Origin: Candidatus Omnitrophota bacterium | GTDB lineage: Bacteria; Omnitrophota; Gorgyraeia; Gygaellales; Profunditerraquicolaceae | Assembly: GCA_026387435.1 (NCBI GenBank) | Contig: JAPLLS010000091.1 | Span: 1-40,837 of the forward strand | Direction: 5' to 3' | DNA length: 40,837 nt | Part shown: in pieces, positions 1-40,837 of the stretch | Layout of the letters: every line of letters starts with the position of its first letter | Position numbering within the stretch: the first letter of the stretch is position 1 | Notes under the pieces: model-generated | What the model saw: the letters and a program-made list of their open reading frames with translations, nothing else | Database searches by the model: none | What the model was told of the DNA's origin: nothing | Translations under genes and position numbers: made by a program

Positions 1-1
1 T

Positions 2-340
2 TTGGCATGCATTATTGCACCCTTAAGTTTTGCCGGCAGGGAAAAATACGGTGAGGATATTTCCAGCCGGAAGCTAACTGAATTAAAAGCGATATTCGTA
101 GACCCAAAAGCTTATGAAGGTAAACTCGTAACTATAGAGGGAACGATAATCAATGAATGCGGAAGCGGCTGTTGGTTTATCGTCAAGGTCGGCCAGAGTG
201 ATCTTTCTATTTACGTGGATATTCGTCCTGCCGGTTTTGCCATACCTCAGTATACGGGAAAGCGCGTGCTGGTTGAGGGGATTGTTTTTGTTGACTCTTC
301 CGGGCCGAAGATAAGAGGAAGAGGAGTCGAAATAAAATGA
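2..340 (+). CDS. Exported OB-fold-like protein, 5' end cut off by the window
   Basis: The frame is open from the left edge, so the true start lies upstream. The first visible residues are hydrophobic and end in a PLSFAG stretch that looks like the end of a signal peptide, implying an exported protein. The remainder (about 95 residues) reads as a small beta-barrel: V-x-I-E-G-T, then a Cys-Gly-Ser-Gly-Cys-Trp motif near residues 53-58, then G-K-R-V-L-V-E-G. This resembles OB-fold proteins of the DUF4920 type, which carry a comparable GCW motif. The stop overlaps the ATG of the ABC permease (ATGA), so the two are translationally coupled and it may be an accessory part of that transporter. The specific function is unknown. 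Confidence 0.6.
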   Translation: MACIIAPLSFAGREKYGEDISSRKLTELKAIFVDPKAYEGKLVTIEGTIINECGSGCWFIVKVGQSDLSIYVDIRPAGFAIPQYTGKRVLVEGIVFVDSSGPKIRGRGVEIK

Positions 341-1521
341 AAATTATCTCCGTAGCTTTTAAGAATCTCCAGAGAAAAAAGATTCGCTCTTTTTTAACTA
401 TAGGCGGAGTGACTATTGCCGTGGCGGTCCTGGTCAGCCTGATGGGATTCGATGCCGGCTACCAGCGGGCTTTGACCGGGGATATTGATAAGATGGGGTA
501 TCAGGTTTTAGTCACCGCGAAAGGCTGCCCTTATGAGGCGGCGACAATGATGTTAAAAGGCGGCGGTGGTATGCGTTATATGGAACAGGCGGTTTACGAT
601 AAGATCGTCAAAGATCCGCGCATCGATAAAATTACCCCGCAGTTGGTGGTTGCACAGTTCGATAAGAACCGGCAGAACGGTCTGGGCGGGTTCGTTCTGT
701 ATATGGGGATAGATGATTCTTATCTGAAGCTTAAACCCTGGGTGAAGTTTAAATCCGGGGGTTGGTTCTCCGGAGCTGATTCCGATGAGGCGGTTATCGG
801 GTGTGAGACGGCAGATCGGGAGAAGCGTGTTCCCGGCAATCAGGTTTTCATCCCCAAATTGAACAAGGCTTTGAAAGTTGTCGGAATTTTTGAAAGGACC
901 GGGACCCAGGATGACGGGACGGTATTTCTGCCGCTTAGAAGCGCTCAAAGAATATTCGACTTTCCGTATAAACTTACCGGTATCGGGATTAAACTTAAAG
1001 ATATAAGTTCATTATTATCTTTTGAAGAAGCTTTGTATAATGAGCCTGGGATCCAGGTTATCAGTATGGCTCAGGTCAAGGGAACGATATTCAACCTTAT
1101 ATCTTCGGCTAAAGTGATGACTAACTCAATAGCGATCATCGCCATCCTCATTGCGGTGATCGGGGTGGTCAACACCATCCTGATGTCGGTCTTCGAACGG
1201 ACCAAGGAGATCGGGGTGATGAAAGCTGTCGGCGCCTCCCGGCTGGATATTTTCCGGATCATCTGGCTGGAGACTACGCTGATCTGCGTTATGGGCGGAT
1301 TTTTCGGAGATATCTTCGCTATTCTCGGCGCTCAGGCTGTGGAGTATATTCTTAGGCATATTTTGCCCTATGCGCCGGGAGGTAAACTGGTATTGATCAC
1401 GCCGGAACTTCTTGTCGGATCGTTCATCGGAGCAATAATTATGGGGTTGATCGCCGGTGTCTATCCGGCGTTCCGGGCTTCTTCGATGAGGCCGGTCGAA
1501 GCGATAAGACTGGGGGATTAA
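337..1521 (+). CDS. ABC transporter permease, MacB/FtsX family
   Basis: This 394-residue inner-membrane protein has the MacB/LolC/LolE plan: one N-terminal membrane helix (about residues 14-36), a large periplasmic domain (about 40-250), and three C-terminal helices (about 262-285, 310-330, 350-378). The cytoplasmic coupling segment after the second helix contains ERTKEIGVMKAVGAS, a hallmark of FtsX/MacB permeases, and the protein ends with the usual MRPVEAIR-type tail. The ATPase gene follows after 2 bases. The family moves lipids, lipoproteins, peptides or toxins out of the inner membrane by mechanotransmission. The substrate cannot be read from the sequence. The ATG overlaps the preceding stop. 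Confidence 0.9.
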   Translation: MKIISVAFKNLQRKKIRSFLTIGGVTIAVAVLVSLMGFDAGYQRALTGDIDKMGYQVLVTAKGCPYEAATMMLKGGGGMRYMEQAVYDKIVKDPRIDKITPQLVVAQFDKNRQNGLGGFVLYMGIDDSYLKLKPWVKFKSGGWFSGADSDEAVIGCETADREKRVPGNQVFIPKLNKALKVVGIFERTGTQDDGTVFLPLRSAQRIFDFPYKLTGIGIKLKDISSLLSFEEALYNEPGIQVISMAQVKGTIFNLISSAKVMTNSIAIIAILIAVIGVVNTILMSVFERTKEIGVMKAVGASRLDIFRIIWLETTLICVMGGFFGDIFAILGAQAVEYILRHILPYAPGGKLVLITPELLVGSFIGAIIMGLIAGVYPAFRASSMRPVEAIRLGD

Positions 1522-1523
1522 TT

Positions 1524-2219
1524 ATGGATAATATCCTGATCAAAGCGGAAAAAATAAATAAAATTTACCGGCTTCCGGCAGAGGAGATCAAAGCTGTCCA
1601 GGACCTGGATCTGCAGATCCGCTCCGGAGAGTTCATCGCCATTATGGGGCCGTCGGGTTCCGGCAAGACAACACTACTGGATATTTTAGGCTGTTTAGAC
1701 AGTATTTCCAACGGAAGGCTGGAGGTCCTGGGCAAAGATGTGTCCCGGCTCAAAGAACATTCCCTGGTCGCTCTGCGCCGGAAGAATATCGGTTTTGTTT
1801 TTCAGGATTTTTTGCTGATCCCTACGCTTACGGCTTTGGAAAATGTGGAATTGCCCCTGCTTTTTTCCCGGATGCCCTGCGAACGGGAGAGATCGATCAG
1901 CTTGCTTAAGAAATTAGGGCTGGCTCAGCGGATCAATCATCTTCCCAAAGAAATGTCCGGAGGCGAAAGGCAAAGAGTAGCCATTGCCCGGGCCCTGGTA
2001 ACCAACCCTAAAATACTTTTTGCGGATGAGCCGACCGGCAACCTCGATACTAAAAGCGGAGAACAGATATTCCGGATCCTTAAGGAATTAAATCAAAAAG
2101 AAAATTTGACCGTGGTATTGACCACGCATAACAGCAAGTTCGGCTCGCAGGCCAAGCGAATCGTTTATCTCAAGGATGGCCGGATTGTCTGCCGGGAAGA
2201 TTCGTGCTTATATGCCTAG
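1524..2219 (+). CDS. ABC transporter ATP-binding protein, LolD/MacB type
   Basis: This 231-residue ATPase powers the adjacent permease. Visible motifs in order are Walker [10 protein letters not shown] (about residues 42-50), the Q-loop (VFQDF), the signature [15 protein letters not shown], Walker [13 protein letters not shown], and the H-loop in VLTTH. The strict LSGG-type signature and the DEPTGNLD sequence place it in the LolD/MacB/FtsE group. It starts 2 bases after the permease stop, so the two form a pair. It is complete and of normal length. Whether it serves lipoprotein release or export of a small molecule is not decidable here. Confidence 0.93.
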
Positions 2220-2231
2220 AAAGGAAAAAAA

Positions 2232-3041
2232 GTGAGCAAAAATAAATTGAAGATCTTTGAACTTTTAAAAGCCGTACGTCAGGAAAAACCGCTGGTGCAT
2301 CATTTGACCAACTGGGTGACAATTTACGACTGCGCTAACGTGGTCAAAGTGTTCGGAGCGTCGCCGATAATGGCCCATGCCCAGGAAGAAGTGGCTCAGA
2401 TGTCGGCTATTTCTTCGGCTCTGGTCCTTAACATCGGAACTTTAACTGTTGATTTGGTTAAAGCCATGAAGATCGCCGCAAAGACCGCTAACCGCAAAGG
2501 CATCCCTGTGGTTTTGGACTGCTGCGGAGTGGGAGCCACGGAATTGCGCGACAAAAGCTGTTTTGAGCTTTTAGATGACTGCCGGATCGATATCATCAAG
2601 GGCAATTCTTCGGAGATCGCCAGGATCGCCGGAGAAAAAGTCCGGACCAAAGGTGTGGATTCGTCCCAGGTCGAAGTTAATTTGCAGAGATTGGCCGAGC
2701 GGCTGGCCAAAGAGCGCAATTGCACGGTGGTTATCACCGGAAAAGAGGATGTTATCAGCGACGGCCGCAGGATTTTTCTGGTTAAAAACGGCGATCCAAT
2801 GATGGGCCATATTGTAGGCACGGGTTGTATGGCGGCTTCGGTGATCGGGACTTTTGCCGCGGTGGAAAAAGATCTCTGCATGGCGGCCAGCGCGGGATTG
2901 GTTTGTTTTGAAGTCGCCGCGGAACTGGCGAAGAAGAAAGCCAAAGGGCCGGGAACGTTCAAGGAACAACTTTTCGATTGTATTTATAAATTAGACGAAA
3001 AAACCATCGCTAAGATGCAGAAGGTTTATTGTGTCGAATAA
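2232..3041 (+). CDS. thiM: Hydroxyethylthiazole kinase
   Basis: ThiM phosphorylates 4-methyl-5-(2-hydroxyethyl)thiazole with ATP in the thiamine salvage pathway (cytoplasmic, ribokinase-like fold). The 269 residues show the family's N-terminal PLVHHLTNWVT, the GNSSEIARIAG segment, and the C-terminal GTGCMAASVIG phosphate/anion-hole region. The start is GTG preceded by AAGGAAAAAAA. The segment usually read as VLDPVG-x-GAT is VLDCCGVGAT here (Cys97-Cys98), which is unusual. No TPP riboswitch is visible upstream. The gene sits 12 bases after the ABC ATPase, and its end overlaps mnmA by 11 bases, so it is in an operon with sulfur-transfer genes. That fits thiamine's sulfur chemistry only loosely. 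Confidence 0.92.
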   Translation: MSKNKLKIFELLKAVRQEKPLVHHLTNWVTIYDCANVVKVFGASPIMAHAQEEVAQMSAISSALVLNIGTLTVDLVKAMKIAAKTANRKGIPVVLDCCGVGATELRDKSCFELLDDCRIDIIKGNSSEIARIAGEKVRTKGVDSSQVEVNLQRLAERLAKERNCTVVITGKEDVISDGRRIFLVKNGDPMMGHIVGTGCMAASVIGTFAAVEKDLCMAASAGLVCFEVAAELAKKKAKGPGTFKEQLFDCIYKLDEKTIAKMQKVYCVE

Positions 3042-4107
3042 GAAAAACAAAAAAGTAATGGTAGCCATGAGCGGCGGGGTGGATTCGTCGGTAGCCGCGG
3101 CCCTTTTAAAAGATCAGGGCTATGAGGTCATCGGCCTGACCATGTGTTTTAACCTGCCTGACGCCAAGACTGGAAAGCCCGCCTGCTGCGGAGTTCAGGC
3201 TATTGCCGACGCCAAACGGGTCGCGGATATCCTGGGCATCCGCCATTACGTGCTTAATTTCGGCCAGGAACTGCAAAAGAAAGTTGTCGCTGATTTCGTC
3301 AAACAGTACAGCCTGGGCTTGACCCCTAATCCCTGTGTGCGCTGTAATGAATTGATCAAATTTGACAGTTTGCTTAAAAAAGCCTTAGGGCTGGGAATGG
3401 ATTATCTGGCTACCGGCCATTACGCCCGGATAGAGAAAACAGCCGGAAAGTATTTCCTTAAGAAAGCTAAAGATAAAAAGAAGGACCAGTCGTATTTTCT
3501 TTACCGGCTGACCCAGGAAAAGTTAAAGCGGCTGTTATTTCCGTTGGGAGAATTGACTAAAGATAAGGTCAGGCAGCTGGCGAGGATTTACAAACTTCCG
3601 GTCTCGGAGAAGCAAGACAGCCAGGAGATCTGTTTTATTCCCGGCACTTACCAGGAATTCCTAAAGAGTGAGCTCAAAGGAAAATTTTTCCCCGGGCTTA
3701 TCAAGGATACCAGCGGTAAAGTTCTGGGAACACACCAGGGGATCCCATTTTATACTATCGGCCAGAGGGACAAACTGGGCATTGCCTGCGGTTATCCGGT
3801 ATATGTATTGAAGATCAACAGCAACAAAAACGAACTGGTGGTGGGAAAAAAAGAAGAAACTCTGAAAAGTAAATTTCTGGTCCAGGACATTATCTATCCC
3901 GGAGCTGTTCTTAAGAAAAAAACCCGGCTTATGGTCAGGATCAGGCATCTTTCTCCCCAAGCCTCGGCCTGGGTGAAACCAATTGGGAAAAAATCCGAAG
4001 TCACGTTTAAAAAACCAGTTTTCGCTATCACTCCCGGCCAGTCCGCGGTTTTCTACAAGAAAGACGCGGTTGTCGGCGGAGGAATTATAGAGGAGGTATT
4101 ACAGTGA
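3031..4107 (+). CDS. mnmA: tRNA-specific 2-thiouridylase
   Basis: MnmA installs the 2-thio group on U34 of Lys, Glu and Gln tRNAs, using ATP and sulfur relayed from a cysteine desulfurase. The PP-loop SGGVDSS is at residues 14-20. The two catalytic cysteines are visible as Cys102 (TPNPCVRCN) and Cys201 (QEICFIP). The ATGHYAR and KDQSYFLYRL motifs and a C-terminal beta-barrel are also present. The 358-residue length is normal. The GTG start lies inside the end of thiM. The stop overlaps the GTG of the desulfurase, the natural sulfur donor, so the context supports function. Confidence 0.95.
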   Translation: MSNKKNKKVMVAMSGGVDSSVAAALLKDQGYEVIGLTMCFNLPDAKTGKPACCGVQAIADAKRVADILGIRHYVLNFGQELQKKVVADFVKQYSLGLTPNPCVRCNELIKFDSLLKKALGLGMDYLATGHYARIEKTAGKYFLKKAKDKKKDQSYFLYRLTQEKLKRLLFPLGELTKDKVRQLARIYKLPVSEKQDSQEICFIPGTYQEFLKSELKGKFFPGLIKDTSGKVLGTHQGIPFYTIGQRDKLGIACGYPVYVLKINSNKNELVVGKKEETLKSKFLVQDIIYPGAVLKKKTRLMVRIRHLSPQASAWVKPIGKKSEVTFKKPVFAITPGQSAVFYKKDAVVGGGIIEEVLQ

Positions 4108-5315
4108 ACAATAAAACTAAGACCCGCAAGGTTTATTTGGATTACAACGCGACTACGCCTATTCATCCTGAAGTCAAGAAAACTATTATTGAGGCCATGG
4201 AGTTTTACGGCAATCCTTCCAGTCTCCATGAGCCGGGAAGAAAAGTCCGGGGGATGATCGAAGAAGCCCGGGGAAAAGTCGCGGCTTTTATTAACGCAAC
4301 CCCCGAAGAGATTATTTTTGTGGGCAGCGGCTCAGAAGCGAATAATACGGTGATAAACTTGAGCTCCTGCCCAGCTTGCGGCACTTGTGAGGCATCCGGA
4401 TGCAAGACGGATAAAAAGATCATTACTTCCACCATTGAGCATCCCTGCGTGCTGGAGGCGGCTGCCTGTCAGAAGGAAAGAGGGATCAGGGTTTCTTATG
4501 TTGGAGTGGATAAATTCGGTAAGATCAAAATCGACGAATATCAGAAATTGCTTAAAGAAAAGACGGCCCTGGTTTCGATCATGATGGCTAATAATGAGAT
4601 CGGGACTATCCAGGATATTAAGAAACTCTGTCAGATGGCCCATGAACAGGGGGCGCTATTTCACACTGACGCGGTCCAAGCGGTGGGGAAACTGGAGGTA
4701 GATGTTAAGGAGTTGGAAGCGGATTATTTGTCTTTTTCTGCTCACAAGATCTACGGCCCCAAAGGCGTGGGGGCTTTGTATATCAGAAAAGGCGCGGCGT
4801 TCTGTCCATTTATCCGCGGCGGACACCAGGAAAAAGGCCGCAGGGCCGGCACGGAAAATAGCCTGGGGATCATCGCTTTCGGCAAAGCGGTGGAGATGCG
4901 CAAAAAGGAAATGGCCGCTGAATTCAAGCGCTTATCAGCTTTAAAGAGCTTGCTTAAGGCGGGGATAGAAAAGAATATTCCTGATATTCAGTTTAACGGC
5001 CATCCTCAGGATTCGCTTGCCGGGACAGTCAACGTTTCTTTCAGCGGGGCGGAAGGCGAGACTATCCTGCTTTATCTGGACATGGGAGGCATCGCGGTCT
5101 CTACGGGTTCGGCCTGCGCTTCAGGGTCGCTTGATCCGTCGCATGTGCTCATGGCCACCGGCGTTCCCGCTGAACGCTGCCATGGTTCGATCCGGATGAG
5201 CATGGGGCGGGATACGACAGACAAAGATATAGATTATGTCGTGGAAAAACTTACCAAAGTCATCAAGCGGGTCCGCGAGATCTCCTCGGTTTCCATAGGA
5301 GTAAACCATGGATAA
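4104..5315 (+). CDS. nifS: Cysteine desulfurase, NifS/IscS class I, with extra Cys-rich insert
   Basis: This PLP enzyme takes sulfur from cysteine, forming a persulfide for Fe-S cluster and tRNA thiolation. The PLP lysine is Lys215 (SFSAHKIYGPKG) and the catalytic cysteine is Cys338 (STGSACASG). The N-terminus YLDYNATTPIHPEV is typical. The 403-residue length is a little above the usual 385-400, and the excess maps near residues 87-103, where a CPACGTCEASGC insert carries four cysteines (89, 92, 95, 100) just before the KIITSTIEHP strand. That spacing could hold zinc or a cluster. The start is GTG overlapping mnmA by 4 bases, and the end overlaps nifU by 8 bases. Confidence 0.94.
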   Translation: MNNKTKTRKVYLDYNATTPIHPEVKKTIIEAMEFYGNPSSLHEPGRKVRGMIEEARGKVAAFINATPEEIIFVGSGSEANNTVINLSSCPACGTCEASGCKTDKKIITSTIEHPCVLEAAACQKERGIRVSYVGVDKFGKIKIDEYQKLLKEKTALVSIMMANNEIGTIQDIKKLCQMAHEQGALFHTDAVQAVGKLEVDVKELEADYLSFSAHKIYGPKGVGALYIRKGAAFCPFIRGGHQEKGRRAGTENSLGIIAFGKAVEMRKKEMAAEFKRLSALKSLLKAGIEKNIPDIQFNGHPQDSLAGTVNVSFSGAEGETILLYLDMGGIAVSTGSACASGSLDPSHVLMATGVPAERCHGSIRMSMGRDTTDKDIDYVVEKLTKVIKRVREISSVSIGVNHG

Positions 5316-5928
5316 ACCAAACGAATGGCTGTATACCGATAAAGTCAAAGACCATTTTATGCATCCGCGCAATCTTCTCTTGGATGAAGAAAAGTTCCAG
5401 GCTGACGGCAGAGGGGTGATCGGCAACATCAAATGCGGGGATGAGATGATCGTGGTCATCAAAGTCGACAAAAAAACCAATACCATCGCGCAGTGCAAAT
5501 GGAAAACTTACGGCTGCGCCAGCGCTATTGCTTCGACCAGCGTTCTTTCGGAAATGGCTGTGGGCAAGACCCTGGAGCAAGCCTATCAGCTTTCTTCCCG
5601 GGATATTGCCCAGGCTCTGGGCGGTTTGCCGGAACATAAGATCCACTGCTCAGTGTTGGGAGATAAAGCCTTGCGGGCGGCGATCGACGATTATTACACC
5701 CGCAACGGGCAGCTGGATAAGGTAAAGCAGGAAAAGGAACACATTATTTGCCAGTGCCTGGGGATCACGGATTCCGATATTGAGCATGCGGTCTTAGAAG
5801 GTGCCCGGACTTATTTGGAGTTGCAGGAGCGCACTAAGGCCGGCACGGTTTGCGGCAAGTGCAAAGATAAGTCGCTGAAACTGCTTGAGGAATACAAAGC
5901 CAAGTATTTCAAAGAAGAAGAGCTCTAA
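5308..5928 (+). CDS. nifU: NifU-like Fe-S scaffold (IscU domain plus BFD-like [2Fe-2S] domain)
   Basis: This scaffold protein assembles Fe-S clusters from sulfur supplied by the adjacent NifS. The first domain (about residues 8-132) is IscU-like, with ligand cysteines Cys43 (GNIKCGDE, with Asp45), Cys70 (YGCASA) and Cys114 (HCSVLGD). The second (about 145-196) is a bacterioferritin-associated-ferredoxin-like domain with CQC (148, 150) and CGKC (182, 185), expected to bind a permanent [2Fe-2S]. The C-terminal Nfu domain of classic nitrogenase NifU is absent. This is common for the 'short NifU' found outside nitrogen fixers. The ATG lies inside the nifS end, indicating coupling. Confidence 0.93.
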   Translation: MDKPNEWLYTDKVKDHFMHPRNLLLDEEKFQADGRGVIGNIKCGDEMIVVIKVDKKTNTIAQCKWKTYGCASAIASTSVLSEMAVGKTLEQAYQLSSRDIAQALGGLPEHKIHCSVLGDKALRAAIDDYYTRNGQLDKVKQEKEHIICQCLGITDSDIEHAVLEGARTYLELQERTKAGTVCGKCKDKSLKLLEEYKAKYFKEEEL

Positions 5929-5935
5929 GGAGACG

Positions 5936-6466
5936 ATGAGAAAATCGCTGGTTATTTTTTTATTGTTGCTGGTTTTTCCGGGTATATGCCCGGCCAAAGA
6001 ACTTTCCGGAAAGCAGGCTGCAGGATACGTCGGCAGTTTAAAAGAGCGGCTGGCCAAGCGCAGTTATGGCCTGATCCTGCTTGAGCGCCGGAATTATGAC
6101 AGCGCTAATCACGCTGATTTCGACGGGCTGGTCTTTTTACCCGCAGGAACAAAGTATCGCTACATCCGTAAGCTTGATGACGACCACCGGCTGAAGATCA
6201 ATATTGCGCAGGGCCGCCAGGCAGAACCTGCCCGGCCGGAAGACTACGATAAATACGCTAAATTGATCGCCGAGAATAAGCTTGATCCTTATGTTGTATT
6301 GGATAAAGATAACCAAGAGCTGTTGATCGTTTACTGCACCCGCAGAGTAAAAATATTCTGGAACAAAGAAAGTAACAACGAGATATTCCTGGAGCTGCGC
6401 GACCCTTTCAAAAAAGACGATCAAGACTTCCCGCTGAATAATCTAAATCAGAAACACTTTCCATAA
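5936..6466 (+). CDS. Exported protein of unknown function
   Basis: I do not recognise this 176-residue protein. The start at 5936 is chosen because of a good Shine-Dalgarno (TAAGGAGA, ending 3 bases before the ATG) and because it gives a clean signal peptide (MRKSLVIFLLLLVFPG then a small-residue cleavage region). The frame is open further upstream but overlaps nifU. The mature part is mixed alpha/beta and rich in charged residues, with one cysteine (VYCTRR) and no known motif. It begins 7 bases after nifU, so it is probably cotranscribed. A terminator-like hairpin lies immediately downstream. Its location is probably periplasmic. Confidence 0.7.
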   Translation: MRKSLVIFLLLLVFPGICPAKELSGKQAAGYVGSLKERLAKRSYGLILLERRNYDSANHADFDGLVFLPAGTKYRYIRKLDDDHRLKINIAQGRQAEPARPEDYDKYAKLIAENKLDPYVVLDKDNQELLIVYCTRRVKIFWNKESNNEIFLELRDPFKKDDQDFPLNNLNQKHFP

Positions 6467-6472
6467 CAATCC

Positions 6473-6605
6473 GGAAACAGTTTCCGTAGTAATCGGGAAA
6501 CTGTCTTTGTTTAAAGGGGGACAGTGTCTTTTGGCGGTGAATTAGAGGGTACACTGTCCCGATTGGCTTGGAAACAGTTTCTCGATTGATTTGGAAAGTG
6601 TTTCC
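6473..6605. repeat. Three copies of the palindrome GGAAA-N3-TTTCC upstream of nadE
   Basis: Near-identical palindromes lie at 6473-6485 (GGAAA-CAG-TTTCC), 6570-6582 (GGAAA-CAG-TTTCT) and 6591-6607 (TTGGAAA-GTG-TTTCCAA). The last is the longest and ends 7 bases before the -35 box of the nadE promoter. A separate 10-base inverted repeat, GGGACAGTGT / ACACTGTCCC, is at 6518-6527 and 6551-6560. The arrangement could be a repressor or activator operator cluster, or a decayed repetitive extragenic element. The sequence alone does not decide. Confidence 0.55.
6477..6513 (+). terminator. Terminator-like hairpin at end of the thiM-nifU operon
   Basis: ACAGTTTCC (6477-6485) pairs with GGAAACTGT (6496-6504), a perfect 9-base-pair stem with a 10-base loop, followed by a T-rich CTTTGTTT. 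It begins 11 bases after the last stop of the operon. The U-tract is interrupted, so strength is uncertain. Confidence 0.55.
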
Positions 6606-6614
6606 AAAATATAC

Positions 6615-6642
6615 TTGACAATGGGGAATTCGATGGTATACT
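6615..6642 (+). promoter_or_regulatory. Sigma-70-type promoter for nadE
   Basis: TTGACA (6615-6620), a 16-base spacer and TATACT (6637-6642) make a near-consensus housekeeping promoter. Transcription should start near 6649. That leaves a leader of about 135 bases before nadE, which contains two terminator-type hairpins. Confidence 0.8.
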
Positions 6643-6669
6643 TTTTAATGTAATACAACGAAGTAAGCT

Positions 6670-6710
6670 GAACATTGACGTTCGCCAAAAGCGGACGTTT
6701 TCTCTTTTAT
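6670..6710 (+). promoter_or_regulatory. Leader hairpins of nadE: six-base-loop hairpin overlapping terminator 1
   Basis: GAAC (6670-6673) and GTTC (6680-6683) enclose the loop ATTGAC, with A at loop position 1 and G at position 4. The same bases are needed for a second hairpin: GACGTTCGC (6677-6685) with GCGGACGTT (6691-6699), loop CAAAA, then a T-rich TTCTCTTTT. The two folds are mutually exclusive, as in an antiterminator/terminator switch. Confidence 0.5.
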
Positions 6711-6720
6711 AAGGATAATG

Positions 6721-6768
6721 GCGTCCTGGATTACATCAGTGATTGATGTGTCTGTAGGGCGCTTTTTT
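6721..6768 (+). terminator. Attenuator terminator 2 in the nadE leader
   Basis: GCGTCCT (6721-6727) pairs with AGGGCGC (6756-6762), with an inner ACATCA/TGATGT stem, followed by six T residues (6763-6768). It lies only 17 bases before the nadE ATG and downstream of its promoter, so it must be read through for expression. GGACG at 6693-6697 could pair with CGTCC at 6722-6726 as an antiterminator. Confidence 0.65.
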
Positions 6769-6785
6769 ATTTTTGGGGCAATAAA

Positions 6786-8480
6786 ATGGCAAAATTCAGT
6801 ATTCGCGTAGCTTGCAGTCAGATAAATTCCTTGGTCGGGGACCTTCAGGCCAACAAGGATAAGCTCCTGGGGGCGATCGAGATCGCCCGGGCCCAGGCAG
6901 TGGATATTATCTGTTTTCCTGAATTGGCGCTGGTGGGGTATCCTCCGGAAGATCTGCTGTTCAAGCCTAAATTCATCGAGGATAACCTGAAGAAACTCGA
7001 AGATTTAGCGGTTGCGGTCAAGGATATTATCGCCATAGTCGGTTTCGTGGAGAGATCAGGAATAGATATTTATAATGCCGCGGCAATAATCGCTGACGGC
7101 GAGGTTAAGGCCGTTTGCCGCAAGATGCTTTTGCCGAATTATGGGGTTTTTGACGAGAAACGCTATTTTAAAGCCGGGAATAAACCGCTTGTTTTTGTCC
7201 TGAAAGGCAAAAAAAGGCAGGTTAGTTTAGGGGTGAATATCTGCGAAGATATCTGGGGTAAGTTCGGCCCGCTCAAATTCCAGGCCGGATCAGGAGTAGA
7301 GCTGGTTTTTACCATTAACGCCTCGCCGTTTCACGCCGGCAAGATCCGGGAGCGGGAAGCGCTGATCCGCCAGCAGGCTAAAACTTATCATACTGCCATC
7401 GCTTACATTAACCTGGTCGGCGGACAGGATGAACTGGTTTTTGACGGACAGAGCATGATCGTGGACGCTAAAGGGAAGATTTTAAAGCGCGGACAGGCTT
7501 TTTCCGAGGACCTATTGATCGAAGATATCGAGGTAGGCAGTTTTGACAAGAAAATCCCCAAAGGAACAATAATAATCCAGGGGGACTTTGACGGCAAGCC
7601 TAAAGATCCGCTGGCTAAAAGAAGCTTAAAGCCTTTAGCTGAGATCGAGGAGATCTACCAGGCCCTGGTGTTGGGAGTTAAGGATTATGTTTTTAAAAAC
7701 GACTTCAAAAAAGTAGTCATCGGTTTGAGCGGCGGGATCGATTCCAGCCTGGTCGCCAGCCTGGCAGTGGACGCTTTAGGAAGGGATAATGTGGTCGGAG
7801 TGTTCATGCCCTCGCGGTATTCCTCCAAGGATTCCGAAACCGACGCCGCGGTCCTGGCCGGAAACCTGGGTATTGAGTTCAAGAGCGTTTCTATCGAGCA
7901 TATTTACAAGATGTATAATTTATTTCTGGAATCGCATTTTATCGGTTGTAACCGGGATATTACCGAGGAAAACATTCAGGCCCGGATCCGGGGAAATTTG
8001 TTGATGGCCTTCTCGAATAAATTCGGCTGGTTGGTTTTGACTACCGGGAATAAATCCGAGATGAGCACCGGCTACTGCACGCTTTACGGGGACATGGCCG
8101 GAGGTTTCGCGGTGATCAAAGACGTGCCCAAGACCCTGGTGTATAAACTTTGCCGTTGGCGCAATTCGCTTAAAGATATGATCCCCGAACGGGTGTTCAC
8201 CAAAGCGCCGACCGCGGAACTGCGGCCGAACCAGAAAGATTCCGACACGCTTCCGGAGTATGAAGTTTTGGACCCCATTCTTAAGGCTTATGTTGAGGAT
8301 AACCGATCAATTGCCGAGATAGTCAAAATGGGATTTGAGGAAAAAGTGGTTTCTAAAGTCGCGGGATTAGTGGATAGAAGCGAATACAAACGCAGGCAGT
8401 CACCGCCGGGAATAAAAATTACCCCGAGGGCTTTCGGAAGAGACCGGAGAATGCCAATCACCAATAAGTACAGAGGATAG
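6786..8480 (+). CDS. nadE: Glutamine-dependent NAD+ synthetase
   Basis: NadE makes NAD+ from deamido-NAD+ with ATP, taking ammonia from glutamine. The N-terminal nitrilase-type glutaminase domain (about residues 5-265) shows the Glu-Lys-Cys triad: Glu46 (CFPELAL), Lys113 (CRKMLLPNYG) and Cys153 (GVNICEDIW). The C-terminal synthetase domain (about 285-564) has the PP-loop SGGIDSS at 315-321 and the TTGNKSE segment. The 564-residue length is normal for the two-domain enzyme. It is preceded by its own promoter and an attenuated leader, and it is followed after 3 bases by a sigma-like gene. Its glutamine use links it to the nitrogen genes downstream. Confidence 0.95.
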   Translation: MAKFSIRVACSQINSLVGDLQANKDKLLGAIEIARAQAVDIICFPELALVGYPPEDLLFKPKFIEDNLKKLEDLAVAVKDIIAIVGFVERSGIDIYNAAAIIADGEVKAVCRKMLLPNYGVFDEKRYFKAGNKPLVFVLKGKKRQVSLGVNICEDIWGKFGPLKFQAGSGVELVFTINASPFHAGKIREREALIRQQAKTYHTAIAYINLVGGQDELVFDGQSMIVDAKGKILKRGQAFSEDLLIEDIEVGSFDKKIPKGTIIIQGDFDGKPKDPLAKRSLKPLAEIEEIYQALVLGVKDYVFKNDFKKVVIGLSGGIDSSLVASLAVDALGRDNVVGVFMPSRYSSKDSETDAAVLAGNLGIEFKSVSIEHIYKMYNLFLESHFIGCNRDITEENIQARIRGNLLMAFSNKFGWLVLTTGNKSEMSTGYCTLYGDMAGGFAVIKDVPKTLVYKLCRWRNSLKDMIPERVFTKAPTAELRPNQKDSDTLPEYEVLDPILKAYVEDNRSIAEIVKMGFEEKVVSKVAGLVDRSEYKRRQSPPGIKITPRAFGRDRRMPITNKYRG

Positions 8481-8483
8481 ACC

Positions 8484-9008
8484 ATGGAATTCGAAAAATT
8501 AGCTAAAAAATTGACCCCTAAATTAAAAGCTATCGCTTATAAGCTGAACCGCCGCTTTACTTTTTTTAACGAGGATGATCTTTTTCAGGAGGCGCTAGTG
8601 CATTTATGGAAGGAAAGCGCTGCCGGAAAACTCGCGGATAAAACCGACAGCTATATCCTGCAGGGCTGCTATTTTCATTTACAGAATTATATCCGCACGG
8701 CTAAAGATAAATTTGCATCTTTTAGCCTGGACGCGCACTACGCGGACGACAACGAGCATTATGAAGAACCTCTTGAGCTTAAAGACGAGCGGTCCGGGGA
8801 TTATTTCGAGCGCTTGAACCGGGAAATGATTGTGGATGTTATCCGCAATAACGGATTGACCCCGCGGGAAAAAGAATTATTGCCGTTTTTGGGTGAAGGG
8901 TTGACGATCAGGGAGATCGGCCGTAAAGTCGGGGTTTCGCATGTGCGGGTCCTGAAGATGAAGGAAGAGATCCGCAGGAAGTGCCTGAAACATTTGGATA
9001 AGATCTGA
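8484..9008 (+). CDS. Small sigma-70-family (ECF-like) RNA polymerase sigma factor
   Basis: This 174-residue protein has a sigma region 2-like block (about residues 10-75; the segment EDDLFQEALVHLWKE matches region 2.2, which docks on RNA polymerase), an acidic linker (about 85-112) and a C-terminal region 4 helix-turn-helix (LTPREKELLPFL through IREIGRKVGVSHVRV, about 128-165). It lacks regions 1 and 3, as in group 4 (ECF) factors. No anti-sigma gene is adjacent. It starts 3 bases after nadE and ends 8 bases before the GGTTACC element of the next unit, so it may direct transcription of that unit. That link is inference. Confidence 0.8.
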   Translation: MEFEKLAKKLTPKLKAIAYKLNRRFTFFNEDDLFQEALVHLWKESAAGKLADKTDSYILQGCYFHLQNYIRTAKDKFASFSLDAHYADDNEHYEEPLELKDERSGDYFERLNREMIVDVIRNNGLTPREKELLPFLGEGLTIREIGRKVGVSHVRVLKMKEEIRRKCLKHLDKI

Positions 9009-9015
9009 AAAATCA

Positions 9016-9055
9016 GGTTACCAGACAGCGGGTTTTCTTACTTGTAGTAATGTAG
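9016..9055 (+). promoter_or_regulatory. Candidate alternative-sigma promoter, GGTTACC-N17-ACTTGTA (porin-glnK-amt unit)
   Basis: GGTTACCAGA at 9016-9025 and ACTTGTA at 9040-9046 are followed by ATGTAG at 9050-9055. The same three blocks occur with exactly the same spacing upstream of glnN (21502-21541), with about 28 of 40 positions identical. The 17-base gap between GGTTACC and ACTTGTA is what is expected for -35 and -10 boxes. Neither box matches the sigma-70 consensus. Confidence 0.5.
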
Positions 9056-9065
9056 GTCGAGTAAA

Positions 9066-9108
9066 ACACAGAGATGTGTCTAGGAATGTTTCAAAACGCA
9101 AAGGCGTT
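9066..9108 (+). promoter_or_regulatory. Leader hairpins of the porin-glnK-amt unit (possible antiterminators)
   Basis: The first hairpin is ACAC (9066-9069), loop AGAGAT, GTGT (9076-9079). The loop has A at position 1 and G at position 4. The second hairpin is AACGC (9095-9099) with GCGTT (9104-9108), which uses bases needed for the 5' arm of terminator 1 and so would prevent it. A third competing hairpin, TTAAGACG/CGTCTTAA, lies at 9136-9155. Confidence 0.45.
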
Positions 9109-9137
9109 CTCCTAAAGAGCACGCCGTTTTCATTTTT
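9103..9137 (+). terminator. Attenuator terminator 1 before the porin gene
   Basis: GGCGT (9103-9107) pairs with ACGCC (9121-9125), and CTC (9109-9111) pairs with GAG (9117-9119), with one mismatch between and loop CTAAA. The T-rich GTTTTCATTTTT (9126-9137) follows. It sits between the putative promoter and the first gene. Confidence 0.6.
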
Positions 9138-9145
9138 AAGACGTA

Positions 9146-9189
9146 GGCGTCTTAATATCCAGTGGGTGGATGTTAAGGCGCCTTTTCAT
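9146..9189 (+). terminator. Attenuator terminator 2 before the porin gene
   Basis: Bases 9146-9161 pair with 9167-9182 in a 16-pair stem (two or three G-T wobbles) around the loop GTGGG, followed by TTTTCATTT. The 5' arm overlaps the hairpin TTAAGACG-TAGG-CGTCTTAA (9136-9155), which is mutually exclusive with it. It ends 17 bases before the GTG start at 9207. Confidence 0.7.
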
Positions 9190-9206
9190 TTAAAAGGGAG
9201 GAGAAA

Positions 9207-9980
9207 GTGAGAAAGTTAGTATTACTGCTAGTTCTAGCGCTTGTGGCTTGGGGAGCAATGTTTACTTCAGCTTTCGCGGAAACAGAAGGATTACTTGGCA
9301 ACGCAGGAATAACCGCGAGCGGTGATGTGGCATTTTACAGCGAATATCTCTGGAGAGGATTTCTTTTAGACGGCGATCCGGTGGTTCAGCCTGGGTTTTA
9401 TTTATCCGGTCCGGATTCAAAATACGGCAAGCTTACGGCTAAATTCTGGTCGAGCCATGATCTTTCCAACTCGGATCCCAGGAACAGCTCCGAGGAATAC
9501 GACTATATTTTGGATTATACCTATAACCTGGCTGATACCAGTCTTTCTTTCGGCCATACTTATTACGATTATCCGGCTGCGGATACTTTCAGCAAGGAAT
9601 TTTACGTTGGGATCACATTACCCAAGGTATTCTTGACGCCTTCGGTGTTCTATTACCGGGATTACGGCAGTCAGGAAGACGGCGGCGGAATGGGCTCATA
9701 CACCGTGGTCAATCTGGCCAAGAGTCTGCCTTTTGAAATCAAAGGAACTCCAGCCAGCCTGGAATTAGCCGGGCATTACGGGTATAACTATGAGCTGTTC
9801 ATCAACGGAAAAGGCGGAGATATCGGTTTAAGCGCTGGGTTAAAGCTGCAATTGACCAAGAACCTGACTTGTATGCCTAATATCAACTATTCTTTACCGC
9901 TGGGCGATCTGGAAAAAACCAGCGACGGAAATCAGGAAGCCAGAGTTTATACGGGAGCGGTATTTAGTTATAGCTTTTGA
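9207..9980 (+). CDS. Outer-membrane beta-barrel protein, TorF-like putative porin
   Basis: This 257-residue protein has a signal peptide (MRKLVLLLVLALVAWG, cleavage probably after TSAFA) and a mature part made of alternating hydrophobic/polar strands. It ends in ...FSYSF, the terminal phenylalanine expected for outer-membrane barrel assembly. The early segment YSEYLWRGF followed by VVQPGFY matches the TorF/TIGR02001 putative-porin pattern. The GTG start has a strong Shine-Dalgarno (GGGAGGAG, 9196-9203). It heads the glnK-amt-glnK unit, so a role in letting ammonium or small nitrogen compounds cross the outer membrane is reasonable but inferred. An inverted repeat and hairpin separate it from glnK. 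Confidence 0.82.
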   Translation: MRKLVLLLVLALVAWGAMFTSAFAETEGLLGNAGITASGDVAFYSEYLWRGFLLDGDPVVQPGFYLSGPDSKYGKLTAKFWSSHDLSNSDPRNSSEEYDYILDYTYNLADTSLSFGHTYYDYPAADTFSKEFYVGITLPKVFLTPSVFYYRDYGSQEDGGGMGSYTVVNLAKSLPFEIKGTPASLELAGHYGYNYELFINGKGGDIGLSAGLKLQLTKNLTCMPNINYSLPLGDLEKTSDGNQEARVYTGAVFSYSF

Positions 9981-9990
9981 TGAAGAAGTT

Positions 9991-10054
9991 CCCCCTCGCC
10001 GTATCCCGGCTCGGGGTCAAATTTTCTCTCTAAAATGATGTATAAGAAAATTTG
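9991..10054 (+). promoter_or_regulatory. Intercistronic hairpins between porin and first glnK
   Basis: The 86-base gap holds two structures. The first is CCCC-TC-GCCG ... CGGC-TC-GGGG at about 9992-10016. The second is a perfect 9-base inverted repeat, CAAATTTTC (10018-10026) with GAAAATTTG (10046-10054), whose last base touches the Shine-Dalgarno GAGGGAGG (10054-10061) of glnK. They could set the porin:glnK ratio by RNA processing or partial termination. Confidence 0.4.
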
Positions 10055-10066
10055 AGGGAGGTGAAT

Positions 10067-10405
10067 ATGAAAAAGATCGAAGCGTGTATCCGGGCGGAAA
10101 AAGTAGGGCCGGTGCGCAAGGCCCTGGAAAAGGTGAATATTTCCGGGTTGACCCTTTACCAGGTCGACGGCCACGGCAAACAGCGCGGCATGATCCAGAA
10201 GTTTAACGGCGAGGAATTCAAAGTGGGGATCATGCCTAAAGCCAAGATCGAAATCATCAGCCGGGATGAAGAGGTCAAGGCGATCATTGAGGCCATTATC
10301 GAAGCCAGCCGCACCGGAGAGTTCGGCGACGGAAAGATCATTGTTACCCCGGTCGAGGAAGTGATCCGGATCAGGACCGGGGAAACAGGCGAGAAAGCAT
10401 TATAA
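10067..10405 (+). CDS. glnK: PII nitrogen regulatory protein (copy 1, upstream of amt)
   Basis: This 112-residue trimeric signal protein binds ATP/ADP and 2-oxoglutarate and plugs AmtB. The start at 10067 is chosen for the Shine-Dalgarno GAGGGAGG. An in-frame upstream start lacks one. The C-terminal TGEFGDGKI and IRIRTGE motifs are the PII nucleotide-binding signature. The T-loop is divergent: where GlnB has YRGAEY, this protein has FNGEEF, so both T-loop tyrosines, including the Tyr51 uridylylation site, are Phe. Control by a GlnD uridylyltransferase is therefore unlikely, and effector binding alone should set its state. It lies 14 bases upstream of amt. Confidence 0.93.
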   Translation: MKKIEACIRAEKVGPVRKALEKVNISGLTLYQVDGHGKQRGMIQKFNGEEFKVGIMPKAKIEIISRDEEVKAIIEAIIEASRTGEFGDGKIIVTPVEEVIRIRTGETGEKAL

Positions 10406-10419
10406 AAGGGAGGTTGAGA

Positions 10420-11646
10420 ATGAATACAGGAGATACAGCGTGGGTGTTGATGAGCTCAGCTTTGGTTTTGCTGATGACCCCGGGTTTGGCGTTTTTCTAC
10501 GGGGGGATGGTCAGGAAGAAGAATATCCTGAGCATCCTGATGCAGTGTTTTATCATCATGTGTTTAGTCGGGGTGCAGTGGGTAATGTACGGTTACAGCT
10601 TGTCGTTTCATCCCGGCTCGGGTTTCTGGGGAGGATTCAACTGGCTGGGGTTGAATGGGGTGGGCTTGGAACCGTACGCGGATTATAGCGCGACTATTCC
10701 GCATCAGGCGTTCATGATCTTTCAGGCCATGTTCGCGATCATCACTCCGGCTTTGATCATTGGAGCGTTCGCGGAAAGGATGAAGTTCTCGGCGTTTTTA
10801 AGCATTATCCTTTTATGGGTGACTTTTGTTTACGCTCCGGTTTGCCACTGGGTCTGGGGTATCGGAGGATGGCTGCGTAACCTCGGCGCTCTGGATTTTG
10901 CCGGGGGCACCGTGGTGCATATCAACGCCGGGATCGCGGCTTTGGTCATGGCGATAGTGATCGGAAAAAGAAAGAACCTGAATAAAAATATCCCGGCTCC
11001 GCATAATATGCCTTTTGTGGCTTTAGGCACGGGTTTATTGTGGTTCGGCTGGTTCGGTTTCAACGCCGGAAGCGCTCTGGCAGCCAACGGTTTGGCGGTC
11101 AATGCTTTTGTAGTCACCAATACCGCGGCAGCAGCAGCCGGATTAAGCTGGGCGATCATCGAGTGGCTGCGTAACGGCAAGCCGACGATCTTCGGAGTTT
11201 GCTCGGGAGCGGTCGCCGGTTTGGTTGCGATCACTCCGGCAGCGGGTTTTGTCAGCGTTGTCCCCGCGGTTATCATAGGTTTATTGGTCAGCGTGTTCTG
11301 TTTTATCGCGGTGACCGTGATCAAACCGAAATTCGGTTATGACGATTCCCTGGACGCTTTCGGGGTGCACTGCGTGGGCGGGATCTGGGGCGCTTTGGCC
11401 ACCGGATTATTCGCTTCCAAAGTTGTTAATCCCGCGGGGGCCGATGGGCTTTTTTTCGGGAATCCCCATCAGCTCTTGGTTCAGTTCTACGCGGTGGCAG
11501 TAACGTTAGTGTATTCCGGAGTGGTTTCTTTGGTGATCTATAAAGTGGTAGACGCGATAATCGGGGTCAGGGTCGGAGAAAAGGAAGAAGCGATCGGCCT
11601 GGATCTGACTCAGCATCACGAGAAAGCGTATACGGTATTAGAGTAG
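10420..11646 (+). CDS. amt: Ammonium transporter
   Basis: This inner-membrane Amt/Rh channel takes up ammonium. It has 408 residues with about 11 membrane helices. The start is the ATG at 10420, behind AAAGGGAGG; a TTG 6 bases upstream is less likely. The twin pore histidines are visible as His167 (GGTVVHINAG) and His317 (DAFGVHCVGG). The phenylalanine gate region is FQAMFAI, and the N-terminal PGLAFFYGG is classic. No long N-terminal signal helix is present. It is flanked on both sides by PII genes, which is the canonical partner arrangement but doubled. Confidence 0.96.
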   Translation: MNTGDTAWVLMSSALVLLMTPGLAFFYGGMVRKKNILSILMQCFIIMCLVGVQWVMYGYSLSFHPGSGFWGGFNWLGLNGVGLEPYADYSATIPHQAFMIFQAMFAIITPALIIGAFAERMKFSAFLSIILLWVTFVYAPVCHWVWGIGGWLRNLGALDFAGGTVVHINAGIAALVMAIVIGKRKNLNKNIPAPHNMPFVALGTGLLWFGWFGFNAGSALAANGLAVNAFVVTNTAAAAAGLSWAIIEWLRNGKPTIFGVCSGAVAGLVAITPAAGFVSVVPAVIIGLLVSVFCFIAVTVIKPKFGYDDSLDAFGVHCVGGIWGALATGLFASKVVNPAGADGLFFGNPHQLLVQFYAVAVTLVYSGVVSLVIYKVVDAIIGVRVGEKEEAIGLDLTQHHEKAYTVLE

Positions 11647-11676
11647 CGGCAATTAAAATTACAGGGAGGCAATAAG

Positions 11677-12018
11677 ATGAAACTGATTATCGCCATAATC
11701 CAGCCGGATAAGCTGGAGGAAGTAAAAGAAGAGCTTTACAAGGTCGAGGTCAACCTGATCACAGTCAGCGAGGTTCTGGGCCACGGCCGGCAAAAAGGGG
11801 TTACCGAGATCTACCGCGGAGCCAAGGAAACAGGTAATCTCCTGCGCAAGATCCGCCTGGAGATCGCGGTTAATGATAATTATGCGGAGCCGACGATCAA
11901 AGCGATCATCAAGGGCGCCAAGACCGGAGAGACCGGTGACGGCAAGATATTCATTCTTGACCTCAAGGAATGTATCCGGGTCCGAACCGAGGAGCACGGC
12001 TCCCTGGCCATCGGCTAA
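11677..12018 (+). CDS. glnK: PII nitrogen regulatory protein (copy 2, downstream of amt)
   Basis: This second PII protein has 113 residues, 30 bases after amt, with a good Shine-Dalgarno (AGGGAGGC). It belongs to a different subtype from the upstream copy: the T-loop reads [22 protein letters not shown]. It keeps the first tyrosine of the YRGAEY-type motif but has Glu at the Tyr51 position. The TGETGDGKI and IRVRTEE motifs are intact. Family knowledge predicts 2-oxoglutarate/ATP sensing. One copy probably gates Amt and the other a second target such as glutamine synthetase or the leader-binding machinery, but which does what is unknown. A perfect 17-base hairpin follows the stop. Confidence 0.92.
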
Positions 12019-12034
12019 CTGTTAGTATAACTAT

Positions 12035-12071
12035 AACCTACGAGGTTGTACTTTGTACAACCTCGTAGGTT
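12035..12071. repeat. Perfect 17-base-pair inverted repeat after glnK copy 2
   Basis: AACCTACGAGGTTGTAC (12035-12051) and its exact complement (12055-12071) are separated by TTT. Each arm contains its own small palindrome (AACCT-ACG-AGGTT). No T-run follows, so it is not a classic intrinsic terminator. It looks like a REP-type extragenic repeat that may stabilise the mRNA end or cause bidirectional pausing. Confidence 0.6.
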
Positions 12072-12079
12072 GTTCAGGT

Positions 12080-12159
12080 TGTCAAAAAGTAATGGACACC
12101 GTAGTTAGGCGGGGATATAATATATGATAATTATTTTTTCCTAACTATAAGGTGTACAT
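12080..12159. repeat. Long imperfect inverted repeat spanning the ATPase promoter (possible mobile-element relic)
   Basis: ATGGACACC-G-TAGTTAGG (12092-12109) is mirrored by CCTAACTA-TAA-GGTGTACAT (12140-12159) with about 30 bases between. The left side continues outwards as TGTCAAAAAGTA (12080-12091), which resembles ends of IS3-like elements beginning with TG. There is no transposase. The repeat brackets the -10 box and start point, so it could equally be an operator. Confidence 0.4.
12093..12121 (+). promoter_or_regulatory. Promoter of the V/A-ATPase operon
   Basis: TGGACA (12093-12098), a 17-base spacer and TATAAT (12116-12121) form a sigma-70-type promoter. The predicted transcript starts near 12128, giving a leader of about 32 bases. 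Confidence 0.7.
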
Positions 12160-12477
12160 ATGAAAGAGACCGTAGATAAAATTCTTAAACAAGAGGAAGA
12201 GGCCCGCCAGAGGATCGAGCATTCCCGTCAGGAATCCCAGGATCTGATCCGCAAAGCCCAGATGGAATCCGCCAGCTTGATCGAGAACTCGATAACCAGC
12301 TCCCAGGGGGCGGCCCAGTCACGCAAAGAAGAAGCGAACAAGGGGTTTATCCTGGAAAAAGAAAAAGAGCTTAAAGCTACCCTGAATAATATATCTGCGA
12401 AGCGGCTGGAGAAAGAAAAAGATATTCCGCAGCTTAGCCGGAAAATATTCCAGGAAATAATCCAGATCAAGGTTTAA
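12160..12477 (+). CDS. ntpF: V/A-type ATPase peripheral stalk subunit (G/H type)
   Basis: This 105-residue protein is almost entirely a charged alpha-helical coiled coil (KILKQEEEARQRIEHSRQES and onward), as expected for the small peripheral-stalk subunit that pairs with subunit E and holds the A3B3 head. It is the first gene of the operon, with the Shine-Dalgarno AAGGTG at 12149-12154 and a strong promoter just upstream. The next gene follows after 1 base. Coiled-coil proteins are weakly informative on their own, so the call rests mainly on position. Confidence 0.8.
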   Translation: MKETVDKILKQEEEARQRIEHSRQESQDLIRKAQMESASLIENSITSSQGAAQSRKEEANKGFILEKEKELKATLNNISAKRLEKEKDIPQLSRKIFQEIIQIKV

Positions 12478-12478
12478 T

Positions 12479-13519
12479 ATGCGCCAGCTTGCCAAATATG
12501 CGTTCGCCAACGCTAAGATCCGGGCTATGCTTTCCTATTTACTTACTGCGGAAGATTTTAACGGGCTTCTGGAAGCCAGGGACCTGGAAGACGCCCTGGA
12601 TATCCTCAAGAAAACCCGCTACAGCAGCGTTCTGGAACATATCCCGGCCGAAGATAACAATATCGTCCATCTGGAAAGAGAGTTCCTGAAAAACGACCTG
12701 GCGGTTTATCAGAAAGTGGAGAATACCCTTTCCGGTAAAGGGGAAAGGGAATTCGTTTCTTTATTGCGCCAGAGGTACGAACTGGAAGAGATCAAGGTTT
12801 TTCTGCGGATCTGGCACCAGAAACTAACGGTTTCCTGGGAAGATTACGTCGTCGCAGCGAAGATCTGTTTTGATATCGATTTCAAAAAGCTGCTTTCGGC
12901 CTCGAGCATCGAAGAATTCATCCTGCTTCTGGACCACACTCCTTACAAAGCCGCGCTTTTAGCCGGCAGGGAGAGATACAAGGAGAGAAATTCCTCTTTT
13001 TACCTGGAAGCCAGCCTGGATCTGGATTATTACCGCCGGCTTTTGGCCTGCATCGAGAAGTTCACCAGCGTCGACAAAAGTGTGGCCCGGCGCATCCTGG
13101 GCATCGAAGTGGACATGGAGAACATCAACTGGCTTATCCGCCTGCGCAAATACTACGCGCTGGGCATCGGTGAAATGCTGGAATGGTTCATTCCCGGGGG
13201 GCAGTGGATTAATAAGGAAGCGGTGAGGAAATATTACGTGACTGACGGCCTGACCAAGGTGGTGGAGAGTGTATCTTTCGGGCCTTACGCGAAAATAAAA
13301 GAACTGGCCCAGGAAAACGTGGCTTTGGTCGAGAATTTCCTTTACGAGATCCTGCTTCACCAGGTCAGAAGCGCTTTATCGGGTTTCCCTTTTACCATCG
13401 GGACCGTGATGGGGTATCTGATCTTGAAACGCCAGGAGACCAAGAATATAATTTCATTATTGAACGCCAAACAATACGGCTGGCGCAAGGAAGAGATCAC
13501 TCCCCTTTTAAACATATGA
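12479..13519 (+). CDS. ntpC: V/A-type ATPase subunit C (V0 subunit d)
   Basis: This 346-residue, alpha-helical, soluble subunit couples the central shaft (D/F) to the membrane c-ring. Recognised by overall length, helical character, YAFANAKIRAML near the start, and the repeated helical-bundle pattern including the VDMENINWLIRLRKYY segment typical of AtpC/NtpC. It overlaps the subunit I gene by 4 bases. It lies inside a complete ATPase operon, so identity is secure even though the sequence is not highly conserved. Confidence 0.9.
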   Translation: MRQLAKYAFANAKIRAMLSYLLTAEDFNGLLEARDLEDALDILKKTRYSSVLEHIPAEDNNIVHLEREFLKNDLAVYQKVENTLSGKGEREFVSLLRQRYELEEIKVFLRIWHQKLTVSWEDYVVAAKICFDIDFKKLLSASSIEEFILLLDHTPYKAALLAGRERYKERNSSFYLEASLDLDYYRRLLACIEKFTSVDKSVARRILGIEVDMENINWLIRLRKYYALGIGEMLEWFIPGGQWINKEAVRKYYVTDGLTKVVESVSFGPYAKIKELAQENVALVENFLYEILLHQVRSALSGFPFTIGTVMGYLILKRQETKNIISLLNAKQYGWRKEEITPLLNI

Positions 13520-15432
13520 TAACCACCGTTCCCATGGAATTGGTTAGTTTCCTGGTCATCAAAGACAAAGCCCAGGAAGTCGCTTCGCGGCTGGTAGATT
13601 TAGGCGTTTTTCATCCCGTGGATATCCGGGGTATCGAGGATAAGCTGGAAAGCCTGAGCTCTTTTCAAATTGATAAAGAAGCCGCTGAGTATGATCTTTT
13701 ACAATCCAGGGTCCATGAAATCACCAGGAAGTTGAAGGTGGACCTGCGAGGTCAATACGAATCGGATATTCAGGGTTTTTCTTACCAATCAGCCCAGGCA
13801 TTCCTGGATAGCCGGGATAAAGAGGTCAACCCGATCCTGGAACAGGTCGTCCAGCTTCAGGAGCAGGTTTCCACGGATGAGATGATCCTGGCGCAGGTGC
13901 GCGAATACCTGCCGTTCCCGATCCGCAGGAATTCGCTTTATTCTTTTCTTTTTGTTTCCACGGGCAAGATCGAGGAAAAGAATCTCATGGTCATTGAAAA
14001 GAGCCTGCTGGACATTCCGCACGTGATATATCCTTTCCGCAAAGATGCCGTCCGGGTTTACGCGATATTTATCGGTTTGCGCCGGGACCGGGCTTTGCTG
14101 GATAAAGTTTTGCGCGACGTGGCCTGGGAGGAGGTCGATTACCCGAAAGACGCGGATGCGATCTCCAAAGAAGCCCAGGAAAAACTTGCCGTTAAGATCA
14201 AGGATACCAAGGCCAAGATCTCCTACTTTTCTTCGCAGATCAAGGCTTTGGCCGGACAAAATCAAGGGGAATTGGTCAAGATCAACTCCGCGATCCGGGT
14301 GCATAAATCCCTGATCGAGGCAAAACGTTACAGCTGTACTACCGAGAAAACCGCTCTTTTTACCGGCTGGGTTCCGCAGGAGAAAAAGGACGAGCTGATC
14401 AGCCAGATAAAATCGGTAAGCGGGATTTCTTACGTGGAATCGCGGAAGGCCGAATTGATCGACATCCCCAAGGAAGAAGTTCCGGTGCAGTTCAAGCACA
14501 GCGCGGCCTTAAAGCCGTTTGAACTTCTGATCGGCGCTTACGGGATCCCCCGTTACGGCTCCATCGATCCCACGGTATTCGTGGCCATCAGTTTCTTGAT
14601 CATGTTCGGGGCGATGTTCGGGGATATCGGCCATGGACTGGTGCTGGTTATAGCAGGGTTTATCCTCGGCGGGAAGACCAGGAAAAAGCTGTTGCAGCAG
14701 GTTCAGATGCTTTTGTTCTATTGCGGGGGTAGTTCCATAGTCTTTGGTTTTCTTTACGGCAGTTTTTTCGGGTATGAGTTCGAGTCGCTCTGGCTTAAGC
14801 CTATCGAGAATATCATGGAAGTGTTCAAGATCAGCGTATTTCTGGGCATCGCCATGATCAGCCTGGGGATAGTGGTGAATATCATTAATTCCCTGCGCGA
14901 CCGGAATTACATAAAACTTTTCTTTGACAAATCCGGGCTTATCGGCGGTTTGATCTACTGGGCGGCAATTGGCCTGGTGGTCAAGCTTTTTATGTCTCCC
15001 GGGCCGATCCCGATTTATTATTCTCTCTTGATTTTTTCGGGAATACTGGTAATATTCTTTTATCCCATAGTTGATTGCATTATCAAAAGGAAGTACGCGC
15101 ATTTGATGGAATCGATAATGGAAAGTACTGTGGGAGTTATGGAAATATTCATGGGATACCTGGCTAATACGGTTTCTTTTATCCGTGTGGCTGCATTTGC
15201 TTTGGCCCACGCCGGACTTTTTATCGCCATCTTTAATCTGGCCAGTATCGTGCATACCAACAACCGGATGGGGGATCTTTATTCCTGGGTAGTGATTATT
15301 TTCGGCAACATCCTGGTGATCGCTTTAGAAGGAATGGTAGTGACCATCCAGTCGATCAGGTTGAATTATTACGAATTTTTCTCAAAATTCTTTATTGGCG
15401 GGAAAAAAATTTACAAGCCGCTTACGGTATAG
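13516..15432 (+). CDS. ntpI: V/A-type ATPase subunit I (V0 subunit a)
   Basis: This 638-residue stator subunit carries the ion half-channels. The N-terminal half (about 1-330) is soluble and partly coiled coil. The C-terminal half (about 335-620) has about seven or eight membrane helices starting near MFGAMFGDIGHG. The essential arginine is visible at about Arg557 in SFIRVAAFALAHAGL. The length is normal for the bacterial/archaeal type. It starts within the end of subunit C and is followed after 51 bases by subunit K. Confidence 0.93.
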   Translation: MITTVPMELVSFLVIKDKAQEVASRLVDLGVFHPVDIRGIEDKLESLSSFQIDKEAAEYDLLQSRVHEITRKLKVDLRGQYESDIQGFSYQSAQAFLDSRDKEVNPILEQVVQLQEQVSTDEMILAQVREYLPFPIRRNSLYSFLFVSTGKIEEKNLMVIEKSLLDIPHVIYPFRKDAVRVYAIFIGLRRDRALLDKVLRDVAWEEVDYPKDADAISKEAQEKLAVKIKDTKAKISYFSSQIKALAGQNQGELVKINSAIRVHKSLIEAKRYSCTTEKTALFTGWVPQEKKDELISQIKSVSGISYVESRKAELIDIPKEEVPVQFKHSAALKPFELLIGAYGIPRYGSIDPTVFVAISFLIMFGAMFGDIGHGLVLVIAGFILGGKTRKKLLQQVQMLLFYCGGSSIVFGFLYGSFFGYEFESLWLKPIENIMEVFKISVFLGIAMISLGIVVNIINSLRDRNYIKLFFDKSGLIGGLIYWAAIGLVVKLFMSPGPIPIYYSLLIFSGILVIFFYPIVDCIIKRKYAHLMESIMESTVGVMEIFMGYLANTVSFIRVAAFALAHAGLFIAIFNLASIVHTNNRMGDLYSWVVIIFGNILVIALEGMVVTIQSIRLNYYEFFSKFFIGGKKIYKPLTV

Positions 15433-15483
15433 GGTGGTTTTTAAAAATGGATCGGTGTGTGTCTTTACACAAAGGGAGGGGAT

Positions 15484-15816
15484 ATGAAATTAAGTTCAAA
15501 ATTAACAGGTAATCTTATCGGAGCATTCGCGATATTCCTCGCACTTTCCGCTTTTGATTTCGCTTTGGCGCAGGGAACGGTCGCGGCCGTAGATCCTTCA
15601 GTTACCCGCTGGGCATTTTTGGCTGCCGCGATATCGACGGGCTTAAGCGCCCTGGCCGCGGGTATTGCCGTTGCCTACGTGGGCGCGGCGGCGGTGGGAG
15701 CGATAAGCGAGAAACCGGAAATGACCGGACAGGCGCTGATTTTCGTAGGGTTGGCCGAAGGTATCGCTATATACGGCTTGATCATTTCGATCATGATCCT
15801 GGGAAAAGTGAAATAA
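15484..15816 (+). CDS. ntpK: V/A-type ATPase subunit K (rotor c subunit) with N-terminal signal-like segment
   Basis: This 110-residue rotor proteolipid is a single hairpin: helices at about 43-75 and 84-106, with the ion-binding Glu92 in LAEGIAIYG. The first 30 residues form an extra hydrophobic segment ending FALAQ, which looks like a cleavable signal peptide. A single-hairpin c subunit contrasts with the four-helix NtpK of Enterococcus. The residues around Glu92 (LAEGIAIYG) lack the Glu-Thr/Ser and Gln pattern of sodium-binding rings, which suggests protons, but this is inference. The start at 15484 has Shine-Dalgarno GGGAGGGG. Confidence 0.9.
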   Translation: MKLSSKLTGNLIGAFAIFLALSAFDFALAQGTVAAVDPSVTRWAFLAAAISTGLSALAAGIAVAYVGAAAVGAISEKPEMTGQALIFVGLAEGIAIYGLIISIMILGKVK

Positions 15817-16119
15817 ATGACTTTTTTCTGTATCGCGGACAAAGAAAGCAGTTTAGGATTCAAACTCTCGGGTATCGAGACCAGGGAAGTTTCCACCAGG
15901 CTCGAGGCGCTGGAGGCGTTACGGGTAGCCCGGGCGACCAAAGATATCGGGGTTATTATTATTACTGAGAAAGCTGCCGCCCATATTCAGGAAGAGGTCA
16001 AAGCGCATATTACCGAAAAACCGATCCCGCTGGTCCTGGAAGTCCCTTCCCGGGGGCAGGCGCCTAAAAGAAAAAGCGCGGCGGAATTATTGAAGGAATT
16101 GGCAGGATTAGGTATATAA
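15817..16119 (+). CDS. ntpG: V/A-type ATPase subunit F
   Basis: This 100-residue Rossmann-like subunit binds the central shaft subunit D. Typical features are the N-terminal FFCIADKESSLGFKLSGIE, the IGVIIITEKAA strand-turn, and PIPLVLEVPSRG near the C-terminus. It starts immediately after the stop of subunit K. Length and position in the operon are as expected. Confidence 0.9.
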   Translation: MTFFCIADKESSLGFKLSGIETREVSTRLEALEALRVARATKDIGVIIITEKAAAHIQEEVKAHITEKPIPLVLEVPSRGQAPKRKSAAELLKELAGLGI

Positions 16120-16120
16120 A

Positions 16121-16765
16121 ATGGATAATAAAATTCTCGGAAAGATAAACCAGGAAAACGCCGAAGTTATCTGCGCCAAGATCAGCCAAGACGCGGATGA
16201 AGAGATCAGGATTATCCTGGAAAAGGGCCGCAGGGAGAGCGAAAATATCATTTCCTTAGCCCGTAAGGTCGTCGAGGATAAGAACCAGGTGATCTCCAAG
16301 GATCTGGAACGGGAGATCCAGAAGTCCCGGGAAAAGATCCTTTCTTCTTTGAACCTGGAAAAGAAACGCCTGGTCCTGGGAGAAAAAGACAAGTTCATCC
16401 AGTCTGTTCTGGCCAATGTCATCAAAAATACCCAGGACTTCCGCAGAGAAAACAGTTACCCGGAATTTTTAGAGAATGCGATCATTGAAGGAGTCGAAGT
16501 CATCGAAGAGGGGAATATCGCGGTCTATTATTCTTACCTGGACGAGCGTATTTTTAACAGCGACTTTACCAGGAAGATCGAAAAGGCCTGTTCGCAAGTA
16601 TTAAAAACCGGCTGCAGTCTTAAATTCAATAAAGCCGATTTCAGCGACCTGGGAGTGATCGTCAATTCAGTCGACGGCAGGATCATGTACGATAACCGGT
16701 TCCTGGCCCGGCTGGAGAGGGTTAAAGAAAAGATCTACATGGAACTTTTAAAGGATTCATTCTAA
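16121..16765 (+). CDS. ntpE: V/A-type ATPase subunit E (peripheral stalk)
   Basis: This 214-residue stalk subunit has a long charged helix (about 1-110) followed by a small alpha/beta domain (about 115-205) that contacts subunit B. The C-terminal FSDLGVIVNSVDGRIMYDNRF closely follows the subunit E pattern (GG[VI]-x-[VI]-x(5)-G-x-I-x-x-x-N-T/R-F). It forms a heterodimeric stalk with the first gene of the operon. It is 1 base from subunit F and 9 bases from subunit A. Confidence 0.9.
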   Translation: MDNKILGKINQENAEVICAKISQDADEEIRIILEKGRRESENIISLARKVVEDKNQVISKDLEREIQKSREKILSSLNLEKKRLVLGEKDKFIQSVLANVIKNTQDFRRENSYPEFLENAIIEGVEVIEEGNIAVYYSYLDERIFNSDFTRKIEKACSQVLKTGCSLKFNKADFSDLGVIVNSVDGRIMYDNRFLARLERVKEKIYMELLKDSF

Positions 16766-16774
16766 AGAGGAAAT

Positions 16775-18532
16775 ATGGCAAAGGTAGTCGGAAAAGTTTT
16801 CCGGGTAGTCGGGCCGGTCGTGGAAATGGAAGAGGTCCAGGGCTTGCGGATGCTGGACATGGTCGAAGTCGGCGAGTCGCATCTTATCGGCGAAGTGGTC
16901 CGGCTTAAAAACGACCGGGCGTTCGTGCAGGTCTATGAAGACACGACTTCGCTTAAGGCCGGAGACCTGATCTACAGCGAAGGTTTTCCTCTTTATGTGG
17001 AACTCGGGCCCGGGCTTCTCGGCAACATTTACGACGGGATCCAGCGGCCTTTGCAGGTGATCAAAGAAAAAGAAGGGGTTTATATCAGCCGCGGGGTGCA
17101 CGTTACGCCGCTCGACCATAAGAAAAAATGGCATTTTATTCCTTCGATAAAAACCGGAGAAACGGTTTCCGGCGGGAATGTCCTGGGAATCGTCCAGGAA
17201 GCGCCTTTGGTCAAACATAAAATTTTACTAGCTCCGGACATTCAGGGAAAGCTTAGCTGGATCGTTCCTGAAGGAGATTATTGTCTGGATGATAAGATCG
17301 CCGCGGTCTGGGATAAAGATAAGGAAAAAGAAGTCTTTATGTTCCAGCGCTGGCCGGTAAGAAAACCCCGGCCGTATAAAGAGCGGATGCCTGTAAATGA
17401 ACCGCTGATAACCGGGCAGCGGGTTATTGATACTTTGTTCCCGATCGCTAAAGGCGGCTGCGTGGCGGTTCCCGGAGGCTTCGGCACCGGCAAGACCGTG
17501 ATCCAGCACCAGATAGCCAAGTGGTCGGACGCGGATATCGTTATTTATGTCGGCTGCGGAGAGCGCGGCAACGAAATGACCGACGTTCTTTTAAATTTCC
17601 CCAAGTTGATCGACCCGCGGACCCAGAGGCCGTTATCGGAGCGGACCATATTTATTGCTAATACTTCCAATATGCCTGTTGCCGCCCGCGAGGCCAGCAT
17701 TTATACCGGGATCACTTTAGCCGAGTATTACCGGGATATGGGCTATAATGTCGCGCTGATGGCGGATTCCACTTCCCGCTGGGCGGAAGCTCTGCGCGAA
17801 CTTTCCGGAAGGCTGGAAGAAATGCCTTTGGAAGAAGGGTTCCCGGCTTATTTGCCGTCCCGGCTGGCTGAATTCTACGAACGGGCCGGAAAAGTAGATA
17901 CACTGATGGGCCAAAACGGATCGATCACTATTATCGCCGCGGTCTCTCCCCAGGGCGGGGATTTTTCCGAACCGGTAACTTCGCATACCAAGAGGTTCAT
18001 CCGCTGTTTCTGGGCTTTGGACCGCGATCTGGCTAATGCCCGCCATTATCCTTCGATAAGCTGGATCGATTCTTATTCCGAATACATCGAGGATATTAAA
18101 GGCTGGTGGCATAAGAATATCGACAAACAGTGGCTGGAATACCGGCTGGCGATCATGGAATTGCTGCAGAAAGAACAAAGGCTTTTGCAGGTGGTCAAAC
18201 TCGTCGGGCCGGACGTGCTTCCTCCCACGCAAAGGTTGATCCTGGATGTCTGCAGCATTTTTAAGAACGGTTTTCTGCAGCAGGTTTCTTTCGATAAGAT
18301 CGACACTTTCGCTTCGGCGCGCAAGCAATTCTTGATGCTTAAAGTCATTATTTTATTCTATCGCCGCAGCGAAATGCTGGTGAAAAAAGGGATATCCGTC
18401 GCGGAGATCCGTGAGCTTCCTATATACAACGAGATCATGCGTATGAAACAGGTTTATTCGGAAGCGCAGATTGACCAATTGGAGGATTTTTCCAAAAAGA
18501 TCGAAGCGATTCTGTCTGAACTGGACTTTTAA
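16775..18532 (+). CDS. ntpA: V/A-type ATPase catalytic subunit A
   Basis: This 585-residue catalytic subunit hydrolyses or makes ATP. The P-loop GGFGTGKT is at 234-241. The segment VYVGCGERGNEM supplies the catalytic glutamate, and DSTSRWAEALRE is the Walker B/arginine region. The non-homologous bulge domain specific to A subunits is present between about 110 and 190. Length and motifs are normal. The Shine-Dalgarno AGAGG is 5 bases ahead. Confidence 0.97.
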   Translation: MAKVVGKVFRVVGPVVEMEEVQGLRMLDMVEVGESHLIGEVVRLKNDRAFVQVYEDTTSLKAGDLIYSEGFPLYVELGPGLLGNIYDGIQRPLQVIKEKEGVYISRGVHVTPLDHKKKWHFIPSIKTGETVSGGNVLGIVQEAPLVKHKILLAPDIQGKLSWIVPEGDYCLDDKIAAVWDKDKEKEVFMFQRWPVRKPRPYKERMPVNEPLITGQRVIDTLFPIAKGGCVAVPGGFGTGKTVIQHQIAKWSDADIVIYVGCGERGNEMTDVLLNFPKLIDPRTQRPLSERTIFIANTSNMPVAAREASIYTGITLAEYYRDMGYNVALMADSTSRWAEALRELSGRLEEMPLEEGFPAYLPSRLAEFYERAGKVDTLMGQNGSITIIAAVSPQGGDFSEPVTSHTKRFIRCFWALDRDLANARHYPSISWIDSYSEYIEDIKGWWHKNIDKQWLEYRLAIMELLQKEQRLLQVVKLVGPDVLPPTQRLILDVCSIFKNGFLQQVSFDKIDTFASARKQFLMLKVIILFYRRSEMLVKKGISVAEIRELPIYNEIMRMKQVYSEAQIDQLEDFSKKIEAILSELDF

Positions 18533-18540
18533 GGTGAAAT

Positions 18541-19932
18541 ATGAAAGAACATAGCCTCAGGGAATATGTGGGGATGGAAGAAGTAGTCGGCCCGATATTC
18601 GTTATCCGCAATATCCATAACGTCGGTTACAACGAAGTGGTGGAGATCGTAGATAAAGATGGGATTTCCAAGATCGGGATCACCCTGGAAGTCGGCAAAG
18701 GCATGGCTGTAGTCCAGGTTCTCGGCGGGACCAGCGGGATCTCTTTGAACAATTGCCGGGTGCGCTTCAAGGAAGATGCTTTAAAGGTCGGGGTTTCGGA
18801 AGAGCTCCTGGGCCGGGTCTTCGACGGGCTGGGTAATCCGCTCGACGGAATGCCCAAGCCGCTGTTCGACGAGCAGTTGGATATCAACGGTTATGCTATT
18901 AATCCCACTGCCCGGGAATACCCTAAGAATATTATCGAAACCGGGATTTCGTCGATCGACGTGATGAATACCCTGGTCCGCGGCCAGAAGCTGCCCATTT
19001 TTTCGGGATCCGGACTGCCGCATGATATGATCGCCACCCAGATAGCCCGGCAAGCCCGGGTCAAGAACGAAGATTTCTGCGTGGTCTTCGCGGCCATGGG
19101 CGTCAAATATGACACCGCTAGATTTTTCATCAAGAGTTTCGAGGAATCCGGAGTTCTGGACCGGGTGGCCATATTTCTAAGTTTGGCTGATTCGCCGTCC
19201 ATTGCCCGTCTAATGACTCCCAAATTCGCGCTTACCGCCGCGGAATTCCTGGCCTTCAAGAAAAACATGCACGTTCTGGTGATCATGACCGACATGTCCA
19301 ATTACTGCGAAGCTTTAAGAGAGCTTTCCACTATCCGCGGAGAGATCCCGGCCAGAAAAGGGTATCCCGGGTATCTTTACAGCGATCTGGCCAGCCTTTA
19401 CGAACGGGCGGGGATGATCAAGGGCATTAACGGCTCGATCACCCAGATTCCGATATTGACCATGCCTAACGACGACATTACTCATCCCATCCCGGACCTT
19501 ACCGGGTATATCACCGAAGGGCAGATCGTTTTGGAACGCGAGCTTAACAGCCGCGGGATATATCCGCCGGTAGCGGGATTACCGTCATTGTCGAGGTTAA
19601 TGAAAGATAATATCGGAGAAGGATTGACCCGGGCAGATCATCCTTCGTTATCCTCGCAGCTTTTTTCCTTTTACGCCCATGTCAAGGATATCCGGGCGCT
19701 GGCTTCGATCATCGGGGAAGAAGAGCTATCGCCTTTAGACCATCAGTATATAAAATTCGGGGAAGAGTTCGAGAAAAGGTTCCTGACCCAGGGTTATTTC
19801 GAGCGCCGCACCCTGGAAGAAGGGCTGGACCTGGGCTGGGATATATTATCGCTTCTGCCTAAAGACGAGCTGGTGCGTATCAAAGAGGCGGACCTGAAAG
19901 AACATTATAAATATCGAGGGGACGAGGTTTAA
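18541..19932 (+). CDS. ntpB: V/A-type ATPase regulatory subunit B
   Basis: This 463-residue subunit alternates with subunit A in the hexameric head. As expected for B, it lacks a Walker A lysine (the region reads GSGLPHDM), but keeps the arginine-finger region near YPGYLYSDLASLYERAG and the PDLTGYITEGQ motif. It is of normal length and lies 8 bases after subunit A and 5 bases before subunit D. Confidence 0.96.
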   Translation: MKEHSLREYVGMEEVVGPIFVIRNIHNVGYNEVVEIVDKDGISKIGITLEVGKGMAVVQVLGGTSGISLNNCRVRFKEDALKVGVSEELLGRVFDGLGNPLDGMPKPLFDEQLDINGYAINPTAREYPKNIIETGISSIDVMNTLVRGQKLPIFSGSGLPHDMIATQIARQARVKNEDFCVVFAAMGVKYDTARFFIKSFEESGVLDRVAIFLSLADSPSIARLMTPKFALTAAEFLAFKKNMHVLVIMTDMSNYCEALRELSTIRGEIPARKGYPGYLYSDLASLYERAGMIKGINGSITQIPILTMPNDDITHPIPDLTGYITEGQIVLERELNSRGIYPPVAGLPSLSRLMKDNIGEGLTRADHPSLSSQLFSFYAHVKDIRALASIIGEEELSPLDHQYIKFGEEFEKRFLTQGYFERRTLEEGLDLGWDILSLLPKDELVRIKEADLKEHYKYRGDEV

Positions 19933-19937
19933 AAGAA

Positions 19938-20558
19938 ATGCGAATAACCCTGGCCGCGACCAAAACTAATTTATTGAATGTGAAAAAATCCCTCGCTCTC
20001 ACCCAGGAAGGCTACAATCTTCTGGATGAAAAGCGCAGGATCCTGCTCGAAGAGCTTTCGGCGATCATCGACAGCGTTGACAGTTATCAGGAACAGACCG
20101 ACCTGGCCCTGGCCGAGGCTTACCGCCTGGTCGACAAGGCTACCGTGGCTTTAGGCCGTAAACGCATGGAAGAGCTGAGTTTTTCCGTGGACATCAAAAG
20201 CGAAATGGCTATTTCCCAGCGCCGGATCATGGGAGTGGGAGTTCCGATCATCAATCTCAGCGTCCAGGAAAATCCTCCTTATTACAGCCTGCACGAGGTC
20301 AATCTTAACGTCGATGAAGCGATCGCCAAATTCCGGGATATCTTAAAACTGCTGGCGGCCTTGGCGGAAAAAAAGATCACTTTGATGCGCCTGGCCCAAG
20401 AGGCCCAGAAAACCATCCGCAAGGTCAAAGCCCTGGAGAAAATTTACCTTCCTTATTACAAGGAAGCCTTTAAATATATCGGAGACCGGCTGGATGAGGA
20501 ATCGCGCGATTCTTTCGCCCTGCTTAAACTTATCAAAAAAGAGAAGCTCAGGCAATGA
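19938..20558 (+). CDS. ntpD: V/A-type ATPase central shaft subunit D
   Basis: This 206-residue subunit forms the rotating coiled-coil axle inside the A3B3 head. The N-terminal TKTNLLNVKKSLALTQEGYNLLDEKRRIL is the typical long helix, and the C-terminal helix (TIRKVKALEKIYLPYYK) pairs with it. It overlaps the following universal stress protein by 4 bases, showing that the two downstream genes belong to the same operon. Confidence 0.95.
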   Translation: MRITLAATKTNLLNVKKSLALTQEGYNLLDEKRRILLEELSAIIDSVDSYQEQTDLALAEAYRLVDKATVALGRKRMEELSFSVDIKSEMAISQRRIMGVGVPIINLSVQENPPYYSLHEVNLNVDEAIAKFRDILKLLAALAEKKITLMRLAQEAQKTIRKVKALEKIYLPYYKEAFKYIGDRLDEESRDSFALLKLIKKEKLRQ

Positions 20559-21034
20559 TAAAAAACATTCTGGTCTCGGTTTCAGGATCCCCGGACTCTT
20601 TGATGGCGGCAAAATACGCTATCTGCCTGGCCAGGGTCATGCAGACCAAACTATTCATAGTTTACGTCATCGATTCCAAAGTTCTCTGCGAGCTTTTGAA
20701 GAGCAGGATCTTTGTCGAGGCGGAAGCCAGGAGTTACGAACGAGACCTTAATCAGCAGGGGGAAGTGTTTTTGGCCAGGGCCAAGAAGATGGCGGAATCG
20801 AAGAGGGTGGCCTGCGAAACTTTCCTGCTTAAAGGTTCCGTGAGCGACGAAGTGATCGCCAAGATCAATGAGGTGGGAGCCGATATACTGGTCATGGGGG
20901 AAATGAAAGAGCTGTCTTCCCGCAGCGCGATTTTTTACGACGAAGGGGAGAGGATCTTTCGCAAATCTCCTTGTTCGGTGGTTATGGTTAAAAATCATGC
21001 GATGGTGGAGAACTTATACAAGGAGATGGAATAA
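20555..21034 (+). CDS. Universal stress protein family (UspA-like)
   Basis: This 159-residue alpha/beta Usp-fold protein begins ILVSVSGSPDSLMAAKYAICLA, the standard strand-loop-helix of the family, with VDIDS-like turns replaced by VIDSK. The usual ATP-binding G-x2-G-x9-G-[ST] motif is not clear (ILVMGEMKELSSRSAIF ... SPCSVVMVK), so it may be a non-ATP-binding member. It overlaps subunit D and lies 2 bases before the IIA gene. Cotranscription with the ATPase suggests it tunes energy metabolism, which is inference. Confidence 0.82.
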   Translation: MIKNILVSVSGSPDSLMAAKYAICLARVMQTKLFIVYVIDSKVLCELLKSRIFVEAEARSYERDLNQQGEVFLARAKKMAESKRVACETFLLKGSVSDEVIAKINEVGADILVMGEMKELSSRSAIFYDEGERIFRKSPCSVVMVKNHAMVENLYKEME

Positions 21035-21036
21035 AC

Positions 21037-21495
21037 ATGAAATTAACGGACTTTCTGCGGCCTGAATTTTGTGTGGTGGACCTTAAAGCCAACAATAAAG
21101 AGGCTGCGATCAGAGAACTCGCTTCGGTATTGTTGCCTTCGGGTAAGGTCAATAACAAAGAGGATTTTATCAAGCACATCATGGAGCGCGAACGCCTGGG
21201 TTCCACGGGTATCGGTAACCGGGTAGCTATCCCGCACGCCCCGACCCAATCAGTCAACGATTTAGTGGTCGCTTTCGGCCGTAGCGTCAACGGGATTGAT
21301 TTTCAATCCTTAGACGGCGACGAAGTGAACTTGATATTCCTGCTGGGGACCAATCCCGATAACCTGGGTATTTATCTTAAGTTTTTAGCCGGTCTTTCCA
21401 GGCTTTTGAATAACCGTCAGTTCCGGGAAGAATTCATGGCCGCAAATTCTCCGGCGGCGATCATCGAGGTTTTAAAGAAACACGAAAAAAGCTAA
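21037..21495 (+). CDS. PTS IIA-like (PtsN/fructose-mannitol type) regulatory protein
   Basis: This 152-residue domain is of the PTS EIIA type 2 fold. The phosphorylatable histidine is visible in STGIGNRVAIPHAPT (about residue 68), a strong match to the G-x-G-x-A-[IL]-P-H signature. No sugar permease is nearby, so a regulatory role like PtsN (IIA-Ntr), which links nitrogen/carbon status to ion transport, is more likely than sugar uptake. It is the last gene of the ATPase operon. The terminal stop is 6 bases before the glnN promoter-like element. Confidence 0.87.
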   Translation: MKLTDFLRPEFCVVDLKANNKEAAIRELASVLLPSGKVNNKEDFIKHIMERERLGSTGIGNRVAIPHAPTQSVNDLVVAFGRSVNGIDFQSLDGDEVNLIFLLGTNPDNLGIYLKFLAGLSRLLNNRQFREEFMAANSPAAIIEVLKKHEKS

Positions 21496-21501
21496 AATTT
21501 C

Positions 21502-21541
21502 GGTTACCAGAATACCCCGGTTTTTACTTGTATAGATGTAG
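21502..21541 (+). promoter_or_regulatory. Candidate alternative-sigma promoter of glnN, GGTTACC-N17-ACTTGTA
   Basis: GGTTACCAGA (21502-21511), ACTTGTA (21526-21532) and ATGTAG (21536-21541) repeat the element found at 9016-9055 with identical spacing. It is the only visible promoter-like signal between the ATPase operon and glnN. Confidence 0.5.
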
Positions 21542-21560
21542 AAGCTTTGCTTAATATTTA

Positions 21561-21610
21561 GGCACATTGATGTGCCAAAGACATTTAAAGATAAGAACAG
21601 GGGTGTTCTT
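21561..21610 (+). promoter_or_regulatory. Two-hairpin ANTAR-type RNA motif in the glnN leader
   Basis: Hairpin 1 is GGCAC (21561-21565), loop ATTGAT, GTGCC (21572-21576). Hairpin 2 is AAGAAC (21593-21598), loop AGGGGT, GTTCTT (21605-21610). Both have perfect stems and six-base loops with A at position 1 and G at position 4. This is the pattern established for RNA targets of ANTAR antiterminators. Hairpin 2 shares bases with the terminator that follows, so the two are exclusive. Confidence 0.55.
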
Positions 21611-21645
21611 CTCGCTAAAAGTGAGGAACACCCCGTATTATTTAT
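21600..21645 (+). terminator. Attenuator terminator before glnN
   Basis: GGGGTGTTC (21600-21608) pairs with GAACACCCC (21626-21634), continued inward by CTCGC/GTGAG with a TT bulge and loop TAAAA. The downstream tract GTATTATTTATT is T-rich but interrupted. The stem ends 14 bases before the Shine-Dalgarno of glnN. Confidence 0.6.
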
Positions 21646-21658
21646 TAAGGAGGAAGCA

Positions 21659-23851
21659 ATGGGAATAAGAAAAGAGGTTTTATTCAAAATCAAGCCGGTT
21701 GATCTGGCCAATAAAACGAAATTCAAGAAAGTCTCGGAATATTTCGGAGAAAATACTTTTAACGCCGGGGCCATGAAGAAGGTCCTTTCCCAGGGAACTT
21801 TCAGCGCGTTCAACCGCTGGCTTTCCGAGGGTAAAGTGATCACCCTGGAACAGGCTAACGAGATCGCGACAGCCATGAAGAACTGGGCGATCGCTAAAGG
21901 GGCTTCTTACTACACCCATTGGTTCCAACCCATGACCGGGCTTACCGCCGAAAAACACGATAGTTTCATCTCTTTTATTGGCCCGGGTAAAGTCATCGAG
22001 AAATTTTCCGGCTCCAAACTGATCCAGGGAGAGCCTGACGCTTCCAGTTTCCCTTCGGGAGGGGTCCGCTCTACTTTTGAAGCCCGCGGTTATACTGCTT
22101 GGGACCCGTCCAGCCCGGCTTTTATCATTGAAAGCAAGCTGGGCAAGACTTTATGCATCCCGACCATCTTTGTTTCTTACCACGGAGAAGCCCTGGATAA
22201 GAAACTGCCTCTTTTGCGCTCCGACGACGCTTTGAACCGTTCGGCCTTGAACCTGCTGCATCTTTTCGGCCACAAGGGCGTCAAAAAAGTATTTTCGACC
22301 TGCGGCCCGGAACAGGAATATTTCCTGATCGACAAAAATTATTATAATCTCCGCCAGGACCTGGTGATGACCGGAAGGACTCTGGTCGGCGCGCCTTCTC
22401 CCAAGGGGCAGCAGATGGAAGACCAGTATTTCGGCTCGATCAAAGAACGGGTGATCAATTTCATGTTCGAAGTCGCCGAAGAAGCTTATAAGCTGGGAAT
22501 TCCGGTGATGACCCGGCATAACGAAGTCGCGCCCCATCAATACGAGTTCGCGCCGATCTTTGAAGAATCGAACCTGGCCGCCGACCACAACCAGCTTTTA
22601 ATGGAGCTGATGAAAAAGATCGCGCTTCGCCATGACATGGTCTGTCTTCTGCATGAAAAGCCGTTTGCCGGGATCAACGGAAGCGGCAAGCATGTAAACT
22701 GGTCTTTATCTGACGACCAGGGCAACAACCTGCTTAATCCCGGACAAACTCCGGAGCAGAATTTGCAGTTCTTGGCGGTTCTGGTCGCGGTCCTGCGCGC
22801 GGTTTACAAGCATTCCGATCTTTTACGGGCAGCTGTGGCTCATTCCGGCAACGAACACCGCCTGGGAGCCAATGAAGCTCCTCCGGCGATCATGAGCGTA
22901 TTCCTGGGAGAACAGCTAACCAAGATCCTGGGAATGCTAGAAAATGGCGTCAAGGCATCGGGATCCAAGCAGGGAGTCATCGATCTGGGGATCGGCAAGC
23001 TGCCTAAGTTCAATCAAGATACCACCGACAGGAACCGGACTTCGCCTTTCGCTTTTACCGGCAACAAATTCGAGTTCCGCGCCGTTGGATCTTCGCAGAA
23101 CATATCCACCCCGATCATGATCATCAATACCATTATCGCCGAATCCCTGGATTACGTGGCCGAGAAGATCAAGGCCGCTTCCCGGGGGAAAGATTTCAAT
23201 GCCGCGGTCCTGAAAGTAGTATCAGAGGTCGCCAAAGAAACCAAGGATATCCGTTTCGAAGGTAACAACTATTCCCAAGAATGGCTTAAAGAAGCCAAGA
23301 AAAGAAAACTGCCTAATGTCGCCTCTACCGCGGAAGCGCTCAAGGCTCTGACCAAGAAAGAGAATATCGAACTTTTCGAGAAATACAAGGTTCTTTCCAA
23401 AGAAGAGATAGTTTCCCGCTACCATATCTGGGTGGAAATGTACTGCAAGCTTATCGAGATCGAAGCGAACACCCTTAATGAAATGGTCAATTCCAGCGTG
23501 GTCCCTCCGGGGTTGGAATACGAGGAGCTGGTCGCGGACAACCTGACCAAGATCATCGCCCTGAAGAAGCAGACCGGATTAAAACTGGAAGCTAAAGCTA
23601 TCGAAGACCGCAAAGCTCATTTAAGCGGCGTGGTTTCGATAATCTATTACGTGCGCCATAATACCCGCGAGATGATGGAGCTCATGCATAAATCCGAGCA
23701 TTTGAGCCCGGAAAAAAAGGCCGAGCTTTTTTTCGAAAAGATCAAACCTTACATGGAACATATCCGTAAGCACGTGGACGCGCTGGAATGCGTTGTCTCC
23801 GACGAGCACTGGGATCTGCCTAAGTACAGAGAGATGCTTTTTATCAAATAA
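21659..23851 (+). CDS. glnN: Glutamine synthetase type III
   Basis: GlnN makes glutamine from glutamate, ammonia and ATP. The 730-residue length is diagnostic for the large type III enzyme, as types I and II are about 350-470. Recognised segments include HWFQPMTG, GPEQEYFLID, RHNEVAPHQYEFAPIFE, INGSGKHVNWSL, and EFRAVGSSQN. The start at 21659 is chosen for AAGGAGG (21648-21654). The frame stays open through the leader, but no start there has a ribosome site. It has its own leader with an attenuator. A hairpin terminator follows the stop, after which come the regulator and gltB. The T-loop-deviant PII proteins are plausible partners. Confidence 0.96.
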   Translation: MGIRKEVLFKIKPVDLANKTKFKKVSEYFGENTFNAGAMKKVLSQGTFSAFNRWLSEGKVITLEQANEIATAMKNWAIAKGASYYTHWFQPMTGLTAEKHDSFISFIGPGKVIEKFSGSKLIQGEPDASSFPSGGVRSTFEARGYTAWDPSSPAFIIESKLGKTLCIPTIFVSYHGEALDKKLPLLRSDDALNRSALNLLHLFGHKGVKKVFSTCGPEQEYFLIDKNYYNLRQDLVMTGRTLVGAPSPKGQQMEDQYFGSIKERVINFMFEVAEEAYKLGIPVMTRHNEVAPHQYEFAPIFEESNLAADHNQLLMELMKKIALRHDMVCLLHEKPFAGINGSGKHVNWSLSDDQGNNLLNPGQTPEQNLQFLAVLVAVLRAVYKHSDLLRAAVAHSGNEHRLGANEAPPAIMSVFLGEQLTKILGMLENGVKASGSKQGVIDLGIGKLPKFNQDTTDRNRTSPFAFTGNKFEFRAVGSSQNISTPIMIINTIIAESLDYVAEKIKAASRGKDFNAAVLKVVSEVAKETKDIRFEGNNYSQEWLKEAKKRKLPNVASTAEALKALTKKENIELFEKYKVLSKEEIVSRYHIWVEMYCKLIEIEANTLNEMVNSSVVPPGLEYEELVADNLTKIIALKKQTGLKLEAKAIEDRKAHLSGVVSIIYYVRHNTREMMELMHKSEHLSPEKKAELFFEKIKPYMEHIRKHVDALECVVSDEHWDLPKYREMLFIK

Positions 23852-23860
23852 ATTCCCATC

Positions 23861-23900
23861 CTTGAGGCTCGCGGGCGTTTGCCCGCGGGCTTAAGTTTTT
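23861..23900 (+). terminator. Intrinsic terminator after glnN
   Basis: A GC-rich stem of about 15 pairs (23861-23876 with 23881-23895, one bulge) has the loop GTTT and is followed by TTTTT (23896-23900). It separates glnN from the Fis-type gene. Confidence 0.8.
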
Positions 23901-23929
23901 CAACCCCCACGCTAAATTCAATGACGAAT

Positions 23930-24274
23930 ATGGCTAGAAAAAGAATTATGGTTTTTGTTGCCCAGGACGAAGAAAAGGTCAAAAAAATAATCTCCGAAAT
24001 GCTCTCCAAAGAGGATTCAGTCGATGACCTTCATTCTTTGCAGGAGCGGGTAGTCGAGCTGGGAGAGGAGATATTCCGCCAGAAAAGGGGGACCGTATAT
24101 AAAACGGTTCTAGAGATCATCGAAAAACCGCTGATCGAGCAGGCTTTGGCCAGGACCGAGGGCAACCAGTTCCGGGCCGCGCGGATCTTAGGGATCAACC
24201 GGAACACGATCAGGGCAAAAATAAAGAAATTAGGAATCGACATCGGCAAATGGAAGGTTTACTACAATGATTAG
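23930..24274 (+). CDS. Small Fis/NtrC-type helix-turn-helix DNA-binding protein
   Basis: This is a protein of about 114 residues with the Fis-like C-terminal domain: ALARTEGNQFRAARILGINRNTIRAKIKKLGI is the classical NtrC/Fis helix-turn-helix, preceded by a helical dimerisation region. No receiver or AAA+ domain is present, so it is a stand-alone Fis-like regulator and not a sigma-54 activator. The start is uncertain: ATG at 23921, 23930 or 23949 are all possible and none has a clear Shine-Dalgarno. It overlaps gltB by 8 bases, so it probably regulates nitrogen assimilation or local DNA architecture. Confidence 0.75.
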   Translation: MARKRIMVFVAQDEEKVKKIISEMLSKEDSVDDLHSLQERVVELGEEIFRQKRGTVYKTVLEIIEKPLIEQALARTEGNQFRAARILGINRNTIRAKIKKLGIDIGKWKVYYND

Positions 24275-27200
24275 ACCGGATTTACCAGATCAACTTGGGC
24301 TTTACGATTCCCGTTTCGAGCATGATTCCTGCGGAGTGGGGTTCGTCTGCCACGTCAAAGGCCAACAATCGCACGACATCGTGGCCCAGGGGCTGGAAAT
24401 TTTAAGAAGGCTCTCTCACCGCGGAGCGACCGGAGCTGATCCCAAGACCGGAGACGGGGCAGGAGTGTTGATCCAGATACCTCACGAATTCCTGGTCGAG
24501 AAATGCCTCAAAGAGGGGATCCAGCTGCCTGTACCCGGAAAATACGGGATTGGCCTGGTATTTTTGCCCAAGGATTCCAAGGAAAGGCGCTTCTGCAAGG
24601 ATGCTTTTGCCAGGTTTATCCGGGCCGAGGGCCAGGAGCTTTTAGGCTGGAGAAAAGTTCCTGTCGACGACTCGGATATCGGCCATACCGCCAAAGCCAC
24701 CCAGCCAATGATCGAGCAGGTTTTCATTAAATTCCGGCCGGAGGCGGTCCAGAAGGAAGAAGACCGCCAGATCTGGGACAATCTTTATTTTGAACGTAAG
24801 CTTTATTTGATCAGAAAACAAGTCGAGAATTACGTCCATAAGAGTAAGTTAAAACAGGGCCAGGTTTTCTACATTACCAACCTTTCTTCCCGGACACTTT
24901 CTTATAAAGGGCTTTTAATGCCCCATCAACTGGAAAATTATTTCCCGGACTTAAAAGAAGCCTCTTTTAAAAGCGCGATCTGCCTGGCCCATTCCCGCTA
25001 TTCCACGAACACATTCCCGACCTGGAACCTGGCTCAGCCATTCAGGTTCCTCGCCCATAACGGCGAGATCAATACTTTGCGCGGAAATATCAAGTGGATG
25101 CAGGCCCGGGAAGGGCTTTTGCAAAGCAAGCTTTTCGGGAAAGACATCAAGAAATTAAAACCGGTCATCGTTGCCGGAGGAAGCGATTCCGCGGCCCTGG
25201 ATAACATTCTGGAGCTATTGCTGCTGACCGGCCGGCCGATGGCCCACGCGATGATGATGCTGGTTCCTTCGGCCTGGGAGCAGTCCACGGCCATGGGAGA
25301 CAAGCTGCGCAATTTTTACAAATTCCATTCCTGTTTAATGGAGCCCTGGGACGGCCCGGCAGCCATCGCATTTACCGACGGAGTCCGGGTGGGAGCGATG
25401 CTTGACCGCAACGGACTGCGGCCGTGCCGCTATCTTCTGACCAAGGATGACCGGGTGGTCATGGCTTCCGAGGTGGGGGTGCTGGATATCCCTCCTGAAG
25501 AGATCATGGCTTCGGGAAGGCTGGAGCCGGGCAAATTCTTTTTCGTCAATACCGAAGTCGGCCGGATCATCGAAGACCGGGAACTCAAGGAAATAATCTC
25601 CGGCAGGCAGCCGTACCAGGCCTGGGTCGAAGAGAATATGATCAGCCTCAAAGATCTGCCGCATGTCGAACTCAAGAAAAATCGTGACCCGCAAATAATT
25701 ACTCATCTGCGCGCTTTTGGTTATACCCGGGAAGATCTGAAAGTGATCATCAAGCCGATGATCGAGACCTCCCAGGAGCCGGTGGGAGCGATGGGTAATG
25801 ATACCCCTCATGCGGTCCTCTCCAACCGGCCGCAACTGGTTTACGCTTATTTTAAACAGCTTTTTGCCCAGGTCACCAACCCGGCCATCGACCCGATCCG
25901 CGAGGAGCTGGTCATGTCTTTGACCACTTACCTGGGGCCGGAAAAGAACTTGCTTGCGGAATCTCCGGGACACTGCCATAAATTATTCGTTAAAAACCCG
26001 ATCTTGACCGATGACGACCTGGCTAGGATCGAGGGGATCAAGTTGAATTCTTTCCGGACCAAGGTTATATCGCTTCTTTTTTCGTCCAAAGAAAAAGACG
26101 ATCTTTCCCGTAAATTAGACAAGATCTGCCGGGAAGCAGCTTCAGCCATAAAAGAAGGCTATACCTTTATCGTTTTAAGCGACCGGGGCTGCGACAAGAA
26201 ACACGCGGCCATCCCCGCGCTTTTAGCCTGCGGGGCAGTGCATCATTTCCTGGTGGAAAGCGCTTCGCGGACCCAGATCGGTTTGATCGTGGAAAGCGCG
26301 GAACCACGGGAAGTGCATCATTTTGCTTTGCTTTTCGGTTTTGGCGCGGATTGCATCAATCCTTACCTGGCATTTGAAGCCATCAAGCTGATCCTGGAAG
26401 AAGAAAATTCCCAGACTAGCCTGGAAGACGGAGTTCATCATTATATCAAGGCCGTAAATAAAGGGATCATGAAGATCCTTTCCAAAATGGGGATCTCAAC
26501 TCTGCAGAGTTACCGCGGGGCCCAGATCTTCGAAGCTTTAGGCCTGGACAAATCGGTGATCGACCGCTGTTTCCGGGGCACGGTTTCCCGGATCGGAGGG
26601 GCTGACCTGGATGTGCTGGCCGAAGAAACTCTGCAGCGCCATCAAGAGGCTTTCCAGTTGCGCCAGAGCTTAGGAGAAAATCTTCCCACCGGCGGATTAT
26701 ACCAGTGGAAAAAAGACGGAGAATTCCATCTCTGGAATCCGGAAAGTATTTCGGCTTTGCAGGAGGCCGCGCGCAAAAACGATCTTCGCAAATACCAGGA
26801 ATTCTCCAGGTTGATCAATGACCAGTCCAAGAATCCTGCCACCCTGCGCAGCCTTTTTAAATTCAAAAAAGTAGTTACTCCCATAGATATCAAGGAAGTC
26901 GAGCCCCTGGAAAACATTATCAAGCGCTTCTGCACCGGAGCGATGAGCTTCGGCTCCATTAGCGGCGCCGCTCACCGGACCATGGCTCTGGCCATGAACC
27001 GTTTAGGAGGAAAATCCAATACCGGAGAAGGAGGGGAAGACCCGACCCGTTTCGTTAAACTGGCAAACGGAGAAAGTTTCCGCTCGGCGATCAAGCAGGT
27101 CGCGTCGGGCCGCTTCGGGGTGACCACCAATTATTTGGTTAATGCCGACGAACTGCAGATCAAGATCGCTCAGGGCGCCAAGCCCGGAGAAGGCGGCCAG

Positions 27201-28826
27201 CTTCCCGGACACAAGGTCAGTGTCGTCATTGCCAAGACCCGTTATACCACGCCGGGAGTGACTTTGATCTCGCCTCCGCCGCACCATGATATTTATTCCA
27301 TCGAGGACCTGGCCCAGCTTATTTTCGACCTCAAGAACGTCAATCCTAAAGCCCGGATCAGCGTGAAACTGGTTTCCGAAATCGGAGTTGGCACGATCGC
27401 CGCCGGAGTGGCCAAAGGCCACGCGGACATGATCCTTATCTCCGGAGGCGACGGAGGCACCGGCGCTTCTCCCTGGAGTTCGATCAAACATGCCGGACTG
27501 CCCTGGGAGCTGGGGCTTTCCGAAACTCATCAGACCCTGGTCCTCAACGATTTAAGGAGCCGGGTCAGGCTGCAGACCGACGGCCAGCTGCGCACCGGAC
27601 GGGATGTGGCTATTGCCGCGCTTTTAGGCGCCGAGGAATTCGGTTTTGCTTCCGCGGTGCTGGTAACATTAGGTTGCGTGATGCTGCGCCACTGCAACCT
27701 GAATAACTGTTCTTTAGGCGTGGCGACCCAGGATGAATTACTGGAGCACCGTTTTTGCGGCAAAGCCGAATATATAGAAAATTATTTCCGTTTTGTAATC
27801 GAGGAACTTAGGCAGATCATGGCTTCTTTAGGGATGCGCAGCGTCGACGAGATGGTCGGAAAAACCGAGTTTCTGGAGCTCAACAAAGCAATCCTTCCTT
27901 GGAAAGCTAAAGGTTTGGATCTTTCCCGGATCCTTTACAAACCGAAGGTGGCCAAGGAAGTAGGAACGCATAATACCATTGCTCAAGACCATGCCATCGA
28001 AGATGTGTTGGACCGGCAATTAATAAAGCTTAGCCTCCCGGCATTCGAGAAGAACCAGAGCGTTAAGATCGAGATGGGGATCAAGAATTCCAACCGTTCG
28101 ACCGGGGCCATGTTAAGCGGAGAAGTTTGTAAAGCTTTCGGAGAATCCGGGCTAAACGAAGATACCATATTTTGTAAATTCAAAGGGTATGCCGGCCAGA
28201 GTTTTGGCGGCTTCCTGGCTCCGGGAGTGACCTTTGAACTGGAAGGCATGGCTAATGATTATGTGGGCAAGGGGATCTCCGGGGGCAAGATCATAGTTTA
28301 TCCGGATAAAGAAGTCACTTATACCATGCGGGAAAATATCATTATCGGCAATACCGCTTTTTACGGAGCGATCTCCGGCGAGGCTTATATCCGCGGCCGG
28401 GCAGGCGAGAGGTTCGGTATCCGCAATTCCGGGCTTTACGCGGTGGTCGAAGGCTTGGGCGATCATGGCTGCGAGTACATGACCGGCGGCCGGGTCATGG
28501 TTTTGGGCCGCACCGGAAGGAATTTTGCCGCCGGGATGTCCGGAGGCATCTCCTATGTTTATGACCGGGAAGGAAATTTCAAATACCGCTGCAATTTCGA
28601 CATGGTCGATTTAGAGAAGCTTAATGACGAAGATATCTCGATGGTCAAGAAGCTGGTTTCTAACCACTATAAATATACTCAAAGCTTGATAGCTAAGAGA
28701 ATACTGGATAATTTTTCCAACGAGATCAAAGATTTTATCAAAGTAATGCCTTTTGAATATAAAAAGATCCTGGAACAGAAAAAACTGGATAAAAGTTTCT
28801 CTCTGGGAGAGGATACCGAAGGATAA
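24267..28826 (+). CDS. gltB: Glutamate synthase large subunit (NADPH-GOGAT alpha)
   Basis: GltB converts glutamine and 2-oxoglutarate to two glutamates. The 1519-residue protein is complete. The N-terminal Ntn glutaminase domain has its nucleophile at Cys22 (HDSCGVGF) after a short propeptide. A central domain is followed by the FMN/synthase domain (STGEGGEDP, GQLPGHKV, SGGDGGTGASPW). The [3Fe-4S] cysteines are Cys1137, Cys1143 and Cys1148 (CX5CX4C). The C-terminal GXGXG beta-helix spans about 1270-1480. It overlaps the Fis-like gene and is 3 bases ahead of gltD. The partner subunit gltD is damaged (see next entry), so electron supply to this enzyme is in question. Confidence 0.97.
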   Translation: MIRPDLPDQLGLYDSRFEHDSCGVGFVCHVKGQQSHDIVAQGLEILRRLSHRGATGADPKTGDGAGVLIQIPHEFLVEKCLKEGIQLPVPGKYGIGLVFLPKDSKERRFCKDAFARFIRAEGQELLGWRKVPVDDSDIGHTAKATQPMIEQVFIKFRPEAVQKEEDRQIWDNLYFERKLYLIRKQVENYVHKSKLKQGQVFYITNLSSRTLSYKGLLMPHQLENYFPDLKEASFKSAICLAHSRYSTNTFPTWNLAQPFRFLAHNGEINTLRGNIKWMQAREGLLQSKLFGKDIKKLKPVIVAGGSDSAALDNILELLLLTGRPMAHAMMMLVPSAWEQSTAMGDKLRNFYKFHSCLMEPWDGPAAIAFTDGVRVGAMLDRNGLRPCRYLLTKDDRVVMASEVGVLDIPPEEIMASGRLEPGKFFFVNTEVGRIIEDRELKEIISGRQPYQAWVEENMISLKDLPHVELKKNRDPQIITHLRAFGYTREDLKVIIKPMIETSQEPVGAMGNDTPHAVLSNRPQLVYAYFKQLFAQVTNPAIDPIREELVMSLTTYLGPEKNLLAESPGHCHKLFVKNPILTDDDLARIEGIKLNSFRTKVISLLFSSKEKDDLSRKLDKICREAASAIKEGYTFIVLSDRGCDKKHAAIPALLACGAVHHFLVESASRTQIGLIVESAEPREVHHFALLFGFGADCINPYLAFEAIKLILEEENSQTSLEDGVHHYIKAVNKGIMKILSKMGISTLQSYRGAQIFEALGLDKSVIDRCFRGTVSRIGGADLDVLAEETLQRHQEAFQLRQSLGENLPTGGLYQWKKDGEFHLWNPESISALQEAARKNDLRKYQEFSRLINDQSKNPATLRSLFKFKKVVTPIDIKEVEPLENIIKRFCTGAMSFGSISGAAHRTMALAMNRLGGKSNTGEGGEDPTRFVKLANGESFRSAIKQVASGRFGVTTNYLVNADELQIKIAQGAKPGEGGQLPGHKVSVVIAKTRYTTPGVTLISPPPHHDIYSIEDLAQLIFDLKNVNPKARISVKLVSEIGVGTIAAGVAKGHADMILISGGDGGTGASPWSSIKHAGLPWELGLSETHQTLVLNDLRSRVRLQTDGQLRTGRDVAIAALLGAEEFGFASAVLVTLGCVMLRHCNLNNCSLGVATQDELLEHRFCGKAEYIENYFRFVIEELRQIMASLGMRSVDEMVGKTEFLELNKAILPWKAKGLDLSRILYKPKVAKEVGTHNTIAQDHAIEDVLDRQLIKLSLPAFEKNQSVKIEMGIKNSNRSTGAMLSGEVCKAFGESGLNEDTIFCKFKGYAGQSFGGFLAPGVTFELEGMANDYVGKGISGGKIIVYPDKEVTYTMRENIIIGNTAFYGAISGEAYIRGRAGERFGIRNSGLYAVVEGLGDHGCEYMTGGRVMVLGRTGRNFAAGMSGGISYVYDREGNFKYRCNFDMVDLEKLNDEDISMVKKLVSNHYKYTQSLIAKRILDNFSNEIKDFIKVMPFEYKKILEQKKLDKSFSLGEDTEG

Positions 28827-28829
28827 AAT

Positions 28830-29988
28830 ATGGGAGATCCCAAAGGTTTTCTAAATTTGAAAAGGGTTACCGTGGAATACCGCCCGGTTTGCGAGCGGGT
28901 CAAGGATTACAAGCATGTCGTTGCTTTGAGGACGGATTCCAAATCCCAGGAGCAGGCCTCCCGGTGCATGGATTGCGGCACGCCGTTCTGCCACTGGGCC
29001 TGCCCGATCGGAAATTATATCCCGGAGTGGAATGACCTGGTTTTTCACGGACATTGGGTTCAGGCTCTGGAGCTGCTGGCTGTCACCAATAACCTGCCGG
29101 AAGTGACCGGCAGGGTCTGTTCGGCTCTTTGCGAATACTCCTGCGTCCTGGGGATCAACGACGACCCGGTGACTTGCCGGGAAAACGAGTTGAGCATCGT
29201 CGAATACGGGTTCAAGAACAAGCTGATCGTTTTTAGGGCCCATAAGAAACGCACCGGCAAAACCGTGGCGGTGATCGGCTCCGGTCCTTCGGGACTTGCT
29301 GCGGCTGACCAGCTTAATCAAGCCGGCCATAAGGTCATGGTTTTTGAGCGCGACGAGAAGATCGGCGGGATCCTGCGTTTCGGCATTCCCGATTTTAAAT
29401 TGGAAAAGAATATTCTGGATAGAAGGGTCAATATCTGGGAGCAGGAAGGTATCGTCTTTAAACCCGGGATAAATGCGGGCAAAGATTATCCGGCGCAGAA
29501 ACTCCTGGAAAAATTCGATGCTGTTGTCCTTTGCGGAGGCAGCCGTATGCCCCGGGACCTGAAGATCGAAGGCAGGAATTTAGCGGGGATCCATTTTGCC
29601 ATGGATTATTTGATGCAATCGAACCGCAGGGTCAACGGAGAAAAGTTCTCCTCGGACAAGCTTATTGACGCCAAGGACAAAAGGCTGCCAGCAGATGAAA
29701 GAGGTTCCTGGTTCGGATTTTACCATTCCCGCGGACATGGTGATCATTGCCGCCGGATTTCTGCATCCGGAACATTCCGGCTTGCTGGAAGATCTTAAGG
29801 TGGAATTCGATCCGCGCGGCAACGTCAAGACCAATGCCGATTATTTGACTTCTGTTCCTAAAGTTTTTTCTGCCGGAGACATGCGCCGGGGACAGTCTTT
29901 GGTGGTTTGGGCGATATCCGAAGGCCGCAGAGCAGCTCACGCGGTGGATAAATATCTGATGGGAGAATCCACTCTTCCTTTAATTTAG
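28830..29988 (+). pseudogene. gltD: Glutamate synthase small subunit, internally deleted and frameshifted
   Basis: Residues 1-284 in the first frame are normal GltD: cluster cysteines (CMDCGTPFCHWACP, RVCSALCEYSC), the FAD motif VIGSGPSGLAAADQL, and [13 protein letters not shown]. After DAKDK (to 29681) the frame becomes wrong. The correct C-terminus ([26 protein letters not shown] to [12 protein letters not shown]) resumes in another frame at about 29683. Compared with the usual 470-490 residues, about 100 are missing, including the second Rossmann motif GGGDTGxDC that binds NADPH. The missing length must be 3n+2 bases. This could be a true deletion or an assembly collapse. The N-terminal reading frame would end at 29798. 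Confidence 0.88.
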
Positions 29989-29998
29989 CGGGTAAATT

Positions 29999-31972
29999 AT
30001 GTGCGGGATCGCGGGGATCTATAATTTGAATAGTGACAAAGGTATAGATCCTCTGACCCTGAAGAGAATGATCGCAATTGTCGCTTATCGCGGCCCGGAC
30101 GAGTTTGGGTTCTATCTCGATCCTAAGATCGGGCTAGGGCACAGCCGCTTGAGCATAATCGACCTCTCCGGCGGCCAACAGCCGATGCATAATGAAGATA
30201 AATCTCTCTGGGTAATTTTTAACGGAGAGATCTTTAATTATATCGAGTTGCGCGAGGGCCTTCTGGCCCGAGGCCATGTTTTTTACACCCATTCCGATAC
30301 TGAAGTCCTTTTGCATCTTTACGAGGAAAAAGGCCCGGATTTTTTAAAAGAGCTTAACGGCCAGTTCGCTATCGCCCTCTGGGATAAACGCCAAGAAAGC
30401 TTGCTTTTGGCCAGGGACAGGATGGGGATCCGGCCGCTTTTTTATACCCAGTCCGAGGGAAAACTTTTATTCGCCTCGGAGATCAAATCCATTTTCGTGG
30501 ATAAGAAAGTCAAAAGAGAACTCGATCCTCTGGGGCTGGACCAGTTGTTCACTTTCTGGGCCAATATTGCCCCGCGCACTGTTTTCAAGGATATCCGCGA
30601 ATTGCCGGCAGCACATTATTTAGTGGCTTCCCGCGGCAAATTGATCGTCAAACGATACTGGGACCTGGAATTCTCGCAAATAAATTCCAGCGAGGATGAA
30701 TGCGCGGAAAGACTGCTTTATTTATTGAAAGATTCCATCCGGCTGCGCTTAAGAGCGGATGTTCCGGTAGCCGCTTATTTAAGCGGAGGGATAGATTCTT
30801 CTTTGATCAGTTCCCTGGTCAAGAAATTCTATAACAGCGATCTGCAAACATTCTCGATCAGTTTTTCGGATCCGGATTTCGACGAAGGCGCCTTTCAGCT
30901 GCAAATGGCTGAGTTCATCCACACCAGACACTCCCAGGTGAAATGTTCTTATTTTGATATCGGAGGGATCATGCCGGAAGTGGTCTGGCACGCGGAAAAG
31001 CCGCTGATCCGCACCGCTCCCGCGCCTTTATTTTTGCTGGCTAAATTAGTCCGGGAAAACAATATTAAAGTAGTCTTGACCGGAGAAGGCGCGGATGAGA
31101 TCTTAGGAGGTTATGACCTGTTCCGGGAAGCCAAGATCCGCAGGTTTTGGGCCAGGTTCCCGGATTCCCGGCTGCGGCCGCTATTGATCCGCGAACTTTA
31201 TTCCTACATCCCTAACTGGCCGCGCAAGACTTCAGCTTTCCTGGAAGGATTTTACCGGAAGAATCTCAACCCTACTGACTCCTGGCATTATTCGCATACT
31301 CCGCGCTGGGAAACCGCAATCAAGGTCAAATCGCTTTTTTCCCAGGAATTAAAAAGCGGGTTTAACGGTTATGACCCTGTCGCGGAATTCGACCAGTGTT
31401 TGCCGGGAAATTTTCGCAACTGGGAGGCTTTGGCCCAGGCCCAGTATATCGAGATCCAGACATTACTCTCGGGGAATTTGCTTTCTTCGCAGGGCGACCG
31501 GATGATGATGGCGAATTCCGTGGAAGGCCGTTTACCGTTCCTGGATTACCGCCTGGTGGAATTCGCTTTTAATCTTCCGGCGAAATTCAAGATCAAAGTG
31601 CTTAAGGAAAAATACCTTTTGAAAAAAATATCCAGGGAATTCCTTCCCTTGGATATCATCTCCCGGGTCAAACAGGCTTACCGGGCGCCGGACAGCGCCA
31701 GCTTTTTGCGGGCGGGATCTTTGGAGTATGTAAATGAGCTGTTGTCTGCGGAAAATCTCCGGGATAACGCTTATTTCGATCCAAGAGCAGTAACTAGCCT
31801 GCTGGGAAAATGCCGGGCTATGGAATCTTCTCAGATCAGCGCCCGGGACAACCTGGCTATGGTCAGTGTGGTCACGACTTTATTATTAGATAAATTATAT
31901 ATCCGGGATTTTGATTTCCGGATACCGGCTGAATTGCCGGAGGAGATTTCTCGATGGAAAGCACCGGTTTAA
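29999..31972 (+). CDS. asnB: Asparagine synthetase (glutamine-hydrolysing)
   Basis: AsnB makes asparagine from aspartate, ATP and glutamine. The 657-residue protein begins MCGIAGIYN, so Cys2 is the Ntn nucleophile. The glutaminase domain includes RGPDEFG, GHSRLSIIDLSGGQQPM and FNGEIFNY. The synthetase domain has the PP-loop SGGIDSS (about residues 263-269) and TGEGADEILGGY. Length is slightly above typical, as in the variants found in polysaccharide or exosortase clusters, though no such genes are seen here. Its end overlaps the next gene by 19 bases. It lies 10 bases after the gltD stop, so it belongs to the same nitrogen operon. Confidence 0.94.
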   Translation: MCGIAGIYNLNSDKGIDPLTLKRMIAIVAYRGPDEFGFYLDPKIGLGHSRLSIIDLSGGQQPMHNEDKSLWVIFNGEIFNYIELREGLLARGHVFYTHSDTEVLLHLYEEKGPDFLKELNGQFAIALWDKRQESLLLARDRMGIRPLFYTQSEGKLLFASEIKSIFVDKKVKRELDPLGLDQLFTFWANIAPRTVFKDIRELPAAHYLVASRGKLIVKRYWDLEFSQINSSEDECAERLLYLLKDSIRLRLRADVPVAAYLSGGIDSSLISSLVKKFYNSDLQTFSISFSDPDFDEGAFQLQMAEFIHTRHSQVKCSYFDIGGIMPEVVWHAEKPLIRTAPAPLFLLAKLVRENNIKVVLTGEGADEILGGYDLFREAKIRRFWARFPDSRLRPLLIRELYSYIPNWPRKTSAFLEGFYRKNLNPTDSWHYSHTPRWETAIKVKSLFSQELKSGFNGYDPVAEFDQCLPGNFRNWEALAQAQYIEIQTLLSGNLLSSQGDRMMMANSVEGRLPFLDYRLVEFAFNLPAKFKIKVLKEKYLLKKISREFLPLDIISRVKQAYRAPDSASFLRAGSLEYVNELLSAENLRDNAYFDPRAVTSLLGKCRAMESSQISARDNLAMVSVVTTLLLDKLYIRDFDFRIPAELPEEISRWKAPV

Positions 31973-34524
31973 GGGGATTAGACAAAGTCATTAACGGGCT
32001 GCGTCTCGGGGATAACGTGGTCTGGCAGATCGACCAGATCGACGATTACCTGGATTTTGTCCGGCCTTTTGTCAAACAAGCGCTGCAGGACAGGCAGGAG
32101 ATCATCTATATCCGTTTTGCCAGCCACCCGCCGATCTTCGAAGGGGTTAAAGGGATCCAGACTTATAAGCTCGACGCTTATTCGGGTTTTGAATCGTTCT
32201 CCACCCAGTTGACCAATATCATTACCAAACACGGAGACGGAGTTTTTTATGTCTTTGACTGTCTTTCCGACCTTTTGCCGGCCTGGGCTAATGATCTGAT
32301 GATCGGCAACTTCTTCAAGATCATGTGTCCGTACCTGTATGAGCTCAATACCATCGCTTATTTTTCCATCCTGCGCAACAAGCATTCCTTCAAGACCATT
32401 GCCCGGATCCGGGAAACCACCCAGCTGTTATTGGATGTTTACCATTACGAAGGCAATTATTACATCCATCCTTTGAAAGTCTGGAACCGTTATTCTCCGA
32501 CCATGTTTTTGCCGCACATCCAAAAAAGAGAGAGTTTCGTGCCTATCGCCAACAGCGGGGATACCGCGAAATTGTTCTCGGAAGTTTTCAAGAAAAGCCC
32601 GAAATCCGCCCGCAGGAACCTGGACTACTGGGACCGGCTTTTTATCAAAGCCGAAGACATGGCCCGGGAGCCCGACCAGGTAAAAGAAAAGGTTCAGATG
32701 GTCGAACAATTGGCCCGGGTTATGCTTTCCCGCGAAGAGAAGATGCTTGACCTGATCAAGGATAATTTTACCCTGGAAGACCTGACCGCGATCAAGCCCC
32801 GGATGGTCGGCTCGGGTTTTATCGGCGGCAAATCCGTGGGCATGCTTTTAGCCCGGAACATCCTGGCGCATAAGAAAACCGACAACATTAGCGCGAATTT
32901 CGAGCCGCACGATTCTTTTTACGTGGGTTCGGACGTTTTCTATACCTATATAGTGGAGAATGGCTGGTGGAAACTGCGCATGGAGCAGAAAACCAAAGAC
33001 GGCTATTTTCAGATCGCCCAGCAATTGCGGGAAAAAATGCTCACCGGAGTTTTTCCGGAAGAGATCAAAGAGCAGTTCCAGCAAATGATCGAATATTTCG
33101 GCCAGTCACCGATAATCGTCAGGTCTTCCAGCCTTTTGGAAGACAGCTTCGGCAATGTCTTTGCCGGGAAATACGAATCCATATTCCTGGTCAACCAGGG
33201 CACGCCCGAACAGCGCTATGCCCGTTTCCAGGACGCGGTGCGCCGGATCTACGCCTCGGCCATGAATAAAGACGCTTTGAATTACCGTTTGCAGCGGGGG
33301 CTGGACCAGTCCGACGAGCAAATGGCTTTATTGGTGCAGCGGGTCTCCGGAGCTTACCACAAACATTATTTCTTCCCGGACCTGGCCGGAGTGGGTATTT
33401 CTTACAATACTTTTGTCTGGAAGGCCGATCTTAATCCCAAAGCCGGGATGCTCCGTCTGGTCATGGGCTTAGGGACCAGGGCTGTAAACCGGGTAGAAGG
33501 GGATTATCCCAGGATCGTGGCTTTGGATGAACCGCTGGTCAAGCCTCACGAGAACATGCGGGACACCCAGAAATACTCCCAGCACGATATTGACATTTTA
33601 GACACCGAAGATAACGCTTTTAAGACCGTGAGCCTCCGGGAATTGCTTAAACATATCCCGGATCTCAACCTGGCTTTGATCGCGATCAAAGATGAAGAAG
33701 CGATCCGCAGTTTAAGGGAGCGCGGCCAGGAAGAAGATATTTGGATCCTGACTTTCGACAAACTTTTCAGCGATACCAAATTCGGGGCGGTGATGCAGAA
33801 GATCTTAAAAGAACTGGAAAGCTATTACGGCCATCCGGTGGATATCGAATTCACGGTTAATTTCAAGAAAGACGGAAGTTTCCGGATCAATCTTCTACAG
33901 TGCCGTCCGCTTCAGGCTAAAGGCCTGGTCCGGAAAGTGGAGTTTCCGGAAAAGCTGGATAAGGAAAAAGTGATTTTTTCCGGCAAAGGAGGATTCCTGG
34001 GCGGAAGCGTTTCCCAGGACATCCAGCGGATAATCCTGGTCGACCCCAAAGAATACAGCGCTTTATCCGAGACCGCCAAATACGATATTGCCCGGGCAGT
34101 GGGCGAGTTGAACCATAAGATCGAGGATAAAAATAAAACCCGGATCTTGCTTTTGGGGCCGGGAAGATGGGGCACGACCACAGCTTCTCTGGGGGTCCCG
34201 GTGACTTTTTCCGAGATCGACAAAATCGCGGTTTTAGGCGAGATAGCCTTTTCGAGCGCCAACTGCGTCCCGGAATTGTCCTTCGGCACCCATTTTTTCC
34301 AGGATCTAGTAGAAGCCGGGATATTTTACCTCTCAATTTTCCCGGAGAATAAAAGCGTAGTTTATCATCCGAAATTGATCCAGTCCGGAACCAACTTATT
34401 TCCCAAGCTTGCACCCAACTATGCCCGGTACCGGGACGTGATCTGGGTCAAGGATCTGGATAAGCAGGAAGCACGTTTAGTGGCGGACATTTCCAGCCAG
34501 AAAGTGGCGGTATTTACAATATAA
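31954..34524 (+). CDS. Uncharacterised protein: degenerate KaiC/RecA-like domain fused to PPDK-type ATP-grasp domain
   Basis: An 856-residue protein. Residues 1-195 resemble a KaiC/RAD55-like fold: TGLRGLDKVINGLRLGDNVVWQ at the start, an acidic strand FYVFDCLSDL. However, the Walker A GxxxxGK[ST] is missing (the loop reads WQIDQIDDYLDF), so it probably does not bind ATP. Residues about 275-655 are a PPDK/PEP-synthase ATP-grasp domain, with SGFIGGKSVGM, RSSSLLEDSFGNVFAGKYES and LLQCRPLQAK. The swivelling phosphohistidine domain and PEP-binding barrel of true PEP synthase are absent. The C-terminal 200 residues (LLLGPGRWGTTTASLGVPV, ELSFGTHFFQDL) form a conserved-looking domain of unknown role. 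It may phosphorylate something other than pyruvate. Confidence 0.8.
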   Translation: MESTGLRGLDKVINGLRLGDNVVWQIDQIDDYLDFVRPFVKQALQDRQEIIYIRFASHPPIFEGVKGIQTYKLDAYSGFESFSTQLTNIITKHGDGVFYVFDCLSDLLPAWANDLMIGNFFKIMCPYLYELNTIAYFSILRNKHSFKTIARIRETTQLLLDVYHYEGNYYIHPLKVWNRYSPTMFLPHIQKRESFVPIANSGDTAKLFSEVFKKSPKSARRNLDYWDRLFIKAEDMAREPDQVKEKVQMVEQLARVMLSREEKMLDLIKDNFTLEDLTAIKPRMVGSGFIGGKSVGMLLARNILAHKKTDNISANFEPHDSFYVGSDVFYTYIVENGWWKLRMEQKTKDGYFQIAQQLREKMLTGVFPEEIKEQFQQMIEYFGQSPIIVRSSSLLEDSFGNVFAGKYESIFLVNQGTPEQRYARFQDAVRRIYASAMNKDALNYRLQRGLDQSDEQMALLVQRVSGAYHKHYFFPDLAGVGISYNTFVWKADLNPKAGMLRLVMGLGTRAVNRVEGDYPRIVALDEPLVKPHENMRDTQKYSQHDIDILDTEDNAFKTVSLRELLKHIPDLNLALIAIKDEEAIRSLRERGQEEDIWILTFDKLFSDTKFGAVMQKILKELESYYGHPVDIEFTVNFKKDGSFRINLLQCRPLQAKGLVRKVEFPEKLDKEKVIFSGKGGFLGGSVSQDIQRIILVDPKEYSALSETAKYDIARAVGELNHKIEDKNKTRILLLGPGRWGTTTASLGVPVTFSEIDKIAVLGEIAFSSANCVPELSFGTHFFQDLVEAGIFYLSIFPENKSVVYHPKLIQSGTNLFPKLAPNYARYRDVIWVKDLDKQEARLVADISSQKVAVFTI

Positions 34525-34541
34525 AATTCAAGGAAAAAATG

Positions 34542-34570
34542 TTGACTTGTGAGCTGGGGTTGGTTATACT
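34542..34570 (+). promoter_or_regulatory. Sigma-70-type promoter of pyrG-carA-carB
   Basis: TTGACT (34542-34547), a 17-base spacer and TATACT (34565-34570) give a strong promoter in the 185-base gap after the ATP-grasp gene. The predicted start is near 34577, followed by a structured leader of about 130 bases. Confidence 0.82.
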
Positions 34571-34576
34571 ACTGAC

Positions 34577-34654
34577 GTGGTTCAATTGCGAACCGCAAAA
34601 ACAACGGCGTTTTAAAGGTGGAACTAACTGTCACCTCTAAAACGCCGGTTTTTT
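34577..34654 (+). terminator. Leader hairpin and attenuator terminator before pyrG
   Basis: A first hairpin GTGGTTC / GAACCGC (34577-34596) has the six-base loop AATTGC, where G is at position 5, not 4. A long terminator follows: CGGCGTTTTA (34605-34614) pairs with TAAAACGCCG (34638-34647), continued by AGGTG/CACCT, then six T residues (34649-34654). Being between promoter and gene, it must be an attenuator. The initial transcript does not carry the GGGC start used in Bacillus pyrG reiterative control. Confidence 0.78.
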
Positions 34655-34709
34655 GTAACTAAAGGAGATAATTGAACTTAAGATAAATTTTAACTAAAAG
34701 AGGCAAGCA

Positions 34710-36332
34710 ATGGCTAAATACATTTTTGTTACCGGCGGAGTAATTTCCAGCTTAGGCAAGGGGATCGCTTCCGCCTCGATCGGCAAGATCCTGGAATCCC
34801 GTGGCTTGAAGGTGACGATCATGAAGTGCGATCCTTACCTTAACGTCGATCCCGGGACAATGAACCCTTTCCAGCACGGAGAAGTTTATGTTACCGAGGA
34901 CGGCGCGGAAACCGACCTCGACCTGGGCCATTACGAGCGGTTCATTCACGCCAAGCTGACCAAATTCAACAACATTACCACCGGCCAGGTTTACAACACA
35001 GTGATCAACCGGGAAAGAAGGGGGGATTACCTGGGCAAAACCATCCAGGTCATTCCCCACATTACCGACGAGATCAAGAACCGGATCAAAAAAGTCGGCC
35101 AGGTCTCGGCCGCGGACATCGTGATCGTGGAAGTCGGCGGCACGGTCGGCGACATCGAAAGCCTGCCTTACCTGGAAGCAGCCCGGCAGTTCAGGCTGGA
35201 TATGGGCTATGACAATGTTTTGTACATTCATCTGACCCTGGTGCCGTACATCAAGGCTGCGGACGAGCTGAAGACCAAGCCTTCCCAGCACAGCGTGGGC
35301 ACATTGCGCGAGATCGGGATCCAGCCGGATATTCTGATCTGCCGCACGGAAAAACCGCTCTCGGATGCGATCAAAGAAAAAATTTCTTTATTTTGCAACG
35401 TCAGAAAAGAAGCGGTCATCGAATGCAAGGACGCCCAGACCATTTACCAGATCCCTCTGGATTTCAAATTCCAGATCCTTGACGAGATCATCCTGGGCCA
35501 CTTTCATTTGATCTGCAAATTTTCCCAGCTGGAAGATTGGGAAAAGAACGTGGTCAACAAAGTGCTTTCTCCCAAAGAGCGGATCACAATTGCCCTGGTC
35601 GGCAAATACATGTCTTTGCAGGACGCCTATAAATCCATTTACGAATCATTGATCCACGCCGGGATCGCCAACGACACAAAAGTCGAGATCAGGAAGATCG
35701 ATTCCGAGGAATTGCAGAAGCAGGACGTGAAAAAAGCTTTGGACGGAGTTTCCGGGATCCTGGTTCCCGGAGGTTTCGGCTACCGGGGCATCGAAGGCAA
35801 GATCAGCGCCATAAAGTTCGCCCGGGAAAATAATATTCCTTTCCTGGGACTGTGTTTGGGCATGCAGTGCGCGGTGATCGAGTTCAGCCGGAATGTTTGC
35901 GGCCTTAAAGACGCCAATTCCACGGAGTTTAAACCAAATAATAAGAATCCGGTGATCGGGCTTCTGGAAGAACAGCAAAAAGTCAAAAACCTCGGCGGGA
36001 CCATGCGTTTAGGCGCGTATCCTTGCCGTTTGTTGAAAGGGACCCTGGCCTCTAAATTGTATAGGAAATCCCTGATCGAGGAGCGCCATCGCCACCGTTA
36101 CGAATTCAATAATAAGTACCGGGGGTTATTGGAGAAAAAAGGCATGGTTTTCTGCGGGATATATCCTAAGGGCAACTTGGTGGAGATCATCGAATTGAAG
36201 AAGCATCCGTTTTTTGTGGCCGTGCAGTTCCATCCGGAATTTAAATCCAAGCCCGACCAGGCGCATCCGTTGTTCCGGGGTTTTATTAAAGCAGCTCTCG
36301 ACAAATCGAAAGTTAAAGTAGAGTATAAATGA
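34710..36332 (+). CDS. pyrG: CTP synthase
   Basis: PyrG aminates UTP to CTP using glutamine and ATP. The 540 residues comprise an N-terminal synthase domain (about 1-265; [14 protein letters not shown] and [15 protein letters not shown]) and a C-terminal class I glutaminase (about 290-530) with the nucleophile in [14 protein letters not shown] and the His-Glu pair in QFHPEF. The start at 34710 is behind AAGAGG (34698-34703). The stop overlaps carA by 4 bases. An attenuator sits in the leader. It belongs with other glutamine-consuming genes in the window. Confidence 0.97.
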
Positions 36333-37441
36333 AAGCGATATTAGCCTTAGAAGACGGAACAATATTCTCAGGCCGATCGTTCGGAGCTACCGGCGAGCGG
36401 TTCGGAGAAGTGGTGTTTAACACTTCCATGAGCGGCTACCAGGAAGTGATCACTGATCCTTCTTATAAAGGCCAGATCGTGGCCATGACTTATCCTTTGA
36501 TCGGCAACTACGGAGTGAATCCGGAAGACGTGGAATCGCGCCAGCCGTTTTTGGAAGGTTTTGTGGTCAAGGAATATTCTAAAGTTGCCAGTAACTGGCG
36601 CAGTACCAAATCCCTTGGCGACTATCTCAAAGAAAATAAGGTCATGGGCATCGAAGGGATCGATACCCGCAAGCTCACTTTGCACATCCGCTCCGCCGGA
36701 GCGATGAAAGCCGTGCTTTCCACCGAGGATTTGAATGAGGAGAGCCTGGTCCGCAAAGCTAAAAATTCTCCGGGCCTGGTAGGAATTGACCTGGTCAAAG
36801 AAGTGACTATCGATAAGAAATACACCTGGTCGGTTATTTCCAAGGGCAAGAAAATCAAAAAATCGACCAAGCCTTTGAAAGTGGCAGTGCTTGACTGCGG
36901 AGTAAAATATAATATTCTCCGCAACCTTATGGAAAACAACTGCGAGGTCACGGTTTTTCCCGCGCAAACTTCAGCTTCCGAGATCCTGAAATCCGGAGCC
37001 AAAGGGCTTTTGCTCTCCAACGGCCCGGGAGATCCTGCGGCAGTTCCTTATGTGGTGGAAACTACAAAGGCGCTCATCGGCAAGATCCCCATTTTCGGGA
37101 TCTGTTTGGGCCAGCAAATGCTCGGACAGGCTTTGGGAGGAAAAACTTTTAAACTCAAATTCGGCCATCACGGCGGGAACCAGCCGGTCAAGGATCTCAA
37201 GACCGGAAAAGTCGCGATCAGCGTCCAGAACCACGGTTTTTGCGTGGATATCGATTCCCTGAATAAGAAAGAAGTGGAGATCACCCATATCAACTTGAAC
37301 GATAACACCCTGGAAGGGATCCGCCACAAGAAGTATCCGGTTTTTTCGGTGCAGTTCCATCCTGAAGCCGGCCCTGGGCCGCATGATTGTTCATACATGT
37401 TCAAAGAATTCGTAAAAATGATCAAAGCACACCATGCCTAA
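36329..37441 (+). CDS. carA: Carbamoyl-phosphate synthase small (glutaminase) subunit
   Basis: CarA supplies ammonia from glutamine to CarB for carbamoyl phosphate. Its 370 residues include the N-terminal [17 protein letters not shown] motif and the C-terminal class I glutaminase: nucleophile in [11 protein letters not shown], then [11 protein letters not shown] and the His-Glu in [13 protein letters not shown]. Length is normal. It overlaps pyrG by 4 bases and carB by 8, so the three are coupled. Confidence 0.96.
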
Positions 37442-39095
37442 ACGCAAAGACATTAAAAAAATATTGATCATCGGCTCCGGACCGATCGTGATCGGCCAGG
37501 CCTGTGAGTTCGATTATTCCGGGACCCAGGCTTGCAAAGTCCTCCGGCAGGAAGGTTTTGAAGTGATCCTGGTCAATTCCAACCCGGCCACGATCATGAC
37601 CGACCCCCAGACCGCGGATAAGACTTATATCGAGCCGATCACCGTGGATACCGTGGCCAAGATCATCGCTAAAGAGCGGCCGGACGCTTTACTGCCCACC
37701 TTGGGCGGTCAGACCGCTTTGAATACCGCGGTGGGACTGGAAGAAAAAGGGATCCTTAAAAAATATAAAGTCGAAACTATCGGCGCGAACATTAAATCCA
37801 TTAAAAAAGCCGAAGACCGCAAATTGTTCAAGAACGCCATGCTTAAGATCGGCCTTGATCTTCCTCGGAGCGCCAACGCTTATAAGCTCGATGAAGCCTG
37901 CGAGGTAGCCGTCAAGATCGGGTTTCCGGTGATCATCCGTCCCAGTTTTACTTTGGGAGGAACCGGAGGCAGTGTCGCTTACAATATCGAGGAATTCAAA
38001 AAACTGGCTAAAGTCGGTTTGGAATCGAGCATGATCAGCGAGATCCTGATCGAAGAATCGGTGGCCGGCTGGAAAGAATTCGAGTTGGAGGTGATGCGCG
38101 ACAAAAAAGATAACGTGGTCATCATCTGTTCTATCGAGAATTTCGATCCGATGGGCGTGCATACCGGAGACAGCATCACCGTCGCTCCCCAGCAGACTTT
38201 GACTGACCGGGAATACCAGAAAATGCGCGACGCGGCCATTGCCTGCATCCGGGAGATCGGGGTGGAGACCGGCGGATCGAACGTCCAGTTCGCGATCAAT
38301 CCCAAGAACGGCCGGATGACGATCATTGAAATGAACCCCAGGGTTTCTCGCTCGTCGGCCCTGGCTTCCAAAGCCACGGGATTCCCGATCGCCAAGATCG
38401 CCGCTAAACTGGCAGTCGGCTATACCCTGGATGAGATCCGCAACGATATTACCCGGGAGACCCCGGCTTGTTTCGAGCCGTCCATAGATTACTGCGTGGT
38501 CAAGGTCCCCCGTTTTACTTTCGAGAAATTCCCCCAGGCCGATCCGGAACTTACGGTTTCAATGAAATCCGTGGGAGAAGCCATGTCCATCGGCCGGACT
38601 TTCAAAGAGGCCCTGCAAAAAGCTTTGCGCTCGCTGGAGATCAAGAAATTCGGCTTGGAGAGCATGCTCTTTAAAGATCTGAGGGATGTAGACGCCTCTA
38701 ACGGCGCCTTGGAAGTTATTCAAGCCAAGCTCAGGGTTCCTAATGCCGAACGGGTATTCTATATTGGAGACGCCTTAAGGATTGGTTTGACTATTGAAGA
38801 GATCCACAACTTGACCAAGATCGATCCCTGGTTCCTGCATAACATGAAAGAGATCATCGACCTGGAAAAAGAGATCTTGAATATTAAAGGCCTGCCCGAT
38901 AATGAACTCTTGATCAAAGCCAAGGAATACGGCTTTTCCGATTGCCAGCTGGCCGGGATGCTTAACAAGAAAGAAGAAGAGATCTACAAACTGCGTAAAG
39001 AGCGCAACATCAAAGTATCTTTTAAACTCGTGGACACCTGCGCCGCCGAGTTCCGCGCCCACACCCCGTATTTCTACTCCACCTACGAGCAATAA
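37434..39095 (+). CDS. carB: Carbamoyl-phosphate synthase large subunit, N-terminal half only
   Basis: The 553 residues cover the carboxyphosphate-forming ATP-grasp domain (about 1-400; [47 protein letters not shown]) and the oligomerisation domain (about 401-553), ending ...[10 protein letters not shown] and then a clean TAA. Complete CarB is about 1,070 residues. E. coli domain boundaries place the second half from about residue 554, so the break is exactly at the midpoint. A split CarB is known in some archaea and Aquifex. Here no second half follows within the window; instead a terminator and unrelated genes appear. It may be a split gene whose partner lies elsewhere, or a loss. Confidence 0.93.
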
Positions 39096-39238
39096 ACTTC
39101 AAACAAGTTAAAAACCAATAGTGGAATAAAATCAGTAAAAAGTGACTTTAGCCAATTTACAAAATCACGCTATGCCGCCATAATATATTCCACGTGCTTT
39201 CGCAGCTTCTCCGCAAGGCCAACAAAGGCAAATTGATG

Positions 39239-39315
39239 CATTCAGCAAAAAAATATAAGGCAACTCTCTAAAAGGGGGTTGCTTTCTTTTATTCGCCACC
39301 AGCCATTCAGCAAAA
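39239..39315. repeat. Short direct repeat CATTCAGCAAAA flanking the carB terminator
   Basis: CATTCAGCAAAA occurs at 39239-39250 and 39304-39315, in the same orientation 65 bases apart, on either side of the terminator hairpin. The 271-base gap 39096-39366 otherwise shows no gene and no clear promoter, and it is more AT-rich than the flanking operon. The repeat may be a relic of insertion or deletion at the end of carB. Confidence 0.35.
39260..39290 (+). terminator. Intrinsic terminator after carB
   Basis: GCAACTCTC (39260-39268) pairs with GGGGGTTGC (39274-39282) with two wobbles and loop TAAAA, followed by TTTCTTTT (39283-39290). It lies 165 bases after the carB stop. Confidence 0.7.
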
Positions 39316-39366
39316 TGGGACAGGTTATTCATAACGTCTCACAAACTAAGAGAGGAGTGCCGCACA

Positions 39367-39864
39367 ATGAAACTAAAGGCGATGATTCTGCTTCTGGTAG
39401 TGTCAATGGTGTTTTTAAACGGTTGCGCAACTATCGTGGGTAAGGATGTGTTCCCGCTTACGATTAACAGCAATCCGGAAGGAGCTAATATCTCTATTCA
39501 AGATGAAAAAGGAAAAAAGATGTTCAATGGGACAACGCCTTCTACTGTTACTTTATCCGCCGGAGAGTCTTATTTTCATGCTAAGGCTTATGATATTACT
39601 TTTTCCAAGGCAGGATATACGGAACAGCATGCTACTGTGAAAGCAACAATAAGCGGTTGGTTTTTTGGTAACATTATTTTCGGAGGTTTGATTGGTATTC
39701 TGATCGTTGATCCTATCTCGGGAAAAATGTGGAAACTGCCTACTGATGTAACCGCGAATCTTTCTCAGCAGGTGTCGATGAACGAAAAACAGCCGTCATT
39801 GAAGATACTGACTTTAGAGCAAATTCCTCTGTCTATGCGCAAGAATTTGGTAAAAATCAACTAA
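39367..39864 (+). CDS. Lipoprotein with PEGA-like domain
   Basis: This 165-residue protein starts with a lipoprotein signal (MKLKAMILLLVVSMVFLNGC; lipobox LNGC, Cys20). A PEGA-like segment follows, PLTINSNPEGANISIQD, then a GTTPSTVTLSAG turn, a second strand set, and a hydrophobic hairpin ISGWFFGNIIFGGLIGILIVDPISGKMW, which could enter a membrane. The function is unknown; PEGA domains are common in surface lipoproteins and S-layer-associated proteins. The Shine-Dalgarno AGAGAGGAG precedes the ATG. The hairpins downstream separate it from the next lipoprotein. Its base composition is less GC-rich than that of the nitrogen operons. Confidence 0.78.
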   Translation: MKLKAMILLLVVSMVFLNGCATIVGKDVFPLTINSNPEGANISIQDEKGKKMFNGTTPSTVTLSAGESYFHAKAYDITFSKAGYTEQHATVKATISGWFFGNIIFGGLIGILIVDPISGKMWKLPTDVTANLSQQVSMNEKQPSLKILTLEQIPLSMRKNLVKIN

Positions 39865-39886
39865 AAGGTCAATTAAAGTAAAACTA

Positions 39887-39937
39887 GGGGACGCTTCTGG
39901 GGTTTTTGAAAACTATAGAAGCGTCCCCGGGTTTTTT
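39887..39937 (+). terminator. Hairpin terminator with REP-like arms
   Basis: GGGGACGCTTCT (39887-39898) is perfectly complementary to AGAAGCGTCCCC (39917-39928), with an 18-base loop, followed by GGGTTTTTTG. The GGGGACG-type arm resembles the extragenic palindromes often found next to Y1 (REP-associated) transposases, but none is in the window. Confidence 0.65.
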
Positions 39938-39939
39938 GT

Positions 39940-39967
39940 CCTCTGCAACGAAGATTTGTTGCAGAGG
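39940..39967 (+). repeat. Second perfect hairpin in the same gap
   Basis: CCTCTGCAAC (39940-39949) pairs with GTTGCAGAGG (39958-39967), a perfect 10-base-pair stem with loop GAAGATTT. It directly follows the terminator at 39887-39937 and is followed by GATTTTG, not a T-run. Confidence 0.5.
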
Positions 39968-40060
39968 GATTTTGTTAGGAGTAAAATAGTAAAAAAGGGG
40001 GGTATGATGGCGAGTTGGCTTGGGGATATCTTTCTTTTTTCCCGGAAAATAGAGGTGAAA

Positions 40061-40468
40061 ATGAAAAAGATCTTACTTTTGTTGCTCTGCTTAGGGGTAT
40101 CAGGGTGTGCGACTGTTGCAAAATATGAGACAAAATTGAACAGCTGGGTGAGGGCGAGCGAAGAATCTTTGATCGCTTCCTGGGGGGTGCCGGATAAGAC
40201 TTATAGTTTGAGCGACGGCAAGAAAGCGATAGAGTTCGTGCATAAGGATGTTTTTGAGACGGGCGGGTATACCTATACTATGCCGGAGACGACTTATCAT
40301 GCCGGCACAGTGGGTGATAAACCGTATAGCGGGATCTCTACCACTTACGTGAGAGAGACGGAACCTGTGCGCAGGCACAAGCTTTATTGCGCGACGAGTT
40401 TTGTCATCGGTAGTAACGGAAAAGTCGAGAGCTGGCATCACGAAGGGAATAATTGTGTTTCTAAATAA
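40061..40468 (+). CDS. Small lipoprotein of unknown function
   Basis: This 135-residue protein has the lipoprotein signal MKKILLLLLCLGVSGC (lipobox GVSGC, Cys16). The start at 40061 is chosen for AGAGGTG (40051-40057) and because it yields the signal peptide; longer in-frame starts do not. The mature part has LIASWGVPDKTYSLSDGKKAIEF, a pattern like small outer-membrane lipoproteins that recur next to a similar 'WG-x-P' motif, and two further cysteines (LYCATSF, EGNNCVSK) that could form a disulphide. I do not recognise a function. The end overlaps the next gene by 14 bases. Confidence 0.72.
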   Translation: MKKILLLLLCLGVSGCATVAKYETKLNSWVRASEESLIASWGVPDKTYSLSDGKKAIEFVHKDVFETGGYTYTMPETTYHAGTVGDKPYSGISTTYVRETEPVRRHKLYCATSFVIGSNGKVESWHHEGNNCVSK

Positions 40469-40694
40469 TAAAATTATCCTGGCTTTAATCTCCGGTGCAA
40501 GTATAACGATCGGTTTGTTCGTTTTCTTGAAGCCCGAGCTGACTATTGAGATCCAAAGAAGGTTTTATGAAAAGCTCAATTGGCGGATTGAACCTATCAA
40601 CGTACCCAAAGAGATCCGTAATACTAAGATAATGGGGATGTTCCTGGTTGTGGTGGCTATAGCAACGGTGGTAGTTTACTTTTTAATAAAATAA
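40455..40694 (+). CDS. Small two-helix membrane protein
   Basis: A protein of about 79 residues. I propose the GTG at 40455 as the start, because GAAGGGA (40442-40448) precedes it at a suitable distance and the preceding frame would lie wholly inside the lipoprotein. Membrane helices are at about residues 6-24 (IILALISGASITIGLFVF) and 58-77 (MGMFLVVVAIATVVVYFLI), with a charged 30-residue loop (IQRRFYEKLNWRIEPINVPKEIRNTK). Function unknown. Translation is probably coupled to the lipoprotein. Confidence 0.6.
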   Translation: MFLNNKIILALISGASITIGLFVFLKPELTIEIQRRFYEKLNWRIEPINVPKEIRNTKIMGMFLVVVAIATVVVYFLIK

Positions 40695-40699
40695 ACACT

Positions 40700-40837
40700 A
40701 TGAACAAAGAAGAGATCAAGGAATGGATAAAGTACAATAAAAGCAGGACCGCTGCGCTGGCCATTTCTTTTTTCTACTTGATCGCCGCGTTCTTATCCGG
40801 GGATCCTAAGGCCATCATAGGTATAATTTTTTTCCTG
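40700..40837 (+). CDS. Membrane protein fragment, cut off by the window end
   Basis: The frame opens at ATG 40700, 5 bases after the preceding stop, and runs off the window without a stop (46 codons). It reads MNKEEIKEWIKYNKSRTAAL followed by two hydrophobic stretches (AISFFYLIAAFLSG and AIIGIIFFL), so it is probably an integral membrane protein. No Shine-Dalgarno is evident, but it could be translated by coupling. No function can be assigned. Confidence 0.5.
   Translation, partial: MNKEEIKEWIKYNKSRTAALAISFFYLIAAFLSGDPKAIIGIIFFL

Follow-up and report, generated by a model that had tools for sequence, protein, structure and literature searches.

A predicted ANTAR-responsive attenuator in the glnN leader of an Omnitrophota bacterium

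The leader of glnN, the gene for a type III glutamine synthetase (GSIII), most likely acts as an ANTAR-responsive transcription attenuator for the operon glnN-HTH-gltB-gltD; on the sequence evidence we put the probability of this reading at roughly 0.9. The initial annotation had read the leader as a two-hairpin ANTAR antitermination switch, and that reading is supported, having survived the two tests proposed with it, on the presence of an ANTAR protein in the genome and on the loops of related leaders. The analysis covers the anatomy of the leader and its exclusive folds, their conservation and covariation in relatives, the presence and linkage of ANTAR genes, and the RNA-contact residues of the encoded protein.

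Anatomy and folding of the glnN leader

The window, i.e., the whole stretch of DNA that was analyzed (40,837 nucleotides, contig C42), belongs to a metagenome assembly of 1.78 Mb that is 95% complete, and its GlnN has its nearest named relatives in Candidatus Omnitrophota. The window is a nitrogen cluster, with glutamine-dependent NAD synthetase, glnK-amtB-glnK, glnN-gltBD, asparagine synthase, CTP synthase, carA and carB. The glnN leader is separated from the V-type ATPase genes by two genes (20555-21495), one for a universal stress protein and one of PTS EIIA type. Downstream of the leader the operon order is glnN–HTH–gltB–gltD, and the glnN ATG is at 21659, which corrects an earlier note. 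The features are as follows.

21503..21532, + strand: promoter-like element GTTACC-N16-TACTTGTA, common to the glnK-amtB leader and many relatives' leaders
21561..21576, + strand: P1 hairpin GGCAC[ATTGAT]GTGCC, hexaloop with A at position 1 and G at position 4 (A1/G4), perfect 5-bp stem (direct reading; relatives; covariation of helix 1)
21577..21592, + strand: P1-P2 linker, 16 nt (direct reading; 8-25 nt in relatives)
21593..21610, + strand: P2 (putative antiterminator) hairpin AAGAAC[AGGGGT]GTTCTT, A1/G4 hexaloop, 6-bp stem
21600..21634, + strand: terminator-like hairpin GGGGTGTTC...GAACACCCC, 5' arm common to the P2 loop and 3' arm (-21.5 kcal/mol alone)
21635..21646, + strand: tail GTATTATTTATT, moderately U-rich, poorer than in relatives (direct reading)
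21647..21653, + strand: ribosome binding site AAGGAGG, outside the 21600-21634 hairpin (direct reading)
21659..23851, + strand: glnN, GSIII, 730 aa (GSIII_N, 246 bits)
23879..24274, + strand: small Fis-type HTH protein, between glnN and gltB (PF02954; relatives with the same gene order)
24267..28826, + strand: gltB, glutamate synthase large subunit
28830..29798, + strand: gltD-like, glutamate synthase small subunit, 322-aa frame

The two perfect-stem hairpins with loops ATTGAT and AGGGGT, both A1 and G4, are present in the sequence as first described. For P2 the hairpin and loop stand, but its stem of 6 bp is longer than had been implied; both stems exceed the 3-bp minimum for the ANTAR dual-hexaloop class. 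The claim that P2 supplies the 5' arm of the terminator holds for 21600-21608, the overlap of its loop and 3' arm with the terminator-like hairpin, but A21599 of the loop falls outside the 9-bp arm. Because both folds need 21600-21608, P2 and the terminator are mutually exclusive; P1 can coexist with the terminator fold. Both hexaloops are closed by A-U and C-G pairs (AC[loop]GT), as in P1 of the Enterococcus faecalis eutP leader.

P1 and P2 alone have predicted free energies of -7.6 and -5.6 kcal/mol. The full leader favors the terminator (-36.5 vs -25.8 kcal/mol when P1 and P2 are pinned), as would be expected if P2 has to be held by a protein, and as a whole it is more stable than its shuffles (z -6.2). 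As a caveat, the folding model allows an A1-U6 pair in both loops, giving a tetraloop form. Chance rates were drawn from the window, the fetched loci and shuffles. The combination of two A1/G4 hexaloops and an overlapping hairpin was absent from all 5000 dinucleotide shuffles of the leader (two hexaloops in 1/5000), and no second case was found elsewhere in the window on either strand. A search of the genome with the degenerate pattern RACNNNGNYGTY was uninformative (376 matches, control 406).

A strict terminator scan did not report the 21600-21634 hairpin, which contains a 2-nt bulge and is followed by the moderately U-rich tail. Given this weak U-tract and a hairpin end only 12 nt before the Shine-Dalgarno sequence, ANTAR recognition might be the same with this copy acting on translation or mRNA stability instead of termination; ANTAR motifs near ribosome binding sites without terminators are noted by Ramesh et al. 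(2012; PMC3369931). We consider this improbable, as AAGGAGG lies outside the hairpin and nearly all relatives have clear U-tracts at the equivalent place.

Conservation of the leader and its link to ANTAR genes

Full-length GlnN proteins of other genomes of the family are at most 80% identical, so that conservation of the leader is not to be taken for granted. In several relatives, dual hexaloops and an overlapping terminator with a U-tail lie upstream of glnN; in many, such an element occupies the gap between glnN and the gene that follows it. A strict scan requiring the closing AC/GT pairs and G4 recovered dual hexaloops from 363 kb of Omnitrophota loci; in the GSIII loci of other phyla (737 kb) it had no match. 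Loss of the A1/G4 loops in relatives that keep the terminator would have counted against the ANTAR reading. The relatives retain both: G4 is strongly favored, G replaces A1 in some, and decay or loss of the attenuator is seen at a few glnN genes (L018 and L027, also L003, L019 and L020), with a possible TATAAT-type promoter downstream.

In an alignment of 33 sequences, 6/12 pairs show changes on both sides, and the covariation score of 0.208 was matched by 0/500 shuffles and fell to 0.02-0.12 when the pairing was slid; covariation is modest, the inner four P2 pairs being nearly invariant. The set was chosen by a scan that imposed the closing pairs and G4, and their invariance in it is therefore no evidence. 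A test free of this loop bias used alternative hairpins that overlap the 5' arm of 934 terminator-like hairpins in Omnitrophota loci. For loops of 3-10 nt the counts were 128, 138, 108, 198, 90, 96, 75 and 90, a clear excess at 6 nt; G4 is present in 108 and A1 in 86 of the 198 six-base loops, G making up about a quarter at other positions.

A covariance model of P1 and P2 over related genomes, proposed as a check in the initial annotation, matched 65/108 genomes of the family (68 matches, mostly one per genome), and both stems covary. Most matches (54/68) are associated with glutamine synthetase genes: 43 lie beside GSIII, 11 of them upstream and 32 just downstream before the next gene, and 11 are upstream of GSI-like genes. 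The other 14, where examined, adjoin glnA (GSI by Pfam), gltB directly or via the HTH gene, amtB or an ANTAR gene, and include one partial leader upstream of a GSIII start. Locus L206 was too short for the Pfam scan and opens with the same glutamine synthetase reading frame. The P1-P2 element of the window, itself part of the training set, scores 46.1 bits. Model R1 applied to its own genome returned the glnN leader as the only significant match; the next (contig C48) is inside a coding region and was taken as chance.

The genome encodes exactly one ANTAR protein (67.5 bits against a cut-off of 27.3, E 1.6e-18). Its gene, L001:1468-2202 on the minus strand, is part of contig C43, away from the glnN leader, which agrees with the earlier remark that the window holds no ANTAR gene. 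The protein has 244 aa with a GAF and an ANTAR domain, and its AlphaFold model (mean pLDDT 88) shows the GAF domain, residues 154-204 as one long helix, and an ANTAR domain of three helices. RNA contacts were compared by alignment with EutV (6wsh), using the contact list of PMC8934654, whose numbering is the chain numbering minus 2. Six of the 11 EutV contacts are identical (Arg142, Lys143, Lys149, Tyr164, Met172, and Arg175), including Tyr164, which stacks on G4, and the loop plug Met172. Five are altered, Lys147 conservatively to Arg, and the others as Glu160->Ser, Arg168->Gln, Asn173->Asp and Arg177->Ser. A fold search returned many similar GAF domains with that of PtsP best, and NifA-like GAF domains were among the best sequence matches. 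The response of PtsP to glutamine and 2-oxoglutarate requires its GAF domain (PMC13104625); as GAF folds are generic, the match was judged insufficient for naming a ligand.

Across the family, the motif is present in 60/91 genomes with an ANTAR gene vs 5/17 without (Fisher p 0.007, kinship ignored, an optimistic value since the 108 genomes share ancestry and are not independent). The five with the motif and no detected ANTAR gene are G096 (L031), 92% complete, and the less complete G043, G080, G086, and G092. The ANTAR gene is within 10 kb of a glutamine synthetase gene on the same strand in 59/91 genomes, directly upstream of glnN in some (L004, L154, L157) and of nadE in others. Two GAF-ANTAR types are present in the family. 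The second is a paralogue found in many genomes (L112, L115, L116, L120, L122, L124, L129 and others), and its own [AAxGGC]-type hexaloop terminators nearby suggest a separate regulon.

The decayed leaders L018 and L027 and the possible second promoter downstream would speak for fixed attenuation, that is, a terminator with an unrelated 5' stabilizing hairpin and no ANTAR role. We regard this as very improbable in view of the 0/5000 shuffles, the bias in loop length and at G4, and the co-distribution and linkage with ANTAR genes. Least probable of all is another regulator or riboswitch, such as the Fis-type HTH protein of the operon (encoded there in relatives too), PII or a glutamine-sensing RNA: Fis-type HTH proteins are DNA binders, the hexaloop signature is that of ANTAR targets, and no Rfam family reached its gathering score in the whole window, the leader giving sub-threshold matches only at a relaxed threshold.

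Related leaders and the single-hexaloop form

Matches to the promoter-like element GTTACC-N16-TACTTGTA number two in the 1.78-Mb genome (9017-9046 and 21503-21532), both before ANTAR-type leaders in the window, and a reversed-pattern control had 0 matches in the genome. The element occurs at 88 sites of relatives, and a hexaloop-terminator follows at 64/88 by the criteria of the script.

Two other leaders in the window carry related elements. That of Gcw_chp-glnK-amtB-glnK (9017-9190) has the GTTACC...TACTTGTA promoter, a P1-like hairpin ACAC[AGAGAT]GTGT (9066-9079) and two terminator-like hairpins; no canonical P2 hexaloop was found in it. As only 4/30 amtB leaders of relatives pass a strict hexaloop-terminator filter, and several P2 stems have 2-3 bp, membership of amtB is weaker than that of glutamine synthetase. 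The nadE leader (6615-6775), upstream of the glutamine-dependent NAD synthetase gene (6786-8480), has two tandem hexaloop-terminators, both 3' of a consensus promoter TTGACA-N16-TATACT:

6670-6683: nadE leader hexaloop 1, GAAC[ATTGAC]GTTC
6713-6726: nadE leader hexaloop 2, GGAT[AATGGC]GTCC

At nadE loci of relatives a hexaloop overlaps a terminator in 11/28 cases; elsewhere nadE is directly 3' of the ANTAR gene.

A single A1/G4 hexaloop with a terminator closely precedes GSIII, GSI or glutamate synthase at L061, L073, L079, L081, L084-L087, L090, L092-L094, L100-L105 and other loci. These are from Firmicutes and one spirochaete, and many are immediately 3' of sigma-70-type promoters. At GSIII loci of these groups the P2 signature and terminator are just 3' of such a promoter, with no room for P1, and the P2 loops are mostly [AAxGGC], sometimes GAAC[AAAGGC]GTTC. 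In 69 GSIII loci from outside Omnitrophota, a U-tailed terminator overlaps an A1/G4 hexaloop in 31 cases; in 19/31 the end of a sigma-70-type -10 box lies 4-22 nt upstream, and just one has a possible P1. Control loops differing at position 1 or 4 gave 2-7 cases, none with a promoter; the control patterns A.G... and A...G. reach high scores, since G also stands at position 3 or 5 of the same loops. ANTAR proteins are encoded nearby in 5 non-Omnitrophota loci, and 3 of them also match a receiver domain weakly. At L073, glnA and an ANTAR gene are consecutive and GSIII diverges from them, with a hexaloop on each side. Some Omnitrophota glnN leaders are also single (L007, L008, L010, L013, L014, L026).

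We lean slightly toward a second architecture, in which one A1/G4 hexaloop that overlaps a terminator, and sits at the 5' end of the transcript or a few nucleotides from it, may suffice. ANTAR proteins would in this way control GSIII, GSI, glutamate synthase and related leaders of Firmicutes, as well as some glnN leaders of Omnitrophota, and the dual arrangement would be one of two natural forms. The reach of single hexaloops was left open in PMC8934654, where they are expected if no transcribing polymerase sets the pace. These leaders bear on a question of ANTAR antitermination, namely whether P1 is needed when P2 sits at the 5' end of the RNA.

Proposed mechanism and relation to known systems

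By default, the nascent RNA would fold into the 21600-21634 hairpin, giving an early stop before glnN-HTH-gltB-gltD. An active dimer of the single GAF-ANTAR protein would bind the A1/G4 hexaloops as they emerge, P1 and then P2. With P2 held, the terminator would lose its 5' arm, and transcription would continue into the glutamine synthetase and glutamate synthase genes. Such binding, termination and read-through are what we infer from the anatomy of the leader. As a guess, the GAF domain may sense the nitrogen state, e.g., glutamine or 2-oxoglutarate, alone or through PII.

Dual hairpins, A1/G4 loops and the overlap of P2 with the terminator define the ANTAR target class (PMC3369931, PMC3369936). 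Like the EutV leaders of E. faecalis (eutP, eutG, eutS, eutA; PMC3369931, structure in PMC8934654), the glnN leader has two short hairpins with A1/G4 hexaloops, and its P2 overlaps the 5' arm of the terminator. Unlike them, it precedes a GS-GOGAT operon, and its linker of 16 nt (within the 8-25 nt of relatives) exceeds the 5-12 nt of the eut leaders, in which a linker lengthened to 14 nt reduced induction (PMC3369931). EutV is a phosphorylated receiver-ANTAR protein with a kinase, whereas the regulator here would be a GAF-ANTAR protein encoded away from its target. The NasR/nasF leader (PMC3369936) likewise combines A1/G4 loops, nitrogen assimilation genes and antitermination, but with a NIT input domain and a nitrate signal, in Klebsiella.

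The initial annotation knew of no assigned ANTAR case involving type III glutamine synthetase; taken as a claim of novelty, this goes too far. Ramesh et al. (2012; PMC3369931) predicted glutamine and glutamate synthases, PII and ammonium transporters as ANTAR targets, leaving the type of glutamine synthetase unstated in the main text, and nitrogen-gene ANTAR regulons in Desulfotomaculum and Pelobacter; GAF-ANTAR proteins are called uncharacterized there. For the GS-GOGAT cluster of Clostridium thermocellum, an ANTAR antiterminator was proposed by analogy with NitR (PMC4676874, which cites NitR-type regulation of glnA in Clostridium). These predicted regulons and NitR resemble our case in that genes for glutamine/glutamate synthase and ammonium transport go with an ANTAR motif or protein; they differ in coming from other phyla with the type of glutamine synthetase unstated, Omnitrophota being outside the papers found. 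Our literature search found no paper on ANTAR control in Omnitrophota or naming GSIII, and the supplementary tables of Ramesh et al. (2012) may list GSIII cases. Since glutamine synthetase is already listed among ANTAR targets, the glnN leader is not of a new kind. As far as sequence can tell, it belongs to the known EutV/NasR class, and what is new is the phylum and the GAF-type regulator.

With this leader, a nitrogen-control circuit that is concrete and testable becomes available for an uncultured phylum, and GAF-ANTAR proteins would be tied to definite RNA targets. On the sequence evidence, ANTAR-type control of GSIII appears to extend to at least two phyla. The ANTAR switch is very probably how Omnitrophota of this family control ammonia assimilation.
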